DNA of 64,000 bases, taken from contig NZ_CP092497.1 of the NCBI RefSeq assembly GCF_022479115.1, forward strand, positions 8,742,001 through 8,806,000, in the 5' to 3' direction. The DNA comes from Amycolatopsis sp. EV170708-02-1 (GTDB lineage: Bacteria; Actinomycetota; Actinomycetes; Mycobacteriales; Pseudonocardiaceae). Shown piece after piece: positions 1-64,000 of the stretch. The notes under the pieces are model-generated. The model had not been told where the DNA came from. It searched no databases and saw only the letters and a list, made by a program, of their open reading frames with translations. The position numbers were made by a program, and so were the translations under genes. Each line of letters opens with the position of its first letter. Position 1 is the stretch's first letter.

Positions 1-1315
1 TGGACTTGAGCCAGAGAGCGGCTTGGTTGCCGTCGTCCGGGTTCGGGAACTGCTGCTCGAGGGTCCAGCTGTCGACGTCGATGTAGCCGGTGCCCGCGCG
101 TACCTGGGTGGTGATCTTCGCGAGGCGTTTGGTCGACCAGAACGTCGGGCTGTAGTGATCCTTGCAGGTAGGACCGTCACAACGATCGGCCAGGGCGACA
201 TCGGGGAAGTTCTCGGTCTTGTCGAGGGTGCACACGCTGCCGGGAACGCACCGCTCCTCGGTCACGAAGGTCACCTTCCCCGTAGCGGGAGCGGGATCAC
301 CTTCACGCAGGCCGTACTGGATCTCCTTCAGCGTGCCACCACGGACATAGGAGACCGCGGTGTCTTTGACGTTCTGCCCATAGTTGTTGGTCTCGATGTC
401 GTAGCTGTAGAGGATCAGGTTCCCGTGCCGGTCGACGACCTTGTCGAGGTTCCAGCGATAGGCCTGTGTGCAGGCGGAGTTGTCGAACTTGTTGTCCGCC
501 GCGTGGCAGGGTTCACCGACGTCGTCGCCGTAGACGGGCACGGTCCAGGTCGACTTCGACACCGCGGCCGACCCGAAGAAGTACTGAGTCCCGTCGACCG
601 TGGTGATCTTCCAGTACTCGCCGTCACGAGCACCATTGGACGCACCGGTGAGGCGCTCGATGCGGGAGCCGTTGTCGCTCTTCTGCCGCCACACCTTCTT
701 GTCGGTGTCATGGATGAGCATGCCGCCGGATCCGTTGTAGACGGCGGTGGCGTTGTCGCTCTTCCAGCAGAGGTCGCCGACCTTGGGCGGGGTGGTTCCG
801 CCTTCTTTGTCGTCCTGGCAGCTGCCGTAGGTGCGTTCGACGAAACCGGGGTGCAGGTCCCAGCCGTCGCCGACCCACGAGGCCTGGTTGTTGGTGGCGC
901 TCGTGCGTCCATCCACCGTCGAGGAGTTGTAAGACAACGCCAAGTTGGGTTGCAAGTCCCCCGGTGCAGGCGGCACGCGCAGCGGATACGACCAAGTGAA
1001 GTCGCCGGTCTGCTTCGACACATCCCACGTCGCTGTTGGCGAGAGGGAGGTCGCGCTGCTGGTACCTACGCCGTCGGGCGTGGTGGAACCAGCGGGCTGG
1101 TTCCCGGTGAGCGCGGCCAGGCTCGCTTCGTCGAGGTTCCGTCCCTGCATGGTCTGCTTCGCCACCGGAGTCGACTTGACTTCCGGTGAGGCGACGCTCC
1201 AGCCGTTGGCGGCGCTCGCGATCTGCGTGGTGCTGACGCCGGTCACGACCAGCGAGCAGATCAGCGCGACGGTGATGGTTCTCGACGTGCGGCGTGTGGA
1301 CGGTTTGTGTCGCAT
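1..1315 (-). CDS. RHS/YD-repeat-type secreted wall protein, N-terminal part (cut by window edge)
   Basis: The reading frame is open from ATG 1315 to the left edge (438 codons), so only the N-terminal part is visible. A Sec signal peptide is clear: basic MRHKPSTRRTSR, a hydrophobic core ALICSLVVTGVS and a probable cleavage after ASA near residue 36. It is followed by a SpvB/TcdB-like N-terminal region typical of actinobacterial RHS proteins: GDFTWSYPLRVPP, LALSYNSSTVDG, and WVGDGWDLHPGFVERTYG. RHS proteins are large beta-cocoon shells, often with a variable C-terminal toxin; that end is outside the window. The gene starts 87 bp after the LamG gene on the same strand, so the two are probably co-expressed and co-secreted. 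RHS-type assignment is confident; whether it carries a toxin cannot be told. Confidence 0.85.
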   Translation of the reverse strand, partial: MRHKPSTRRTSRTITVALICSLVVTGVSTTQIASAANGWSVASPEVKSTPVAKQTMQGRNLDEASLAALTGNQPAGSTTPDGVGTSSATSLSPTATWDVSKQTGDFTWSYPLRVPPAPGDLQPNLALSYNSSTVDGRTSATNNQASWVGDGWDLHPGFVERTYGSCQDDKEGGTTPPKVGDLCWKSDNATAVYNGSGGMLIHDTDKKVWRQKSDNGSRIERLTGASNGARDGEYWKITTVDGTQYFFGSAAVSKSTWTVPVYGDDVGEPCHAADNKFDNSACTQAYRWNLDKVVDRHGNLILYSYDIETNNYGQNVKDTAVSYVRGGTLKEIQYGLREGDPAPATGKVTFVTEERCVPGSVCTLDKTENFPDVALADRCDGPTCKDHYSPTFWSTKRLAKITTQVRAGTGYIDVDSWTLEQQFPNPDDGNQAALWLKS

Positions 1316-1402
1316 CAGTTCTCCAGGCTGGACGCGGCGAGGCCCTCCCCTGCGCGGGGTTACCTCGTGTGCGGTGGACAATTCGCGGTTTGGGCTGGAG
1401 AT

Positions 1403-4400
1403 CTAGCCGCCACCGACTGCCGATGGACGTACTTCACCGGGCGCCAGCTCCGCACTGCCCGTAGCTACGAAGACGGGTTCGACGTGGGGGATGTCGGCGA
1501 GGACGTAGCCAAGGAATCGGTCCTTGGGCAGGCCTTCGCAGTTGTCGTCGTCGCTGGTCATCGACTCGGTCCCGCTGCTGCCACATCGGTAGAGAGGTTT
1601 CGCGGCGGGGTCGTCGGGTTTCTGTGTCCAGAGATGGCCGATCGATTCGATGACGGTTTTGCCCTCACAGGCGCTGTCGAGGGAGACGAACAGGTCCGTG
1701 TCGTTCACGCACGCGGTCAAAGGTTGTGTCCCGGTCTGCGGGAGCAGTGACAGATAGCCGTGCCGGAACTCGGCGTAGTACCCGGGCCGGGCCGCTTGTG
1801 TGGTGCCGAGGTGGTCGTAGGCGGCGTTGTTGTAGTACCGCACGAGCGGCGCGTAGGCGAGGGTGTACCCGAGGAGTGATTCCTGGGTCGCTCCCCCACA
1901 GTCGGCCTGGCGGCTGTCGAAATGCCCGGCCGACGAGGTGCACCGGTAGACCGGGATCGTGGAAATGTTGGTCGGTTGCTGGGTGTAGACGGACCCGATC
2001 TCACCGAGCTTGGTCTTACCCTCACAGGCGGCGTCGGCCGAGGTGAAGTAGTCCGCACCGGATTGGCAGGAGTGCAGCACACGTGTGTTGGGCTGTGCGC
2101 CGTCGATCAGCATGCCCAGGCTTTCCTCGAACCGGAAACCGGCCGCGGGCGCGGCACTCGTGCTCGCGGTTCGCTTGCGTCCCGCACTATCGACGTAGCT
2201 GCCCAGCTGGCCGCCGTCGGGTGCGGGGAAGCTGCCGTAGGTTTTGATCGTTGCGTCGGAGGCCATGCCGTAGTGGGCGTAGACCTCGTCGATCATGCCA
2301 GGGAAGAACTCGGCTGCCTTGCCGTTGGTCTTGCCGCGGCCGATAGCGAAGGATCCGTTCGCCTGCCAGAGCACGACACCGTCCTTCTTGCCCGCGAACT
2401 GCCCATCGACATAGAGCCGAAGCTGGTGAGCCGCCTGGTCGTAGATCCCGGCGAGGTGTGTCCACCGGTTCACGACCGCGGGGTCGAACGAGCTGACGTA
2501 GGAGACCGGTGACGCGTCAACGTCCTGTGCGGTCGCGCCGAACGTCCACCGCCCGGCCTCGGGCCGGTACTGGAGGGTGAAACCGCTCATCCGCGCACCG
2601 TCCTGTGACAGCACGGTCGCGACCTGATCGGTACGGGAGAGGTTGGCCCAGGCGGACACGGTGAAGCTGTCCTGCATGGCCAATCCCCGCTCAGGCGCAG
2701 TGGCCTGCCCGTCAGTGCCGTTCAGCTTGAGCGCGGTACCGCTCACACCTGGCGCGAAGGACGCGCCGCCGGTCGGGACGACGGCGTTACCGCGCCAGCT
2801 GTAGTCCTTACCTGTGCCGTTGTCGAACCGCCAGGCCCCGCCGTCACCCCGGGGGGTGTCGTCGTGCACCTTGCGCACTTCGGCGTCGGTGAGTGCTCGC
2901 GAGAAGACCCGCGTGTCGTCGATTCCTTGCGGGAAGAAGCCCGCGTTCCCGCCGTTCCACCACGCTCTGCCGATCGAGAAGACACCGGCCGACGGAATCA
3001 CCGTGACTCCCACCTGGACCGCGCTTTGCACCCCATCGACGTACAGCTTCAGCTGCCGGAACTGAGCGTCATACACCACGGCCAGGTGCGTCCACTGATA
3101 CGCCTGCGGAGCCTGGCCGGCCCACAGCGCGACACTCGGGGGTTGTCCTTGTCCTCGCTGGGGACGACGACACGCCACTTCTTCGCGCCCCCGTCGTATT
3201 GGACCTGGAACGCGCTGACCCGAGCACCGTCCTGCCCGAACACCGAGTAGAAGCCGCCGTCGGTCTTCGTCAGCTGAACCCAGGCCGCGGCCGAGAAGCT
3301 CTTCGCCGTATCCAGCACCGGCCCAGTGGTCTGCGCGTAGCCGGTGGCCCCGTCCAGACGCAACCCCGGCGTGTTCAGCCCACCGCCCCACCCGGCGCCG
3401 TTCTTCAACGCCACGGTCGATCCACGACCGCTCGCGTCCATGGCCACCTGGCCGGCGTTCTCGTCGAACCGCCAGTGCCCCGCGTCCGCGACCGGCAACG
3501 TGGCGGTACCACCGTCAGCAGCGGGATACGACTTGTACAGGCTCGACACCCGCTCTTTGTCCAGAGCAGTCGTGTAGAGGCGGGCATCGTCGACCTTGCC
3601 GGTCCAGAACTGGCTCGGCTTGTCCGCGGTCAGGCCACGGCCGATCTGGGCGGCTCCGGAGGCCTGCCAACGTCCGTTCAGAGTGCCGTCGCCCACGCGC
3701 TTTCCGTTGACATACAGCCAGATCTTCTTGGTTTGGCGGTCATAGGTGCCGGCCAGATGCACCCAGGAATTGATCTCCGCGGGGAACGCCGACACCGCAG
3801 CTCTCGCGATCGTGGTGTCCGTGTCGGTCTCCGCCATTTCGAACACCCACCTGCCGCAGGCGTTGGGATTGTCGAAGACTTCGTCGAAGCAAGTCGCGTT
3901 CATCTCATCGGCGACATGCCCGAGCCGGAACTTGCTGGTCCGCTCGCCATCGATGCTCAAAGCCGTGAGCTTGGAGACGATGTCGGACTTGCGGTCCATG
4001 TAGACCCACGCCGACGCGCTGAAGCTCTCATCGGTTCGCAGGTCGACGCCGGTGGTTCCGATGGCGCCGGTCTTGCCGTCGAACTGGACCGCGTTCCCGA
4101 CCCGGCCGGGCGCGAACTGTGTCCCAGGTTCGAGCGTTCCGGTGCGGGCACCGGTGGAGTCGGCGACTTTGGTTCCGCTGGATTCGTCGAGCTGCCAGTT
4201 GTGCACCAAGGTGAGGTCCTGGCCGGACATGGTGCGGATCTCGTCGGTGAACAGGGTGCGGCTGTAGACCTTGACGTCGTCGACCGTGCCCCCGAAGTGG
4301 TCCAGCCAGTTGCCTGCCCACTTCCCGCGGCCGATGTCGAACTCGGTGGTCGCGTTCCACCTCGCGGTGAACGACGCGGTCCCCGACAGGGTGCCGTTCA

Positions 4401-7400
4401 CATACAGCTGCATCTCGCCGGTGTTGCTGTCGTAGTTCGCGGCGAGATGTGTCCAGACACCGGTCTGCACCGGCTGCGCCGAGCGCGCTCGAGCAACCGC
4501 GGTAGGTGCGGTGTTGTCGGGGCCGTGCATCGCGAAGGCCCATCGGTCATCGGCGGTGCCGGTGTAGCCGATGTTGAACGCGGACACGTTCTGCCCGCTC
4601 TGGCTCACCACAGCACCCCAGCCTGGGGTCTTGGTGGTCAGCTTGACCCACGCGGCGACGGAGAAGCTCATGCTGCTGTCGATCGGCGCGGGAGCACTGA
4701 CGTGGTCGTCGACGCCGTCCAGGTTCACCGCGAGATCGGTCTGGTCCGGGTAGCTGGTCTGCCCGGCGACCCACTGGGCACCGTTCTTCGCGGTGCCGTG
4801 CTTCGCCATGCCCGAGGTGTCCTGGGCGTCGCCGTCGAGTTTCCAGGTGGCGGCGGTGACGTTGTTCTGGGCGACGATGCCCTGGATCTCCGCGACGTCG
4901 AGCGTGCGGCTGTAGGCCCGGACCTCGTCGATGCCACCGGACCAGTACCCGAGCGGGGTTCCGTACTTCCCGCGCCCGATCGCGAAGGGACCAGCGGCGT
5001 GCCACGGTGTCGCCGGAGCCGGGACGCTCGCGACCTGCTTCCCGTTGACCACAAGGGTGAGTGTCTTGGCGGTCGCGTTGTACACACCGGCCAGGTGCGT
5101 CCACGGCTCGGTCTGCACCGTGTTCGCCCCGGACCTGGCCTCTGCCGCCGTGCCACCGGTGGCGTCACCGGGATTCATCCCGAAGACCCAGGAGCCGTTG
5201 TTCTGTTTCAGGTAGAAGCCACTCACCGCCATGCCGTCCTGGGAGACGGCGGTCATGTCCCCGAGTTTGTCTGGCCTCACCCACGCGGTGATCGCAAAGT
5301 TCTGATCGGTCCGCACCACCGGCCCGGACGTGGCCGCGAAGCCCTTGACTCCGTCGAAGGTGGCCGCGCCGTTGACCGCTCCCTGGGGAGCGAACCTGGC
5401 ACCGGGCTGCAGGACGGCCATCTCACCGCCCGAGGCGGCGTTGCGCGCGGTCGTTCCGTCCGCGTCGTCGAGGTTCCAGTAGCCCGCGGTGACGTTGTCC
5501 CGCGTAACCGCGGACTTCACTTCCGCATCGGTCAGCACCCGGTCATACGTGCGGATCTCGTCCACCGCGCCGGCCAGATAGTCCGCCCCGGCACTGCTGA
5601 CGATCGCCCGCCCGACCGCGAACTCGTGAGTCGCCGGCCAGGGGTTCGTCCACGGCGCACTGCCCTGGAGATCGCCGTTGACATACAACCGGATCTGCTG
5701 GGCTCCGGAGTCGTAGACACCGGCGAGATGAGTCCACGTGTTCGTCTGCGCAGCACTGATCGAGGACACCGTGGTCGGAGTCGACGCAGGGTCGTTCCCG
5801 GGCCGGAACTCCAACGCCCAGCGATCGGTCGCGGTGCCGGTGTGCCCGAGCTTCACCATCGCCGTCGTCGACGCGTTCTGACTCAGCAACGTAGACCAGC
5901 CTGGCTTCTTCTCCGCGAGATTGACCCAACCCGAAAAGGAGAAACTCGGGTACGTGCTCGCCGAGACCGGCGCCGTCACGTAATCGTCGACACCATCCAG
6001 CTTGAGACCCGAACCAGTACTCCCCGGAACGTAGACGGGGCCGCCGTGCAACGTCGCGTCCCGGAAGCCAAGCGTCGCGGTGTCCTTCGTGTTGCCTTCC
6101 AGGGACCATTGCGCCAACGGGCCGTTACCCGCCCGCACATAGAAATGGTGCACCTGCGTCGGGCTGGGATTCCCGGCACGGTCGACACTCTGCACGAACA
6201 GATCCCGCGGCCCGTCACCAGGCGGGGTCAACTTCACATACGCCTTACCACCCAGGGCGACCGCATCGACCTTCGTCGTGGGCGGATCCGTCCAGCCATA
6301 AAGGTAGTGATCGACGTCCGCGACCGTGGTGGTCGGATCGCTGGCGTCGAACTCGAACACGTCCGGCACGCCGACACCACCGTGCCAAGCGTTATCCGCC
6401 TTGTAGAGCGGCGCAGTCACAGTCGGCTTGATACCGATACCCGTCCTGTCGACGATGAACGGGCCCGGCCCATTCCGGAAGTCACCACCGTCCGCGGAAT
6501 CGTGCCCCCACACCGTCCACGTGACACGCTGCCCGTTACGCGTCGTCAGATCGACATCGGTGCTGTGGTAGGCACCCGACGCTTGATAAATCACCGGAGC
6601 GCGCTGGTCCGGAGCGCCACCATAAATGTTCCAGACCGGGCGGAGCTGATCATTGGCATCCGGATCGGACAACCTGCTCAACAGCCTGATCGACTTGCCC
6701 CCGACATACGGCACACCGTCACACCATCGGCACGGCGCGGGCAGCGGCGGATCGGTCTTCATGTCATACGGCGGGTTCGGCTTCGTGTTGTAGCGGATCT
6801 CCAGTTTCGTGTCGGGCACGGAATACCTGCGCCAGGCATCGGAGTCCGTTTCCGACTCCGCCTGCATGTAATAGGTGGTGGGCCCGCTGGGATTGTAGTA
6901 GCCGCCGACTCCGAATGTGATCGCCTTGTAACCCTCACAAGGCGAGTTGTCGTTCGCCGGCACCAAGGTCGTGCCGATATCCCGCCCGCCGGGCTGGTTA
7001 TTCCAGGTCAGATTCGACGATATATTACTCTGCGCAACGAAGAGCTTGTGATTCTTGAAGCTACAACTCGGCCGGTGCACCATGACCGTGTTGAACTTCA
7101 CCGACGACACCTCTTTCCCGACAAGGAAAGACGTGTCGAACTGGAAGTACGTGCGCGCCAGGTCAATGGTGTTGCATTCCGCGAAAGTACATTTTCCGAC
7201 TTTCGCCCACGCGTCCCCATCCACTGCGCCGTTGATATACGACTGATTCGGGTGACCACGGAAAACCTTCGCCCACATGCTCTGCCCCGGCGACCGCATA
7301 TCCGGGTCGACCACCACCGGGTACCGCGTACCAGGATCCGCCAGCATCGCTGCATTCGGCGTCAACGTCATCGCGGACCGGTCGACCTTGACCTCGACCG

Positions 7401-8154
7401 GCGTGCTCGTGCTCTCGCGCCCCCTGGCGTCCCACATCGTGGCCGCCGGCGCGACGAAAACCTTCCGCCCATCGCCATCGACAGCCTGAACCCGGCCGGC
7501 TCCATCCGACGTGAGCTGCACGCCCTCTGTCTCGAGCGCGAGCTTGATGGACGAGAGCTCTGGGTTGCGTCCCGCCTCCCGCGTCTTGACCACGAAACGC
7601 TGGTTATAGCCTTCCGCCTCTGCCTGCATTTCCAGGTCAACCCCGGGCAACACCTCCCGGTACCGGGCCGTGTTTCCGTCAAGCTCTGGCTTCGGCAAAC
7701 TGCCAGGCCACCGCAACGCGAGACGCTTGCCCTCACGTGAGAACTGAACCAGCGGTCCCTCGCCACCGGCGGAGAACACCACATCCGCCACAGCCGCTTT
7801 CGCCCTGATCGCGCCGCCCGGCACGGGCGTCAGCGCCGTGTCGATGGGCACCCAACCGTCGCCCTTGCGGACCCGTACAGGCTGCGGCGACAACTGCGCG
7901 GTCAACGTCCCGTCAGGGTTCGCCAGCACCTTCTTCGCCTCAGCGGTCTGGTCCGCCACCCCGACCGGTGTGCCCTGCAACCGGGCCGCCGCGAACGCGC
8001 TGGCGGCATCCGGCGCCTCCGCGACAGGAACGACCGGAGTCGGCAGCGAACTCTTCGGCGAACTCGCCGTCACCACGACGACGCCGGCGAGCATCAGGAA
8101 CACCATGGGTAACGCGCGCAGCCTGAAACCACGCGTCACTGACGGACGCACCAT
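1403..8154 (-). CDS. Giant secreted LamG-repeat protein, interrupted by a one-base frameshift
   Basis: About 2250 residues once a frameshift is bridged. ATG 8154 is preferred over an in-frame start 63 bp upstream because it has a GAGGGGG ribosome site 8 nt away and opens on a signal peptide (ALPMVFLMLAGVVVVTASS). Order: an N-terminal region ending in YPVVVDPD; a DNRLRE-like domain at about 280-450; a Fn3/Ig-like stretch; six LamG beta-jellyroll domains starting near residues 680, 890, 1100, 1318, 1560 and 1770 (each with WTHLAGVYD-type and LYVNG motifs); then four cysteine-bearing repeats. LamG domains usually bind glycans or protein ligands outside the cell. The frame changes in the fifth LamG domain at a run of five G on the plus strand (3138-3142): the upstream frame ends EDKDNP, and the downstream frame resumes PSVALWAGQAP if one base is added. 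Confidence 0.85.
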
Positions 8155-8853
8155 TGAAAGGACCCCCTCGGCCCGGTCAGCACGCGTCCCCCGACGCCAC
8201 GCGACCCACAAAGTCATCGTGACTCTTCACGATCACTATCGAGTGAAGGAAGACTCCAACAGAGTGAACGATCATGACATGGCCCAGACCAATTCGCGGC
8301 AACACTGCAAGCAAACCTCGGTTCCGGCACCCGTCATCCCGGCAAATTGTTGGCTTTTTTCCAACTCAGCGCTTTAATCGTTGTTCGCCATTTACACCGT
8401 TGGCAGTAACCGCAGGCGAGTTCCGGCTCTAACTCGCCCCGCCTGGAACGCACGCCGTCGTACCCCGGAATTCGACGACTCCGCCGCGAGGCGGACCGAG
8501 ACACGTCAGTTCGACTCCGAACGCGCAGCGATCTGACACATGCTGGAGCAGAATCTCCGAAAGCCACACACGACAGCCACGATGGCCTGCTGCCCAGCGC
8601 CTTGGTGTATTACCTCGACACAACGACGTCGGTCCTGGCTTCTCTGCGTTCACCCAGCGCACAGGCTTCCCGGTTCCGCCCAGCGCCTCGGCCCCGTACG
8701 AGTTCTGGCTCGGGCAGGTCAAGCAGCCGCATGCGCCCTACCGTCGGCCGCGGCGACCACCGCGAAGCTCTGACCAGCAACTCCACCGCCTGCCGAGGGA
8801 GGATAGCGGGAGCGCGGGCGACCAGCGTGCCCGTTGCGAAGGCGGTGGTCTCC
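8155..8853. other. Gene-poor gap upstream of the LamG gene
   Basis: About 700 bp without a convincing gene. The left end must hold the promoter of the LamG/RHS pair, but no clear -10/-35 pair stands out. Base composition is lower in GC around 8220-8410 than in the neighbours. Short open frames exist on both strands but lack ribosome sites and family resemblance. The right part probably belongs to the degraded integrated element whose integrase remnant follows. Confidence 0.4.
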
Positions 8854-10202
8854 ATGGGCGCGGAAACAGGCGTGTTCAAGCGCTGCGGCTGCCGGGACCT
8901 CACTGGCAGAGCCCTGAACAGCCGGTGTCCGCGTCTGCGGGACCGAGGACATGGGAGCTGGTATTTCCGGGTCGAGATGCCGTCTCATCCCGATGGTCGA
9001 CGGCGGCAGCTACGCCGCGGCGGGTTCCCATCCCGGTGCGCTGCGCGCCAGGCACGTGACTACCTGCGCGCTCCGCACGCCCACGCCCTCGCACCCGCGA
9101 CGATCAGCACCGCTCACTGGCTGCAGCTCTGGCTGGACACCCGGATCGGCCCCGAGAGCTCGACCCTGCGGTCTTACCGCCAGCGCATCCGCTTCTCCCT
9201 CATCCCCTACCTCGGCGGAACCCTTCTCAAGGAACCGACCAACGCCAATATCCAGGCGATGTTCCTCGCCCTCATCCGCACCCACGGCGCCGCCGGCAAC
9301 CCCTTAACCCCTGGCACCCTGCAACGCATCCACGCCACGCTCCGCGCCGCGCCGCCCTCAACGCAGCCGTCCGCCGCGGCCTCATCGACCACAACCCCGC
9401 CCGCTAGTTCGAACTCCCAGCACACCGACGCCCGCACGCCGTCGTCTGGACACCACCACGCATCGCACAATGGCAAGCGACCGGAGAACGACCCGCCGTC
9501 GCCGTCTGGACCGCCCAGCAAACCGCGGTCTTCCTGCGCAGCGTTCGCGACCACCGGCTCTACCCGCTCTTCCACCTCGTCGCGCTGCTCGGCCTCCACC
9601 GCGGCGAAGTCGCAAGGCTGATGTGGAGCGACATCGACCTGGACGCCGGCTACCTCACCGTGTCCCACCAAGCCCGCCAAGTCGGGTCCGAAGTCATCCT
9701 CGGCAAACCCAAGAGCGAAGCCAGCAACCGAGTCATCGCGCTCGACCACAACACCGTCACCGTCCTGCGCCGCCACCGCGCCCAGGCCCGCACACCTCTC
9801 CGCAGTCAACCCGTCGGCTACCTCTTCCCCAACGGATGGGGCGAACCGGTCCGCCCCGACTCCATCACCCACCTCTTCCGCACCCTCAATGACCAAGCCG
9901 GACTACCACCCATCCGGCTCCACGACCTCCGGCACGGCGCGGCGAGCCTGTCCCTCGCCGCCGGAAACGACCTCAAAACCGTCCAAGACCTCCTCGGCCA
10001 CGCCAGCATCGTGCTCACTGCCGACACCTACACCAGCGTCCTACCCACCCTCGCCCGCCAATCCGCCGAAGCCACCGCACGCCTCGTCCTCGACGCCGCC
10101 CGCACCACCGCCGCCCGCCTCCGCCCCAAACGACGACCCCACCGGACCACGGGACGCCGTCCAATCACCGCCGGCAGACGAGCCGCCGCCCACGCCGCAT
10201 AG
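8854..10202 (+). pseudogene. Tyrosine site-specific recombinase (phage/ICE integrase), inactivated
   Basis: The frame begins with GVFKRCGCRD, a cysteine-bearing N-terminus typical of actinobacterial tyrosine integrases, then an arm-binding/SAM-like region (WLDTRIGPESSTLRSYRQR). The catalytic half is still readable: GLHRGEVARL (first Arg), HDLRHGAASL (HxxR) and LGHASIVLTADTYTSV (His and Tyr nucleophile). Two lesions break it. A tandem duplication of GCGCC at 9344-9353 shifts the frame after the residues ATLRAA. A TAG at 9405-9407 interrupts NPAR-FELP in the downstream frame. Without them the protein would be about 447 residues, normal for the family. It ends about 200 bp from the 3' end of tRNA-Lys, the usual place for an integrase at an attachment site, so it marks an old integration at that tRNA. 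Confidence 0.85.
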
Positions 10203-10361
10203 CCAGACCCAAGAGCACGCCAGCAAGTACAGCCGTCAACGAGAGGGAGCGAGCCGGGGCTGAAGCACGCCCGCATCCGTCCAGGCCACCACGAAGGCGA
10301 GCCAAACGCAGGCCCGAGCACTCAGCGAGCCCAGCCAAGATCACGCCGACGACCGTATGAT

Positions 10362-10399
10362 CCACAAACAAGAACATCCTCGCTGATCAGCGAGGATGT
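10362..10399 (-). terminator. Intrinsic terminator of tRNA-Lys (perfect 26-bp palindrome)
   Basis: Positions 10374-10399 form a perfect palindrome, each half reading ACATCCTCGCTGA. On the minus strand it starts 5 nt after the tRNA-Lys 3' end and is followed by a T-rich tail (TTCTTGTTTGTG), the layout of a Rho-independent terminator. A role as part of the attachment site of the lost element is also possible. Confidence 0.75.
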
Positions 10400-10404
10400 C
10401 GAGG

Positions 10405-10480
10405 TGGTGGGCCGCCTGGGGCTCGAACCCAGAACCTACGGATTAAAAGTCCGCAGCTCTACCAATTGAGCTAACGGCCC
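10405..10480 (-). tRNA. tRNA-Lys (anticodon TTT)
   Basis: Full cloverleaf on the minus strand: acceptor GGGCCGT with GCGGCCC, D-stem GCTC/GAGC, anticodon stem GCGGA/TCCGT with loop CTTTTAA (anticodon TTT), T-arm CTGGG-TTCGAGC-CCCAG, discriminator A, and an encoded CCA. It is the likely target site of the integrase remnant on its 3' side. Confidence 0.95.
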
Positions 10481-10567
10481 GTGCGGCCGAGTCTAGTAGA
10501 CCGCCGTCGGCCACCAGGATGCCGGGGCCGACGCCGGAGCGCCACGGAATTGTCGGGGGTCTCTGCC

Positions 10568-11119
10568 ATGGTCGTGGGCATGGACACGATCCCCGACGAG
10601 AACTACGCGGCGAGCTGGGAGGGCGACCGTCCGGAGCCTCCGCGTGTGGCGAGCGAGCGCGAGATCCTGACATCGACGCTCGATTGGCATCGCCGCACCT
10701 TCGAGCTGAAGTGCCAGGGGCTGACGCCGGAGCAGATGGCCATGCGGCCGATCGAGCCTTCGGGTTTGTCGCTGCACGGGCTGCTCAGGCACCTCACGGG
10801 CGTCGAGCGCTGGTGGTTCCGCCTGCAGTTCGCGGGCGAGGACGTCCCGTTGCTCTATTACTCCGACGAGTGGCCCGAGCAGGATTTCGAAGACACCGGT
10901 GGTGACGTCGAGGTCGCGTGGGCGGCTTGGCGTGCGGAGTGCGCGCGGTCGCGGGAGATCGTGGCGGCCGCGTCGCTCGACGACACGGGCAAGTCTCGCC
11001 GCGACGGGGAGCCGTTCTCGTTGCGCTGGTTGCTGACGCATCACATCGCCGAGTACGCGCGCCACGCCGGGCATGCCGACCTGCTGCGCGAGCGCATCGA
11101 CGGGAGGACAGGCCACTGA
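10568..11119 (+). CDS. DinB/DUF664-family protein
   Basis: 183 residues of the DinB-like four-helix fold, a family of metal-binding thiol-dependent transferases and hydrolases. Family marks are LSLHGLLRHLTGVERWWF in the first half and HHIAEYARHAGHADLLRE at the end, whose histidines can form the metal triad with the His of LDWHRRTF. ATG 10568 follows a GGGGG ribosome-site-like stretch; ATG 10580 is an alternative. The frame stays open further upstream, but that part overlaps the tRNA-Lys region and is not protein-like. The substrate is unknown. The pcaB-like gene follows 25 bp downstream and may be co-transcribed. Confidence 0.85.
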   Translation: MVVGMDTIPDENYAASWEGDRPEPPRVASEREILTSTLDWHRRTFELKCQGLTPEQMAMRPIEPSGLSLHGLLRHLTGVERWWFRLQFAGEDVPLLYYSDEWPEQDFEDTGGDVEVAWAAWRAECARSREIVAAASLDDTGKSRRDGEPFSLRWLLTHHIAEYARHAGHADLLRERIDGRTGH

Positions 11120-11144
11120 GACCTTGAAATGCGATGCTGGGCCG

Positions 11145-12518
11145 ATGAACGCCGATCCCGATTCCGGCCTCCTGTCCCCGGTCCGCGCCGGCACGCCCGC
11201 CGAGGCGGCGACGGGTGATCTCGCCTGGTTGCGTGCCCTGTTGGACACGGAGGCGGCGCTCGCCAGGGCGCAGGCCAGTACCGGGCTGATCCCGCAGGCC
11301 GCCGCGGCGGCGATCACCGAGGCGGCCGCCTCCGTGGAGATCGACGTGGTCGCGTTGGCGAGGGGGGCTCGCGAGACGGCGAACCCGGTCGTGGGGCTGA
11401 TCAAGGAGCTGACCGAGGCCGCCGGGACGGAGTACGTCCATCGCGGCTCCACCAGCCAGGACATCTTCGACACCGCGATGATGCTGGTCGCCGCGCGGAC
11501 ACGGGCGCTCATCGCCGCGGATCTCGAGTCGACGGCGGCGGCGCTGGCGGATCTCGCCCGCGCGCATCGCGACACGGTCATGGCCGGGCGCACCCTCACC
11601 GCTCACGCGGTGCCGACCACGTTCGGGCTCAAGGCGGCGGGCTGGCGTCAGCTCACGCTCGAAGCGCTCGACAGGCTGAACCGGGTCGTTCTGCCGGTCT
11701 CGCTCGGGGGCGCCGCGGGCACGAGGGCCGCGTACGCCGAGTACGCGCGCCTCGCCGACCTGCCCGAGGGCTATCCGCAACGCCTCCAAACAGCCTTCGC
11801 CGAGGAGACCGGGCTCGCCGAGACCACGCTCCCCTGGCACACCCTCCGCACACCGACGGCCGACCTCGCGGCAGCGCTCTCCTTCACCGCCGCCGCGCTC
11901 GGGAAGATCGCGGTCGACGTCCAGTTCCTGACCCGGACCGAGGTCGGGGAGGTCGCCGAGCCGGCGGGTGAGGGCCGTGGCGGGTCCTCGGCGATGCCGC
12001 ACAAACGCAATCCGGTGCTCGCGACGCTGATCCGGTCGGCGGCGCTCCAGGTGCCGGTGCTGGCCACCGGCGTCACCCAGGCCATGGTCTCCGAGGACGA
12101 ACGGTCCGCGGGCGCGTGGCACGCCGAGTGGCAGTTGCTGCGCGAGTGCCTGCGCCTGACCGGCGGCGCCGCGCACACGGCGGCCGAGCTCGCCCGGGGG
12201 CTGGTCGTCGAAGGCGAGCGCATGCGCGAGAACCTCGGCCTCACGCACGGCCAGATCGTCTCCGAGCGGCTTTCGACCGTGCTCGCCCCGCTGCTCGGCA
12301 AGACGCGGGCCAAGGAGGTTCTCGGGCACGCGTCCAAGCTCGCCCTCGAAGAGAACAAGAGCCTCGGCGAGGTTCTTTCCGGCCTGCCGGAGATAACCGG
12401 AGTGCTCCCCGCCGATTCCCTGGCCGACCTGCTGGATCCGGCACGCTACACCGGCTCGGCCGGGGTGCTCGTCGACGCCGCGCTGGAGGCCCGCGAAGAA
12501 AATCCGAAAACTCCTTGA
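11145..12518 (+). CDS. pcaB: 3-carboxy-cis,cis-muconate cycloisomerase-like (fumarase/aspartase superfamily)
   Basis: 457 residues. The superfamily signature GGSSAMPHKRNPV, which carries the catalytic serine loop, lies near residue 285, and HRGSTSQDIFDT near residue 105 holds the conserved substrate-binding and catalytic region. PcaB converts 3-carboxy-cis,cis-muconate to gamma-carboxymuconolactone in the protocatechuate branch of the beta-ketoadipate pathway. Length and overall pattern (short N-terminus, LLSPVRAGTPAEAATGDLAW) fit PcaB better than adenylosuccinate or argininosuccinate lyase. No other pca genes are adjacent, so the pathway role is inferred from family alone. The start at ATG 11145 is chosen because the upstream extension overlaps the DinB gene. 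Confidence 0.75.
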   Translation: MNADPDSGLLSPVRAGTPAEAATGDLAWLRALLDTEAALARAQASTGLIPQAAAAAITEAAASVEIDVVALARGARETANPVVGLIKELTEAAGTEYVHRGSTSQDIFDTAMMLVAARTRALIAADLESTAAALADLARAHRDTVMAGRTLTAHAVPTTFGLKAAGWRQLTLEALDRLNRVVLPVSLGGAAGTRAAYAEYARLADLPEGYPQRLQTAFAEETGLAETTLPWHTLRTPTADLAAALSFTAAALGKIAVDVQFLTRTEVGEVAEPAGEGRGGSSAMPHKRNPVLATLIRSAALQVPVLATGVTQAMVSEDERSAGAWHAEWQLLRECLRLTGGAAHTAAELARGLVVEGERMRENLGLTHGQIVSERLSTVLAPLLGKTRAKEVLGHASKLALEENKSLGEVLSGLPEITGVLPADSLADLLDPARYTGSAGVLVDAALEAREENPKTP

Positions 12519-12540
12519 ACCGGTCCCGGACCGGCTCCGT

Positions 12541-12582
12541 GTAGGGGTACAAGCTCACCGCGCCAAGCCGCGGAACCCCTAC
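12541..12582. promoter_or_regulatory. Inverted repeat in the lipoprotein leader
   Basis: GTAGGGGT (12541-12548) and ACCCCTAC (12575-12582) are perfect inverted arms separated by 26 nt, just upstream of the AAGGAGA ribosome site of the following lipoprotein gene. They could form a leader hairpin or an operator. A second small dyad (CCGGTCC-C-GGACCGG, 12520-12534) directly follows the preceding gene's stop and may be its terminator. Confidence 0.4.
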
Positions 12583-12599
12583 GAACAAGGAGAAATCCC

Positions 12600-13580
12600 A
12601 TGCTTCGCAAGCGTTTCGTCGTCGCAGCGGCGTCCGCGGCCGTGGGCCTGGTGGCGCTGTCGGCCTGCTCCGGCGGCACCGAGGCGGCGGCCCCCGCCGT
12701 CGCTCCCGCCGCGGCGGTGGCCGGGGCGGGCGGGAACGCCCCCGCGGCCAAGGGTGAGACCAAGGTGGCCGTGGCCGAAGCCGGGGATCTCGGCCAGGTC
12801 CTCGTCGACAAGGACGGCTTCACCTTGTACCGCTTCGACAAGGACAGCGCGAAGCCGCCGAAGTCCAATTGCGACGGTGACTGCGCGAAGGCCTGGCCGC
12901 CGGTGCTGGCCGAGGGCGACGTCCAGATCGAAGGCGTGGATCAGGCCCTGGTCGGCGAGGTGACCCGCGCCGACGGACGCAAGCAGGTCACCGTCGGCGG
13001 CTGGGCTCTTTACCGCTACGCCAAGGACGCCAAGGCAGGCGAAGCGAAGGGGCAGGGTGTCGGCAGCACCTGGTACGCCGCGAACGCCAAGGGCGGCAAG
13101 GCGGGCCAGGCGGCGAAGGAGGCTCCGGCCGAACAGAAAGACGGTGCCACGAAGCTCGTCGCGAGCAACGTCGACGGCATCGGACCGGCCATTGTGGACC
13201 AGGACGGCTTCACCCTGTACATGTTCACCAAGGACAAGAAGAACAAGCAGCCGACCTGCAACGGTGACTGCGCGAAGGCCTGGCCGCCGGTGCTCGCCGA
13301 GGGCGACGTCCAGCTCGAAGGCATCGACGCGAAGCTGCTCGGCAAGGTGAAGCGCGCGGACGGCACCATGCAGGTCACCGTCGGCGGATGGGCCGTTTAC
13401 CGCTACGCCAAGGACGCGAACGCCGGCGAGGCCAACGGTCACGGGGTCGGCGGCACCTGGTTCGTCATCGAGCCCGCGGGCTGCAAGAGCACCGCGCCGG
13501 TGAAGGACAAGGCCGCCCAGAGCGGGAACGCCGCCCCCAAGAAGGAGGAAGACGCTCCCGCCCAGGATTCCGGCTACTGA
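12600..13580 (+). CDS. Secreted lipoprotein with two tandem COG4315-type (SCO0930-like) domains
   Basis: 326 residues. The signal peptide ends in a lipobox (LVALSACSGG), so residue C23 should be lipidated. Two copies of a module of about 125 residues follow. Each begins VDKDGFTLY or VDQDGFTLY, carries the CxGDCAKAWPPVLAEGDVQ motif, and ends with VTVGGWALYRYAKDA or VTVGGWAVYRYAKDA. This is the secreted repeat family typified by SCO0930 lipoprotein; its function is unknown, and the paired cysteines suggest a disulfide or metal-linked envelope role. The two copies share many exact stretches even at DNA level, pointing to internal duplication. A strong AAGGAGA site 6 nt before ATG fixes the start. 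Confidence 0.88.
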   Translation: MLRKRFVVAAASAAVGLVALSACSGGTEAAAPAVAPAAAVAGAGGNAPAAKGETKVAVAEAGDLGQVLVDKDGFTLYRFDKDSAKPPKSNCDGDCAKAWPPVLAEGDVQIEGVDQALVGEVTRADGRKQVTVGGWALYRYAKDAKAGEAKGQGVGSTWYAANAKGGKAGQAAKEAPAEQKDGATKLVASNVDGIGPAIVDQDGFTLYMFTKDKKNKQPTCNGDCAKAWPPVLAEGDVQLEGIDAKLLGKVKRADGTMQVTVGGWAVYRYAKDANAGEANGHGVGGTWFVIEPAGCKSTAPVKDKAAQSGNAAPKKEEDAPAQDSGY

Positions 13581-13583
13581 GTC

Positions 13584-14159
13584 CTAGTGGGCGAGGCCCG
13601 GCGGTCGCTCATCCCGAGCGACGGTCGGGCCTTTTTCATGCTTCGGCCGGGCGACCGTGGCGCTGTCGGCCCGCCGGTCCGACACCACGGTCTCCTCGTC
13701 GTCCTCCGGCAGCAGCACCTTGTGCCGCGCGGGCAGGAACGCGATCACCAGCCCGAGCGCGGCGAGGCCGAGGTGCAGCCAGTTGTCCGGCCCGTTGAGG
13801 TTGAACGGGTTCCCGGCCTGTGAGACCGGGTTCGTCGAAACGGTCCCCGCGATCATGAGACCCCAGACGAACAGCGCCCCGAAGGCGGCGAACGTCAGGA
13901 ACCCGAAGACCCGGGACCGGCCCGACCCGAAGGTCAGCAGCAGACCGATCGCGCCCAGCACGACGAAGCCGAGGTTGTAGAGGGGGTTCACCGAGAATCC
14001 GAGCACGGTGGCGTCGCTGCGGCCGGCGAAATCGGCGAACCCGGTCCTGGTGAAGCCCACGATCCCGAACACCAGGAAGGCCAGGCTCGCCAGCCCGGCG
14101 AGGACCTGGGCGGGCTGCAGTCCCGCCGTCCGGATTCGAGCGCGTTGTGCACGTGCCAT
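13584..14159 (-). CDS. DUF4383 integral membrane protein
   Basis: 191 residues with four predicted membrane segments (about residues 18-37, 57-78, 86-106 and 127-146) and a charged cytoplasmic-type tail. The pattern LYNLGFVVLGAIGLLLTFG and the FNLNGPDNWLHLGLAALG stretch are characteristic of DUF4383, a widespread actinobacterial family without known function. It converges with the lipoprotein gene, and its last codons overlap that gene's terminator hairpin. No ligand-binding motif is visible. Confidence 0.85.
   Translation of the reverse strand: MARAQRARIRTAGLQPAQVLAGLASLAFLVFGIVGFTRTGFADFAGRSDATVLGFSVNPLYNLGFVVLGAIGLLLTFGSGRSRVFGFLTFAAFGALFVWGLMIAGTVSTNPVSQAGNPFNLNGPDNWLHLGLAALGLVIAFLPARHKVLLPEDDEETVVSDRRADSATVARPKHEKGPTVARDERPPGLAH
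13595..13636 (+). terminator. Terminator of the SCO0930-like lipoprotein gene
   Basis: GGCCCG (13595-13600) pairs with CGGGCC (13626-13631), with an inner stem GTCGCTC/GAGCGAC, followed by TTTTT. It lies 14 nt past the lipoprotein stop and inside the 3' coding end of the convergent DUF4383 gene, so the stem also encodes protein on the other strand. Confidence 0.85.
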
Positions 14160-14236
14160 TGCTCCGCCTCCCAGCGTTGGCGACCTGAATTCACGCTGGG
14201 CCCCGGATACCCCGGTGCCCTTCCGGCCAAACGACG

Positions 14237-15190
14237 GTGGCCGAACGGCCTAACCGTGAACACGAACGGGTGACGCGGCCAACAGGTCATGTGGGCAAGG
14301 TGAGCGGAGTCTTCATCCTGGTGGGGCTGTGCCTGGGCGCCATCCTCGCGATGGTCCTGATCCCGCCGTCGCGGCCCGGTCCGGCGGCGGTCGCGGACGC
14401 GGCGCCGGGGACCGGGGCGCCGGCCGTCGAAGCCGAGCCGGAGGAGCCGGTCGTATCCCCGGCCGCCTCGTCCTCCGCGGCGCCGGATCCGCCGCCGAAG
14501 TCCGTCGACGCCCAGGCCCTCGCGGACCTCGTCCCCGGCGGGCAGGTGAGCGTGGTCGTCTACGACCGCACCGCCAAGAAGAACACCGTTTCCCTCAAGC
14601 CGGAACGGTCCTACACCTCGGCGTCGCTCGTGAAGCTGCTCATCGCGCTGGAAGCGCTTCAGGCGGGCGCACCGCCGAGCACCGTGCAGAGGATGCTCTC
14701 GGTCAGCGACGACGACATCGCCAGCAGGCTGTGGACGGTCCACGGCGGTCCCCGCATCGTCACCCGCTGGGCGGCCAAGATCGGCCTGGGCGGCACGCGT
14801 CCGCCTGAGGATCCCGGCCGCTGGGGCGACACCCGGATCACCGCCGCGGACGTCGCGAAGATCTACCGCTACCTGCTGGAGCAGGCGGGCGAGGGGACAC
14901 GCACGACGATCATGCGCGCGTTGAGCGGCGCGACGGAGAGCGGTTCCGACGGGGTGCGGCAGTACTTCGGCATCCCGGACGCCGTCGGTTCGCTCCCCTG
15001 GTCGATCAAACAGGGCTGGGCGTGCTGCCGCGGCTCGCGGATCCTGCACAGCTCGGGCGCGGTCGGCGAAGACGACCGCCACATCGTCGTCGTCCTGACC
15101 TCGCAGCCGACGTCGACCACGTACGCCGGTGCGGGCCGGCGGGTGACGGAGGTGGTCAAGGCGCTGCTCCCCGCTATTGACGACATGTAA
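14237..15190 (+). CDS. Membrane-anchored serine hydrolase of the class A beta-lactamase fold
   Basis: 317 residues with an N-terminal membrane anchor or signal (GVFILVGLCLGAILAMVLI), a proline- and alanine-rich linker to about residue 95, then a beta-lactamase-like domain. Visible motifs are SASLVKLL (SxxK, nucleophile Ser and general-base Lys) and SVSDDDIASRLW in the place of the SDN loop. No typical KTG triad or Glu166 motif stands out; WSIKQGWAC may take the KTG place. Likely a peptidoglycan or cell-wall hydrolase or transpeptidase relative rather than a resistance enzyme. The start is uncertain: GTG codons at 14270 and 14300 would also keep the anchor. It diverges from the DUF4383 gene. 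Confidence 0.75.
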   Translation: MAERPNREHERVTRPTGHVGKVSGVFILVGLCLGAILAMVLIPPSRPGPAAVADAAPGTGAPAVEAEPEEPVVSPAASSSAAPDPPPKSVDAQALADLVPGGQVSVVVYDRTAKKNTVSLKPERSYTSASLVKLLIALEALQAGAPPSTVQRMLSVSDDDIASRLWTVHGGPRIVTRWAAKIGLGGTRPPEDPGRWGDTRITAADVAKIYRYLLEQAGEGTRTTIMRALSGATESGSDGVRQYFGIPDAVGSLPWSIKQGWACCRGSRILHSSGAVGEDDRHIVVVLTSQPTSTTYAGAGRRVTEVVKALLPAIDDM

Positions 15191-15234
15191 ACAAGGTGGG
15201 ACAGTGGCCGTACGCCGCTCTTCGGGAGGTCGCC

Positions 15235-16086
15235 ATGAGCACCGAAGCCCGCCTGCCCGCCGTGACCCCGCTCGGCCCGGATTCCGTGGCCTGGCGAGTG
15301 GTCGGCGACCGGAGACTGCTGCTCGGCGCGGGGACGGCGTTGCTGCTGCAGGTCGCGCATCCCGTCGTCGGCGCGGGCGTCCACGACCATTCGAACTACA
15401 CCGAAGATCCGTGGGGCCGCCTCGACCGGACCATCGATTCCTTGCTGAGCCAGGTTTTCGGCGGCCAGGCGGCGATCGCGGAGGCCGAGCGGCTCCGCGA
15501 GATGCACAAGGCGATCAAGGGCGTCGACCAGCACGGCGAGCGCTATCACGCGTTGAACCCCGAGGCTTACTGGTGGGTGCACGGCTCGACGTTCTGGACG
15601 ACCGTCCGCATGCACGAGGTCTTCGTCCATCCGTTGTCCGGCGCGGAAAAGCGCCGGTTCTACGCGGAATGGCGACGCCTCGGCCTGCTGCTCGGCCTCC
15701 GCGAGCACCACATGCCGGAGGACCTCGAAGGATTCGAGGCCTATTTCGACGACGTCGTCGCGAACCGGCTCGAAGACAACCGAACGGTCCGGGAACTGCT
15801 CCACTCGATCACCATGCGCGACACGCCACCGCCGCCGTGGTGGTTCTTGCCGGAGGCCCTGTGGCGCCCCGTCCGTCCCGCGGGCGGGAACGTGCTGACC
15901 CTGTGCGCGATCGGCTTGCTTCCGCAGGCTCTCCGCGACCGCTTGAGTCTCAAGTGGACGGACGCCGACGAACGCCGCCTCCGGCGCCTCGGAGCGGTCA
16001 CACGGGCGGCCGGGAAACGGGTTCCCGACCGGATCCGCTTGTACCCCAAGGCTTATCGAGCCAAGTTACTCGACGACATCCACTAG
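15235..16086 (+). CDS. MpaB/rubber-oxygenase-family oxygenase (DUF2236)
   Basis: 283 residues. Family features are an N-terminal GAGTALLLQVAHPVVGAGV segment, the DHSNYTEDPWGRL motif and HGSTFWTTVRMHEVFV, which contain the histidines and arginine expected to hold b-type heme. Members include the fungal mycophenolic acid oxygenase MpaB and latex-clearing proteins; bacterial substrates are mostly unknown. ATG 15235 is chosen over an earlier in-frame ATG because GGGAGG lies just upstream. The stop overlaps that of the convergent esterase gene by a few bases. Confidence 0.85.
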   Translation: MSTEARLPAVTPLGPDSVAWRVVGDRRLLLGAGTALLLQVAHPVVGAGVHDHSNYTEDPWGRLDRTIDSLLSQVFGGQAAIAEAERLREMHKAIKGVDQHGERYHALNPEAYWWVHGSTFWTTVRMHEVFVHPLSGAEKRRFYAEWRRLGLLLGLREHHMPEDLEGFEAYFDDVVANRLEDNRTVRELLHSITMRDTPPPPWWFLPEALWRPVRPAGGNVLTLCAIGLLPQALRDRLSLKWTDADERRLRRLGAVTRAAGKRVPDRIRLYPKAYRAKLLDDIH

Positions 16087-17282
16087 CGCGCCCTTGGCGC
16101 CGGTGTTGGGCAGGGCCATGGCGTGACCCCGCCGTTGGTGATGATCTTCTTGTCCTGCGGCGCGCACGGCGGCACGGTCCGCGCGCCGATCCACGCCAGC
16201 ACGTCGGGCACCTGCGCCTTGAAGGTGTTCATGTTGTGCCCGGCGTCCGGGATCCGCCACGACGAGAGCGTCGCGGGCGCGCGGACGGCCGCCTGGATCT
16301 GGTCGATCGAGAAGCTCTCGAAGCTTTCCTTGTCCCCCGCGATCGCGAGGATGTCGACGGGCGACGGATGCTTCTGCAGGTTCACCGTGACCGTGTTCGC
16401 GTCGGCGATGTCCTGCCTGCCCTTGAACAGGTTCTCCGTCTCCGCGTCCACCGAAGCCTTGTAGTAGCCGCTGACGCTCGCCGCCTGGCCGTACCACTGC
16501 GGATGCCGGGTCACCAGGTTCATCGCGCAGTACCCGCCCGACGACCAGCCCGCCATCGTCCACGCCTTCCGCTGCGGGTTGGCGCCGAGTTTCTCGATCG
16601 CCCAGTCGCGGATGTCGGCGGTCAGGTAGGTGTCGTTGGCGGTCCCGTTGACCTCGTCGATGCATTCGGTGTCGTGGCCGACCTTCGGTTTCCCGGTCGG
16701 GTCCGGGATGATCACCAGGGTCGGCGGGAGCACGTGCTTCGCGATGGCCGCGTCGAGCCTGGCGGGCAGTTCGTAGGGACCGGTGACCACCTCGGGCCCG
16801 GACGGGTAGTTCGGGATCCATTCGATGACCGGGAACTTGAGCGACCGGAACGCGGGATCGTAGTACTGGGGCGGGAAGTACACCGAGACGTCGCGGGTGA
16901 GGCCGGTGCGCTTGCCGGTCACCGTCATGTGCACGACGGATCCCTTGCCCTCCTTGGCCCGCATCGCCCCGGCGTCACGCAGTTTGTCGAGGTCCGAACC
17001 GTTCTGCCCGGCGACGGCGTCGACACTCTCCCCCGAGTACACGCCGGTGCCGAACAGGGCGCCGACCGTCGGGAAGAACCCGCCGATCATGTTCCCGCCC
17101 ATCCCGGTGCTGACCACGACCAGCACCACCGCGACGAGGATCGTGGTGCTACGGCCGAGAACCTTGCGGCGCCAGCGTTCCCAGAGGAACGGGACGGCGA
17201 TGATCGCGAGCAGCGTCAGCACCAGGACGATGACGAGGTTCAGCGTCGAATCGAGCCGGATGGCACTCAGTCCCAGTCCCAT
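16083..17282 (-). CDS. Membrane-anchored esterase of the esterase D/antigen 85 type
   Basis: 399 residues. Two or more N-terminal membrane helices (LVIVLVLTLLAIIAVPFLW; ILVAVVLVVVST) precede an extracytoplasmic alpha/beta-hydrolase domain with the nucleophile elbow AGWSSGGYCA, a probable acid Asp in ILAIAGDKESF and a terminal His in IPDAGHNMNTF. This architecture matches actinobacterial PF00756 esterases related to mycolyltransferases. ATG 17282 is preferred to a frame start 78 bp upstream because GAGAGGG precedes it and the peptide starts directly at the membrane region. The substrate is unknown; a cell-envelope acyl transfer or hydrolysis role is inferred. Confidence 0.8.
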   Translation of the reverse strand: MGLGLSAIRLDSTLNLVIVLVLTLLAIIAVPFLWERWRRKVLGRSTTILVAVVLVVVSTGMGGNMIGGFFPTVGALFGTGVYSGESVDAVAGQNGSDLDKLRDAGAMRAKEGKGSVVHMTVTGKRTGLTRDVSVYFPPQYYDPAFRSLKFPVIEWIPNYPSGPEVVTGPYELPARLDAAIAKHVLPPTLVIIPDPTGKPKVGHDTECIDEVNGTANDTYLTADIRDWAIEKLGANPQRKAWTMAGWSSGGYCAMNLVTRHPQWYGQAASVSGYYKASVDAETENLFKGRQDIADANTVTVNLQKHPSPVDILAIAGDKESFESFSIDQIQAAVRAPATLSSWRIPDAGHNMNTFKAQVPDVLAWIGARTVPPCAPQDKKIITNGGVTPWPCPTPAPRAR

Positions 17283-17418
17283 GGCGATCGTGTCCCTCTC
17301 CGGCCGCGGCACGCCCCCGCACCGCATTTCCCACATCCGGATCAAGAGACGTGCGACCACCGGAAAGTGTTGTCCAGGGTGACGCGTGTCACCCTGGACA
17401 AACCGTGTTCCGGACTGC

Positions 17419-18366
17419 TCAGTCCGTCAGAGCGGTGCGCAGCACCCCGATCGCCTGCGAGATGGCGGCTTCCGCGGCGTGCGTTTCGCGCAACGTGTTG
17501 AGCATGACGAAGTCGTGGACGATGCCCTGGTATCGCACGGCCGTCACCGGCACTCCGGCCTGACGCAGCTTCGCGGCGTACGCCTCACCTTCGTCGCGCA
17601 GCACGTCGGCTTCCGCGGTGATCACCAGCGCGGGCGGGAGACCGGCCAGCTCGTCGAGGCTCGCCCGCAGCGGCGACGCGGTGATCTCCGCGCGCTGCGC
17701 CGGATCGGTCGTGTACTGGTCCCAGAACCACTTCATGCCGTCGAGGGCGAGGAAGTAGCCCTCGGCGAACCGCCGGTAGGACTCGGTTTCGAAGCTCGCG
17801 TCGGTGACCGGGTAGAAGAGCACCTGCTGCCGGAAGGTGACGTCGCCGCGCTGTTTGGCGAGCAAGGTGAGCGCGGCGGTCATGTTCCCGCCGACGGAGT
17901 CTCCGGCGATCGCGATCTTCGTGGCGTCGAGCCCGTTTTCGGCGCCGTGCTCGGCGACCCACTTCGCCACCGCGTAGTTCTGCTCGATGGCGACCGGGTA
18001 CCGCGCCTCCGGTGAGCGGTCGTACTCGGGGAAGACGACGGCGGCGCCCGCGCCGACCGCGAGCTCGCGGACCAGGCGCTCGTGGGTGTGGAAGTTCCCG
18101 AAGACCCAGCCGGCGCCGTGGATGTAGACGATCACGGGCAGCGGCCCGGCCACGCCCTGGGGCCGCACGATGCGGACCTCGACGCCGTCCACGTGCGTGG
18201 TTTCGACGTCCGCGGCGGGCAACTCGACGTCGCCGCCCTGGACCTCGTCGACGGCCTTGCGTCCTTCCTCCGGCGGCAGCTGGAAGAGGAACGGCGGCGT
18301 GGCGGTGGCCTCGACGAAGGCCTGCGCGGCCGGTTCGAGGGCCAGGTTGTGCGGGTTGGCGGTCAT
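17419..18366 (-). CDS. Alpha/beta hydrolase of the hormone-sensitive lipase family
   Basis: 315 residues with all HSL-family marks: oxyanion motif VYIHGAGWVFG, nucleophile elbow AGDSVGGNMT, acid Asp in TAEADVLRDEGE and base His in GIVHDFVML. It hydrolyses acyl esters in the cytoplasm. It is divergent from an OhrR-like MarR regulator with a shared 144-bp intergenic region holding a perfect palindrome, so the regulator probably controls this gene, perhaps in response to organic peroxides or other electrophiles. The start follows a GGAGGCAG ribosome site. Confidence 0.9.
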   Translation of the reverse strand: MTANPHNLALEPAAQAFVEATATPPFLFQLPPEEGRKAVDEVQGGDVELPAADVETTHVDGVEVRIVRPQGVAGPLPVIVYIHGAGWVFGNFHTHERLVRELAVGAGAAVVFPEYDRSPEARYPVAIEQNYAVAKWVAEHGAENGLDATKIAIAGDSVGGNMTAALTLLAKQRGDVTFRQQVLFYPVTDASFETESYRRFAEGYFLALDGMKWFWDQYTTDPAQRAEITASPLRASLDELAGLPPALVITAEADVLRDEGEAYAAKLRQAGVPVTAVRYQGIVHDFVMLNTLRETHAAEAAISQAIGVLRTALTD

Positions 18367-18416
18367 TTCTGCCTCCTGGGTTCCGAAGTCGATGCGACCA
18401 AGGTAGCTCGCAACTT

Positions 18417-18430
18417 AGTTGTGCACAACT
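18417..18430. promoter_or_regulatory. Probable MarR/OhrR operator between divergent genes
   Basis: AGTTGTGCACAACT is a perfect 14-bp palindrome in the intergenic region between the HSL-type hydrolase and the OhrR-like regulator. An overlapping CAACTTAGTTG half-site directly to its left suggests two staggered dimer sites (CAAC..GTTG..CAAC). Position and symmetry fit an autoregulatory operator. Confidence 0.65.
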
Positions 18431-18510
18431 TAAATGTGCTCAAGGAGATTTAGCCCACTCAAGTGGCGATCCGCGGCATGATCGGCGCACCATGGGGACG
18501 AGGAGGACCG

Positions 18511-18978
18511 ATGCCCACGGACAACACCGGGTCGCTGTGCCTGGACGATCAACTGTGCTTCGGGCTCTACGCGGCATCGCGGGCCGTGACCGCGCTTTAT
18601 CGCGTGGTGCTCGACGATCTGGGCCTGACCTATCCGCAGTATCTGGTGATGCTCGCGCTCTGGGAGGAGGACGAGCGGCTGGTCAAGGAGCTCGGCACCG
18701 TGCTGAACCTCGACTCCGGCACGCTGTCGCCGCTGCTCAAGCGGCTGGAGAAGTCCGGACTGGTCCAGCGCGTCCGGCAGGCCGACGACGAGCGGTCCGT
18801 GCGCATCAGCCTGACCGGGGACGGCGCCGGGCTCAGGGAGCGCGCGAGCGGGATCCCGAAGATCATCGGCGACGCGATGGGGCTCGACGCGGCCGGTCTC
18901 GCCCGCACCCGCGCGGAGCTCGATCGCTTGACCGAATCCGTCAACGCCTACCGCGAGGCCTACGTCCCGGCCGGTTAG
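18511..18978 (+). CDS. OhrR-like MarR-family regulator
   Basis: 155 residues. The start LCLDDQLCFGLYAASRA closely follows OhrR, in which the N-terminal redox cysteine senses organic hydroperoxides; Cys15 in QLCFGL (counting from ATG 18511) matches that position. The winged helix spans about residues 40-110 (LTYPQYLVMLALWEED; LDSGTLSPLLKRLEKSGLV; DDERSVRISLT). GAGGAGGA sits 4 nt before this ATG, which decides against the longer frame. It probably represses itself and the divergent hydrolase through the palindrome between them. No ohr gene is next to it, which is a little unusual. Confidence 0.85.
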   Translation: MPTDNTGSLCLDDQLCFGLYAASRAVTALYRVVLDDLGLTYPQYLVMLALWEEDERLVKELGTVLNLDSGTLSPLLKRLEKSGLVQRVRQADDERSVRISLTGDGAGLRERASGIPKIIGDAMGLDAAGLARTRAELDRLTESVNAYREAYVPAG

Positions 18979-19011
18979 CATGGGATTTCCGGCGCGGACA
19001 AAGGGATGACG

Positions 19012-19854
19012 ATGATCGATCACGACGCGGCGCTCAAGGCCGTCGAGAACAGCTTGGACCGGCCGTCCGCGGCCCGCGTCTACGACTACTTCATCGGCGG
19101 CGACACGCATTACGCCATCGACCGCAACTTCGCCGAGAAGGTGCGCGAGCGCCTGCCGCTGATGGGCGACTACTGCAAGACCAGCAGGCAGTTCCTCGGC
19201 CGCGCCGTGCGGCACTGCGCGGAACAGGGCATCAGGCAGTTCGTCGACATCGGCTCCGGGCTGCCGACGGCGGGCAACGTGCACGAGGTCGCCGACGAGG
19301 CGCGGCCACAGGAGGACACGCACGTCCTCTACATCGACAACGAGCCGATCGCGCTCGCGCATTCGACGCTGCTGCTCGCCGACACCGCCGACCCGGACCG
19401 CCACCACGCGATCGCGGCAGATCTCTTCGACCCCGAGGACCTCTGGGAACGGGTGATGGACTCCGGGATCATCGACGTCCGCGAGCCGATCGCGCTGGTG
19501 GTCAACGCGGTCATGCACTTCATCAAGGACGAGCAGGACCCGGACGGGCTGCTGGACTTCTACCGCGACCGGCTCGCGCCGGGTTCGCTGCTGGTGCTTT
19601 CGCAGATGACCAACGAGAACCCGGCCAACGAGGAGGAACGGCAGGCGCTGCTGGACATCCTCGAGTACTACGAGACCACGACGAACCCCGGTTTCCTGCG
19701 CACCATGGACGAGTTCCGGCGCTTCTTCGGCGGCTGGCCGCTGCTGGAGCCGGGCCTGGTCTACGCGCCGGCGTGGCACCCGGACGAGAAGACGATCTTC
19801 GCCGCTTCGCCTTCGGAGTCCCGCGTCATCGGCGGGATCGCCCGCAAGCCTTAG
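19012..19854 (+). CDS. S-adenosyl methyltransferase, DUF574/PF04672 family
   Basis: About 280 residues. The family-defining N-terminus RPSAARVYDYFIGGDTHYAID and the SAM-binding FVDIGSGLPTAGNVHEVA followed by VLYIDNEPIAL are plain. These Rossmann methyltransferases are abundant in actinomycetes; their substrates are unknown. Two ATGs (19006 and 19012) are possible; AAGGG sits 6 nt before the second, which is preferred. It follows the OhrR-like gene by about 30 bp and may be co-transcribed. A large hairpin ends the unit. Confidence 0.88.
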   Translation: MIDHDAALKAVENSLDRPSAARVYDYFIGGDTHYAIDRNFAEKVRERLPLMGDYCKTSRQFLGRAVRHCAEQGIRQFVDIGSGLPTAGNVHEVADEARPQEDTHVLYIDNEPIALAHSTLLLADTADPDRHHAIAADLFDPEDLWERVMDSGIIDVREPIALVVNAVMHFIKDEQDPDGLLDFYRDRLAPGSLLVLSQMTNENPANEEERQALLDILEYYETTTNPGFLRTMDEFRRFFGGWPLLEPGLVYAPAWHPDEKTIFAASPSESRVIGGIARKP

Positions 19855-19862
19855 CTTTCCCG

Positions 19863-19921
19863 AAGTACATGAAGGCCCCCTTCCTTGCGCCTAGGTACAG
19901 GAAGGGGGCCTTCATGTACTT
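19863..19921. terminator. Long perfect hairpin after the DUF574 methyltransferase gene
   Basis: Two 23-nt perfect arms (19863-19885 and 19899-19921) around a 13-nt loop. The arm contains CATGAAGGCCCCCTTCC. It starts 9 nt past the stop. The related core TGAAGGCC(G/C)CC recurs in the terminator at 37904-37943, suggesting a repeated hairpin family used as terminators. Confidence 0.75.
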
Positions 19922-19945
19922 GTGACGCGCGTCGCCTTGCAGTGC

Positions 19946-19973
19946 AACTAGGTGCATATGAAACTGGGTGCAT
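19946..19973. promoter_or_regulatory. Direct repeat over the PadR start, possible operator
   Basis: AACTAGGTGCAT (19946-19957) and AACTGGGTGCAT (19962-19973) are near-identical 12-mers 16 bp apart, the second running into the PadR start codon. TGCA half-sites on both sides of ACTAGG also give an inverted element. No ribosome site is visible, so the transcript may be leaderless and the repeats may bind PadR itself. Confidence 0.4.
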
Positions 19974-20508
19974 GGCATTGGAGCACGCGATCCTCGTTTC
20001 GCTGTCCGAGCGGTCCGGCTCGGGCTACGAGCTCACGCGTCGCTTCGAGAAGTCCATCGGACTGTGGTGGAGCGCCACCCACCAGCAGATCTACCGCGTC
20101 CTCAAGCGGATGGAGGACGCGGGCTGGGTCACCGTCGACCAGGTCGCGCAGTCCGGGAAGCCCGACAAGAAGGTGTACACCGTCGGCGACGCCGGGCGGA
20201 CCGAACTGGCCCGCTGGCTCGCCGAACCCGATCCGTCGGCCACCGCCAGGGAGCTTGCCGTGAAGATCCGCGGCGCGGCGCTCGGCGATCCGGCCGCCGT
20301 CGCCGCCGAGGTCACCCGGCATCGCGACGCGCACGCGGCACAGCTCGACGCGTACCTGCTGATCGAGAAGCGCGACTTCCCCGACCCGAGCGTCCTCAGT
20401 GGACAGTCGTTGCACCAGTTCCTCGTGCTGCGCGGAGGAATCCGAACCGAACAGGGCCACGTCGAGTGGCTCGAGGAAGTCCTCCAGGCATTCCACCACG
20501 ATGCGTAA
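19972..20508 (+). CDS. PadR-family transcriptional regulator
   Basis: 178 residues. The N-terminal winged helix (MALEHAILVSLSERSGSGYE, TRRFEKSIGLWWSATHQQIY, VYTVGDAGRTEL) is followed by the C-terminal dimerisation helices of the Vir_act_alpha_C type (ALGDPAAVAAEVTRHRDAHA, LRGGIRTEQGHVEWLEEVL). PadR regulators usually repress an adjacent gene and respond to phenolic or other small ligands. The FadH-like reductase gene begins 9 bp after its stop, so the two form an operon and the reductase is the likely regulated function. Confidence 0.9.
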   Translation: MALEHAILVSLSERSGSGYELTRRFEKSIGLWWSATHQQIYRVLKRMEDAGWVTVDQVAQSGKPDKKVYTVGDAGRTELARWLAEPDPSATARELAVKIRGAALGDPAAVAAEVTRHRDAHAAQLDAYLLIEKRDFPDPSVLSGQSLHQFLVLRGGIRTEQGHVEWLEEVLQAFHHDA

Positions 20509-22536
<2,028 letters not shown>

Positions 22537-22559
22537 CGAGTGGCCTCGTAGATGGCAGG

Positions 22560-23537
22560 ATGAGCCTTGTGCGGGACGTATGCGTGATCGGGCTCGGGTT
22601 GATCGGTGGTTCGCTGCTGCGCGCGGCGCATTCGATCGGCCGCACCACGTTCGGGGCGACGACCTCCGAAGCTGACGCGGACGCCGCCAGCAGAGCGGGT
22701 TTCGACGTCACCACGCAGGTCGAAGCGGCGCTGAGCAAGGCGGCGGAGCGGGACGCGATGATCGTGCTCGCGGTGCCGCTGCCCGCGGTCGAGGAGGTGC
22801 TCCGGACCGTTTCGCGGGTCGCCGGGCACTGCGTCCTCACCGACGTGACCAGCGTGAAGGGCCCGGTGCTCGACTCGGTCCGGCGCCGCGCGCCGTACGC
22901 GAAGTTCGTCGGCGGGCATCCGATGGCCGGGACGGCGAACTCCGGCTGGAAGGCGAGCAATCCGGCGTTGTTCGGCGGCGCGGCGTGGGTGCTGGGCGTC
23001 GAACACGACACCGATCTGACGGCGTGGGCGGAGGTCGCCCAGCTCGTACTGGACGTCGGCGCGCACGTCGTGCCGCTGCCCGCGGACTCGCACGACGAGA
23101 CGGTCGCGCGGATCTCGCATCTGCCGCATATCTTCGCGGCCATCCTGGCCACGATCGGCGCGCAGGGCGGGCCGCTGGCGATGTCGCTGGCCGCCGGGTC
23201 CTATACGGACGGCACGCGGGTGGCCGGATCGAGCCCGGCGCTGGTGCGGGCGATGACCGAGGGCAACCGGGACGCGCTGCTGCCGATCGTCGACGAGGCG
23301 CTCGGGCGGCTGGGCGCGGCGCGGGGCTCGCTGGCGTCGACGGGCGGTCTCGCTGTGACGGTCAACGCGGGCCACGAGGGCGCGCAAGCGTTTGCGGCCA
23401 GTAAGGACGCGGAACGCGCCGGGGTGCGGGTCAGCCTGACCGCCCCGGACGCGCGCGACGGCCTGATCGCGCTCGGCGAGCGCGGCGGCCGGATCACGGC
23501 CATCGAGGGCGACACCGCGATCGGCGAGGTCTCCTGA
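22560..23537 (+). CDS. tyrA: Prephenate dehydrogenase
   Basis: 325 residues. The NAD(P)-binding motif VCVIGLGLIGGSLLRAA opens the protein, followed by the TyrA hallmarks VLTDVTSVKGPVLDSV, GGHPMAGTANSGW and DETVARISHLPH; the last contains the catalytic-region histidine. It decarboxylates prephenate oxidatively to 4-hydroxyphenylpyruvate in tyrosine synthesis. A tail of about 60 residues (VRVSLTAPDARDGLIALGER) follows the core. The transaminase that completes the pathway could be the Pat enzyme about 36 kb away. A 64-bp hairpin repeat starts directly at its stop codon. Confidence 0.92.
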   Translation: MSLVRDVCVIGLGLIGGSLLRAAHSIGRTTFGATTSEADADAASRAGFDVTTQVEAALSKAAERDAMIVLAVPLPAVEEVLRTVSRVAGHCVLTDVTSVKGPVLDSVRRRAPYAKFVGGHPMAGTANSGWKASNPALFGGAAWVLGVEHDTDLTAWAEVAQLVLDVGAHVVPLPADSHDETVARISHLPHIFAAILATIGAQGGPLAMSLAAGSYTDGTRVAGSSPALVRAMTEGNRDALLPIVDEALGRLGAARGSLASTGGLAVTVNAGHEGAQAFAASKDAERAGVRVSLTAPDARDGLIALGERGGRITAIEGDTAIGEVS

Positions 23538-23601
23538 CGCGTTTCGTCCTCTGAATGCGGTCCTTGCACACGCAAGTACCGCGTTCAGAGGACGAAACGC
23601 G
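23538..23601. repeat. 64-bp dispersed palindromic repeat, copy 1
   Basis: A near-perfect inverted repeat with outer arms CGCGTTTCGTCCTCTGAA and its complement. It is flush with the tyrA stop. A second 64-bp copy, identical at about 55 positions, lies at 33244-33307, also at a gene end. It probably works as a terminator and belongs to a dispersed family. Confidence 0.85.
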
Positions 23602-23609
23602 GGAGATGG

Positions 23610-23837
23610 TTACTGGCCCTGCGGCGGGTTCTGGGGCTGGGGGTTGTCGGGGGTGTCGTCGAACTTGTTGATGAACCCCTTCGCCTTCTCGACACCCGAG
23701 TCGATCTGGGAGTCGTGACCGGAGAACTTCGACTTGGCGAAGTCGGCCGCCTTGTCCAGGCCGCCCTCGATCTTGTCGTTGTGCTCGCGGAGAGCGTCGG
23801 TGGCCTTGTTCTTCAATTCATCGAAGTTGATGCCCAT
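23610..23837 (-). CDS. Small Rv0909/MT0933-type antitoxin-like protein
   Basis: 75 residues, highly charged and helical: GINFDELKNKATDALREHND, GGLDKAADFAKSKFSGHD, DSGVEKAKGFINKFDD, then a proline/glutamine-rich tail. The repeated helix pattern resembles the MT0933/Rv0909 antitoxin family and CsbD-like stress proteins. No toxin is adjacent, so a toxin-antitoxin role is unproven; the SRPBCC protein at 27493 is not clearly its partner. ATG 23837 is preferred to an in-frame TTG 18 bp upstream. No strong ribosome site is visible. Confidence 0.7.
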   Translation of the reverse strand: MGINFDELKNKATDALREHNDKIEGGLDKAADFAKSKFSGHDSQIDSGVEKAKGFINKFDDTPDNPQPQNPPQGQ

Positions 23838-23898
23838 GGCCACATCGTCACACAAGGACCGGCGAACACGCCTCGGCGATCACCCGTCGTGGGGACGC

Positions 23899-24831
23899 TC
23901 AGAACGGCCGGTCGCCCGTGATGGCGACGCGTTCGGCCACCCGCGCGTACGGGTGGTAGTCGTTGACGGCGTAATGCTGGGTGGCGCGGTTGTCCCAGAA
24001 GGCCACCGAACCCGGCCGCCAGGCGAAGCGCACCTGGAACTCCGGGATATGCGCCCGGCTGAACAGGTACCGCAGGAGCCTGTCGCTCTCGTCGCGGTCG
24101 ATGCCGACGATATGCGTCGTGAAGGCCTGGTTCACGAAGAGGGTGCGGCGGCCGGTTTCCGGATGCGTGCGGACGACGGGGTGCTCGACCGGCGGGAACG
24201 CGTCTTGGTGACGCAGCAGGAGCTCCGGGTCGGAGAAGCGGTCGAAGCCGGGGATGAAGTCGTGCACCGCGGTCAACCCGTCGACGCGCTCGCGGATGTC
24301 GTCGGGCAGGTTGTCGTAGGCGGCGGCCATGTCGGCCCACATCGTGTCGCCGCCCACCGGCGGGACCTCGATCAGCCGCAGGACCGAGCCGAGCGCCGGC
24401 GCGGGCCGGAACGTGACGTCCACGTGCCAGATGTTCTCGAACGCGGGCATGGTCGCGGACCGGGCGAACCGCGTGGTGTCCTCGGTGTCGCCCTTCGGGA
24501 TGAACGGGTTCGTCTCCAGTTCGCCCCAGTTGGCGGCGAACGCGCGCTGGTGCGCCGAAGTGATGTCCTGGTCGCGGAAGAACAGCACCTTCCACTCCAG
24601 CAGCGCGCGGTTCAGCTCGGCGTGGAGCTCCGGCGTCAGCGGCCGGGCGAGGTCGACGCCGCCGATCTCGGCGCCGATCACCCTTCCCAGCGGGCGTAGC
24701 GAGAAGAGCTCGTACGGGCGTTCCTCGACACCTTCCGGCAGGCGCCGCAGCAGGCGCGGCCCTTCGAGGATCCCGCCGTCGGGGACGGTCGCGGGACGGA
24801 GACGGACACGGTCGGGCAGTTCGATGGACAT
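23899..24831 (-). CDS. TauD/TfdA-family 2-oxoglutarate-dependent dioxygenase
   Basis: 310 residues. The iron ligands are visible as WHVDVTF (HxD) and the distal His in ATQHYAVNDY; the 2-oxoglutarate-binding Arg lies in YARVAERVAITG. Other family landmarks are VLFFRDQDIT, GGDTMWADM and HPVVRTHPETGR. Such enzymes hydroxylate sulfonates, alkyl sulfates or similar compounds to release sulfite or sulfate. ATG 24831 has GGAG 6 nt upstream. The closest gene family is alkylsulfatase/taurine dioxygenase, but the substrate cannot be read from sequence. No sulfur transporter is adjacent. Confidence 0.88.
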   Translation of the reverse strand: MSIELPDRVRLRPATVPDGGILEGPRLLRRLPEGVEERPYELFSLRPLGRVIGAEIGGVDLARPLTPELHAELNRALLEWKVLFFRDQDITSAHQRAFAANWGELETNPFIPKGDTEDTTRFARSATMPAFENIWHVDVTFRPAPALGSVLRLIEVPPVGGDTMWADMAAAYDNLPDDIRERVDGLTAVHDFIPGFDRFSDPELLLRHQDAFPPVEHPVVRTHPETGRRTLFVNQAFTTHIVGIDRDESDRLLRYLFSRAHIPEFQVRFAWRPGSVAFWDNRATQHYAVNDYHPYARVAERVAITGDRPF

Positions 24832-25066
24832 GCTGGGCTCCAAGGGTTTCCGATTTCCGGGTAGGACGGAACCGGCCACCTTTCACAGGCGGCCTTCGCG
24901 GGAAATACGGCTACGCGGGCGGAGAACCCAAACGTCCACGGCGCAGGAGCAGTGCGGCGACGCCTTCACCCAGCGAACGGTGCGGCGCGGACTCCCAAGT
25001 GACGGACACGACCCCATGGTGGGCGCGATTTGGCGCGCGGTCAACAGCGTCCATGCGACGGGACGA

Positions 25067-25405
25067 TCACCGTCTCCGCTCGGACGGGAAGCTGCCCGAC
25101 CACGTGTTCCGATGCTCGCGGGGCCGCAGCGCTTCGGCCAGCACCCACTGCGAATGCGTCGTGCCGCCCCGGCCCACCGGACCGAGCTGGAAGGTGACCC
25201 AGCCGACCCAGTGCCCCGTCGTCGTCGCCCGCCACATCCCCAGCAGCCCGGGGACGGTGGCGGTCAGATCCAGGCCGTCGGGCAGGCGGGTCTTCACCGC
25301 GCCGACGGGGTACACCAGCTTGAGATCGACCCAAACGGGCTGGTTGGGCCGGACCATGTGCAGGTGACGCGGCCCCGGCGGCAGCGTGTCACCAGTGTCG
25401 AGCAT
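25067..25405 (-). CDS. Unknown small protein under a perfect SOS (LexA) box
   Basis: 112 residues, no recognised family. The sequence is dense in hydrophobic and aromatic residues without a signal peptide: HMVRPNQPVWVDLKLVYPVG, LLGMWRATTTGHWVGWVTFQ. Codon use is like its neighbours, so a real gene is likely. The start ATG lies 21 bp downstream of a 16-bp palindrome TCGAACATTAGTTCGA, an exact match to the actinobacterial LexA site TCGAAC-N4-GTTCGA. There is no evident ribosome site, so it may be leaderless. Expression is therefore predicted to be DNA-damage induced. It sits downstream of and co-directional with the FUSC gene, but the box gives it its own promoter. Confidence 0.7.
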   Translation of the reverse strand: MLDTGDTLPPGPRHLHMVRPNQPVWVDLKLVYPVGAVKTRLPDGLDLTATVPGLLGMWRATTTGHWVGWVTFQLGPVGRGGTTHSQWVLAEALRPREHRNTWSGSFPSERRR

Positions 25406-25426
25406 GCGTCGATTATGCGTGAAAAC

Positions 25427-25442
25427 TCGAACATTAGTTCGA
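25427..25442. promoter_or_regulatory. LexA/SOS box
   Basis: TCGAAC-ATTA-GTTCGA, a perfect palindrome (extended by C/G to 18 bp) equal to the Mycobacterium/Streptomyces SOS consensus. It lies 21 bp upstream of the unknown gene starting at 25405 and 36 bp downstream of the FUSC stop, so that small gene is the only plausible target. Confidence 0.85.
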
Positions 25443-25478
25443 GATGATGCTCACCCATCCCCCGTCCGGGTGGGTAGG

Positions 25479-27443
25479 TCAGGCGCGGCGGTGATACGGC
25501 AGAAACCGCCGGACCAGCCGCAGCGGCGCGCGTTCGACGAGGTCGGGGCCGCGCACGGCGTCGAAGGCGGCGCCGATCTGGTCGACGACGCCGGACAGCT
25601 GCTCGTTGTCGGGCATCGGCATCTCTTCCGGGTCCCGTTCGTCGCGGACGGCGGCCGCGAGTTCGGCGAGGGCCGCCGTCAGGAGCGCGATGTCGGCCTT
25701 GCCGGGGGCGGGGGCACCGCGCCCGAGGGTGACGCCGACCTCGGTGACGGCGTCGGCGACGCGTTCGAGCCCGGCGATCACCGGCCACCAGGCGACGGCC
25801 TGCCGTCCGGCGGCGGAGGGTTCGACGACGACCTGCTGGAACGCGGTCCGCAGGTCGGCCAGCGCGCGGTAGGCGCGGCGACGGGCGCGTGAGCGGTCCA
25901 ACCGGGCCTCGCCGGACGGCGCGAGCACGAGTCCTTTGTCGACGTACTTCACCAGGCTGTCGAGGCTGTCGGCGAGCCGTCCGCCGACCTGTGGCCGTCG
26001 GCTGCCCGGCCAGAGCAGGTAGCCGAAGATCAGGACGATCGCGCAGCCGAGCACGGTGTCGACGAGCCTGGCGAGCACGACGTTCCAGCTTCCGGTGCTG
26101 GCGAGGTCCATCTGCAGGATGATCAGCGGTGTCACGAAGGCGCTGAGGATGCCGTAGTTGCGGACCTTGCCGACCGCGACGCCGCCCGCGAAGACGGCGA
26201 TCAGCAGGACCAGCAGCCAGCCCTCGCCGCCCGCGGCGAGCACGGCCGCGCCGATGCCCACGCCGATCACCGTGCCGATGCCGCGCAGCACGGCGCGGCC
26301 GAAGACCGAGCCGAAGTCCGGTTTGAGGACGATGCCGACGGTGAGCGTGATCCAGTAGGACCGTTCGAACGGGACGAGCAGCGCGACGACTTCGGCGATC
26401 GCGACGCACAACGTGAGGCGGAGCGCGGCGAACCAGGTGAGCGGGCCGGAAACGAGCGAACCCGCCCAGCCGCGAAGGCGTTTGTGCCACGGCTGGACAT
26501 CGCGCCGTTTCCGGTTGTCGCCCTTGCCTATCCGGGCGAGGCCGGCGTAGAGCGCGGCGAGGACCGGGTCGGCGTCTTCGGGCGCTTCGGGAGGCTCCGG
26601 TAGTTCCTGGTTCGCGAGGACGGCGGCCGAGGTCGCGATGAAGTGGTCGATCACGTCGTCCGGGGCGTGGCGGCCGGCGTTGACCATCGCGACCGACGCC
26701 TCGACGGCGGGGGTGCTGGCCGAGAGCAGGTTGAGCAGCTGGCGATAGGTGGCGTCGCGGCCGGACAGCCAGGACCGGGCGGTGAGCAGCCGGTCGTACG
26801 CGGTGTTCATCGCGGTCGTGAGCTGGTGCCGCGCGACACGTGAGGTGGCTTCGTCGGTCGCGGAGAGCATCGCGGCGAGCTCGACGTAGACGTGCGCGAC
26901 GGCGCCGCGTTCGGGGCTGGTGGCGCGGAAGGTCCAGGTGGCGAGCGCGATCAGCAGGCTCCAGGCGGCGCCGGCGCAGAAGTAGCCGAGGAGGACTTCG
27001 ACGCGCAGCCCGGTGACGTGCTGGCCGGTGCCGAGCACGCAGAAGACGAACATCTGCAACCCTGCGACCGACGCGTTGCTGCCCGCCGCGCTGATCAGCG
27101 CGGACACCGCGGCGACCCCGACGACGACCGGGATGGACGCGGCGGGGATGCCGCCGGTGATCAGCCCGGCGAAGTAGCCGAGGGCGGCGGCCGCGGTGGC
27201 TCCGCCGAGCCGCCGCGCGCGGTAGCGATACGGGCCGGCGGATTCGGAAAGGACGGTGGGCAGGGCGCCGGTGGAGACGAGCGCGCCGACGCCGATGTCT
27301 CCCAGTGCGTAGCCGACGGCGAGCGGGACGGCGAGGGCGAGGACGGCGCGGGCGACCATGTTCCACGGAATGGGAACCGGTGTGCTGCGGAGCAGCTGCA
27401 CCAGCCAATGTGGTGCGGCGATCTCGCGGCGCGGCGTGCTCAC
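25479..27443 (-). CDS. FUSC-family inner-membrane transporter (aromatic acid exporter type)
   Basis: 654 residues with two membrane halves, the FUSC layout. The first bundle spans about residues 28-170 (MVARAVLALAVPLAVGYALG; FAGLITGGIPAASIPVVVGV), then a cytoplasmic helical region of about 190 residues, then a second bundle at about 355-500 (ALRLTLCVAIAEVVALLVPF; SYWITLTVGIVLKPDFGSVF, the FUSC signature) and a helical tail. Relatives such as AaeB and YccS export aromatic acids or small hydrophobic compounds. It is divergent from a small SRPBCC gene 49 bp away. Substrate unknown. Confidence 0.88.
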   Translation of the reverse strand: MSTPRREIAAPHWLVQLLRSTPVPIPWNMVARAVLALAVPLAVGYALGDIGVGALVSTGALPTVLSESAGPYRYRARRLGGATAAAALGYFAGLITGGIPAASIPVVVGVAAVSALISAAGSNASVAGLQMFVFCVLGTGQHVTGLRVEVLLGYFCAGAAWSLLIALATWTFRATSPERGAVAHVYVELAAMLSATDEATSRVARHQLTTAMNTAYDRLLTARSWLSGRDATYRQLLNLLSASTPAVEASVAMVNAGRHAPDDVIDHFIATSAAVLANQELPEPPEAPEDADPVLAALYAGLARIGKGDNRKRRDVQPWHKRLRGWAGSLVSGPLTWFAALRLTLCVAIAEVVALLVPFERSYWITLTVGIVLKPDFGSVFGRAVLRGIGTVIGVGIGAAVLAAGGEGWLLVLLIAVFAGGVAVGKVRNYGILSAFVTPLIILQMDLASTGSWNVVLARLVDTVLGCAIVLIFGYLLWPGSRRPQVGGRLADSLDSLVKYVDKGLVLAPSGEARLDRSRARRRAYRALADLRTAFQQVVVEPSAAGRQAVAWWPVIAGLERVADAVTEVGVTLGRGAPAPGKADIALLTAALAELAAAVRDERDPEEMPMPDNEQLSGVVDQIGAAFDAVRGPDLVERAPLRLVRRFLPYHRRA

Positions 27444-27492
27444 GCCTCCATCTTTGCTTATCCGTGGCGTTCGGAGCGGTTATCGTCGCCAC

Positions 27493-27933
27493 ATGGGCAA
27501 GACGTACTCCTTCGAGGTCAACCGGACGAGCAGCGCCTCGCCCGCCTCTCTGTTCGCGCTGGAGGCCGACGGTTCCCGGTGGTCGGAATGGGCGAAGCCG
27601 GTGGTGTTCCACTCGCGCTGGGCGCGGGAACCGGACGCGGACGGCGTGGGCGCGGTGCGGGCCGTCGGCCTGTGGCCGGTGTACCTCCATGAAGAGACGC
27701 TGGAGTACGAACAGGACCGGAAGCACGTCTACGGCTTCGCGGGTCTCGCGCTGCTGAAGGACTATCGCGCCGAAGTCTCGTTCACGCCGAACGCTTCCGG
27801 CGGCACGGATCTGCGATGGACCGGCCGGTTCACCGAGCCGCTGCCCGGCACCGGCGCCGCCGTCCGCACGGCGCTGCGCACCGTGATCTCGATCCTGGCC
27901 ACCCGCCTGGTGAAACACGCGGAACGCGCCTGA
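27493..27933 (+). CDS. SRPBCC-family ligand-binding protein
   Basis: 146 residues with the START/polyketide-cyclase-like pattern: a first strand KTYSFEVNRTS, helix SPASLFALEADGSRWSEWAK, strands such as YLHEETLEYE and YRAEVSFTPN, TDLRWTGRF, and a long C-terminal helix (AAVRTALRTVISILATRLVK). Such helix-grip proteins bind hydrophobic ligands. ATG 27493 is taken as the start because the upstream part of the frame overlaps the divergent FUSC gene. Shared control with FUSC is possible but no operator is obvious. Confidence 0.8.
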   Translation: MGKTYSFEVNRTSSASPASLFALEADGSRWSEWAKPVVFHSRWAREPDADGVGAVRAVGLWPVYLHEETLEYEQDRKHVYGFAGLALLKDYRAEVSFTPNASGGTDLRWTGRFTEPLPGTGAAVRTALRTVISILATRLVKHAERA

Positions 27934-28012
27934 CCCCACCCCCCGCCCTTCCCAAGGGGGGCGACCCCGAGTCCAGTCTACCGGCGCTGGGCGACGGGAA
28001 CGGGCGCTCGGC

Positions 28013-28050
28013 GGAGTTGTCCACAGAGGGCGTTGGTTGTGGACAACTCC
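28013..28050. repeat. Inverted pair of DnaA-box-like sites
   Basis: GGAGTTGTCCACA (28013-28025) and TGTGGACAACTCC (28038-28050) are perfect inverted arms with a 12-nt spacer. Each contains TTGTCCACA, the high-GC actinobacterial DnaA box. It lies between two convergent genes and could equally be a terminator hairpin. Confidence 0.6.
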
Positions 28051-28074
28051 TGTGGGTAGCCGAAGGACGCCACG

Positions 28075-28164
28075 GCCACATTGGACGCGGTGAGGGACGC
28101 CTTCGCCGCGTGCGACGCGGCGAAGGGAGCTTTCGCCACATTGGACGCGGTGAAAGTCCCCTTC
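28075..28164. repeat. Three tandem 30-bp repeat units
   Basis: Units at 28075-28104, 28105-28134 and 28135-28164. Units 1 and 3 both open with GCCACATTGGACGCGGTGA; unit 2 is a diverged version (GCCGCGTGCGACGCGGCGA). Each ends in a CTTC or TTTC run. The array runs up to the CHAT gene stop. No CRISPR-like spacers exist; it is a short tandem array of unknown role. Confidence 0.85.
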
Positions 28165-30786
28165 AGCCCGCGCCGAGACACAGGAAGGGACGCCGCAGCG
28201 GATCGGCGGCGGTCGCTTCCGCGAGCGCCAAAGCGGGCGCGGTCCCCAGCGCCAGCCGCCGATGCAGATCGGCCATCGCGGCGGCGGCCGCCTTGTCGCC
28301 GACCCGCGCGATCGCGCCGATGACCGTTCGCGAGCCGCTGGCGAGCAACGTCCCGGCGAAGCCGAGCGCCTCCTCGCCGGGCCGGATATGGCTCATCGCG
28401 AGTTCGCACGCGGCCAGCACCACCCGTTCCGGCGGCTTCGCGAGCCGGGCGGTTTCGTGCGCGTACAACGGGCCGTCGACCAGCTCCAGCCGCGAGAACA
28501 ACGCGTTCGCCGGTTCGTGCGCGCCGTGCGCGACCAGGTGCGCCATTCCGGAACCGTCCAAAGCGGACAGGACGGCATCGCTGGTCGCGTCCTTCCCGTC
28601 GACCAGCCGCGCCTGCGGGTACACGGCCCGCAGGTTCCGCACCTCACCCACCGAACCCGGCACCCCCGGCCCGCCGGCGAGCAGCACCGGCCCGGAGTTC
28701 CGCCGCCCGGACGCGGTCACCCAGGCGGTCGCCGACGGCGCGATCGACACCGGGTGTCCGTGCAGTGAAGGCAAAGCGCCCCAAGGCAACGCGTACAGCG
28801 AACCGATCGGCACGATGATCAGCTCGCGGTTCTCCAGCGTCTTCGCCAGCGACGCGGAGATCAGCCGGTCCAGTTTGTCCGCCCGGCGCCGCGCGGAACC
28901 GGTGACGACCTCGACCAGCGGCGCGGGCAGGTTGTCCGGGGCGAGGGCGTCCAGATCCGCGTGCAGCTGCCGCGCGGTCTCGACGATCTCCCCGAGCGGC
29001 CCCAGCTTCAGGAGCCGGAACCGGCCGCGGTCGACGACCACCGCGTACAAGGTGTCGCGATACCCCATCAGGCTGACCAGCACGCGATCGCCGAGCCGCT
29101 CGACCACCTCTTCGGGTGCCGAGACGGGCCGCGGGCGACCCCACTGGCTGGTGTACCACCCGAGCCGCGTCGCCTCCCGCTGCAAGCGGTCGTAGCGCTC
29201 CTCGAGCTTCCCGACCGGTTCACCGGACAGCCGCCGCGCCTGGATCGTCCCCTGCACGTGCCGCATTTCGTTGATGTGCCGGGCGAGCGCGGGATCCTCG
29301 ATGACCGGGAGCGGCTCGTAGCGGTACACCTGCGCGCGCGTGCGTTCCAGCCACGCGAACAGGCTCTTCGCCCCGGCGCCGCTGCGCCTGGCCTTCTTGA
29401 GCACCAGCGTCAGCGCGAGTTTGCCCAGCTCTTCGCCGTGCGCCGCCGTCCCGCAGACGAGGTCGAGCCCGCCCATGCGGTCGCGGATCTGCCCGAGTTC
29501 GGCCAGCCCGGCCCGCGCCTGCGCGAGCGCCGAACGCGGCCGGTGGGACGCCACGGCGAGTTCGGCCCGGCACAACCGCAGCTGCATCCGGTGGTCGATC
29601 GGCGTGGTCTGCCGCGGTTTCGGCACCTGCGCCAGCAGTGCTTGGGCGGCGGCCGTCTCCCCCGACGGATCAGCAGCCGCACCGCGAACATCCGCGCCGC
29701 GCCCGCTTCGTCGCGCAGACCCAGGCCCGCCAACCGGATGGCGAGTTCGGCCAGTCGCTCCGGCAGTTTCGCGGGCGGCTTCTTCTCCCTGTCCGCCAAG
29801 ACCTTCACCGCGTCCGCGCGAAGCCTGGTCAGTTCGGCGATCTCCGCCCATCGGCCGTTGCCACGCCGCAGGAAACTCCGTCGCGCGGAAGTCGCGAGCT
29901 TCTTCGCGAGAACGTGGTCGCCCTCCAGGATGGCCGCCCCGGCCCGCGCGACCTCGGCTTCGGCGACGAGATGATGCGCGCCGTTGCCGCGGAGTTCGGG
30001 GATCGCCTCGTCGAGATGCCGCGCCGCCTCCTCGGCGAGCCCGGCGGTGAGCAGGGCCTTCGCCTGATCGAGCCGGACCAGCGGCAGCGAACCAGGACCG
30101 TCGGTGACGAAGATCGAGGCTGCTTGCTCGTAGTGCCGGAGCGCTTCGGGGATGTCACCGAGCAACTGGGCGTGATCACCCAGGTTGTGCCGGATCTTCC
30201 CTTCCAGCATCCGGTGCCCGTGTTCGACGGCGAGATCGAGTGCGTCGGCGAGGTCCCGGTGCGCGTCGGCGGGATTGGTCTTCTGCAGCTGAAGCCAGGC
30301 CCGGTTCATCAAGGTCTTGGTCACCAGGAGACTGTGTCTGTCCGCCTCGGCGACGAGCTGGGGGATCACCGCGTTGTAGAGCGCGAGCGATTCGTCGAGC
30401 CGCCCCACGCGCATCATCACCAGCGCGCGCTGCAATACGACGATGAAACCCAGTTCCCGCCGGGCTTCACCGCTCGGCAGCCGAAGCCGCGTCCGCTCCG
30501 CCTCGTCCAGCCGGACGAAACCGTCCTCTTGGGACGTGATCTCCGCTTCCGCCGCCGCGAGGCTGACCAGGATCCGGACCCGGATCTCCAGCCGTTCGGG
30601 ACTGTCCGCGTCCACCCGCCCGAGCCGGGACAACCCGCTCTGAAGCAACCTGATCGCCGCGCCGGGCCCGTGGTCGGAAGCCGCGGCCCTGGCCCGGCGA
30701 TGCAGATCGGCCGCCGATTCGACTACGGCGTCGACGACGGAAGGCTGCGCGGGCACACGCACTATGGGAGCACACCCACGCCGCAT
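28163..30786 (-). CDS. TPR-CHAT caspase-like protease, interrupted by a one-base frameshift
   Basis: About 874 residues after bridging one frameshift. The N-terminal 550 residues are helical TPR-like repeats (LDESLALYNAVIPQLVAEAD; DIPEALRHYEQAASIFVTDG; HLDEAIPELRGNGAHHLVAE). The C-terminal CHAT domain carries the caspase-type dyad: His in MAHLVAHGAHEPANALF and Cys in VVLAACELAMSHI. The frame breaks at a run of five C on the plus strand (29659-29663): AVRLLIRRG in one frame continues as ETAAAQALLAQVP in the other if one base is added. It follows a beta-sandwich-protein gene by 18 bp and a sigma factor upstream, all on one transcript. CHAT proteases in bacteria often act in stress or conflict responses by cutting a partner protein. 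Confidence 0.85.
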
Positions 30787-30804
30787 AACGGAACAGCCGT
30801 CCGG

Positions 30805-31284
30805 TTACAGCACCACTGTCGGGGTCACGACCGTCCGGCGACAGGTCACGTCGCCGAGGTGGATCACGATCTGGGTGGTGCCCTGGGGGACGTTGTCCAG
30901 CACGAACCGGCCTCCTTCGTCGGCGGTGGTGGAACTCGTGCCGTGCTCGGCGACGCGAACCTCCACTCCGTACTCGCCGGCGGGCACGAGCCAGCCGTCG
31001 ATCCGGTGCTTCTTGCCGATCTTGGTGAGGTTGATCATCACGGTCAGGTCGCTGACGGTGAAGGTGATCGTGCCGGTGTCGTTGCCACGGACGCCCGCGG
31101 TGGCGTCCATCCGTTCCCAGCGGGCGACCTCGACGTCGAGGTTTTCGAGCGCGAGCGCGAACTGAACCCGCTGCACCAGGTCTCCCGGTGGCGGGTCCAG
31201 TTCGTCCATGAAGCGCCCGATATCGGCGAGCAAGGCCTCATCGCCCGGGGAGGTCATCTCCCCCGGCGTCCCGAGGTCGTTCAT
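30805..31284 (-). CDS. Small two-part protein of the sigma/CHAT operon (beta-sandwich C-terminus)
   Basis: 159 residues. The first 60 (LADIGRFMDELDPPPGDLVQ, then FALALENLDVEVARW) are helical and rich in acidic residues. The rest reads as beta strands with a carboxypeptidase-regulatory-like or transthyretin-like pattern: ITFTVSDLTVMINLTKIG, RIDGWLVPAGEYGVEV, ADEGGRFVLDNVPQGTTQI. ATG 31284 overlaps the sigma-factor stop in an ATGA junction, so translation is coupled. It may be an anti-sigma or adaptor protein, or a substrate of the CHAT protease; the sequence alone does not decide. No membrane segment. Confidence 0.75.
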   Translation of the reverse strand: MNDLGTPGEMTSPGDEALLADIGRFMDELDPPPGDLVQRVQFALALENLDVEVARWERMDATAGVRGNDTGTITFTVSDLTVMINLTKIGKKHRIDGWLVPAGEYGVEVRVAEHGTSSTTADEGGRFVLDNVPQGTTQIVIHLGDVTCRRTVVTPTVVL

Positions 31285-31886
31285 CGGCTTCCCCCTTCGT
31301 GGGCCAGCAGGTCGCGCATCGATTCGAGGCAACGGCCCCTGGTCGGGCCGACACTTCCGCGCGGCATACGGAGTGCTTCGGCGACCAGTTGGTATTCGGC
31401 CCGCCCGGCGAGCACGGTCAGCCGAAGGAGCTGCTGACAGCGGTGCGGCAGGCGGAGGAAGGCGCGCCAGACCCGGCGATCCCGGTCGGCGCGGACGGCT
31501 TCCTCTTCGGGGGCCGGATGGGTGCTCTCCATGCTTTCGGCCAGCTCGTCGGTCAGCGGGACGGGCTGAGCGCGGCGGCCGAAGGGATGCTGGGCTTCGC
31601 GCCTGGTGGTGGTGATCAACCAGGCGGCGAGCGCTTTGGGGTCACGGAGTTTTTCGAGCTGGCTGAAGAGCGCGAGCCACACCGTTTGGACCACGTCCTC
31701 GGCGGTCAGGCGGTCGAGCCCGTTCGCGCGCGCGACATGCCACACGAGCGGGGTCAGCTCGTGCACAAGTCTGTCCATCGCCTGGCGGTCACCGGCCCGC
31801 GCCGCGCGCATGCAGGCGGCATGCAGGTCGGCACCGGTCAGTCCTTCCCATGGCGGGTCTACCTCGGTCGTTTGCACGTCGGTCAC
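31281..31886 (-). CDS. ECF-type sigma-70 factor
   Basis: 201 residues from GTG 31886, preceded by a GGGG-containing site. Region 2 is clear (MDRLVHELTPLVWHVARANG; DRLTAEDVVQTVWLALFSQL) and region 4 follows (LRLPHRCQQLLRLTVLAGRA, then YQLVAEALRMPRGSVGPTRG). The wHTH -35-reading helix is intact. It probably recruits RNA polymerase to the promoter of its own operon and other targets. It is the first gene of the coupled set with the beta-sandwich protein and the CHAT protease. A longer frame extends upstream but its residues are not protein-like. Confidence 0.85.
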   Translation of the reverse strand: MTDVQTTEVDPPWEGLTGADLHAACMRAARAGDRQAMDRLVHELTPLVWHVARANGLDRLTAEDVVQTVWLALFSQLEKLRDPKALAAWLITTTRREAQHPFGRRAQPVPLTDELAESMESTHPAPEEEAVRADRDRRVWRAFLRLPHRCQQLLRLTVLAGRAEYQLVAEALRMPRGSVGPTRGRCLESMRDLLAHEGGSR

Positions 31887-32047
31887 CGTATCTGCCCCAC
31901 TTCGGACGTGTCTTCGTGTCGGCGCTGGCAGTATCGCGGGCCCTTCGGGGAGAAGGAGCGTGCAAGAGGCTCTGGGATACATCAAGTCACTAACTTTTTT
32001 GTCGAGTTTTCGGTGGTCCCCCTCGGTGCGGGTGGAGGACAAAGGCA

Positions 32048-32094
32048 CCGGCCGGCGCGAGTAGGTGTGGACTGCGCACCGGCCGGCCCTTTTT
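32048..32094 (+). terminator. GC-rich hairpin with T-tract
   Basis: CCGGCCGG (32048-32055) pairs with CCGGCCGG (32079-32086), with GCGC-type inner pairing, followed on the plus strand by CCCTTTTT. On the minus strand a weaker CTTTG tail follows. There is no plus-strand gene to end here, so it may insulate the sigma/CHAT operon from the small gene upstream, or act as a minus-strand attenuator. Confidence 0.55.
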
Positions 32095-32161
32095 CCCTCC
32101 CCCGGGCCCGCTCCCCAACGGGCCCGCGTCCGGGCGTCCCCTCCCCCGAAGGAGCACCCGG

Positions 32162-32202
32162 AGGTGATGCCCGGCGGCCCCCTCGGCCTCCGGACATCAC
32201 CT
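32162..32202 (-). terminator. Hairpin 12 bp after the 56-residue peptide gene
   Basis: AGGTGATG (32162-32169) pairs with CATCACCT (32195-32202), extended by CCGG-type inner pairs. It directly follows the minus-strand small gene, without a T-tract. It probably ends or attenuates that transcript before the sigma operon. Confidence 0.5.
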
Positions 32203-32214
32203 GTCTGTGTTCAT

Positions 32215-32385
32215 TCAGTTCGACGGCGGGTTGGTGCCGTACGGGTCCCAGTTGCCGTCCGGGCTGGTGCCGGGACGGGGCGGGACCGGCGCCGTGATCG
32301 GCTTCGGCTTCGGGGTCGTCTCTTCGAGGTCTTCGGTGGCCGTGGCCTCGTCGTCGACGGGCGCGGTGTTGGTCTCGGTCGTCAT
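32215..32385 (-). CDS. 56-residue acidic/proline-rich peptide
   Basis: Too short for routine ORF calling but well supported: GAGGGA stands 7 nt before ATG 32385 and the frame is clean to TGA. The first 25 residues are acidic and threonine-rich (TTETNTAPVDDEATATEDLE). The second half is proline-rich (TTPKPKPITAPVPPRPG), then an aromatic end with NWDPYGTN. There is no signal peptide and no cysteine. It is predicted to be disordered. It lies upstream of and co-directional with the sigma/CHAT operon, separated by two hairpins. A role as a ribosomally made signal or a CHAT cleavage substrate is speculation. No family is recognised. Confidence 0.65.
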   Translation of the reverse strand: MTTETNTAPVDDEATATEDLEETTPKPKPITAPVPPRPGTSPDGNWDPYGTNPPSN

Positions 32386-32510
32386 CGGGTGTCCCTCATT
32401 TCCTCGACTGCTCCATAGGACGCAACGAGGCTGCCACCAGATACACGCAGAGCCAGCTTTTTCATGGAAATTTCTTAATCTGTGGCAAGCGAGTGACCTG
32501 ATCAGCGCTT

Positions 32511-33227
32511 TTACGCCGAAAAGGTGTCGCTGAGTAGCCGGCGGCTCACGTCCGCGAGTTGTCCCGCCCAGCGCCGGTAGCCCTCGGGGCCGGGGTGGAA
32601 GCAGTCCTCGGCGAAGGTCGCGGGGTCCAGCATCGCGGCGGGCATCGGGACGTGGACGACGCCGGGCAGCAGTGCCAGCCGGGCGGCCGCGGCGTCGAGG
32701 ACGGCCGACCGCGCGCCGAGGACGTCCCGCAGCGGACGCGGCAACGAGGGGAACCGGCCCATCGGCGGCACGCCCGCCAGCACCACCGGGACCCGTCCCA
32801 CGCGACGTCGCAGTGCGACGATCAGGTCGAGCAGGTCACGCCGGTAGCGCGTGGCGGAATGCAGTTCGATCGTGTCGTTGACGCCGAGCGCGATCACGAC
32901 GAGGTCGGCGGGTTCGAGCAGCGGCAGCAGGTCTTCGCGCACCACGCGGGCGTTGGCGCCGGTCCGGCCGAGCGCCTGCCAGGCGACCGCGCGGCCGCCT
33001 CGCGCGAGTTCGTCCGCGAGCCGTCCGGTCAGCGCCTCGGCGTGCGTCGCCGCGCCGACCCCGTCCACAGTGGACTCGCCGAGCACAGCGAGCCGCACCG
33101 GGTCGCCGTCGCCGGCCACCAGGCCGGTCACCGGGTCCGCGGCACCGGGCAGCCTGGGCGTCGTACGGCGCACCCGGACGGCTTGCGCGAGAAGGATCGG
33201 GGCGAGCACCACCGCACGGCTGATCAC
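32511..33227 (-). CDS. SGNH/GDSL-type hydrolase
   Basis: 238 residues. The four SGNH blocks are present: LAVLGESTVDGVGAATH with the nucleophile Ser (block I, GES instead of GDS), WQALGRTGANARVV (block II Gly), VIALGVNDTIELHSATRYR (block III Asn) and DCFHPGPEGYRRWA (block V Asp/His). An N-terminal hydrophobic stretch (AVVLAPILLAQAVRV) may anchor it to the membrane. Such enzymes are esterases or lipases of the envelope. GTG start with only a weak ribosome site. A 64-bp hairpin repeat lies just upstream. Confidence 0.88.
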   Translation of the reverse strand: MISRAVVLAPILLAQAVRVRRTTPRLPGAADPVTGLVAGDGDPVRLAVLGESTVDGVGAATHAEALTGRLADELARGGRAVAWQALGRTGANARVVREDLLPLLEPADLVVIALGVNDTIELHSATRYRRDLLDLIVALRRRVGRVPVVLAGVPPMGRFPSLPRPLRDVLGARSAVLDAAAARLALLPGVVHVPMPAAMLDPATFAEDCFHPGPEGYRRWAGQLADVSRRLLSDTFSA

Positions 33228-33243
33228 CTCGCGACTCTACTTC

Positions 33244-33307
33244 CGCGTTTCGTCCTCTGAACGCGATCGTTGCGCACGCAACAACCGCATCGAGAGGACG
33301 AAACGCG
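33244..33307. repeat. 64-bp dispersed palindromic repeat, copy 2
   Basis: Same length and outer arms (CGCGTTTCGTCCTCTGAA) as the copy at 23538-23601, with about nine differences, mostly inside the stem. It lies 5 bp past the stop of the NAD(P)-binding protein gene, as the first copy lies at the end of tyrA, so a terminator function is likely. Confidence 0.85.
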
Positions 33308-33312
33308 GGGAG

Positions 33313-33945
33313 TCAGCCGTGGGCGATCGAGACGGTCTGGCGGACGAGCGAGTCGTCCGCGGCCGCGCGGAGCAGGTAGTCGGCGACGTCGGCGCGGTTG
33401 ATGCTGTAGCTCCCGCGGACGTTGCCGTCGGTGCGGGCGGCGATCTCGCCGGTGTGCGGCCCGTTCAGCAGACGCGGCGGACGCACGATCGTCCAGTCGA
33501 GGTCGCTCGCGCGCACGATCCGCTCGGCGGCGATCATGTCCGTGAACGCGTGCCGGAGGATCCTGCCCAGGATCGGCTTGACGACGTTCCTGGTGAAGAA
33601 GGCGTCGCCGTCGACGAACGGGCCGCTGGCGCTCACCAGCAGCAGCCGCCGGACACCCGCCGAGCCGAGCGCGGCGACGGCGGCATGGGCCCCGTCGGTG
33701 ACGATGGTCGTCGGGTTGCGGTCGCGGGAGCCGAGGGCGGAGATCACCGCGTCGCGCCCGGCCACCGCCTCGGCCAGCGCGCCGTGTTCGGACAGCTGCG
33801 CGACGACCACCTCCAGCAGGTCGCCTTCGGCCTCCAGCCTGGACGGGTCGCGGACGACCGCCGTGACGTGGTGTCCCGCGGCCAGCGCCTGCTTGACGAC
33901 TTCGGACCCCACCCCGCCCGTGGCACCGAGAACAGTGAGCTTCAT
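33313..33945 (-). CDS. NAD(P)-binding NmrA/atypical-SDR oxidoreductase
   Basis: 210 residues beginning with the dinucleotide motif KLTVLGATGGVGSEVVKQAL. Later blocks (AVISALGSRDRNPTTIV; VRRLLLVSASGPF; LDWTIVRPPRLLNGPHTG; INRADVADYLL) are those of NAD(P)H-binding anti-sense or NmrA-like proteins, often quinone reductases or redox sensors. ATG 33945 has AGGAAGG 8 nt upstream. It is divergent from a TetR regulator and shares a long perfect operator with it, so it is very likely the regulated gene. Confidence 0.88.
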   Translation of the reverse strand: MKLTVLGATGGVGSEVVKQALAAGHHVTAVVRDPSRLEAEGDLLEVVVAQLSEHGALAEAVAGRDAVISALGSRDRNPTTIVTDGAHAAVAALGSAGVRRLLLVSASGPFVDGDAFFTRNVVKPILGRILRHAFTDMIAAERIVRASDLDWTIVRPPRLLNGPHTGEIAARTDGNVRGSYSINRADVADYLLRAAADDSLVRQTVSIAHG

Positions 33946-33964
33946 GGTCACGCCTTCCTGGGTT

Positions 33965-33998
33965 AGTGAACACTCACCCACTATGGTGAGTGTTCACT
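33965..33998. promoter_or_regulatory. TetR operator between divergent genes
   Basis: Perfect inverted arms AGTGAACACTCACC (33965-33978) and GGTGAGTGTTCACT (33985-33998) with a 6-nt spacer. It is placed between the NmrA-like gene and its divergent TetR regulator, and overlaps where both promoters must lie. Confidence 0.9.
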
Positions 33999-34041
33999 GA
34001 CCACTTGTCGAGCGAACGCTGAGAAGCCCTCAGGAGCGAAC

Positions 34042-34632
34042 ATGGGAAGCCGCGAGGAGATCGTCGCCGCGGCGGCGAAGGTGATGCGCGAGCAGGGCTA
34101 CGCGCATGCCACGACGAAGGCCATCGCGCAGGCGGCCGGCTACTCCGAGGCGTTGCTGTACAAGCACTTCAAGGACAAGACCGAGATCTTCACGAGCGTG
34201 CTCACCGAGCGGCTGCCCGCGCTCGGGACGACCTTGGACGAGCTGATGAAGACAGCGGCGGACACCCCGCTCGCGGCGAACCTCGCCCGGCTGGCGCGGA
34301 TCACGCTGTCGTTCTACCTGGAGAGCTTCCCGATCGCGGTGTCGCTGTTCTCTTCACGGGAGCTGCTCGCGACCCACCGGGAACGGGTCATGAGCAGGGA
34401 CCGCGGGCCGGACGTCCCGCTCGTACGCGTCGCCGAGTACCTGAGGGAAGAGGCCCGGCTCGGCAGGATCCGCGAGGACGCGGATCTGGACGCGTCGGCG
34501 TCGCTGCTGCTCGGGGCGTGTTTCCAGTACGCGTTCCTGGCGTCCTTCGAGGACCGCGAACCGTCCGCGAAGGAGCTGGACGAGTGGGCGGAACGGCTGG
34601 CGGGCACGCTCTTGGTCGCGGTGGCCTCGTGA
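34042..34632 (+). CDS. TetR-family regulator
   Basis: 196 residues. The N-terminal helix-turn-helix is clear (EEIVAAAAKVMREQGYAHAT, TKAIAQAAGYSEALLYKHFK, DKTEIF). The remaining helices (about residues 60-190) form the ligand-binding and dimer domain. It probably represses itself and the divergent NmrA-like oxidoreductase through the 34-bp operator and is released by an unknown, perhaps quinone-like, compound. Confidence 0.92.
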   Translation: MGSREEIVAAAAKVMREQGYAHATTKAIAQAAGYSEALLYKHFKDKTEIFTSVLTERLPALGTTLDELMKTAADTPLAANLARLARITLSFYLESFPIAVSLFSSRELLATHRERVMSRDRGPDVPLVRVAEYLREEARLGRIREDADLDASASLLLGACFQYAFLASFEDREPSAKELDEWAERLAGTLLVAVAS

Positions 34633-34706
34633 GCGCGCACCAGCTGCCCGGCCGATGTCGCGAAAGCCGTCGGCGCACGACCTCTGACCGGCGCACGACC
34701 CCGCCT

Positions 34707-34760
34707 GGGCCTCGTGAGTGTTCAGGACGGTTAGAACCGTCCTGAACACTCACGAGGCCC
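34707..34760. terminator. 54-bp perfect palindrome between convergent genes
   Basis: Two perfect 26-nt arms around AG. Each arm contains CTCGTGAGTGTTCAGGACGG. It sits between the convergent TetR (end 34632) and MarR (end 34767) genes and suits a two-way terminator. Its GTGAGTGTTCA core also occurs in the TetR operator at 33985-33998. Confidence 0.8.
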
Positions 34761-34766
34761 GAGGGC

Positions 34767-35270
34767 TCACTTGCCCTTTTCGGCCCGCATCTCGTGCCAC
34801 TTCGCGTACATGTCGTTGAGCTCCTTGATCATGAAGCTCAGGAAGTCGCGCATCTCGGCGACGCGTTCACCCGCTGGGGTGTCCTGTCCCAGCGCCGAGA
34901 CGCCCTCGTCGGCCGCGTCGCGCCACATGGTGATCATGCGGTCGCGTTTCATGAAGGTGGCGTACCAAAGGTCGTCGAAGAGCCGGTAGTGGTCGCGGCG
35001 TGAGCCGGGCTCGCGTTCCTTGGCGACCAGCCCGATCTGTTCCAGGTACCGCACGGCCCCCGAGATCGCGGCGGGGCTCACCGACAGCTGGTCGGCCAGC
35101 TCGGCCGCGGTGAGACGGCCGGCGTCGGTGGTCATCAACGCGGCGAACACCCTGGCGGGCATCCGCTGCATCCCGATCTGGGAAAGCGTGAGGCCCAGGT
35201 GCTCCACGTAACGGCGGACGGCGTCCTCGTCTCTCTGGGTGCTCGAAGCACTCTCAGGCGTCGTCGTCAT
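34767..35270 (-). CDS. GbsR/MarR-type winged-helix regulator
   Basis: 167 residues from ATG 35270 (GAGAGGA about 8 nt upstream). The wHTH reads MPARVFAALMTTDAGRLTAA, then LSVSPAAISGAVRYLEQIGL and REPGSRRDHYRLFDD; the C-terminal helices (RMITMWRDAADEGVSALG; DFLSFMIKELNDMYAKWHEM) give the dimer interface. This pattern is the GbsR-like subgroup of MarR regulators, which often stand next to ABC exporters. Here it is divergent from an ATPase/permease pair with 94 bp between, so exporter control is likely. TTCATGAA in the gap is a possible half operator. Confidence 0.88.
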   Translation of the reverse strand: MTTTPESASSTQRDEDAVRRYVEHLGLTLSQIGMQRMPARVFAALMTTDAGRLTAAELADQLSVSPAAISGAVRYLEQIGLVAKEREPGSRRDHYRLFDDLWYATFMKRDRMITMWRDAADEGVSALGQDTPAGERVAEMRDFLSFMIKELNDMYAKWHEMRAEKGK

Positions 35271-35364
35271 GAGCACATCCTCTCTTACCTCCCCCAGAGT
35301 GATCACACCATCCATACGTTTTCTTAACTTCACAACTTCATGAAATCACTGTACCTTCAGCTTC

Positions 35365-36261
35365 ATGGAAAACGCCATCTCCATCTCCGGCCTCCACAAA
35401 TCCTTCGGCCGGACCAAGGCTTTGGACGGCCTTGACCTGCGGGTACCCGTTGGGGAGGTGCACGGCTTCCTCGGCCCGAACGGCGCGGGGAAGTCGACCA
35501 CCGTCCGGGTCCTGCTCGGTCTGCTCCACGCGGACTCGGGCGACGTCCGCCTGCTCGGCGGCGACCCCTGGAAGGACGCGGCGAGCCTGCACCGGCGCCT
35601 CGCCTACGTCCCCGGCGACGTGAACCTCTGGCCCAACCTCTCCGGCGGCGAGGTGATCGATCTGCTGGGGCGGCTGCGGGGCGGGCTCGACCAGCGCCGC
35701 CGCAAGGACCTCGTCGAACGCTTCGACCTCGACCCCAAGAAGAAGGGGCGCACCTACTCCAAGGGCAACCGGCAGAAGGTCGCGATCGTGGCCGCGCTGG
35801 CCTCGCGCGTGGACCTGCTGATCCTCGACGAGCCGACCTCCGGCCTCGACCCGCTGATGGAGGCCACCTTCCAGTACGCGATCCAGGAGGAGCGCGAGCA
35901 GGGCCGCACGGTGCTGCTGTCGAGCCACATCCTGGCCGAGGTCGAGGCGCTCTGCGACAAGGTCAGCATCATCCGCAACGGGCACACCGTCGAGACCGGC
36001 ACGCTGGCCGAGCTCCGGCACCTCACCAGGACGTCGATCTCGGCCGAGCTCGCCGGCCCGCCGAACGGGCTGACCAAGCTGGAGAACATCCACGATCTCA
36101 AGATCGAGGGCAACCGGGTCCGCTTCGACGTCGAAACCCGCTCCCTCGACGACGCCCTGCGCCAGCTCACCCAGGTCGGCGTCCGCAGCCTGACCAGCCA
36201 GCCGCCGACGCTGGAGGAGCTGTTCCTCCGTCACTACACCACCGAAGCGAGCGCGAAATGA
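35365..36261 (+). CDS. ABC exporter ATP-binding subunit
   Basis: 298 residues. Walker [10 protein letters not shown], a Q-loop region, the signature [16 protein letters not shown] (variant of LSGGQ), Walker [14 protein letters not shown] and the H-loop [11 protein letters not shown] are all present. A tail of about 80 residues typical of drug-export ATPases (DrrA/YhaQ type) follows. The gene overlaps the permease by 4 bp (ATGA), giving coupled synthesis of the complex. Confidence 0.93.
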
Positions 36262-37892
36262 CCGCGACGCTCGACCGTCCCCTCGTCGCCGGACCGGCGC
36301 ACGGGCTGGTCGGCACCTGGCACCTGACCAGGCTGGCGCTGCGGCGGGACCGGATCGTCCTGCCGATCTGGATCGTCCTGCTCGGGATCATGCCCTCGAC
36401 GTCGTCGGGGACGTTCGAAACGTTGTACCCGACGGCCGCCGAACGGGCCGGGCTCACCGCGAGCATGGGCGCGAACCCGTCCCTTTCGCTGATCTACGGC
36501 CCGGCCTTCGACCTCTCGACCGCGGGCGGGTTCACCGCGTGGCGGCTCGGCGGCTTCCTCGCCCTGGTCGTCGCGCTGATGGCGGTCTTCACCGTCACCC
36601 GGCACACCAGGGCCGAGGAGGACTCGGGCCGCGCGGAGCTGCTGGCCTCCGCGGTGGTCGGCCGGTACGCCCTGCTGACCTCGGGTGTGCTGGTGTCCGC
36701 CGGGGCGAGTGTCCTCATCGGACTCGTCGAGACCGGGCTGATGATCGGCGCGAAGCTGCCCGCCGGAGGCTCGCTCGCGTTCGGCGCCGCCACCGCGGTG
36801 ACCGGGCTGGTCTTCACGGCGGTCGCGGCGGTCGCCGTGCAGGTGGCCGAGTACTCGCGGACGGCCAACGGGATCGGCGCCACCGCCGTCGGGGTCGCGT
36901 TCCTGGTGCGCGCGGTCGGCGACTCGACCTCGGACGCGGCCTGGGTCTCGTGGCTGTCGCCGCTCGGCTGGGCGCAGCAGGTGCGGCCGTTCGCCGGCGA
37001 GCGGTGGTGGGTCTTCCTGCTTCCGCTGGCCGCGACGGTGGCCGTCGGCGCGATCGGTTACGCGCTCCTTCCGCGCCGCGACGTCGGCACCGGCATCATC
37101 CCGCCGCGTCCCGGGCCCGCCGAAGCGGCGGCGTCCCTGCGTAGCCCGTTCGCGTTGGCGTGGCGGCTGCACCGGGGCCCGTTGATCGGCTGGCTGATCG
37201 GCACGGCGGTCTGTGCCGCGGTGTTCGGCTCGGTGGCGAGCGGGATCGGTGACGTCGTCGGGGAAAGCCGGCAGGCGAAGGAGATCTTCACCCGGCTGGG
37301 CGGCACGGACGCGCTGATCGACGCCTTCATGGCGGCGATGGCCGGCCTGTTCGCCATGATCATCGCCCTCTACGGCGTACAGGCCGCGCTGCGGCTGCGC
37401 GCCGAGGAGACCGCGGTGCGGGTCGAGCCGCTGCTCGCGACGAGCGTGGGCAGGCTGCGGCTGCTGGGGAGCCATCTCGTGTTCGCGTTCGGCGGCACGG
37501 CGCTGATGATGGTCGTCAGCGGTGTCCTTTTGGGACTGTCGAACGGGATGCGCGCCGGCGGTGTCGGCGGCGCGATCGGGGACATGGTGGTCGCGTCGCT
37601 GGCGCAGCTTCCGGCGGTGTGGGTGATCACCGGCCTCGCCGTGACGCTCTTCGGCCTGACGCCGAAGTTCACGACGGCGGCGTGGGCGATCGCCGGGCTG
37701 GCGTTGCTGCTCAGCCTGTTCGGCCCGGTGCTGGACCTGCCGCAGGCGATCGTGGACGCCTCACCGTTCTCGCATGTTCCGAAACTGCCCGCCGCGGAGT
37801 TCACCGCGACACCGCTGGTCTGGCTGACCGGGATCGCCGTGGTCGCGCTCGTGGCCGGGCTCATGGGCTGGCGGCGTCGCGACGTCGGCTAG
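36258..37892 (+). CDS. ABC exporter permease (polyketide/drug export type)
   Basis: 544 residues with about twelve membrane helices in two similar halves. The first covers residues 25-275 ([56 protein letters not shown]) and the second 290-540 ([58 protein letters not shown]). Each half has the [16 protein letters not shown] or [15 protein letters not shown] cytoplasmic motif seen in actinobacterial tetronasin- or polyketide-antibiotic exporters. It works with the upstream ATPase, probably to extrude a hydrophobic compound. Confidence 0.9.
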
Positions 37893-37903
37893 CCACAGGG
37901 GAA

Positions 37904-37943
37904 ACCGTGAAGGCCGCCCGACGGGGAGGGCGGCCTTCACGGT
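37904..37943. terminator. Hairpin after the ABC permease gene
   Basis: ACCGTGAAGGCCGCCC (37904-37919) pairs perfectly with GGGCGGCCTTCACGGT (37928-37943) across an 8-nt loop. It lies 12 bp past the permease stop and also covers the proposed stop codon of the convergent lipoprotein gene. Confidence 0.85.
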
Positions 37944-38174
37944 ACTTGCCGTACTCCGCCGTCCGGCGCGACGACCAGTTTTACGACCGGCACGCCGCCT
38001 CCGCACGGTCACGCAGGTGCCGACCCAGCACAACTCCAGCGACACCCGGGTGACTTCAGGTGGGACGTCGAGGGAGATCCCCTCCGACAGGGCGATGGCC
38101 GGGCACGCCTTCTCACCGGGACCGCACGCGGTCGAAGCGGTGAGCAGGAGCAGGAAAACGGGTAGCCGCCGCAT
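37937..38174 (-). CDS. Small lipoprotein, probably frameshifted
   Basis: ATG 38174 opens a lipoprotein signal (MRRLPVFLLLLTASTACGPG, lipid Cys17), then ACPAIALSEGISLDVPPEV, VTRVSLELCWVGTCVTV. After that the frame turns arginine-rich and unlike protein. Skipping one base near 38010 gives GGVPVVKLVVAPDGGVRQVP and a stop inside the terminator hairpin, with better codon use, so an inserted base (or two lost bases) is likely. The corrected protein would have 78 residues. It follows the small membrane-protein gene by 35 bp and is probably in one operon with it. Unread, the original frame would run on into the permease gene. Confidence 0.5.
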
Positions 38175-38209
38175 ACCGGGCAGACGAGGCGAAGGTCGCC
38201 CTGATTGCA

Positions 38210-38521
38210 TCAGTCGCTTCGGAATCCCGTGGTCGTCGACGGCGGCAACGTCGTCGAGGTGGGCGAAGGGGTCACGGTCCTGGTCACCGTGCGCGGCGCC
38301 GGCGTGCTGGTGCGCGTGACGACGAGCGGCTCCGGGGTGCTCCCCGGCACGGTCACCGTGACCGGCCCGACCGAACGGGAGGTCGAGGTCGGGGACGGGG
38401 TGGTGCCGACTTCGTAGACGCGGTGCTGCGGCTCGCGGGCGGCCACCAAGAGCGCGGCCACGAGGAGCCCGGTCGCGAGGCCCGCGATGGCCGCGACCGC
38501 GACGGAACCCTGGCTCGACAT
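38210..38521 (-). CDS. Small membrane-anchored Ser/Thr/Pro-rich protein
   Basis: 103 residues from ATG 38521, with GAGGGGG 6 nt upstream. One N-terminal membrane helix (VAVAAIAGLATGLLVAALLV) is followed by an extracytoplasmic stretch low in complexity and rich in Thr, Ser, Pro and Val (TTPSPTSTSRSVGPVTVTVP; TRTSTPAPRTVTRTVTPSPT). No catalytic domain. It looks like a wall-spanning stalk or envelope spacer. The small lipoprotein gene follows. Confidence 0.7.
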   Translation of the reverse strand: MSSQGSVAVAAIAGLATGLLVAALLVAAREPQHRVYEVGTTPSPTSTSRSVGPVTVTVPGSTPEPLVVTRTSTPAPRTVTRTVTPSPTSTTLPPSTTTGFRSD

Positions 38522-38574
38522 CCGGCACCCCCTCGCCATGCGAAGCGCAGGTACGGGGACTACTCGCGTTGATC

Positions 38575-39131
38575 TTACGTTTTGTTACGCAACGTGCGCA
38601 ATCCGTCGACAATGATCCGCACCAGATGCCGTTCTTCGAGTGAATACCGTTCGGCGGCGAGGCAACCGGCGATCAGGGCGCGCAGGTCGTCGCCGTCGAT
38701 GTCCTCGCGGACGGCGCCCGCGGTCTGTGCCCGCGTCAGCAGCGCCTGCGTCGCCGAGCGGAACTCGTCGCCCGCGCTCGCCTTGAAACCCAGCCCGGTC
38801 GTTTCGGCGAGCGCGTCGCAGAGGGCCCGGTTGCGGGACGCCTGCTGGACGACGCGTTTGAAGAAGTCGAAGAACGCTTCACCGGGATCTTCGGCGGTCA
38901 GCAGCTCGCGGGCCTCGCGCGCGAACTGTTCGAGACGGTCCACGACGACGGCCTGAAACAGCGCTTCCTTGCTGGGGAAATGCCGGTAGACGGTGCCCGC
39001 GCCGACCCCGGCGATACGGGCGATCTCGTCGAGGGGACGGCGAGGCCGTCGACGGCGAAGGCCTCTTCGGCGGCCGCGAGCACCTTCGCTCGGTTGCGGC
39101 GCGCGTCGGCGCGCAGCACGGGCTTGTCCAC
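38575..39131 (-). CDS. TetR-family regulator, interrupted by a one-base frameshift
   Basis: 185 residues once bridged. GTG 39131 with GAGGAGG upstream starts VDKPVLRADARRNRAKVLAA, the first DNA-binding helices. The frame breaks at a run of four G on the plus strand (39033-39036): GLAVP in the first frame joins LDEIARIAGVGAGTVYRHFP in the second if one base is added, restoring an ordinary TetR helix-turn-helix. The rest (ALFQAVVVDRLEQFARE through HLVRIIVDGLRTLRNK) is a normal ligand domain. Target unknown; the neighbouring YdjM gene or the small envelope genes are candidates. Confidence 0.82.
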
Positions 39132-39194
39132 TGTTCCCCCTCCTCAACCGGGTCCGGCGTTCCGATTCAACGCCGCCGGCGACGGAGGCATTCC

Positions 39195-39983
39195 TCAGTG
39201 CACCGCGGTCTGCGTCCCGTCCGGCGTGAGCAGCCCCTGGACCGTGGTGAAGAGGTACTCCCAGACACCCGGGATCAGCACCACCGCGGCGATCGCGAAC
39301 ACCGGGAAGATCAGCCGGTTCTCCACCTTCTTGCCGGTGCGGAACCGCAGCGGCTTCGGCGGCCGGATCTCGTACCAGGTCTCGCCCGCGATCGGGATCG
39401 GGAACAGGAACGGGCAGCCGGACTCGGTCAGCGCGTCGCCGAGGCAGTGCACGAAACACCCGGCCGCGACGGCGATGCCGAGCCAGCCGGAGATCTCCGC
39501 GAGCTGCGCCGCCTTGTCCGGCGGGGCGGTCCACACCCACCAGCCGACGGCGGCGCCGCTGACCGGCAGGAGCCAGTCGCCGAGCGCGCCTTCCGCGAGC
39601 AGCAGGCCGAGGACGACCACGCCGAACACGGCCCAAGGCCCGCCCTCGGCGGTACCCCAGGAGGTCAGGAAACCGAGACCGACGGCGAACAGGACGGTGT
39701 GCGAAAGATGGCGGTGCTTACCGGTGACCTTCTCGTCGCGGGGTCCCTTGGTCAGCGCGTAGAGAGCCGCGGAAACACGGCGAAGCAGCCATGAGATCGC
39801 GCCGGTGAACCAGCCGAGCAGCTTCGACGCGCGAGCGCCCGGGTGGTCGAGGTCGGGCAGGAGGGCGAAACCCGCCGTGGTGGCGGCGAAGACGACCGCC
39901 TGGTGCACCGTGCCCGCCCCGACGGCGGGCGCGAGCGCGAGGCCCGCGCACCACCCCGTCAGGGCATGCGTCCGCCCCATCAT
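39195..39983 (-). CDS. YdjM-family membrane protein (metal-dependent hydrolase family, PF04307)
   Basis: 262 residues. The start MMGRTHALTGWCAGLALAP and LLPDLDHPGARASK carry the conserved His/Asp residues of the YdjM/LexA-regulated hydrolase family; later HRHLSHTVLFA and CFVHCLGDALTESGCPFLFP add further His and Asp. Four to six hydrophobic segments indicate a membrane protein. The function is thought to be hydrolytic, with substrate unknown. It overlaps the stop of the STAS gene upstream by 4 bp (ATGA), so it is co-translated with a stress-signalling protein. Confidence 0.85.
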   Translation of the reverse strand: MMGRTHALTGWCAGLALAPAVGAGTVHQAVVFAATTAGFALLPDLDHPGARASKLLGWFTGAISWLLRRVSAALYALTKGPRDEKVTGKHRHLSHTVLFAVGLGFLTSWGTAEGGPWAVFGVVVLGLLLAEGALGDWLLPVSGAAVGWWVWTAPPDKAAQLAEISGWLGIAVAAGCFVHCLGDALTESGCPFLFPIPIAGETWYEIRPPKPLRFRTGKKVENRLIFPVFAIAAVVLIPGVWEYLFTTVQGLLTPDGTQTAVH

Positions 39984-40387
39984 CTTGCTGCCCCCAGGTG
40001 TCGCGGATCACGAGCCCACGACCGTAGCGGGGGATCAGGCGGGGGCTCCTCCGACACGCTGAGGTGCTCGGCGACGCCGGTGAGCTCGATCACGCGGCTC
40101 ACCTGCGGACTGGGCACCAGTTCGAGCTCGACCGCCTTCTCGGCGGCCTGGCGCTGCGCCTGGAGCACCACGTTCAGCGCCGAGGAGTCGAAGAAGGTCA
40201 CGCCGGTCAGGTCGGCGACCACCCGGCCCGACGGTTTGTCCGTGATCAGGGCCCCGAGGGTCTCCTGAAGCTGCGGGCTCGTCAGCAGGTCTAGCTCACC
40301 GGTGACCACCACACGCGGTTCAGACGCGTCGGCGTCCAGCGTGATGCTGAAACCGGGCGGCGTGGTGTTCTGGTCCGCTGCGGGCAT
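39980..40387 (-). CDS. STAS-domain anti-sigma factor antagonist
   Basis: 135 residues from ATG 40387 (GAGGAG 7 nt upstream). The STAS fold is clear: RVVVTGELDLLTSPQLQETL, then RVVADLTGVTFFDSSALNVV, in which the Ser of DSSAL is the usual phosphorylation site, and VELELVPSPQVSRVIELTG. In the partner-switching pathway such proteins bind the RsbW-type anti-sigma kinase when unphosphorylated and so free the sigma factor. A SigF/RsbW pair lies about 0.7 kb away, and is the likely target. Confidence 0.88.
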   Translation of the reverse strand: MPAADQNTTPPGFSITLDADASEPRVVVTGELDLLTSPQLQETLGALITDKPSGRVVADLTGVTFFDSSALNVVLQAQRQAAEKAVELELVPSPQVSRVIELTGVAEHLSVSEEPPPDPPLRSWARDPRHLGAAR

Positions 40388-40601
40388 GCACATTCTCCTC
40401 ATCAGGTGAGAACCGACGCTCAGCGCCGGAACGCGCCTGTGGTCTCAAGCGACGGCCGCGCCCAGTCCGGACACGGACGCACGCTCTTCTTCGGCGGGTA
40501 GGCGTGGCTGTCCCCGCAACGACAGTCCCAACCCTAACCCAGTACGGACGGGGCGCCACGATCGCCGTCGTGCGCGTCGCCGACCGGTGCCCGGGGCGCG
40601 C

Positions 40602-40910
40602 TCAATGTGCCGTCAAGGCCTTGCGCCCGGCGCGGCGTTCGCGGAGGAACAGCTCGCGGCGCTCGATCTCGCCAAGGCCACCCCAGATGCCGTACGGCTC
40701 CTGCACCGCCAGCGCGTGCTTGCGGCACTGCGCCAGCACGGGGCAGGTGTGGCAGATCGCCTTGGCCCGCGATTCGCGCCGCTCACGGGCGGAACCGCGT
40801 TCGTTGTCCGTGTGGAAGAACAAGCTGCTGTCCGCGCCTCGGCACGACCCACGGAGCTGCCAGTCCCACTCTTCCGCCACCACGTTCGGCAGCCGGCTCA
40901 CGTCAGCCAT
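40602..40910 (-). CDS. WhiB-family iron-sulfur regulator (WhiD/WhiB3-like)
   Basis: 102 residues from ATG 40910. Four cluster cysteines are at 23, 53, 56 and 62 (SCRGADSSLFF; ICHTCPVLAQC), followed by the turn motif EPYGIWGGLGEIERREL and a basic tail (RERRAGRKAL) for DNA binding. The block DSSLFFHTDNERG and the RESRAKAICHTCP spacing resemble WhiD/WhiB3, regulators of sporulation or redox response that work with the primary sigma factor. The longer frame upstream is not protein-like. It is divergent from the rsbW-sigF operon. Confidence 0.9.
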   Translation of the reverse strand: MADVSRLPNVVAEEWDWQLRGSCRGADSSLFFHTDNERGSARERRESRAKAICHTCPVLAQCRKHALAVQEPYGIWGGLGEIERRELFLRERRAGRKALTAH

Positions 40911-40980
40911 GTCGGTCCCCGCCTTCCAAGGAGATCGTTTGTCGCCGGTTACATGCCCGCCCCTGCACGGCTCAAACGTG

Positions 40981-41007
40981 GGTTTGGTTTGCTCACACCC
41001 AGGGCAT
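40981..41007 (+). promoter_or_regulatory. SigF-type promoter candidate for rsbW-sigF
   Basis: GGTTT (40981-40985), a 16-nt spacer and GGGCAT (41002-41007) match the actinobacterial SigF promoter GGTTT-N15-17-GGGTA with one substitution. It lies about 94 bp upstream of the rsbW GTG and would give the autoregulation usual for this operon. Confidence 0.5.
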
Positions 41008-41100
41008 TGAATCCAACGCCGGGCGCGTTGCGCCTCCTTTGAGGGTGGCGGCGGGGGCATCGGTGGAGGATCGGCAGCGCAGCTCGAGAGAGGAACAAAC

Positions 41101-41517
41101 GTGGTGGACAACACCCCGCCCGGCGGGGAGGGCGCTCAACTCATCGAGGTACGCACGGCCGCGGTACCGCACGTGGTACCGACCCTCCGGACGATCGTCG
41201 CGGATATCGCGATGCGCCAGGACTTCGACCTGGACGCCGTCGAAGATCTCCGGATGGCGGTGGACGAGGCCTGCTCCATGCTGCTCCCCTCGGCCGCCGA
41301 CGGTCATCTGACCTGCGTTTTCTCGTGGAAGGACGGGCGGATCGAGGTGACCGTCTCGGTGCTTTCGGACTCCCCGGAACCCGACGACGAGACCGGTCTG
41401 TCCTGGCAGCTGCTCACCGCGCTCGCGACGTCCGCGCGGCGGAGTGTCACCCCGGCCGACGGCGGCTACCTGTCCAGGGTGGAACTCATCCGGGAGAGCG
41501 AGGCGGCCCGGCCGTGA
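41101..41517 (+). CDS. rsbW: RsbW/UsfX-type anti-sigma factor
   Basis: 138 residues from GTG 41101, after a GAGAGGA site. A GHKL fold is recognisable: ALRTIVADI-like first helix (VPTLRTIVADIAMRQDFDLD), MAVDEACSMLLPSA where the N-box would be, and a beta sheet (TCVFSWKDGRIEVTVSVLSD). The usual N-box Asn is missing, as in mycobacterial UsfX, so kinase activity may be weak. It overlaps the sigma gene in a GTGA junction and should hold that sigma factor inactive until the STAS antagonist binds it. Confidence 0.85.
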   Translation: MVDNTPPGGEGAQLIEVRTAAVPHVVPTLRTIVADIAMRQDFDLDAVEDLRMAVDEACSMLLPSAADGHLTCVFSWKDGRIEVTVSVLSDSPEPDDETGLSWQLLTALATSARRSVTPADGGYLSRVELIRESEAARP

Positions 41518-42287
41518 CCGAACCCGTCGAGCAAGACGGCGCGGATGTCCCGGCCCTGTTCGAGCGCATGTGCGCGCTGCCCCCGAACGCCCCCGAACGC
41601 GAGGCGCTGCGGGACGAGCTGGTGCGCGCGCACCTCGAACTCGCGCGCAATCTGGCGCGCAAGTTCCGCAACCGGGACGAGTCGATGGAGGATCTGGTCC
41701 AGATCGCGACGATCGGGCTGATCCACGCCGTCGACCGGTTCGACCCCGGCCAGGGCAGCGACTTCCTGGCCTTCGCGGTCCCCACCATCTCCGGCGAGCT
41801 GCGGCACCACTTCCGCGACAACAGCTGGTCGGTCCGGGTGCCGCGGCGGCTCAAGGAGCTGAACGCGAACATCTCGGCCGCGCGCGAGGAGCTGACCGTC
41901 CGGCTCTCCCGCGCGCCGAAACCCAGTGAGATCGCCACGCATCTCGGCGTCCCGATCGACGAGGTCTACGAGGGCCTTCGCGCCGGTCAGGGCCGGTACG
42001 GGGCCTCGCTGGACAACCTGCTGGAGAACTCGGCGCACACCCGCTTCGGCGAGGCGGACGCCAATCTGAGCCAGGCGGAGCTGCGCGAGGCGCTGCGGCC
42101 GATGCTGGAACGGCTGCCCGACCGCGAGCGCAAGATCGTCGCGCTGCGGTTCGGGTCCGGGATGAGCCAGTCGGATATCGCGCGCCGTGTCGGCGTTTCC
42201 CAGATGCAGGTGTCAAGGCTGCTGGCCGCCACGCTCAAGAAACTGCGCGAAGGATTGACCGAGACGGAACTCACGGACGGAGCCTGA
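41514..42287 (+). CDS. sigF: SigF/SigB-family stress sigma factor
   Basis: 257 residues. Region 2 contains ARNLARKFRNRDESMEDLVQ and IGLIHAVDRFDPGQGSDFLA with VPTISGELRHHFRDNSWSVR, all typical of the SigB/SigF/SigG group. Region 3 (RAPKPSEIATHLGVPIDEVY) and region 4 (LPDRERKIVALRFGSGMSQS, DIARRVGVSQMQVSRLL) are complete. The GTG start overlaps the rsbW stop. It likely drives the general stress or developmental regulon, including its own promoter. Confidence 0.92.
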   Translation: MTEPVEQDGADVPALFERMCALPPNAPEREALRDELVRAHLELARNLARKFRNRDESMEDLVQIATIGLIHAVDRFDPGQGSDFLAFAVPTISGELRHHFRDNSWSVRVPRRLKELNANISAAREELTVRLSRAPKPSEIATHLGVPIDEVYEGLRAGQGRYGASLDNLLENSAHTRFGEADANLSQAELREALRPMLERLPDRERKIVALRFGSGMSQSDIARRVGVSQMQVSRLLAATLKKLREGLTETELTDGA

Positions 42288-42364
42288 TTCGACCTCGGCC
42301 CTTGTGGGTATCAGGGAGGCGAACAGCGGATCTGGGAGTCTCTCGTGAGGGGAGGTGCGGAACC

Positions 42365-42790
42365 ATGACGATGTCCAAGACGCGATCGGAGGGCTCGTTG
42401 CCGGTGGTCTCCCTGCCCCTTCCGGTCGATGTGACTGCCCCCGCCGTCGCGCGGCAGGCCGTGCGGGCGACCCTGGGGAGCCTCGGCCTCGACGGCCCGG
42501 CTGTCGACGACGTCCTCTTGGCCACCTCCGAGCTGGTCACGAACGCCTTCGAGCACGGCGAGAAGCCGGACAGGCTCGAAGTCGAATACTCCGGCGGAAG
42601 GCTCACCCTGCGGGTCTTCGACTCCGGGACGAACCGGCCGAAGCTGAAGGAGCCGTCGCCGATGGCGGCGCGCAGCCGCGGTCTTCAGCTGGTGCACGCG
42701 TTGTCCGACGACTGGGGACACGAGCTCTGCTCGGGCGGGAAGTACGTCTGGGCCGTGTTCAGTCTTGCCCGAGCCGACGCTTCAGCTTGA
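42365..42790 (+). CDS. GHKL ATPase-domain anti-sigma regulatory factor
   Basis: 141 residues from ATG 42365, with GGGGAGG upstream. The ATP-binding boxes are intact: VLLATSELVTNAFEHG (N box), LTLRVFDSGTNRP (G1 region), and ARSRGLQLVHALSDDWG (G2 region). Such stand-alone HATPases are serine kinases that phosphorylate STAS antagonists or bind sigma factors. Being third after rsbW and sigF, it probably adds a second regulatory input to the SigF circuit. Confidence 0.88.
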   Translation: MTMSKTRSEGSLPVVSLPLPVDVTAPAVARQAVRATLGSLGLDGPAVDDVLLATSELVTNAFEHGEKPDRLEVEYSGGRLTLRVFDSGTNRPKLKEPSPMAARSRGLQLVHALSDDWGHELCSGGKYVWAVFSLARADASA

Positions 42791-43235
42791 GCGCGGCGTC
42801 CGTCTCGGCGATGCGCTCCCGGAGCGGTTTCCGCTCCAAGGCTTCGACGGCGGCGACCAGCACCTCCCTGAGCGGGTACGGCAGTTCGGCTTCCAGCTGC
42901 GCGGCCGCGGCGCTGGTCGCCGCCCATTCCGCTTCGAGTGTCGGCATCAGACGGAGCGTCTTCTCGGTCAGCGAGACGATCCTCTGCCGGGCGTCGGTGC
43001 CCGGCCGCAGCGAGACGAGGTCCTGCCGCGCCATCTGCGCGATGGTCTGACTGGCCGCGGAATGGGTGACGCCGACTTCGGCGGCGAGGTCGCGGATGGG
43101 CAGCGGCCCGTGCTCGACGATCGCGCGGACGAACGGGGTGAACCGCGGGCGGTAGTCCCCCAGCCCGATGTCCTCGAAGAACGCGGAGACGTCCGCTTCG
43201 GTCACGTCGAGGACGTGCCTGAGCAAAGTGCCCAT
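42759..43235 (-). CDS. MarR-family winged-helix regulator
   Basis: 158 residues from about ATG 43235. Order: FFEDIGLGDYRPRFTPFVRA, wHTH (LPIRDLAAEVGVTHSAASQT; IAQMARQDLVSLRPGTDARQ; IVSLTEKTLRLM), and C-terminal dimer helices (REVLVAAVEALERKPLRERI). Its 3' end overlaps the convergent HATPase by 32 bp. It is divergent from a nitroreductase gene with 55 bp between, making that gene the probable target. The exact start is uncertain because GAGGG abuts this ATG. Confidence 0.85.
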   Translation of the reverse strand: MGTLLRHVLDVTEADVSAFFEDIGLGDYRPRFTPFVRAIVEHGPLPIRDLAAEVGVTHSAASQTIAQMARQDLVSLRPGTDARQRIVSLTEKTLRLMPTLEAEWAATSAAAAQLEAELPYPLREVLVAAVEALERKPLRERIAETDAALKLKRRLGQD

Positions 43236-43290
43236 CCCTCGTTCGCGCGGCGGCCTCCCCACCAGCGGATCATAACGACATAATCCTCGG

Positions 43291-43926
43291 ATGACGCCCG
43301 AAGAGCTGCTGACGACCACCCGGACCGTCCGCAAACGACTGGACCTGACCCGGCCGGTGCCTCTCGAACTGGTCAAACACGCCCTGCAGGTCGCGCTGCA
43401 GGCGCCGAGCGGGTCGAACACGCAGCGCTGGCACTGGCTCGTGATCACCGATCCCGGGCAGCGGGCCGAGCTCGGGAAGCTCTACCAGCGGGCTTGCCGC
43501 GAGTACCTGGATTCCCCTCGGGCGGCGGGGAAGCTGTTCGCGGACGACCCGGAGCGGTCGAAGGTGCAGAAGCGCGTCGGCTCCAGCGTCGAGTACCTGG
43601 CCGACAAGATGGGCGAAGTGCCCGTGCACGTCATCCCGTGCCTGGAGACGAACAGCGCGGAACTGCCGGCCGGGAACCAGGCCGGACTGTGGGGGAACTT
43701 GCTGCCGGCGGTGTGGAGCTACATGCTCGCGGCGCGGGCGGTCACGCTCGGCACGGCGTGGACGACGCTGCACCTCGCGTACGAGAAGGAGGCCGCGGAG
43801 ATCCTCGGCCTGCCGGAGAACGTGCACCAGGCCGCGCTCATCCCGACCGCGTTCTACACCGGCGACACCTTCAAGCCCGCCGCGCGTCAGCCGCTCGAAG
43901 ACGTCATGCGGCTGGATCGCTGGTGA
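43291..43926 (+). CDS. Nitroreductase-family FMN oxidoreductase
   Basis: 211 residues. The FMN-binding N-terminus TTRTVRKRLDLTRPVPLELV and APSGSNTQRWHWLVI are family marks, as are WSYMLAARAVTLGTAWTT and the final GDTFKPAARQPLEDVMRLD. It reduces nitroaromatics, quinones or similar acceptors with NAD(P)H. It is divergent from a MarR regulator and its 3' end overlaps the convergent alpha/beta-hydrolase by 23 bp. Confidence 0.9.
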   Translation: MTPEELLTTTRTVRKRLDLTRPVPLELVKHALQVALQAPSGSNTQRWHWLVITDPGQRAELGKLYQRACREYLDSPRAAGKLFADDPERSKVQKRVGSSVEYLADKMGEVPVHVIPCLETNSAELPAGNQAGLWGNLLPAVWSYMLAARAVTLGTAWTTLHLAYEKEAAEILGLPENVHQAALIPTAFYTGDTFKPAARQPLEDVMRLDRW

Positions 43927-44560
43927 GGTAGGACTCCAAGCGGTCCGCGAGTTCCTTGGGGTGGCTCAACGGCACGGCGTGGCAGCCGTCGATCTCGTCG
44001 GGCGCGAAACCGAGCCTGTCCTGGACGACCCGGCGTTGGAACTCAGGCGTGAAGAAGCGGTCTTCGCGCGCGATGAGCGCCTTCGTCGGGACGTCCGGCC
44101 ACTTGTCCAGCGGCCACGGCTGTCCCCATTCGGCGCTGACCTGGTTCCGGGCGTGCGAACCCGCCTCCGCGACGATGTCCGCGGGGACGCCGCCGTAGAA
44201 CTGCTCTTCTTCGCTGAGGCTTTCGTCGGATTTGAAACCCGTGTTACCCCACCAGTCCCCCGGCGACTCGCCCGGCTTCGGGACCATCGGCGTCAGCATC
44301 ACGAGCAGCCGCGGCGAGAGCTTCTCGGCCACCAGCGGCGCGGTGAAACCGCCGTAGGAATGGCCCAGCACCACCAGGTCCTCGCGGTCGCCGATCGCGT
44401 TCACGACGGCGTCGACGTGTTCTCCGAAGCCCGCCTTCTCGTCGTCGATCGGCAGGTTCACCGCGACGACGTCGTGCCCGCGGCCGGTCAGCTCCGCCTC
44501 GAGGAGGTGGAAGTCCCAGGCGCTGCCGCCACCGCCGTGGATCAGTACGAAGGTCGCCAT
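43904..44560 (-). CDS. Alpha/beta hydrolase (esterase-like)
   Basis: 218 residues from ATG 44560. The oxyanion segment FVLIHGGGGSAWDFHLLE, nucleophile elbow VVLGHSYGGFTAPLVAEK (Ser in GHSYGG), acid in LIAREDRFF and base His in CHAVPLSHPKELADRL form a full triad. This small salicylate-esterase/MenH-like type hydrolyses esters in the cytoplasm. Substrate unknown. It stands between the nitroreductase and a secreted nuclease without visible operon partners. Confidence 0.88.
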   Translation of the reverse strand: MATFVLIHGGGGSAWDFHLLEAELTGRGHDVVAVNLPIDDEKAGFGEHVDAVVNAIGDREDLVVLGHSYGGFTAPLVAEKLSPRLLVMLTPMVPKPGESPGDWWGNTGFKSDESLSEEEQFYGGVPADIVAEAGSHARNQVSAEWGQPWPLDKWPDVPTKALIAREDRFFTPEFQRRVVQDRLGFAPDEIDGCHAVPLSHPKELADRLESYLTSDPAA

Positions 44561-44588
44561 CGCCCCAGCCAACCCGATTCCGGGCGGA

Positions 44589-45257
44589 TCAGCAACGACC
44601 GAGCATGTCGCTGAGCGCGCTCTTCTCCGCGGTCGTGATCGTGAGGCCGTAGTAGTGCTTCACGGTGATCCAGTCGGTGGCGTAGGTGCACCAGAACGAC
44701 ACGAGCGGCGGCTTCCACTGATCCGGCGCCTTGTCGCTCTTCTCCTGGTTGACGTTGTCGGTGACGGCGAACAGCTGCGGCCGGGTCAGGTCGTTCGCGA
44801 ACTGGCGCCGCTTCTCGTCGGTCCACGACTTCGCGCCGCTGACCCAGCTTTGGGCGAGCGGCACCATGTGGTCGATGTCGATGTCGGTCGGCTTCGTCCA
44901 GGTCTCGCCGTCGTAGACGCTCGTCCAGCTACCGGAGGTCGGGGCGCAGTCGGAACCGGCCTTGACGTCCTTGCCGTCGCGTTTGAGCACGAACTCGCGG
45001 GTGTTGCAGTTGTTCCCCTGGTTGTCCCAGTGCGGGTACTTCTTGCGGTCGTAGCCGTCCATCGAACCGCGCGGGGCGACGGTGAGTTCGTCCAGCTGCT
45101 TGCGCGCGTCGGCCGCGCTGGCCGGGTTCGCGGGCTTCGGCTGCAGCGCGTCGCCCTTGCCGCTCACGAACCAGAACACCGCGAGCACGACGGCGGCGAG
45201 GGTGATCAGCAGGAGCAACCGCTGAGCAGTGGTCATCTGGCTGGTACGCGTGGCCAC
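44589..45257 (-). CDS. Membrane-anchored or secreted HNH-family nuclease (DUF1524/GmrSD type)
   Basis: 222 residues from GTG 45257, with GAGAGGA 8 nt upstream. An N-terminal membrane segment (RLLLLITLAAVVLAVFWFVS) leads to a nuclease domain: PHWDNQGNNCNTREFVLKRD, TDIDIDHMVPLAQSWVSGAK (the DxDH-type active site), and NDLTRPQLFAVTDNVNQEKS with the conserved Asn. This family is common as extracellular nuclease in actinomycetes, for nutrient release or DNA degradation outside the cell. It is divergent from the Sel1-repeat gene. Confidence 0.88.
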   Translation of the reverse strand: MATRTSQMTTAQRLLLLITLAAVVLAVFWFVSGKGDALQPKPANPASAADARKQLDELTVAPRGSMDGYDRKKYPHWDNQGNNCNTREFVLKRDGKDVKAGSDCAPTSGSWTSVYDGETWTKPTDIDIDHMVPLAQSWVSGAKSWTDEKRRQFANDLTRPQLFAVTDNVNQEKSDKAPDQWKPPLVSFWCTYATDWITVKHYYGLTITTAEKSALSDMLGRC

Positions 45258-45413
45258 CGCGCGGTTCCTCTCGACGGGGATTGGGGAGCGCCAAGTATCG
45301 CCGCGGCGGGCGCGGAAACCGGGTGCGACACGGCGATGACACCCGGTAGTTGTTGTCACATCGGGGCCCTGAGCAGCGACTACCCCAGGGACGCTGCCGG
45401 AAGGAGCGGGCTT

Positions 45414-46406
45414 GTGGGCGCCGAAAAACGTAAGTGGAACACCAGGGTCGACGACTATCTGAACCGGAAGGCCGCGGAGCGCGGGCACGTGATCGCCATG
45501 GCGCGTATGGGATCCACCGCGCTGGAGCGTGGTGATCTCGACGAGGCCGAGACGTGGTTCCGCAAGGCCGCCGAGGGCGGGGACAGGGTCGCGATGGGCA
45601 ACCTGGCGCGTCTGCTGAACGAGCGCGGCGTACCGGAACAGGCCGAACGCTGGTACCGCGAAGCCGCGACCGCCGGTGATTCGCATGCCATGTCGCATCT
45701 GGGAAATGTCTGTGCGCGCCGAGGCGATCGGGAGGCGGCGGAGGACTGGTGGCGCCGCGCCGCCGCCGAGGGCCGCGTCGAGGCGATGGCGGAACTCGCG
45801 CGGTCCCGGCACCGAAGCGGCGATCTCGAAGAGGCCGAGTACTGGGCGGGCGCGGCCGCCGAAGCGGGCAGCGTCGAAGGCATGATCACGCTCGGCGCGG
45901 TGCTGTGCGACACCGGCCGGACGGCCGAAGCGGATCCCTGGTGGCGCAAGGCGAGCGAAGAGGCCGACGCGGCGTCGCTGATCAAACTCGGCCACCAGGC
46001 CCAGCAGCGGGGCGACCTCGCGCGCGCCGAAAGCTGCTTTCACGCGGCCGCGGCCGCCGGTGCCCCCGACGCCGCCGTCCGCCTCGGCCTGGTGCTGCAC
46101 CGCCGCGGCGAACTCGACGCCGCCGAACGCTGGTATCTCAAGGCCGCCAAACGGGGCGACGCCGCCGCGATGACGAACCTGGGTGTGCTGGCCAACGACC
46201 GGAACGATCCCGGCGAGGCCACCGCCTGGTACCGGAAGGCCGCGGAGCTCGGCAGTGTTCCCGCGTACACCAACCTCGGCAGGCTGGCCGCCGACCACGG
46301 GAACTTCCAGGAGGCCGAACACTGGTTCCGCGCGGCCGCCGACACCGGCGACCAGGCGGGGCTGAAGGATCTGGAGGAGCTGTACCGCAACCGCCAGCGG
46401 TACTAG
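45414..46406 (+). CDS. Sel1/TPR-repeat protein
   Basis: 330 residues from GTG 45414, with AAGGAG 8 nt upstream. After a basic opening (GAEKRKWNTRVDDYLNRKA) about eight Sel1-like repeats of 36 residues fill the protein, each on the plan A-E-WYRKAAE-G-AMTNLG (DEAETWFRKAAEGGDRVAMG; EQAERWYREAATAGDSHAMS; AAERWYLKAAKRGDAAAMTN). Such scaffolds bind partner proteins. The stop TAG lies in the terminal repeat of a small mobile element just downstream, so the last codons may have been altered by insertion. Confidence 0.85.
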   Translation: MGAEKRKWNTRVDDYLNRKAAERGHVIAMARMGSTALERGDLDEAETWFRKAAEGGDRVAMGNLARLLNERGVPEQAERWYREAATAGDSHAMSHLGNVCARRGDREAAEDWWRRAAAEGRVEAMAELARSRHRSGDLEEAEYWAGAAAEAGSVEGMITLGAVLCDTGRTAEADPWWRKASEEADAASLIKLGHQAQQRGDLARAESCFHAAAAAGAPDAAVRLGLVLHRRGELDAAERWYLKAAKRGDAAAMTNLGVLANDRNDPGEATAWYRKAAELGSVPAYTNLGRLAADHGNFQEAEHWFRAAADTGDQAGLKDLEELYRNRQRY

Positions 46407-46570
46407 GCCGTGTCCTGCAAGGCTTGTTCGCGGTCTTCGCGCCCAGGTGCTCCCTGACGGCACGGCCGGGCTCGGCCGAGTACGACCCGGTACGAGGCCG
46501 ACCCGCCCGCACCGCCAGGAACCACCTGGATCACGAAGCCCATCGAACAGCCTTACAGGACACGGCCTAG
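46403..46570. mobile_element. 168-bp MITE-like element with 22-bp terminal inverted repeats
   Basis: CTAGGCCGTGTCCTGCAAGG (start of the left arm, 46403-46424) and its inverted partner at 46549-46570 agree at 21 of 22 positions. CTAG at both outer ends may be a target duplication. The inner 124 bp carry no gene. Terminal repeats with GGCCGTGTCCTG recall actinobacterial IS ends, so this is a non-autonomous remnant. Both flanking convergent genes end in its TAG. Confidence 0.75.
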
Positions 46571-47460
46571 GCCTTCCAGTTCCGCATCGCCGCGAACCCC
46601 TCGCGCAGCCGCTGGAGCTTGCGGCTGCGGTACGGGTCCTCGCCGTCGTCGAGCCGCCACCGCTCCTCGACGCCGGCGCGGAACACCGCGAGCCCCTCGA
46701 AACCGAGGCCCGCGGTGAAGTCCGCGATGTTCACGTCGACCCGGCCGGAACCGTCGAGATCCAGCCGTAGCAACCATTCCGCGAGTTCCTTGGGCTCCGG
46801 CGGCGAGTCCGCGCAGGCCTCCGCGTACAACGCGAGCGCGCCCTGCACCTCGGAGCCGAGCGCGCCGAAGGAGTCTTCGACGAAGTCCAGCGCCTCCACC
46901 ACCAGCTCGATGACGCGGCACAGCAGCGGCCCGTCCATGAGTTCCCTGGCGGTGGCGAGCACCTCGCGCACCTTCTCGGTGTACGCGACCGTGCCCTGGA
47001 AGCCGACGAAACCGCGCAACCGCAACGTTCCCTCGACGTGCCGGCGCAACGCGCCGAGGTCTTCGCGACCGGCCTTGAGCGAGAGTTTGCGGAACAGGAC
47101 CGGGTCCTCGTTCGCGTGCCCGACGAGCAGTTCGATCAGCTCGTCGCGGTCCAGCGTCTCGACGTACCCGCGGATGTCGGCCGCGCCGCCGTCCGCCACT
47201 CCTTCGAGGACCAGCAGCCCGACGGCCACGCAATGCTTGCAGAAGAAGCCGTCCGCCGCGTGCGGGCAGGAGCACTCGCCGACCAGCTCGCCGTCGACGT
47301 TGCGCAACCGGACCGTGTACCGGTCGGTGCCGCTGACCACCGCCGTCACCCCGCCCGCGACGTCGTCCAGCGTCTCGACCGACTCCAGGTACTTGGCTCC
47401 GCGCGCGAAGGAGACGTCGCCTGCCTGCCTGCGGAGTTCGTCCTCGCTGAACCACGTCAC
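46567..47460 (-). CDS. SWIM zinc-finger protein
   Basis: 297 residues from GTG 47460. The SWIM finger lies near residues 60-78 (GECSCPHAADGFFCKHCVAV, pattern CxC-n-CxH). The start WFSEDELRRQAGDVSFARGA and VSGTDRYTVRLRN belong to the same domain. The rest is helical (DELIELLVGHANEDPVLFRK; EPKELAEWLLRLDLDGSGRV), as in bacterial SWIM proteins of unknown role, some linked to helicases. It begins 5 bp after the SDR stop, so it is an operon partner. Its stop codon lies in the terminal repeat of the MITE-like element. Confidence 0.85.
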   Translation of the reverse strand: MTWFSEDELRRQAGDVSFARGAKYLESVETLDDVAGGVTAVVSGTDRYTVRLRNVDGELVGECSCPHAADGFFCKHCVAVGLLVLEGVADGGAADIRGYVETLDRDELIELLVGHANEDPVLFRKLSLKAGREDLGALRRHVEGTLRLRGFVGFQGTVAYTEKVREVLATARELMDGPLLCRVIELVVEALDFVEDSFGALGSEVQGALALYAEACADSPPEPKELAEWLLRLDLDGSGRVDVNIADFTAGLGFEGLAVFRAGVEERWRLDDGEDPYRSRKLQRLREGFAAMRNWKA

Positions 47461-47464
47461 CGGC

Positions 47465-48139
47465 CTATTCTGCGCCTCGCGCCGGAGGACCGAGGAACAA
47501 CCCACCGCTCGCGTCGAGGACCTGCCCGGTCACCCACCGGGCGTCGTCGGAGACGAGGAACGCGACGACGTCCGCGATGTCCTCCGCGGTACCGAGCCTC
47601 CGGTGCGCGGTGAGGCTCGCGATCGCGGTTGTCAACTCGGGCGTGAAGATCTGGCCGTTGTCCGCGGTCCTGGTGGCGCCCGGCGCGACGACGTTGACCG
47701 TGATGCCGCGGGGTCCGAGCTGGTGGGCGAGGGTGCGGCTCATCGTTTCGAGCGCTCCCTTGGTCATCGCGAAGGACGTTTGTGCCGGGTTGGCCATCCT
47801 GGTGGCGACCGACGAGACGTTGACGATGCGGCCGCCGTCGTTCAGCGGCGCCCGCTGGATGAGGAAGTACGGCGCCTTCACGTTCACCGCCATCAGGTGG
47901 TCGAAGCTTTCGGGCGTGTCGGTCTCGATCGGCCCACGCGGCGCGGCGGCCGCGTTGTTGACCAGGATGTCCAGGCTGTCGATGCCCTCCAGGGCTTTGT
48001 CGACTCCCTCCATGGTCGACAAGTCGCCCTTGGCGCTGTCATGCCTTCGGACTTCGATGCCGTCCTTCTCCAACCTGCGCGCGATCGCCGCCCCGATCCC
48101 CCGCGACGCCCCGGTCACCAATGCCGTCTTCATGCGCAC
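47465..48139 (-). CDS. SDR-family protein with Phe in place of the catalytic Tyr
   Basis: 224 residues. The NAD(P) motif TALVTGASRGIGAAIARRL, LDILVNNAAAAPRG and GGRIVNVSSVATRMANPAQT are classic SDR. The catalytic YxxxK reads FAMTKGALE: the codon is TTC, so the Tyr is lost while Ser and Lys stay. It may be a non-catalytic binder, a very slow enzyme, or use another residue. It is divergent from a TetR gene with a perfect operator between, so regulation by that repressor is likely. The SWIM-finger gene follows in the operon. Confidence 0.85.
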   Translation of the reverse strand: MRMKTALVTGASRGIGAAIARRLEKDGIEVRRHDSAKGDLSTMEGVDKALEGIDSLDILVNNAAAAPRGPIETDTPESFDHLMAVNVKAPYFLIQRAPLNDGGRIVNVSSVATRMANPAQTSFAMTKGALETMSRTLAHQLGPRGITVNVVAPGATRTADNGQIFTPELTTAIASLTAHRRLGTAEDIADVVAFLVSDDARWVTGQVLDASGGLFLGPPARGAE

Positions 48140-48145
48140 CCCAGA

Positions 48146-48160
48146 TGTTAGTGACTAACA
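48146..48160. promoter_or_regulatory. TetR operator between SDR and TetR genes
   Basis: TGTTAGTGACTAACA is a perfect 15-bp palindrome centred on one G, 7 bp upstream of the SDR start and 20 bp from the divergent TetR start. Size and place suit a TetR-family operator. Confidence 0.8.
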
Positions 48161-48179
48161 CTTTGATAGTGTCTACCAC

Positions 48180-48737
48180 GTGAGCCTCCGAGACCGCCAA
48201 CGCGCCGAAACCCGCCTCGCGGTCCAGACTCACGCCATCCGCCTCTTCACCGACCGCGGCTACGACGCGACCACCGTCGCCGACGTCGCCGCGGCCGCCG
48301 GCGTCTCGGCGATGACGGTCTACCGGCACTTCCCGACGAAGGAGGACCTGGTCCTCTACGACGAATACGACCCCGTGACCGCTTCGGCCGTCGCTGCCGC
48401 GCCTCCTGGCCCCTTGCCCGCGCGGATCGGACACGCGCTCTCGGAGACGGCCGCTCACGGGTCCTCATCGGAGAAGGCGTTCCTGCTGGCGCGGCTGCGG
48501 CTGATGATCTCGGTCCCGGCGCTGCGGGCGCGGCATCTGGACAGCCAGTACGCGACGGCCGATGCGATCGTGGGCGCCCTCGACTGCTCACCCAAGGAGG
48601 AGTTTCGGGTGCGGGCTACGGCTATGGCGTGCCTTGGGGCGGCGCATGTGGCGCTGCTTCGGTGGGCGGAGACGGATGGGGAGGCGGATCTGGCGGGTTT
48701 GATCCGCGAGGCGCTGACCAGCGCTTTTGGGACTTGA
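48180..48737 (+). CDS. TetR-family regulator
   Basis: 185 residues, GTG start. The helix-turn-helix (RLAVQTHAIRLFTDRGYDAT, TVADVAAAAGVSAMTVYRHF, PTKEDLVLYDEYDP) is typical of the MftR-like group. The C-terminal half (EKAFLLARLRLMISVPALRA; ATAMACLGAAHVALLRWAET) is a normal ligand domain. It likely represses itself and the divergent SDR/SWIM operon. Its end meets the island with the SRA-HNH nuclease head on. Confidence 0.9.
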   Translation: MSLRDRQRAETRLAVQTHAIRLFTDRGYDATTVADVAAAAGVSAMTVYRHFPTKEDLVLYDEYDPVTASAVAAAPPGPLPARIGHALSETAAHGSSSEKAFLLARLRLMISVPALRARHLDSQYATADAIVGALDCSPKEEFRVRATAMACLGAAHVALLRWAETDGEADLAGLIREALTSAFGT

Positions 48738-48739
48738 TC

Positions 48740-49915
48740 TTAAGTGTAGTGCTCTCGATGGTAATCGAGATGATCCTTATCAATGTGGTGATCTACATGC
48801 TGGCGAAGCTCGCTTACCACCTCGCCATGCACGACCACCTTCATATCCTCACTAATCACCATGGCCCCATAATCAAACAGCACATGGCAATTAGGGCATA
48901 GACAAAGGACGTTCGAGTAGACATCTGGACCATTATGCGGACGCCCAAGGCCGCGAATATGAGCTCCTTCAGAATAGGCTTTGTCGCCAATTCTCAGTCG
49001 AACCCCACAAGTTTGACACACGTCGTTATGCACTTGCTTCACATAGTTGACCACCTGAGTGGACCTAATCAAGCGCTGGACCTTGGCCGCCACTCGGACA
49101 GGAGCGTCGTTGCCTGCGGGAATCGGCAGCAACGCCTGAGTTTGTGGCTCAACAGCCACCACGGCCTCGGCCACCAGCTTGATCATGCGAAACTGGCAAA
49201 CCGTGAAGCCATCCGCGCCAGCCTGAAGCCACACCTCGGCAACCCGGTAGAGGCCGTCATAGCGAAGACCTGAATCTGGCGCATAGGAGTTTTTCTTGTC
49301 AGCCCCACGAATTACCCGAACAGGCTCACCAGTCACACTGCTTTTCACCAAGGCAGCGTTTCCACTGGCCTTGAAACTTTGATCTTCAATTTGCTTGCCC
49401 GACGGACCACGTCCACCATGGCCGGTATAGATGATTTCGTCACCAAAGTCTTTGTCGTCCGAGTACCCGCCAGAGACAACGATCGACTTCGCCCCAGTTT
49501 CGCCAGTTCCAGAAATACCAGCCTGCAGCTGCCTGTGGACTCCGCGATCGAAAGCGTCTCGCCTGTTGACGAAGGTGGTCCCCTCAGGGATACCAGGGAT
49601 CTCCCCGAATCCTTCTCCGCCGACAGCTAGCCGGTGAGTTTCGACGTTCCTAAACTCGAACCCGAGACGCCCCAGGCAGGCAACTAGCTTTTCTTCTGCC
49701 GCCCCAAAATCAGCCGCACCAAGCTCCGCACCGACCGTCGAGCGGTGCGCGGACACCACGAGCGCCTTCGCGTCGTAGTCCGCCCCCTCGTGCATCACTA
49801 CGTAGCGAGATGCACGCGTCACACCCTGCAGACGCCTGAAGCGCTCGGCGCCGACGTTGTCGTGCTCAGCGATCGCCGCAAGCACCGCTTCTCGAGAGAT
49901 GTCTTTCAAGCCCAC
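48740..49915 (-). CDS. ScoMcrA-like type IV restriction endonuclease (SRA + HNH)
   Basis: 391 residues. An N-terminal head of about 85 residues (LKDISREAVLAAIAEHDNVG; FGAAEEKLVACLGRLGFEF) is shared with the second nuclease of this island. An SRA/YDG domain follows at about 105-260 (GTTFVNRRDAFDRGVHRQLQ; GDEIIYTGHGGRGPSGKQIE; LRYDGLYRVAEVW), which flips out 5-methyl- or hydroxymethyl-cytosine. A C-terminal HNH domain has the zinc and catalytic residues (CQTCGVRLRIGD; EGAHIRGLGRPHNGPD; NVLCLCPNCHVLFDYGAMV). The order SRA-HNH is that of ScoMcrA from Streptomyces, which cuts modified DNA. The region is lower in GC than its surroundings, a sign of transfer. No strong ribosome site at the GTG start. 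Confidence 0.85.
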   Translation of the reverse strand: MGLKDISREAVLAAIAEHDNVGAERFRRLQGVTRASRYVVMHEGADYDAKALVVSAHRSTVGAELGAADFGAAEEKLVACLGRLGFEFRNVETHRLAVGGEGFGEIPGIPEGTTFVNRRDAFDRGVHRQLQAGISGTGETGAKSIVVSGGYSDDKDFGDEIIYTGHGGRGPSGKQIEDQSFKASGNAALVKSSVTGEPVRVIRGADKKNSYAPDSGLRYDGLYRVAEVWLQAGADGFTVCQFRMIKLVAEAVVAVEPQTQALLPIPAGNDAPVRVAAKVQRLIRSTQVVNYVKQVHNDVCQTCGVRLRIGDKAYSEGAHIRGLGRPHNGPDVYSNVLCLCPNCHVLFDYGAMVISEDMKVVVHGEVVSELRQHVDHHIDKDHLDYHREHYT

Positions 49916-50274
49916 AACAAGACGCTAGGCCAACTTGCGGCAGCGCAACACCCTCAACCAGACGAACATCAACTTTGTCTTCGCCTCGCGACTACACGCT
50001 CTCGCCACAGGTCCACGCCCGCTACTTGAAGAACGAGATCGATAAATAGCATTGCGCTACGTTGACTCATCAGCCATAGTTAGAGCACTCGACCAATCCC
50101 AGGAGCAGTCATGATGAACATGAACGAGCGAAAGGCGCAGCGCCGGCATTCGACCGTCGCGCCCATCGCCGCATGTCCGTCGCCCTGCTCCTGGCGACGT
50201 TCATGCCGGGCTGACCAGCGGATTCTGGTCGACAAGGGCTCCCCATCATGACGCCATAGCGCGTGTGATGCCAG
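49916..50274. other. Non-coding stretch between nuclease and tRNA array
   Basis: About 360 bp with lower GC than the chromosome around it. A 48-codon frame starts at ATG 50112 after AGGAGCAG, but it has no signal, family or codon bias to support a gene. It probably contains the promoters of the divergent nuclease and of the tRNA array. Confidence 0.35.
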
Positions 50275-50316
50275 GGAGCCGCCCATCGGGAAACCGATCC
50301 GGGCGGCTTCTCTTTT
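50275..50316 (+). terminator. Strong hairpin ahead of the tRNA array
   Basis: AGCCGCCC (50277-50284) pairs with GGGCGGCT (50301-50308) with an inner ATCGG-GAAA-CCGAT stem and GAAA tetraloop, followed by TCTCTTTTG. It would end plus-strand transcripts entering the tRNA array from the left, although no gene is evident before it; a leader or remnant transcript is possible. Confidence 0.7.
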
Positions 50317-50338
50317 GCTGCGCAAAAAGCAATTCCCT

Positions 50339-50407
50339 ATCGGCGAGCTTGGGAAGCGGAACGGCCTCCAAAACCGTATCCAGGGGGTTCGACTCCTCCC
50401 GCCGGTG
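50339..50407 (+). tRNA. tRNA-Trp-like gene (CCA anticodon), irregular D-arm
   Basis: Acceptor ATCGGCG pairs with CGCCGGT (one wobble); T-arm GGGGG-TTCGACT-CCTCC; anticodon loop CTCCAAA gives CCA (Trp), with a C-A mismatch closing the stem. The D-region of 15 nt cannot form the usual D-stem with a GG loop. At 69 nt it is short. Either a degenerate or phage-type tRNA, or a pseudogene. It begins the array. Confidence 0.5.
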
Positions 50408-50528
50408 CTCGACGCTGCCTAGTCAGTGCGAACGTTGATAACAGAAGACTTTTCCCAAAGCTTGTCCCCGTCGCCGAAAGAGGCAGCCAGGACGAGCGCC
50501 GGTGGAGGCGTGCACTCGTCTCCACCTC

Positions 50529-50602
50529 GCCCCTGTAGCTCAGGTGGACAGAGCGCCGCACTACGAATGCGGAGGTCCCAGGTTCAAGTCCTGGCAGGGG
50601 TA
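50529..50602 (+). tRNA. tRNA-Arg (anticodon ACG), island copy
   Basis: Canonical fold: GCCCCTG/CAGGGGT acceptor, GCTC/GAGC D-stem, CCGCA-CTACGAA-TGCGG anticodon arm (ACG), CCAGG-TTCAAGT-CCTGG T-arm, discriminator A, no encoded CCA. It differs from the chromosomal tRNA-Arg(ACG) at 52325-52398, so it is imported rather than a local duplicate. Confidence 0.9.
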
Positions 50603-50637
50603 CTGGTCGGCGTATCGGAGGGGGATACGCCGGTCGA

Positions 50638-50711
50638 CGGATGCGAGGGGCACTGGCGACCCCGCCTGATTTGGGATCAGGAGTCACCGCGTTCGACTCG
50701 CGGGCGTCCGA
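50638..50711 (+). tRNA. tRNA-Pro (anticodon TGG)
   Basis: CGGATGC/GCGTCCG acceptor, GGGG/CCCC D-stem, CCTGA-TTTGGGA-TCAGG anticodon arm (TGG), CCGCG-TTCGACT-CGCGG T-arm, discriminator A, no CCA. Third member of the array, 35 bp after tRNA-Arg. Confidence 0.88.
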
Positions 50712-50727
50712 CGAGACAGTGCGGCAA

Positions 50728-50816
50728 GGAGGATTGGCCGAGCCTGGTAAGGCAACCGTCCCGAAAACGGTAGTCGGCGTGAGAGCGTCGCGCAGGTTCG
50801 AATCCTGCATCCTCCG
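50728..50816 (+). tRNA. tRNA-Ser (anticodon CGA), unusual C33
   Basis: GGAGGAT/ATCCTCC acceptor with discriminator G, GCC/GGC D-stem, ACCGT-CCCGAAA-ACGGT anticodon arm (CGA), long variable arm and GCAGG-TTCGAAT-CCTGC T-arm. Position 33 is C in place of the almost universal U, which should affect decoding. Confidence 0.85.
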
Positions 50817-50819
50817 CAA

Positions 50820-50891
50820 GCCCTCGTGGTCCAACGGATACGACGCCGGCGTCCGAAGCCGGGAACGCAGGTTCGACTCCTGCCGAGGGCA
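50820..50891 (+). tRNA. tRNA-Arg (anticodon CCG)
   Basis: GCCCTCG/CGAGGGC acceptor, GTCC/CGAC-type D-stem, CCGGC-GTCCGAA-GCCGG anticodon arm (CCG), GCAGG-TTCGACT-CCTGC T-arm, discriminator A. Only 3 bp separate it from tRNA-Ser, as in processed tandem arrays. Confidence 0.9.
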
Positions 50892-50906
50892 CGATGACCT
50901 GCACTT

Positions 50907-50978
50907 GGCCCACTTCACGACGGTCGTGCGGCGGCTTGCAAAGCCGTTGGACTCCGGGTTCGACTCCCGGGTGGGTCT
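50907..50978 (+). tRNA. tRNA-Cys (anticodon GCA)
   Basis: GGCCCAC/GTGGGTC acceptor (one wobble), CAC/GTG D-stem, GCGGC-TTGCAAA-GCCGT anticodon arm (GCA), CCGGG-TTCGACT-CCCGG T-arm, discriminator T. Last tRNA of the array, 110 bp before the second nuclease gene. Confidence 0.88.
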
Positions 50979-51087
50979 CCGCCGCAGAGTGACCACCTCG
51001 CGACACAGTTGCGTAGGTGGCAACAGAGTTCCACCGCCGCAAGCTCCTGCGCTACATTCGGACGTACGTTCGATTGGGGGTAGCTAG

Positions 51088-52254
51088 GTGTCTTTGAAGG
51101 AGCTCACGAGTCGCGACGCGGTGCTCAAGGCAGTACATCAGTGCGATGTCATCGACCCAGGAGCGCTCGGAGCCGGGTTCACTCGTGCCTTCGTCCTCGA
51201 ACTCGACGGCAAGTACTACCACGCCGAGAGAGTCGCCAGTCTCGCATACACCGTTCAGTACCCAGACCGCGACGAACTCCCCGTCTCCGATCTCACCGGA
51301 GAAGCCGCAGCACGCCGCCTCAGTCGGCTTGGCTTCGCAAGCTCCACAACGGCCCGGTTATGGCCTCCACTACTGGGGGCGGAGTACCCCAACCGAACCG
51401 CCATCCGGAACACCTTTGGTGGCAACGGGGTCGCCGGGATCACCACGTTTCTTGGCGACAGTGTCCTCAACATCTTCTCTGACGAAGAGGGTCCATACGC
51501 CGACGAACCACCAGACGCAGTAAACCCCTTTGAGTACCGCGGCGAGGGGCGCGCTGGCCATCAGAAGCTGTTACGGGGGAACAAGGCACTCGACAGCGCT
51601 CGCAAGAATCGCGAGGCGGTGCGGTATTGGTACCGACCGGCCGGCGGCACCTTCAAGTTCACCACGTGGGTGGCAATCCTTAGCCGAGCGCAGGTGTGGT
51701 CACCTGACGACAACAAGCAACTCCGCCTCGAGTACGCGTTCCAGGTGATGGCAGTCCCCGGTCCCAAGCTAGACACTTGGCCGGCTCAGGTACGAAAGCT
51801 CATCGACAGCGGAGACATCAAGGACACACCTCCGCCGCAGCCGCCAGACAAGAACGCCACAAGCGGTCAGCGCAAGAAGACCTACCAGGACTACCTTCGC
51901 CTTATCGACAAGCCATCAAACGCTGGTCGCGGTGGACGTAAGCCGACTAAGGGAAGCCGGAATCTCTATCCTCGCAGCCGCAGCGTGCGAGATGCGGTGC
52001 TCATCCGCGCGGACGGCGACTGCGAGAACGACAAGTGCACAGGCATGCCCTTCGACACCGCACCTGGTGGCGAGTCCATCCTCGAAGTGGACCACGTCGA
52101 CGATCTCGCACTCAACGGGCTTGATCACCCATCCGTCATGATCGCGCTGTGTCCTAACTGCCATGCGGCAAAAACCCGCGGGGGTAACCGCGCGGCCATC
52201 AAGCGCTATTTCCGCGCCAGGGCTGCCGAACTCCACCGTAAGGCCAACCAGTAA
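51088..52254 (+). CDS. ScoMcrA-like HNH endonuclease without a recognised SRA domain
   Basis: 388 residues from GTG 51088, after a GGGGG site. The head (LKELTSRDAVLKAVHQCDVI; GEAAARRLSRLGFAS) matches that of the SRA-HNH protein on the other side of the tRNA array. The centre (TAIRNTFGGNGVAGITTFLG; YADEPPDAVNPFEYRGEGRA; GTFKFTTWVAILSRAQVW) looks like another target-recognition domain in place of the SRA. The HNH end carries VRDAVLIRADGDCENDKCTG, SILEVDHVDDLALNGLDHPS and IALCPNCHAAKTRGGNRAA, with catalytic His and zinc cysteines. Likely a restriction enzyme against phage or modified DNA. GC is below the chromosome's. Confidence 0.85.
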   Translation: MSLKELTSRDAVLKAVHQCDVIDPGALGAGFTRAFVLELDGKYYHAERVASLAYTVQYPDRDELPVSDLTGEAAARRLSRLGFASSTTARLWPPLLGAEYPNRTAIRNTFGGNGVAGITTFLGDSVLNIFSDEEGPYADEPPDAVNPFEYRGEGRAGHQKLLRGNKALDSARKNREAVRYWYRPAGGTFKFTTWVAILSRAQVWSPDDNKQLRLEYAFQVMAVPGPKLDTWPAQVRKLIDSGDIKDTPPPQPPDKNATSGQRKKTYQDYLRLIDKPSNAGRGGRKPTKGSRNLYPRSRSVRDAVLIRADGDCENDKCTGMPFDTAPGGESILEVDHVDDLALNGLDHPSVMIALCPNCHAAKTRGGNRAAIKRYFRARAAELHRKANQ

Positions 52255-52271
52255 CACTCCACACAGGACAG

Positions 52272-52304
52272 ACAAAAAGGCCCTCCCGCGAACGGGAGGG
52301 CCTT
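52272..52304 (-). terminator. Terminator of the tRNA-Ser/tRNA-Arg unit
   Basis: AAGGCCCTCCC (52277-52287) pairs with GGGAGGGCCTT (52294-52304) around a 6-nt loop. On the minus strand it is followed by TTTTTGTCTG. It lies 20 bp past tRNA-Arg and marks the intact end of the host unit next to the island. Confidence 0.88.
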
Positions 52305-52324
52305 AGTGCTGTCTCAACCAGACG

Positions 52325-52398
52325 TGCGCCCGAAGGGATTCGAACCCCTGACCTTCTGATCCGTAGTCAGATGCTCTATCCAGCTGAGCTACGGGCGC
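52325..52398 (-). tRNA. tRNA-Arg (anticodon ACG), chromosomal copy
   Basis: GCGCCCG/CGGGCGC acceptor, GCTC/GAGC D-stem, TCTGA-CTACGGA-TCAGA anticodon arm (ACG), GGG-type T-arm with TTCGAAT, discriminator A. Its 3' end faces the nuclease/tRNA island, a common attachment site in actinomycetes. Confidence 0.93.
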
Positions 52399-52440
52399 TT
52401 GTTCAGTTATCAATCTAGCACCTGCCGGAACAGGCACCAG

Positions 52441-52529
52441 CGGAGGCTCCGGGATTTGAACCCGGGAGGGGGGTTACCCCCAACCGCATTAGCAGTGCGG
52501 CGCCATAGACCAGACTAGGCGAAGCCTCC
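52441..52529 (-). tRNA. tRNA-Ser (anticodon GCT)
   Basis: GGAGGCT/AGCCTCC acceptor with discriminator G, CCGCA-CTGCTAA-TGCGG anticodon arm (GCT), long variable arm with TTGGGGG/CCCCC pairing, CCGGG-TTCAAAT-CCCGG T-arm. Transcribed with the downstream tRNA-Arg. Confidence 0.92.
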
Positions 52530-52557
52530 CAGGCCCAACGACCACTGCTCAAATAGG

Positions 52558-54258
52558 TTACACACCCCCTGGCCCCCCTCGGAAGGCACCCCCCTTAGAC
52601 GCGTTGCAACGCTCTGAGCAGGCCGGATGGGCGTCCGCCGAGGCCTTCGGCTTCGAAGACGGCGACGCCGACTCGGGGAGATCGCGGGCCGCGGGGTAGG
52701 CGAGGTAGCGCGGGACCCAGCGCGGCTGGAACTTCGCGTTGAAGCGGTAGAGGGTCTCGATCTGGATCCAGCGTGAGAAGAATCGCAGTGTCCGGGCGGA
52801 CAGGCGGGCGACGGGGCCGGCGCCGATGCGCTGGCCTTGTTCCAGCACCGCCCGGAAGGCGGCGAAGTTCAGGGAGACGTGCCGGGCGGGGGTCGTCAGG
52901 AGAAGTTCGGAGATCATCAGTTCGTTGACGCCGTTGTCGGCGGTCCGGTCGCGGCGCATGACGTCCAGCGACAGGCCCTTCTCGCCCCAGGGCACGAACT
53001 GGAGGACACCGCGCACCCGGCCGTCGTGTTCGGCGGTCACCAGGACCGAGCCCGGGTCGCCCATGCGGCCGAGGGCCATCGAGAAGCCGCGTTCCGTATC
53101 CGTGCCGCGCCAGGTGGCGGCTAGCGCGCGGAGTTCCTCCAACTCAGCCAAGGGCAGGTCTTCGGCTTTTCGGATGCGTGCGGTGTAGCCGGCGCGCTTC
53201 GTGCGTGAGACGGCTTGGCGGACTCCGCGCATGACGCGGCCTTCGAGGGTGAAGGTGTCGGTGTCGACGACGGCTTCGTCGCCGATCTCCAGCACTTCGA
53301 GCCCGAAGCGCGCCCAGACGGTCGCGCCCAGTTCCGAGCAGCCCATGGTCGCCGGGGTCCAGGCGTACCGGCGGCAGACGTCCAGGTACTCCTCGATCGC
53401 GCCTGGCCACGCTTCCGGGTCACCGAGGGGGTCCGCCGAGCACAGCGCGACCCCGGCGATCACCCGATAGGTCACCGCGGCCTTCCCCGACTTCGAGAAG
53501 ACCACGAACTTGTCCCGGCGCAGCGCGAAGTACCCGAGCGAGTCCCGCTCCCCCAGCAGGCCCCTGAGCCGCTCGACCTCGTCGTCGGTCAGCTCCGGCG
53601 CGGGTTCGGCCGAGCGGAGCAGGAAGTACGCCGCCAGCAGCACCGCGCCGATCCCGAACAGCAGGCCGACCGCGGCCGAAAGGTCTTCCAGCCACAGCGC
53701 GGGGAACGTCACCGGGCCGCTTACGCCGACCAGGGCCAGCGTCGACTGCGCCAGGCGGTCGCCGATACTCCAGGAGCCGAGCGCGACCGACAGCAGCGCG
53801 AAGTTGATCGCGACCCCGGCCACCGTCAGTTGCAGGAAGACCCGGATCGCGCGCCACCGGCCGGTCACCGGATCGGGCAGCGCGATGAAGTGCCGTCGCG
53901 TCGCGATCAGGGCGATCAGCAGCGAGAGCGACACGAGCCCCGCGCCGAGGGTGTGCCGCAGCCCGAGGTGCGACACCGTCAGCAGCGTCGCGGCGGCGAC
54001 CGCCAGCTGCCAGGCCCGGCGCTTCCGCCGTTTGAGACCGGTGGCGAGCAGCATCAGCAGCACGCCGGTGACCAGCGCGACCGTGGCCGCGCCGACCGTG
54101 GCCTCGTGCGGCAGTTCCAGCCAGGTGGCGACGCGTCCGCGCAGGGTGCGCCCGGCCGGGACCAGCACCGAGATCAGGGTCAGCAGCCCGGCCAGCCGCG
54201 TCACCCAGGTGATCACCGCCACCGAAGTGGCGCCCGCCACCCGCCAAGCACCTGCCAA
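52558..54258 (-). CDS. MprF/LysX-like phosphatidylglycerol lysyltransferase (DUF2156)
   Basis: 566 residues. About six membrane helices fill the first 240 residues (SVAVITWVTRLAGLLTLISV; VGAATVALVTGVLLMLLATG; AVGLLFGIGAVLLAAYFLLR). The cytosolic C-terminal domain is of the DUF2156 dual-GNAT type (DSLGYFALRRDKFVVFSKSG; VALCSADPLGDPEAWPGAIE; DVMRRDRTADNGVNELMISE; HVSLNFAAFRAVLEQGQRIG). Such enzymes move lysine (or another residue) from aminoacyl-tRNA to phosphatidylglycerol, lowering the surface charge and protecting from cationic peptides. The start is uncertain (TTG 54258 or GTG 54240). It sits 12 bp after the acetoacetyl-CoA synthetase gene and next to tRNA genes. Confidence 0.85.
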   Translation of the reverse strand: MAGAWRVAGATSVAVITWVTRLAGLLTLISVLVPAGRTLRGRVATWLELPHEATVGAATVALVTGVLLMLLATGLKRRKRRAWQLAVAAATLLTVSHLGLRHTLGAGLVSLSLLIALIATRRHFIALPDPVTGRWRAIRVFLQLTVAGVAINFALLSVALGSWSIGDRLAQSTLALVGVSGPVTFPALWLEDLSAAVGLLFGIGAVLLAAYFLLRSAEPAPELTDDEVERLRGLLGERDSLGYFALRRDKFVVFSKSGKAAVTYRVIAGVALCSADPLGDPEAWPGAIEEYLDVCRRYAWTPATMGCSELGATVWARFGLEVLEIGDEAVVDTDTFTLEGRVMRGVRQAVSRTKRAGYTARIRKAEDLPLAELEELRALAATWRGTDTERGFSMALGRMGDPGSVLVTAEHDGRVRGVLQFVPWGEKGLSLDVMRRDRTADNGVNELMISELLLTTPARHVSLNFAAFRAVLEQGQRIGAGPVARLSARTLRFFSRWIQIETLYRFNAKFQPRWVPRYLAYPAARDLPESASPSSKPKASADAHPACSERCNASKGGAFRGGPGGV

Positions 54259-54270
54259 AACCCGCCCCTG

Positions 54271-56247
54271 TCAGCTCCTTGCCAGCTCCACGAACGGTAC
54301 AAGGGCGTCGGGGTTCAGCAGGGCATCCCGGCTGACGGCGCGGTCAGGTGAAACCCCCGAAAGGATCTTCTTGACCGGGACCTCGCATTTCTTGCCGTTG
54401 AGCGTGCGGGGTACCTCGCTCACCTGGACGAACCGGTCGGGCACGTGCCGCGGCGAGAGGGCTCCGCGCAGCTCCTTGCGCAAGGCGGGTTCGACCTCGT
54501 CGAGCGACGCGCCCTCCGCCAGCACGAGGAAGCACAGCAGCTGCCCGTCCTCGTTGCCCGCCGCCGACGTGTCGATCACCAGCGAGTCCGCGACCTGGTC
54601 GAACGACTCGACGACCCGGTAGAACTCGGCCGTGCCCATCCGGACGCCGCCGCGGTTGAGCGTCGAGTCGCTGCGTCCGTAGATGACGGCGGAGCCGCGG
54701 CCGGTGATCCGGATCCAGTCGCCGTGCCGCCAGATCCCCGGGTACATCTCGAAGTACGCCTCGCGCAGCCGCGAGCCGTCCGGGTCGTTCCAGAAGAACA
54801 CCGGCATCGACGGCATCGGCTCGGTGATCACCAGTTCGCCGACCGTCTCCACCACCGGTTTCCCGTCCTCGTCGAAGGCGGCGACGGCGGCGCCGAGCGC
54901 GCGGACCGAGAGTTCGCCCAGCCAGACCGGGACGTCCGGGGCCGCCGCGACGAACGCCGCGCACAGATCCGTGCCACCGGACACCGAGCAGATCTGGACG
55001 CGTTTACCCACCTCGTCGACGATCCACCGGAAGCCCTCGACGCTCAGCGGCGCGCCGGTGGATCCCAAGGCGCGCAACGCCGTCAGGTCGAACCGTTCGG
55101 CCGGTTTGATCCCGGCCTTCAGGCAGCTCTGGATGAAGGGCGCCGACGTGCCGAAGTACGTGACGCGGTGCTGCTCGGCCAGATGCCAGAGCACGTTGAG
55201 GTCCGGGCTGCCGGGGCTGCCGTCGAAGAGCACGATCGTGGTGCCGGTCAGCAGGCCGGAGATGAGGAAGTTCCACATCATCCAGCCGGTGGTGGTGAAC
55301 CAGAAGAACCGATCGCCCGGGCCCAGATCGCTTTGCAGGGCAAGGGCTTTGAGGTGTTCGAGGGTGATCCCGCCGTGCCCGTGGACGATACCCTTCGGCA
55401 GGCCGGTGGTCCCCGAGGAGTACAGGACCCACAGCGGGTGGGCGAAGTCGACGGGCTCGAAGGCCAGCTCCGCGCCGTTGTTGCCGGCGAGCAGCTCGTC
55501 CCAGTCGAGGGTGCCGTCGAGGCGGCCGCCGGCGTAGTCGATGAGCACGGTCGCTTCGAGCGTGGAGATCTCGTCGCGCAACGAGTTCACCGTCGACCGG
55601 CTGTCGAACCACCGTCCATTGTAGACGTAGCCGTTGACCGCGATGAGCACCTTCGGCTCGATCTGCGCGAAGCGGTCGGTGATCGCGCGGACACCGAAGT
55701 CCGGCGAGCACGACGACCAGATGGCGCCGAGGCTCGCGGTGGCCAGGAAGGCGATCAGCGTCTGCGGGCAGTTCGGCGCCAGCGCGACGACCCTGTCCCC
55801 TTTGGACACTCCGAGCTTGCGCAGCCCTTCCCGCGCGGAGGCGACGGCGGAACGCAACGCGCCATAGGTCAGCTGCGACGAGAGACCGTCCTCGCGGTGG
55901 AAGATCACGGCGATCTCGTCGTCGGCCTTCGCGGCGCCCGCGACACCCGGCATGAGCGAGTGCTCGGCGTAGTTCAGCGTGCCGCCCGCGAACCACCGGG
56001 CGTTCGGCATCTCGCCGGCGAGCACTTCACCGGGCTGGTCGTGCCAGCGCACGCCGAGGAACTCCGCGACGGCGGACCAGAACTCCGGCCCCTGCCGCAC
56101 GGAGAACTCCCACAACGCGTTGTAGTCGTCGGCCTCCACGCCGCGTTCGGTGCGCAGCCACTGGCGGAACGCGTCGATCTTGGTGTCGGGCAGGCGGCTC
56201 GGCTCAGGGCGCCAGAGCACTTCTGGGGCGTCGGCGGTGTGCGTCAC
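54271..56247 (-). CDS. Acetoacetyl-CoA synthetase
   Basis: 658 residues, the normal length of acetoacetate-CoA ligase. The adenylation marks are present: LWVLYSSGTTGLPKGIVHGH (P-loop like A3), YFGTSAPFIQSCLKAGI, SVSGGTDLCAAF, YGRSDSTLNRGGVRMGTAEF (A7-A8) and RTLNGKKCEVPVKKIL with the catalytic Lys (A10). The ACS-type N-terminal cap (FRQWLRTERGVEADDYNALW) separates it from other acyl-CoA synthetases. It activates acetoacetate with ATP and CoA for use of ketone bodies, PHB breakdown or leucine catabolism. Confidence 0.92.
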   Translation of the reverse strand: MTHTADAPEVLWRPEPSRLPDTKIDAFRQWLRTERGVEADDYNALWEFSVRQGPEFWSAVAEFLGVRWHDQPGEVLAGEMPNARWFAGGTLNYAEHSLMPGVAGAAKADDEIAVIFHREDGLSSQLTYGALRSAVASAREGLRKLGVSKGDRVVALAPNCPQTLIAFLATASLGAIWSSCSPDFGVRAITDRFAQIEPKVLIAVNGYVYNGRWFDSRSTVNSLRDEISTLEATVLIDYAGGRLDGTLDWDELLAGNNGAELAFEPVDFAHPLWVLYSSGTTGLPKGIVHGHGGITLEHLKALALQSDLGPGDRFFWFTTTGWMMWNFLISGLLTGTTIVLFDGSPGSPDLNVLWHLAEQHRVTYFGTSAPFIQSCLKAGIKPAERFDLTALRALGSTGAPLSVEGFRWIVDEVGKRVQICSVSGGTDLCAAFVAAAPDVPVWLGELSVRALGAAVAAFDEDGKPVVETVGELVITEPMPSMPVFFWNDPDGSRLREAYFEMYPGIWRHGDWIRITGRGSAVIYGRSDSTLNRGGVRMGTAEFYRVVESFDQVADSLVIDTSAAGNEDGQLLCFLVLAEGASLDEVEPALRKELRGALSPRHVPDRFVQVSEVPRTLNGKKCEVPVKKILSGVSPDRAVSRDALLNPDALVPFVELARS

Positions 56248-56266
56248 CCCGCGATGTTAACCCTCG

Positions 56267-57028
56267 TTAACCTGCTTGGCGAGCCCCCGTGAACAGCTCG
56301 TACGCCATCGACTTCAGCCGTGACGCGTCGAGCGGGGTGACGGTCAGCCACCCTCGGTCGCGCCGGAGCCCGTAGCGGCCGTCCGGGGTGTCCACCCAGG
56401 TCAACGTACCTTCTCCGCGCACCCAGCGGCCTTCCCAGGACTTCCTGACCGCGCCGAGCCGCCCGCTGCCGATCCGCTGCGTCGCGATCCGCACCATGAC
56501 GATGACCTCGGGTTCCCGCAGGCCGGCGTCGCGCAGGACGTCGGAGAACGCGGGCTGCCCGCCGCGTTCCCCCGCCTCGCAAGCGGCCGTGTAGTCGTCG
56601 ACGCGCAGGTTGACCGAGAGGCCGCGCCCCTGGTCGCACGGCGGCAACGCCTGCAGCAGGGTCGCGGCGACGAGCGGTTCCCGCAGCGCCGCCAGCTCGA
56701 CGTCGGTGCCCGAGACGCCGATCACGACCGCGCCGCGATCGGACACGCAGCCGACCGCCCGGTACTCCGGGTCGCCGTCGAGCCGCAGGTCGAGCGTGAG
56801 TTCGCTGTTCGCGACGGTGTGCAGCAGCCCGACCAGTTCGGGCGCGGGGGCGTCCACCGTGCCGAGGCCGCGTTCCGACAGCGTCGCACTCGCCGTGGCC
56901 ACCAGCTCCGCGCGGAACTCCGGTGTCCGCCCGACGTGCGGGACCGCCAGCACGGCGGGCAGCTCGTCGCGTCCGTACGCCGACCAGAGCAGGAACAGCT
57001 CGCCGACGTGCAACCGGATCCAGTCCAT
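56267..57028 (-). CDS. EspG-family type VII secretion chaperone
   Basis: 253 residues. The fold marks of EspG/ESX-secretion-associated proteins are seen: LHVGELFLLWSAYGRDELPA at the start, then alternating strands and helices, WVRGEGTLTWVDTPDGRYGL and DASRLKSMAYELFTGARQA at the end. EspG binds the tip of a cognate PPE protein and delivers it to the ESX machinery. ATG 57028 shares one base with the PPE stop (TGATG), so it is translated with its partner. No ESX core genes lie in the window. Confidence 0.82.
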   Translation of the reverse strand: MDWIRLHVGELFLLWSAYGRDELPAVLAVPHVGRTPEFRAELVATASATLSERGLGTVDAPAPELVGLLHTVANSELTLDLRLDGDPEYRAVGCVSDRGAVVIGVSGTDVELAALREPLVAATLLQALPPCDQGRGLSVNLRVDDYTAACEAGERGGQPAFSDVLRDAGLREPEVIVMVRIATQRIGSGRLGAVRKSWEGRWVRGEGTLTWVDTPDGRYGLRRDRGWLTVTPLDASRLKSMAYELFTGARQAG

Positions 57029-58164
57029 CAGCGCCCGCTCCTCGGATCCTCGCCGATGACCGGCGGGGTGACGTGCCCGCTGAGACCCCACACGTCGGAA
57101 TCCTCGACGAGGTAGTCCGGCGCCTTGTGGTCCTCTTCGCCCTGCCGTCCCTGCGTGGGCGCCATCCCCATCGGCATGCCGCCGAAACCGCCCATTCCGG
57201 CGGCCGCGGCGCGAGTCCCGGCCGGTTGGCCGAGCTGTCCCGACGGCCCGAAGCCACCGGCCGCGGCGCCGGACCGGCCGCCTTGCCCGAGCTGCTCCTG
57301 GGTTCCGCCGACGGTGCCGGGTGGCGGTGGCACGTAGGCGCCGCTGCCCGCGCCCGGTGCGCGCGGCGCCTCGACCGGCTCCCGGACCTGGATCGGGGAT
57401 GTGTCGTCGACACCGCTGCTGTGTGTCGAGTCGTCCGGCGGCGGGACCGGCTCCGGCTTCGGATCGGGTTTCGGATCCGGCTTCGGTTCTTCGGGTGTCT
57501 CAAGGATCTTCGGCTGCTTGCCGTACGACGTGAAGCTGGGAACGTTTTCGTAGACCTCGCCGGAGCTGAACTGCATCCGCGTCATCACGTCGGCGGCCTG
57601 ACGGTGCAGATCCTGCGAACTCTCGTCGGTGGGTTCGGCGACGATCCGCCCCGCTTCGGCGAATCCGGATTCCGACGGTGCCGAGGTCGACATGGCCTGC
57701 GTCGAATCGGAGACCGGGATCGGACGGCGCTTCGGCGGCTCGGGCAGCTTGGGGCGCGGCATGTACCCCGGTGGCTCGGGCATCGTGCGGCGCGCGGTGT
57801 CGGCGATGTCCGCCTGACGGCGCACGCAGTTCGCGACGTTCTCCGCCCGCCAGCCCGTCTCGCCCGCCCAGTCGACGAGCTTGACCGCGGCGTCACGGGC
57901 CCTGTCCGCGCCCTCGCCCGTCCAGCCGTCGGCGGTGGCCGCGAGGGCCGCCCTGAGCTCGGTACCGACCCGGTCGAGGAAGGCGCTGATCTTCGTCCAC
58001 TGCGCGGCGACGGCTTCGGCGCTCGCGAGGTCCAGCTCGTTGTGGACCATCGCGTAGAGCTCTCGATGCGAGTAGCTCATCCAGTCGATGTCGGCGGTGA
58101 GGTTTTCGGGGACCGGCTGCGGTTCGGGCTCCCGCGGCGGCCACGGCATGGGCAGGATGCGCAT
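57028..58164 (-). CDS. PPE-type type VII secretion substrate
   Basis: 378 residues. The N-terminal helical domain (MSYSHRELYAMVHNELDLAS; AEAVAAQWTKISAFLDRVGT; LRAALAATADGWTGEGADRA; AAVKLVDWAGETGWRAENVA) is PPE/WXG100-like, with W-x-G as WTGEGA. The rest is a disordered proline- and glycine-rich tail (KPDPKPDPKPEPVPPPDD; GMGGFGGMPMGMAPTQG). It should pair with the adjacent PE-like protein and bind EspG for export through an ESX system. Overlaps with both neighbours are one base. Confidence 0.85.
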   Translation of the reverse strand: MRILPMPWPPREPEPQPVPENLTADIDWMSYSHRELYAMVHNELDLASAEAVAAQWTKISAFLDRVGTELRAALAATADGWTGEGADRARDAAVKLVDWAGETGWRAENVANCVRRQADIADTARRTMPEPPGYMPRPKLPEPPKRRPIPVSDSTQAMSTSAPSESGFAEAGRIVAEPTDESSQDLHRQAADVMTRMQFSSGEVYENVPSFTSYGKQPKILETPEEPKPDPKPDPKPEPVPPPDDSTHSSGVDDTSPIQVREPVEAPRAPGAGSGAYVPPPPGTVGGTQEQLGQGGRSGAAAGGFGPSGQLGQPAGTRAAAAGMGGFGGMPMGMAPTQGRQGEEDHKAPDYLVEDSDVWGLSGHVTPPVIGEDPRSGR

Positions 58165-58643
58165 CAGAGCTCGTCCTTCCGCTCGTGGCCGACGATGTCC
58201 TCCATGTCGAACCGGCGGGCGACCCGTTCGAGCTGCTCCTGCCCCTCCTCGTCCGCGGCGACGTACATCTTCCGCGCCGCCATCACGGTGAGCTGGAAGT
58301 CCTTGAGGACCTTCGCGAAATCCTTGAGAACGGGCACGGCCGCCTCGGTCCCCTTGTTCGCGGCGCCCTGGAAGCGATCGCTCATGGTGTGACCGATGAA
58401 GTTGTCGCCCAGCTTCAACGGCGCGTTGAACTCCGTCGAGTCCTTGATCAGCGCGTTGAGCTCATGACGCGCCTTGAGCAGGGCGTCGACGAGCTTCTTG
58501 GCGGCGTCTTCGGAGACCTTGACGGCCCCCTTCTTGGCATCGGTCTTGGAGTCCCGGATCTGACCCGCCACCGGAGCCAGCGCCGGAGCCGAAGCTCCGA
58601 ACGCGGCTTGTGGCGTCACGGGCACCTTGGGTGACTGTGCCAT
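58164..58643 (-). CDS. PE/ESX-like helical partner of the PPE protein
   Basis: 159 residues from ATG 58643. Mostly helical: DSKTDAKKGAVKVSEDAAKK, LVDALLKARHELNALIKDST, TEAAVPVLKDFAKVLKDFQL, TVMAARKMYVAADEEGQEQL. The size and place directly before PPE and EspG fit the PE-like heterodimer partner found outside mycobacteria. A secretion YxxxD/E motif may be YVAADE near the end. A stand-alone PE domain cannot be proved by eye. Confidence 0.75.
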   Translation of the reverse strand: MAQSPKVPVTPQAAFGASAPALAPVAGQIRDSKTDAKKGAVKVSEDAAKKLVDALLKARHELNALIKDSTEFNAPLKLGDNFIGHTMSDRFQGAANKGTEAAVPVLKDFAKVLKDFQLTVMAARKMYVAADEEGQEQLERVARRFDMEDIVGHERKDEL

Positions 58644-58691
58644 TCGACCCTCCCCTGTCACATCTTGAGGGGAATGCTAGCGCGAATGGGG

Positions 58692-59324
58692 TCAGCGCAG
58701 GTGGGCGTCGAACCAATTCAACGTGCGCTGCCAGGCCTCCGCGGCGGCGTCCGGGTCGGCGTCGAAGCGGTGATTGGCGCCCGGGTAGTGGACGACGTTC
58801 GTCGCAACGCTCGCCGTCGCCGCCGCGTCACGCAGCTGCTCGACCGCGGCGCCTCCGGCCGCGTCGCCCGCGTCGCCGTACATGCCGAGCCAGGGGCTGG
58901 TGAGCCGTCCCGCAATCTCGACGAGGACCGGCAGCCCGGTGACGCCCTGCCCGCCGACGCTGACCGCCGCGCCCAGCCTGCGGTTCGACGCCACGACCAG
59001 CGCGGCCGTCCCGCCGAGGTCGAACCCGACGACACCGACGAGATCCGCTTGGACACCGCGCTCCGCGAGCCAGGAGAGCGTCGCGTCGGTGGCTTCGAGG
59101 AGGTCCTGCTGCGTGAGGTTGTCCCGGTCGAGATGCGGGGTGACGGTGAGCCAGCCTTCGCCGGCGAGACCGGCCAGGAGCAGGCCCAGACCCTCTTCGA
59201 CCTCTTCGGCCTCCTCGTGCAGCACCACGAGTCCGCCGCGGACGACACCATCCGGTTCGGCGAAGGTCAGGCGCAGCGTGTGGCCGTCGGCGTGCTGGTG
59301 TTCCACGGTGGTCGTCAGGGTCAT
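58692..59324 (-). CDS. Dienelactone-hydrolase-family protein with Asp at the nucleophile place
   Basis: 210 residues. DLH fold marks are LVVLHEEAEEVEEGL (oxyanion region), LVGVVGFDLGGTAALVVA (elbow), and the ends ASPWLG-type (TSPWLGMYGDAGD, acid) and YPGANHRFDAD (base His). DLH enzymes have Cys in GxCxGG; here it is GFDLGG, with Asp. It may therefore act like a haloalkane-dehalogenase-type Asp nucleophile or lack activity. It stands alone between the ESX cassette and pat, divergent from pat. Confidence 0.8.
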   Translation of the reverse strand: MTLTTTVEHQHADGHTLRLTFAEPDGVVRGGLVVLHEEAEEVEEGLGLLLAGLAGEGWLTVTPHLDRDNLTQQDLLEATDATLSWLAERGVQADLVGVVGFDLGGTAALVVASNRRLGAAVSVGGQGVTGLPVLVEIAGRLTSPWLGMYGDAGDAAGGAAVEQLRDAAATASVATNVVHYPGANHRFDADPDAAAEAWQRTLNWFDAHLR

Positions 59325-59421
59325 TCCTCCATCAGACCACTCTTAGGTAAATATTCGGAGCTTGCGCTCGCGCGGGAGGATACGGTGTCGGAGCCGTCCC
59401 CCAGACGTAGGAGCGCCGAAG

Positions 59422-60477
59422 ATGTCACCTGTTTCGCCGCGTGCGGATCTCGAATCGTTGCCGAAGTACGTCCCTGGCCGGACAATCCAGGGCGCGATCA
59501 AGCTGGCGAGCAACGAGGTCCCCGGTGGCCCGCTGCCGAGTGTGGCGCAGGCCATAGCCGAGACGGCGCAGGGCATCAACCGGTACCCGGACATCACGGC
59601 TTCCGCGCTCGTCGAGCGGCTGGCCCGCGAGCTGAACGAGTCCACCGACCGGATCGCCATCGGCTGCGGTTCGGTTTCCCTTTGCCAGCAGATGATCCAG
59701 GCCCTGTGCGGCCCGGGCGACGAGGTCGTCTTCCCGTGGCGCTCGTTCGAGGCGTACCCGATCGTCACGCAGGTGGCGAACGCCGTGAGCGTGAAGGTGC
59801 CGCTCACGGCCGGGCACGGGCTGGACCTCGACGCGATGCTGGCCGCGATCACACCGAAGACGCGGCTGGTCTTCGTGTGCAACCCCAACAACCCGACCGG
59901 GACGGTCGTGCGGCGCGCGGAACTCGAGCGTTTCCTCGACGCCGTGCCCTCGGGTGTGCTCGTCGTGCTCGACGAGGCGTACAAGGAGTTCGTGACCGAC
60001 GCCGAGGTGCCGGACGGCGTCGAACTCGCGCGCGGCAGGGACAACGTCGCGGTGCTTCGGACGTTCTCGAAGGCGTACGGCCTCGCCGGCCTTCGCGTGG
60101 GTTACGCGGTGGCGCCGGAAGCGATCACCGTCGCGCTCAAGCAGGTCTACGTCGCGTTCTCGGTGAACATGATCGCCCAGGCGGCGGCCATCGCTTCCCT
60201 CGACGCGGCCGACGAACTGCTGGAACGCTGCAAGGAGATCGTCTCGGAACGCACCCGCGTCCGGGACGCGTTGGTGGCCAAGGGTTACGAGGTGCCGGAG
60301 ACGCAGGCGAACTTCGTCTGGCTGCCGCTGGGCGAGCGGACCACCGAGTTCGCGGAGCACGCCCTGGAGCGCAAGCTGATCGTGCGTCCCTTCGCGGGCG
60401 AAGGCGCGCGAGTGACCATCGGGACTCCCGAGGAGAACGACCTCTTCCTCGAAGCGGCCGGGGACTTCCCCCGCTGA
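59422..60477 (+). CDS. pat: Aromatic amino acid aminotransferase (HisC-like, Pat)
   Basis: 351 residues from ATG 59422, with AGGAG 8 nt upstream. It follows the mycobacterial Pat/HisC2 pattern closely: [76 protein letters not shown], and the PLP lysine in [18 protein letters not shown]. The end [20 protein letters not shown] and [19 protein letters not shown] also match. It transfers the amino group to phenylpyruvate or 4-hydroxyphenylpyruvate with PLP, completing Phe/Tyr synthesis after TyrA. A terminator follows. Confidence 0.9.
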
Positions 60478-60489
60478 CAGGCTTGGCGG

Positions 60490-60534
60490 CGGCCCGCACT
60501 TCGTGGACGGAGTGCGGGCCGTTTCCTATTTCAG
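60490..60534 (+). terminator. Terminator between pat and the TSUP gene
   Basis: CGGCCCGCACT (60490-60500) pairs perfectly with AGTGCGGGCCG (60511-60521) around a 10-nt loop; the plus strand continues TTTCCTATTTC. It is 12 bp past the pat stop and overlaps the end of the convergent TSUP gene, so it may serve both. Confidence 0.88.
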
Positions 60535-61287
60535 GAGCAGCTGCACCATCGCGGCGACACCGACGACGACGATCACGCCGCGCAGCACCTTCGGCGAGAG
60601 CTTGCGGCCGATCTTCGCGCCGAGCTGGCCGCCGATCGTCGACCCGACCGCGAGCAGCGCGACCACGGGCCAGCTGACCGGCGCGATGAAGGCGTAGATC
60701 GTGCCCGCGACGATGTTCACGACGGCGGAAAGGGCGTTCTTGACGCCGTTGAGCCGCTGCAACGACTCCGACATCAGCATCCCCATCACGGCCACCATCA
60801 TCACGCCCTGCGCGGCCGTGAAGTATCCGCCGTAGATGCCGATCAGGAAGATCAAGAACAACAGGAGCGGCCCGATCTTGTGGACCTTCCCGTTCTCCTC
60901 GCGGCGCTTCGCGACCCAGGCGGCCACTCGCGGCTGGACGATCACGAGCACCACCGCGAGCCCGACGAGCGCGGGCACGACGGTCTCGAAAGCGTCCTTC
61001 GGCAGGGAGAGCAGCAGGATCGTCCCGCAGATCGCGCCGAAGAACGACGCCACGGCGAGTTTGACGACCTGGGGCCAGTAGCCCTTGAGCTCCTCCCGGT
61101 AGCCGATCGCCCCGCTGACCGTGCCGGGAGCGAGGCCGATCGCGTTGGAGGTCGTCGCCGTCAGCGGCGAGTAGCCGAGCGCGACCAGGACCGGGAACGT
61201 CACCAGCGTGCCCGATCCGACGACCGTGTTGATGGTGCCCGCCCAGAGCCCCGCGATGAAGATCACGACCGCGTGCCACCACGTCAT
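60526..61287 (-). CDS. TSUP (TauE/SafE-family) permease
   Basis: 253 residues with about eight membrane helices. The family motif lies in the first loop (AGLWAGTINTVVGSGTLVTF) and repeats in the second half (FLIGIYGGYFTAAQGVMMVA). SYSPLTATTSNAIGL-type wording (LVALGYSPLTATTSNAIGLA) is typical. Members export sulfite, sulfoacetate or other organic anions. Upstream genes do not point to a sulfur pathway, apart from the TauD-family dioxygenase far away at 24 kb. Confidence 0.9.
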   Translation of the reverse strand: MTWWHAVVIFIAGLWAGTINTVVGSGTLVTFPVLVALGYSPLTATTSNAIGLAPGTVSGAIGYREELKGYWPQVVKLAVASFFGAICGTILLLSLPKDAFETVVPALVGLAVVLVIVQPRVAAWVAKRREENGKVHKIGPLLLFLIFLIGIYGGYFTAAQGVMMVAVMGMLMSESLQRLNGVKNALSAVVNIVAGTIYAFIAPVSWPVVALLAVGSTIGGQLGAKIGRKLSPKVLRGVIVVVGVAAMVQLLLK

Positions 61288-61368
61288 AAAGCACTCACGT
61301 CCGCACCCTAAGCACCGTTACCTCCTTTCGCGCCGCGGATGTGTCTAGTCGAACATTCAACGAGCCCG

Positions 61369-61719
61369 TTATGTCTCGTTCGGCCGGAAGACACAGAACT
61401 CGTTGCCTTCCGGGTCTGCGAGGACGTCCCACTCGATTTCGCTGTCTCCGGCCCGGACGAGCCTCGCCCCGGCGGCGACCAGCTCGGCCGTCGAGCCGAA
61501 GACGTCGATGTGCATACGGTTCTTCACGGTCTTCTTCTCGGCCACCGGGTTGACCCAGATCAGCGGGCCGCGACCGGCCGGATCCTCAATCGCGACCGGC
61601 CACTCCGCCGGCCTCTCGTCCCGGTGGCGGCGGACGTAGCCCATCGCGGCGCACCACCAGTCCGCGAGGGCCTGGTGATCGTTCGCGTCGAGGCAGATGT
61701 CCTTGAACACCGCCGCCAT
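61369..61719 (-). CDS. VOC-family (glyoxalase-fold) protein
   Basis: 116 residues: AVFKDICLDANDHQALADWW at the start, then LIWVNPVAEKKTVKNRMHID and DPEGNEFCVF at the end, the standard VOC beta-alpha-beta-beta-beta repeat pair. His in RMHIDVF and Glu in GNEFCVF can bind metal. Such single-domain proteins are often dioxygenases, resistance or isomerase enzymes. It starts 1 bp after the GNAT stop, so they are co-translated. Confidence 0.85.
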   Translation of the reverse strand: MAAVFKDICLDANDHQALADWWCAAMGYVRRHRDERPAEWPVAIEDPAGRGPLIWVNPVAEKKTVKNRMHIDVFGSTAELVAAGARLVRAGDSEIEWDVLADPEGNEFCVFRPNET

Positions 61720-61720
61720 T

Positions 61721-62356
61721 TCAGTTCTCCTCCGGCAGATGGGCCGCGGTGATCTCCGTGGCGACCGTCCAGCCGAGCGTCAGGTACAACTCGCGCCCCT
61801 CCTCCGTCGCGACCAGGACCGCTCGCTCCGCCCCGGCGGCGACCGCCACCTCGTCGAGCCTGCGCATGACGAACCGGCCGAGCCCTCGCCGCCGGTGCTC
61901 GGGCTCCGTCACCACCTGATCGATCACCGCCGTGCCGCCGGCTATCGCGACCCGGCCGGTGGCCGCGCGCGAACCGTCGGGCGCGCGCACCACGACATCG
62001 GTGACGACGCCGTCGCCGACCAGCTCCGCCCGGTACGGCTCCGGCGCGGCCATGACGGGCCGCACCGCGATCGGGGCGCTCATCAGGTACTCCGGCGGGC
62101 CGACCTCCCACTCGGGCGGCACCGTCTTCGCCACTTCCTCACGTGAACCGCTCACCTTCAACCACGTTCCGGGCTCGGACAGCGAACGCGCCCGGCTCGC
62201 GACCGATCCGGTGCCGGCCAGCACATAGCGCACGCGGTGCCCGGGGCGCCCGACGTCGAGCCGGTAACCGTCCGGCTCGGCGACGGGGACACCGACGCCG
62301 CGGGAGAGCGCCCAGCCGTGCACCCATGCCTTGATCAGCCCTGCCACCCCAGTCAT
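61721..62356 (-). CDS. GNAT-family N-acetyltransferase
   Basis: 211 residues. The GNAT core is in the second half: VAIAGGTAVIDQVVTEPEHR, then RRGLGRFVMRRLDEVAVAAG (acetyl-CoA pyrophosphate loop, RRRGLG) and AVLVATEEGRELYLTLGWTV. The first 90 residues (AWVHGWALSRGVGVPVAEPD; GTGSVASRARSLSEPGTWLK) are a separate part seen in actinobacterial members. Substrate unknown. Coupled with a VOC protein gene downstream. Confidence 0.85.
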   Translation of the reverse strand: MTGVAGLIKAWVHGWALSRGVGVPVAEPDGYRLDVGRPGHRVRYVLAGTGSVASRARSLSEPGTWLKVSGSREEVAKTVPPEWEVGPPEYLMSAPIAVRPVMAAPEPYRAELVGDGVVTDVVVRAPDGSRAATGRVAIAGGTAVIDQVVTEPEHRRRGLGRFVMRRLDEVAVAAGAERAVLVATEEGRELYLTLGWTVATEITAAHLPEEN

Positions 62357-62421
62357 CGTCAGAGGATGACATCCCGCACCGACAATTCCGGGCGTCCCGC
62401 CGGGCCTGCGAGGATGGGGCC

Positions 62422-63114
62422 GTGGCCGACGACGAGCGCGAACAGGTGTGGAGTGCGACCGTCGATCATCTGCGCACGATGATCGACTCGGGCAGGCTCC
62501 CCGCCGGGTCGAGACTGCCCGCCGAACGGGCGCTCTGCGAGCAGCTCGGGATCAGCCGCGGTTCGCTGCGGCAGGCGTTGCGGGTGCTGGACTCCATCGG
62601 GTACGTGCAGGTGCGGCCGGGTTCGGGCACCTACGTCCGCGAGAACCTCGCCGAACAGCCGCTGCGCGGTTGGTTCTCCGAACACGAGCAGCTGGTCGAA
62701 AAGCTCTTCGACCTGCGGACCACCGTCGAGCCGACACTGGCCGAGCGGCTCGCGCTCGACCACACGCCGCGCGTGCTCGCCCGGCTGGAAAGCACCGTCG
62801 ACGAGATGGACCAGGCCGCCGCCGACGGCGACATGCTGCGCGTGATCGCGGCCGACGCCGAATTCCACCGGGTGATCGCGGGCAACGCCGGGAACGACGA
62901 CGTCACCGATCTGCTGCGTTCGGTGCTCTCGCTGGTCGGCGAGGAGCGGCGGGCGGCGTTGCGGCTTCCGGGGCAGATCCGCAAGGCCGTCGACGAACAT
63001 CGCGCGATCCTCGAAGCGATCCGCCGGTCCGACGCGGCGGCCGCGCGGGAGATCACCTTGCGGCATCTGCTCGACGCCAAGACCTACGTCCACGACTACA
63101 CGACCGGGGATTGA
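62422..63114 (+). CDS. FadR-type GntR regulator (FCD domain)
   Basis: 230 residues, GTG start. The N-terminal winged helix reads VDHLRTMIDSGRLPAGSRLP, AERALCEQLGISRGSLRQAL and RVLDSIGYVQVRPGSGTYVR. The C-terminal FCD domain (LFDLRTTVEPTLAERLALDH; VIAADAEFHRVIAGNAGNDD; AVDEHRAILEAIRRSDAAAA) has the Asp and three His ligands for metal and effector binding. It probably responds to an organic acid. The methyltransferase gene starts 76 bp further on the same strand, but the usual target cannot be named. Confidence 0.9.
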   Translation: MADDEREQVWSATVDHLRTMIDSGRLPAGSRLPAERALCEQLGISRGSLRQALRVLDSIGYVQVRPGSGTYVRENLAEQPLRGWFSEHEQLVEKLFDLRTTVEPTLAERLALDHTPRVLARLESTVDEMDQAAADGDMLRVIAADAEFHRVIAGNAGNDDVTDLLRSVLSLVGEERRAALRLPGQIRKAVDEHRAILEAIRRSDAAAAREITLRHLLDAKTYVHDYTTGD

Positions 63115-63190
63115 CGCTTTCTTGATGGCGCGATCGCCCTCGCGCGAGTATTGTTTTCAGAAGTTTGTGAAACTTCTGACGGGGGTGTGC

Positions 63191-64000
63191 GGTGGAGAAG
63201 GTCCGGTTCACCGAAGAGAAGGCGACGATGCTCGCCACGCTGTACGGCCGGGCGCTCGACGCCCGCGGCGAGCGGCCGATCCTCGGCGACAAGGCCGCGG
63301 ACGAGGCCGTCAAGCAGATCGACTACGACTTCGCCTCGCTCGGCGTGAACGCCGACATGGGGCTGACCGTCGCGCTGCGGGCCAAGCCGATGGACGACTG
63401 GGCCGCGTCGTTCCTCCGGGCGCATCCGGACGCGACCGTCGTCCAGCTCGGCTGCGGGATGGACAGCCGCGTGTACCGCGTCGACCCGCCGCCCACGGTG
63501 CGGTGGTTCGACGTCGACTACCCCGAGGTCGTCGACCTGCGCGCCCGGATCTACCCCGAACGGGACGGATACCGGACCATCGGCTCGTCCGTGACGGACT
63601 TCGGCTGGCTCGACGAGATCCCGTCGGACAAACCCGGTCTCGTGATCGCGGAGGGGCTGACGATGTACCTGCGGCCGTCCGAAGGCGAGGAATTGCTGCG
63701 GCGGCTGATCGCGCATTTCCCGCAGGGCGGCGAAATGGTCTTCGACATCTTCAGCAGGCTGGGGATCAAACTGCAGAAGTTGAATCCCGTGGTCCGCAAA
63801 GCCAACGCGACGCTGTACTGGGGCATCGACGAGATCTCCGAATTGGAACGGCTCGGGCTGACGCTGTTGTCGAAGCTCGACTCGACGGACTACGCGACGC
63901 CTGAGGTGAAGGACCGGCTTTCCGGGTCGATGCGGGCGCAGTTGTGGTTCGCGGGACTGTTCCCGGCGTTCAAGAAGATGGGGCGGATCCTGCGGTTCCG
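63191..64000 (+). CDS. SAM-dependent O-methyltransferase, LCMT/TcmP family (cut by window edge)
   Basis: 270 codons are visible from GTG 63191; the frame is still open at the right edge. Family marks: MLATLYGRALDARGERPILG, DDWAASFLRAHPDATVVQLG with the SAM motif VVQLGCGMDSRVYRVD, WFDVDYPEVVDLRARIYPE, and VIAEGLTMYLRPSEGEELLR. This leucine-carboxyl-methyltransferase-like family (PF04072) includes polyketide O-methyltransferases such as TcmP. GGGGGTG stands before the start. The end of the protein and the next gene are outside the window. Confidence 0.85.

Follow-up and report, generated by a model that had tools for sequence, protein, structure and literature searches.

A tRNA gene array at an Amycolatopsis restriction-cassette site probably lies under an attenuator that reads the codons of its own tRNAs

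What extra tRNA arrays do for the bacteria, plasmids and phages that carry them is a long-standing question, and it takes a concrete form in Amycolatopsis sp. EV170708-02-1, where such an array lies between two nuclease genes: do tRNAs and nucleases act together, or does the array have a logic of its own? The window (the whole 64,000-nucleotide stretch analysed; contig NZ_CP092497.1, positions 8,742,001 to 8,806,000) had been given a sequence-only reading that described a lower-GC block beside chromosomal tRNA genes, and both features hold. GC content is 0.586 to 0.645 at 48001-53000, below most of the window (0.634 to 0.731 elsewhere, the minimum of the remainder being its first 9 kb). The conserved left flank is a TetR-family regulator gene (48180..48737, + strand; TetR_N 1.8e-17), and cross-strain homology stops at or near its stop codon, with blocks ending at 48718-48734 in all relatives except G066. 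The conserved right flank (52258..52529, − strand) holds a terminator and the ARAGORN-identified chromosomal genes for tRNA-Arg(ACG) (52324-52398, −) and tRNA-Ser(GCT) (52440-52529, −), with identities of 100% and 99.8% across nine strains. Beyond them, the gene for an LPG synthase C-domain protein (52558..54258, −; PF09924 2.3e-84) served as the anchor for locating the site in relatives.

Six tandem tRNA-like genes had been proposed, of which ARAGORN recovers five, at 50529-50980 on the + strand: Arg(ACG) (50529..50603), Pro(TGG) (50638..50712), Ser(CGA) (50728..50817), Arg(CCG) (50820..50892) and Cys(GCA) (50907..50980; short D-arm, 32.3 bits). Rfam detects three of these at its gathering score. 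The sixth is a degenerate Trp(CCA)-like gene with a very short D-arm (about 50338..50407, +), a sub-threshold match to a tRNA-clan model (22.7 bits; threshold 47) with a mean identity of 95% in ten aligned strains, and it occupies the place of Trp(cca) in larger arrays. The series Trp-Arg-Pro-Ser-Arg-Cys is contained, in this order, in the 26-tRNA array L130 and in those at L131 and L133, so that dense tRNA genes are common to unrelated loci, as in mobile tRNA arrays. One large Amycolatopsis array encloses a TROVE/Ro gene; compared with phage and plasmid sequences, the large array matched mainly through that gene and single tRNAs.

The most informative part of the locus, absent from the earlier reading, is a stretch at 50111-50316, ahead of the array. 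A Shine-Dalgarno sequence, AGGAG (50101..50105, +), conserved in relatives, precedes a 46-codon leader ORF (50111..50251, +; stop UGA at 50249-50251) that is predicted to be translatable; its length and frame are kept in ten aligned strains, and the layout recurs upstream of other arrays. Within it, the 12-codon run Cys-Pro-Ser-Pro-Cys-Ser-Trp-Arg-Arg-Ser-Cys-Arg (50174..50209, +) encodes solely amino acids of the array and the Trp-like gene, a run for this set unmatched among 75 cluster leaders (next best, 9). These codons lie upstream of the 5′ arm of a predicted antiterminator hairpin, GGCUCCC...GGGAGCC (50237..50280, +), drawn from fold and covariation, and the leader stop codon falls at that arm, inside the hairpin. 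Between leader and tRNA genes stands an intrinsic terminator, GCCGCCCAUCGG-GAAA-CCGAUCCGGGCGGC with a U-rich tail (50278..50316, +), whose 5′ arm shares GCC with the antiterminator 3′ arm; prediction and conservation both support this overlap.

The terminator is paired in 99.3% of cells across 24 sequences. Positions 50236-50283 fold at −26.2 kcal/mol (z −4.27), and the window energies of antiterminator and terminator are similar (−42.1 versus −44.4), the terminator being energetically favoured by 8 to 14 kcal/mol in five of 24 leaders. The antiterminator inner stem covaries (45 double-changed cells versus 22.0 shuffled, 0 of 500), in a count over 79 matches in 78 of 80 non-genus loci (L267 and L270 omitted, one match being a weak second in L259) whose slid controls give an advantage to a structure that was taken from the consensus. 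The outer stem is nearly invariant, without covariation in the 24 model sequences, and every double change in the 79 matches falls in the inner stem. Over the leader, Rfam returned nothing at gathering score and weak unrelated matches at E 0.08 to 0.4; a T-box search of 50050-51090 gave no match at E up to 1. Ten window-type leaders differ by 651 amino-acid-changing and 177 silent codon differences over 45 pairs, as expected if selection acts on codon class only, and equally if the ORF is unselected. We rejected an ordinary small protein as the main reading of the leader, because these ten show no silent-site bias and because it is mainly its two ends that recur across arrays.

A leader model built from 24 of 26 collected sequences finds matches in 59 of 80 Amycolatopsis genomes and in 112 of 297 Pseudonocardiaceae genomes. 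At 143 of 150 examined loci, which are the stronger matches listed rather than a random sample and in which L164-L193 overlap the model-building loci, tRNA genes lie within 600 nt of the leader; outside the model-building set, 112 of 119 do (median gap, 54 nt). Among the seven remaining loci, one has five tRNA genes further on, and six show no tRNA gene in the sequence that was read. The distance from leader stop to terminator is 22 to 30 nt (5th to 95th percentile; 10 to 45 allowed). An order-level search matched 36 of 397 genomes, nine of them outside the family, and a class-level search 2 of 394, one besides the window's own genome (G000). Since these 10 outside matches are weak (E 7e-6 to 8e-4) and ARAGORN finds no adjoining tRNA gene at the five inspected (L332-L336, with one 1.3 kb away at L332), we claim the leader for Pseudonocardiaceae only. 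L332 and L336 resemble ordinary gene-end terminators. Some matches within the family close to the E 1e-3 cut-off may likewise have arisen by chance, and such searches would miss leaders outside the family that have diverged. A scan of IMG/VR with one strict leader-hairpin pattern found nothing.

Across the loci, the leader codons fit the amino acids that the tRNAs downstream carry, with a match of 0.329 against 0.203 after permutation (z 14.9, 0 of 20,000) in 75 clusters made from 132 of the 150 loci (1 to 8 distinct amino acids, leader of at least 14 residues), the rest being dropped before counting. The other two forward frames give z −0.5 and −0.2; of the three antisense-frame controls, two lie above permutation (z 2.0 and 3.1) and the third gives −1.9. 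Fixed 30-codon windows, which involve no choice of start, yield z 10.7 (137 loci, 50 clusters) against −0.2 to 0.5 in four shifted frames, and z 9.0 in the 32 clusters outside the genus. The match excess is 0.14 to 0.39 at codons −17 to −7 before the stop, directly upstream of the antiterminator arm, 0.07 to −0.01 at codons −6 to −3, 0.10 at codon −2, and smaller (0.01 to 0.18) further upstream in the leader.

Natural variants also show the regulatory codons to be cognate to the output. Among nine homologous units chosen by eye, the four Arg+Cys units have Cys codons within leader codons 5-8, and the five Arg-only units have Arg at all four positions, with a Cys codon at 13, inside the antiterminator arm; the Arg-only unit L285 also includes Cys, in RRCR. 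The leader of a Leu-Leu array has eight consecutive Leu codons, that of a Cys array eight Cys, and that of an Arg-Glu-Ser-Ser array reads MTSSERSSRRRSSS. By itself the window leader is not decisive, its R/P/S/C/W fraction being equalled or exceeded by 16 of the 75 leaders, and 4 of the 75 units match below the median. At the isoacceptor level, a match is only suggestive: Arg CGG (p 0.003), Gln CAA (p 0.017), Lys AAA (p 0.014) and Glu GAA versus arrays without Glu (p 0.003; ttc versus ctc, p 0.17) come from uncorrected tests made after seeing the tables.

By its sequence, then, the leader is a trp/his-type attenuator that regulates tRNA genes and takes the codons of those genes as its signal. 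Very probably the array is controlled by ribosome-mediated transcription attenuation in which the tRNAs supplied are the ones that read the regulatory codons. Its switching, trigger and benefit we infer as follows. With enough charged Cys, Pro, Ser, Trp and Arg tRNAs, the ribosome would reach the stop at 50249 and mask the antiterminator 5′ arm, so that the terminator would form and the array would be off. A shortage of one such tRNA would stall the ribosome at 50174-50209, and the antiterminator could then form and the array be transcribed. Since amino acid starvation is not cured by extra tRNA genes, the likeliest signal would be tRNA loss or codon demand; loss could come from tRNases of phage defence, toxins or rivals. 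We speculate, with a little less than even confidence, that these are self-sensing replacements: reserve tRNA genes, many in mobile arrays, silent until their own depletion stalls a ribosome, with leader and gene content coevolving. Pseudonocardiaceae would thereby have a general means to counter immune systems and toxins that cut tRNAs.

The same attenuator might instead be homeostatic, adjusting the supply of tRNAs to the codons in demand during growth, and not a means to replace damaged ones. We regard this as a real possibility of somewhat lower probability, and single-tRNA and two-tRNA units, such as the Glu(TTC) and Leu-Leu units of G000, speak for it. That genome has other copies of Arg-ACG, Arg-CCG, Pro-TGG, Cys-GCA, Trp-CCA and Glu-TTC, so the units look like reserve copies; neither this nor the TROVE/Ro gene in a large array is decisive against homeostasis.

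That the genes are what is left of a mobile tRNA array, unused and decaying next to an integration hot spot, is unlikely. The ordered subset of L130, the loss of the Pro or Cys gene in some strains and the sub-threshold Trp-like gene would fit decay, as would the mean identity of the array tRNA genes (84 to 96.5%), below that of the chromosomal Arg/Ser pair and no better than that of the pair's spacer (95.1%). Yet all array tRNA genes except Cys (93.8 to 96.5%) outdo the array spacers and leader (54 to 90%), leader frame, stop and terminator are retained in the ten aligned strains, and elsewhere leaders follow gene content. Even more doubtful is an attenuator that senses general ribosome stalling, for example by translation antibiotics, rather than particular tRNAs: uORF attenuators responsive to translation stress are known from the literature, in the parts available, but general stalling predicts no relation between leader codons and tRNA set, and a strong one exists in frame and is absent from the other forward frames.

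Two HNH nucleases do face outward from the array, as the sequence-only reading stated. NucA (48740..49915, −; PF02182 5e-45, HNH_2 1.8e-9) has a ScoMcrA-type head (5zmm residues 6-94, 2.5e-16) followed by SRA and HNH domains alignable throughout to TagI (6ghs, 1.6e-87), and NucB (51088..52254, +) carries a ScoMcrA-type SRA and HNH (5zmm 260-558, 4.2e-59; PADLOC mREase_IV 9.9e-59). The common head claimed for both is clear in NucA and weak in NucB (5.1 bits), although PF26345 is precomputed for P0121, a NucB relative at 90% identity; we take PF26345 to be the ScoMcrA-like head. The claim of different middle domains failed: that of NucB is a ScoMcrA-type SRA, so both are SRA-HNH enzymes. NucA residues 102-388 align over both domains of the modification-dependent endonuclease TagI and NucA differs by its extra head (PMC6212794), whereas NucB residues 93-385 align to ScoMcrA 260-558 (head-SBD-SRA-HNH) and NucB, at 388 versus 561 residues, is without the sulfur-binding domain (PMC7461809). 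That domain is absent from NucA too, both alignments skipping it.

We read the site in 19 close genomes, of which 17 came from the 60 searched for the anchor gene. G066 and G072 joined them on account of matches in nuclease or array searches, so that array and nuclease frequencies lean upward. The array is present in 10 of the 19 and both nucleases in 2; among the 17 anchor-found genomes, 8 have the array, 1 a remnant and 8 none. The empty site sought by comparing strains exists: slot 2, which holds NucB here, is empty (4 bp) in G015 and G006. In relatives, slot 1, which holds NucA here, is filled by other restriction cassettes. The site, between the TetR gene and tRNA-Arg, is thus one of restriction-system exchange with the nucleases as cargo; to that extent the hot spot suggested as the alternative is borne out, with sharp block borders but no integrase named among 30 cassette ORFs scanned in relatives. 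NucA relatives occur at other loci in 16 of 18 matched genus genomes, where the 4 kb examined around them contain no tRNA, and the sequence read around the NucB relatives of G074 and G045 is also free of tRNAs. A NucB search of genome contigs gave four loci.

That tRNAs and modification-dependent nucleases form one paired defence island is therefore very improbable and contradicted by the distribution among relatives: both nucleases flank the array in the window and G066, and a NucB relative adjoins it in G008 (which lacks NucA), but in 7 of the 10 close genomes with the array both nucleases are missing (at E 1e-3 in one search and 1e-60 in the other). NucA and NucB are unrelated, exchangeable cargo with histories independent of the array. 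An array without nucleases that is core in the genus, or independent histories of the nucleases, had been named beforehand as findings against pairing; in substance they are borne out, although the array is not core in the genus. The attenuator is independent support for the proposed emergency supply of tRNAs, but for one that belongs to the array by itself. Two things that merely look linked at this locus thus come apart: a site where restriction cassettes are exchanged, and an old tRNA unit under regulation.

The leader is of the same type as the ribosome-mediated attenuation of trp and his operons (PMC1183508, available in part). It differs in that tRNA genes rather than biosynthetic enzyme genes are regulated, that its codons correspond to several amino acids together and vary with the tRNA genes present, and that the product is the very molecule that is sensed. 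Phages too encode spare tRNAs, for which evasion of host tRNases has been proposed, but the array here is chromosomal, reduced to few tRNAs and preceded by an attenuator-like leader (PMC10264068, in the part available). The Ro-like gene of the large Amycolatopsis array recalls some Gordonia phages. Dense arrays on actinobacterial chromosomes, plasmids and phages are described for Mycobacterium tRNA array units, in an available text where a term search found none of the words promoter, leader, attenuat- and terminator (PMC5966550). The literature searched, as far as its texts were accessible, holds no report of a tRNA-gene attenuator with its own codons as signal. If the reading is true, the classical logic of attenuation, known from amino acid enzymes, would cover tRNA genes as well, the codon that senses and the product being partners. 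Leader codons that record which tRNAs a unit replaces would make the purpose of such arrays directly testable, the genome sequence itself being a readout of the selected function.

The tRNA array of the Amycolatopsis window is preceded by a leader whose anatomy suggests attenuation of the trp/his type (PMC1183508), with tRNA genes as its output. A 46-codon open reading frame with a good Shine-Dalgarno sequence (50111-50251) lies upstream of the array in a conserved block, and a terminator (50278-50316) follows on its 3' side. The length and frame of this ORF are constant in ten aligned strains. The terminator hairpin is present in 22 of the 23 other arrays read (the exception being L151); 18 of these 22 have a Shine-Dalgarno sequence, an ATG and an in-frame stop about 22 to 35 nt upstream of the hairpin, and the remaining 4 have a GTG start or a start outside the stretch cut for comparison.

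The end of the ORF (GGCUCCC) is complementary to the start of the terminator (GGGAGCC), and the resulting antiterminator hairpin encloses the stop codon; positions 50236-50283 fold at -26.2 kcal/mol (z -4.27). Predicted antiterminator and terminator energies compete in the window (-42.1 versus -44.4 kcal/mol) and are at most 1 kcal/mol apart in 10 of 24 leaders, the terminator being favored by 8 to 14 kcal/mol in 5 of the 24. In the 24 sequences of R1, our covariance model of the 3' part of the leader, 92.2% of outer-stem cells are paired versus at most 61.3% when the stem is slid, and no covariation was found in this outer stem. Among 79 matches at loci outside the genus, the whole antiterminator has 89.0% of cells paired versus at most 51.3% when slid; double-sided changes number 45 cells versus 22.0 after shuffling (0/500 as high), all 45 in the inner stem.

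The leader codons match the tRNA genes that they precede. As a statistic, we used the share of leader residues belonging to the amino acids of the unit's own tRNAs, a unit being a leader with its downstream tRNA genes; in the null, leaders were swapped among units, thereby preserving their GC-rich composition. Across 75 clusters of dissimilar leaders, the in-frame match was 0.329 versus 0.203 permuted (z 14.9; 0/20,000 as high). Read in the two remaining forward frames, the same DNA gave z values of -0.5 and -0.2; of the three antisense frames, two were modestly above chance (2.0 and 3.1) and the third below it (-1.9). A blind version, taking the 30 codons preceding the stop without choosing a start, gave an in-frame z of 10.7 over 50 clusters versus -0.2 to 0.5 for four shifted frames, and 9.0 over 32 clusters from outside the genus. 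By position, the excess is 0.14 to 0.39 at -17 to -7, 0.07 to -0.01 at -6 to -3, 0.10 at -2 and 0.04 at -1, with 0.01 to 0.18 further upstream of -17. The peak thus lies directly upstream of the antiterminator arm, which is the geometry required by attenuation.

Individual units illustrate the match: the leader of a Leu(GAG)-Leu(CAG) unit (L312) reads CTC CTG CTC CTG CTC CTG CTG CTG, that of an Arg-Glu-Ser-Ser unit (L247) MTSSERSSRRRSSS, that of a Trp-Asp-Phe unit (L296) MAATWDRADRDWFPDF..., and a unit whose sole tRNA is Cys (L237) has eight Cys codons. Nine homologous units, chosen by eye, act as a natural experiment: in the 4 that have both Arg and Cys tRNAs, Cys codons occur within positions 5 to 8 of the leader, and in the 5 lacking a Cys tRNA all four of these codons are Arg. 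However, these five carry one Cys codon at position 13, inside the antiterminator arm, and Cys also stands within RRCR in L285, another Arg-only unit. The window leader contains a 12-residue run, CPSPCSWRRSCR, whereas the best for that set among the 75 cluster leaders is 9; its whole-length fraction is unremarkable, being equalled or exceeded by 16 of 75.

Searched across the family at E values up to 1e-3, R1 matched 59 of 80 Amycolatopsis genomes and 112 of 297 Pseudonocardiaceae genomes (15 of 46 genera), often several times per genome; beyond Pseudonocardiaceae, the search returned weak matches only. A same-strand tRNA lies within 600 nt in 143 of the 150 matched loci examined (112 of 119 outside the model-building set), and at least 2 tRNAs in 115 of the 150. 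The window's own genome has three matches: besides the window, a leader at 1160648 reading ...GMEEK... (GAA GAA) precedes Glu(TTC), and another at 1888832 precedes Leu(GAG)-Leu(CAG).

ARAGORN places five tRNAs in the array (50529-50980) and a chromosomal tRNA-Arg/tRNA-Ser pair on the opposite strand. Searching the genus at the DNA level turned up further arrays, at loci unrelated to this one. L130, the largest of those read (L131 and L133 are similar), has 26 tRNAs that run Trp Tyr Arg(cct) Gly Glu Arg(acg) Asp Pro(tgg) ... Ser(cga) Lys Lys Arg(ccg) Asn ... Cys. An ordered subset of this series stands in the window: Trp-like, Arg(acg), Pro(tgg), Ser(cga), Arg(ccg) and Cys(gca). A TROVE/Ro-like gene lies inside the 26-tRNA array (L130:9826-11436); similar genes occur in phages of Gordonia and on plasmids of Rhodococcus and Streptomyces.

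Across ten strains, mean identity is 93.8 to 96.5% for the array tRNA genes (84% for Cys, lowered by one deleted copy) and 54 to 90% for spacers and leader; the chromosomal pair shows 100 and 99.8%, with 95.1% in the spacer between them. The array genes are therefore more conserved than the spacers between them, yet vary far more freely than housekeeping tRNA genes. In tRNA-Ser(CGA) (50728-50817), C replaces the U before the anticodon in 8 of 10 aligned strains (loop read by eye), whereas G008 and G046 keep the usual U and have UGA as anticodon. In the Trp-like (50338-50407) and Cys (50907-50980) genes the D-arm loop spans only some 3 nt, a feature shared by most strains, and Cys genes of this kind recur in other units. 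The anticodon loops of both tRNA-Arg genes (50529-50603 and 50820-50892), also read by eye, differ from those of the chromosomal copies, which might bear on tRNase resistance.

The flanking nucleases, NucA (48740-49915, minus strand) and NucB (51088-52254, plus strand), are head-SRA-HNH proteins of two different sorts: NucA joins a ScoMcrA head to a TagI-like SRA-HNH, and NucB is a ScoMcrA-type SRA-HNH without the sulfur-binding domain. Among the 120 listed relatives of each, many have PF26345 together with either PF02182 or PF26348 in precomputed Pfam assignments. Since both architectures recur among database proteins, the two nucleases appear to be ordinary type IV restriction candidates. 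The interval 48735-52258, between TetR and tRNA-Arg, is a restriction-cassette exchange site among relatives (L032-L045, L148-L150, L157, L158, L161, L162). Of the 19 close genomes read at this site, 14 carry a C5 methylase gene, and the other 5 have NucA/NucB or an AAA_5 cassette instead. PF00145 has zero matches at E 1e-6 anywhere in the window's 9.66-Mb genome (window at G000:C1:8742001-8806000) or in G015, and one or two, away from the exchange site, in G066 and G008. The genome-wide absence in G000 and G015 would suit 5mC-dependent nucleases.

Among the literature matches listed, a search covering few subscription papers, we found no description of attenuated tRNA genes or arrays, although one may have been reported elsewhere. 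No paper in it combined "tRNA array" with "attenuator", and "ribosome-mediated attenuation" met "tRNA gene" only in a reference title on an unrelated subject.

Because extra tRNA cannot relieve an amino-acid shortage, the switching signal would be that the tRNA itself runs short. One proposed reason for phages to carry tRNAs is cleavage by tRNases (PMC10264068). G000 also carries other copies of Arg(ACG), Arg(CCG), Pro(TGG), Cys(GCA), Trp(CCA) and Glu(TTC), as surveyed over 20 fetched regions holding a subset of its tRNA genes, with Ser(CGA) and Leu outside this result; the leader-tRNA units of this genome therefore look like reserve copies.
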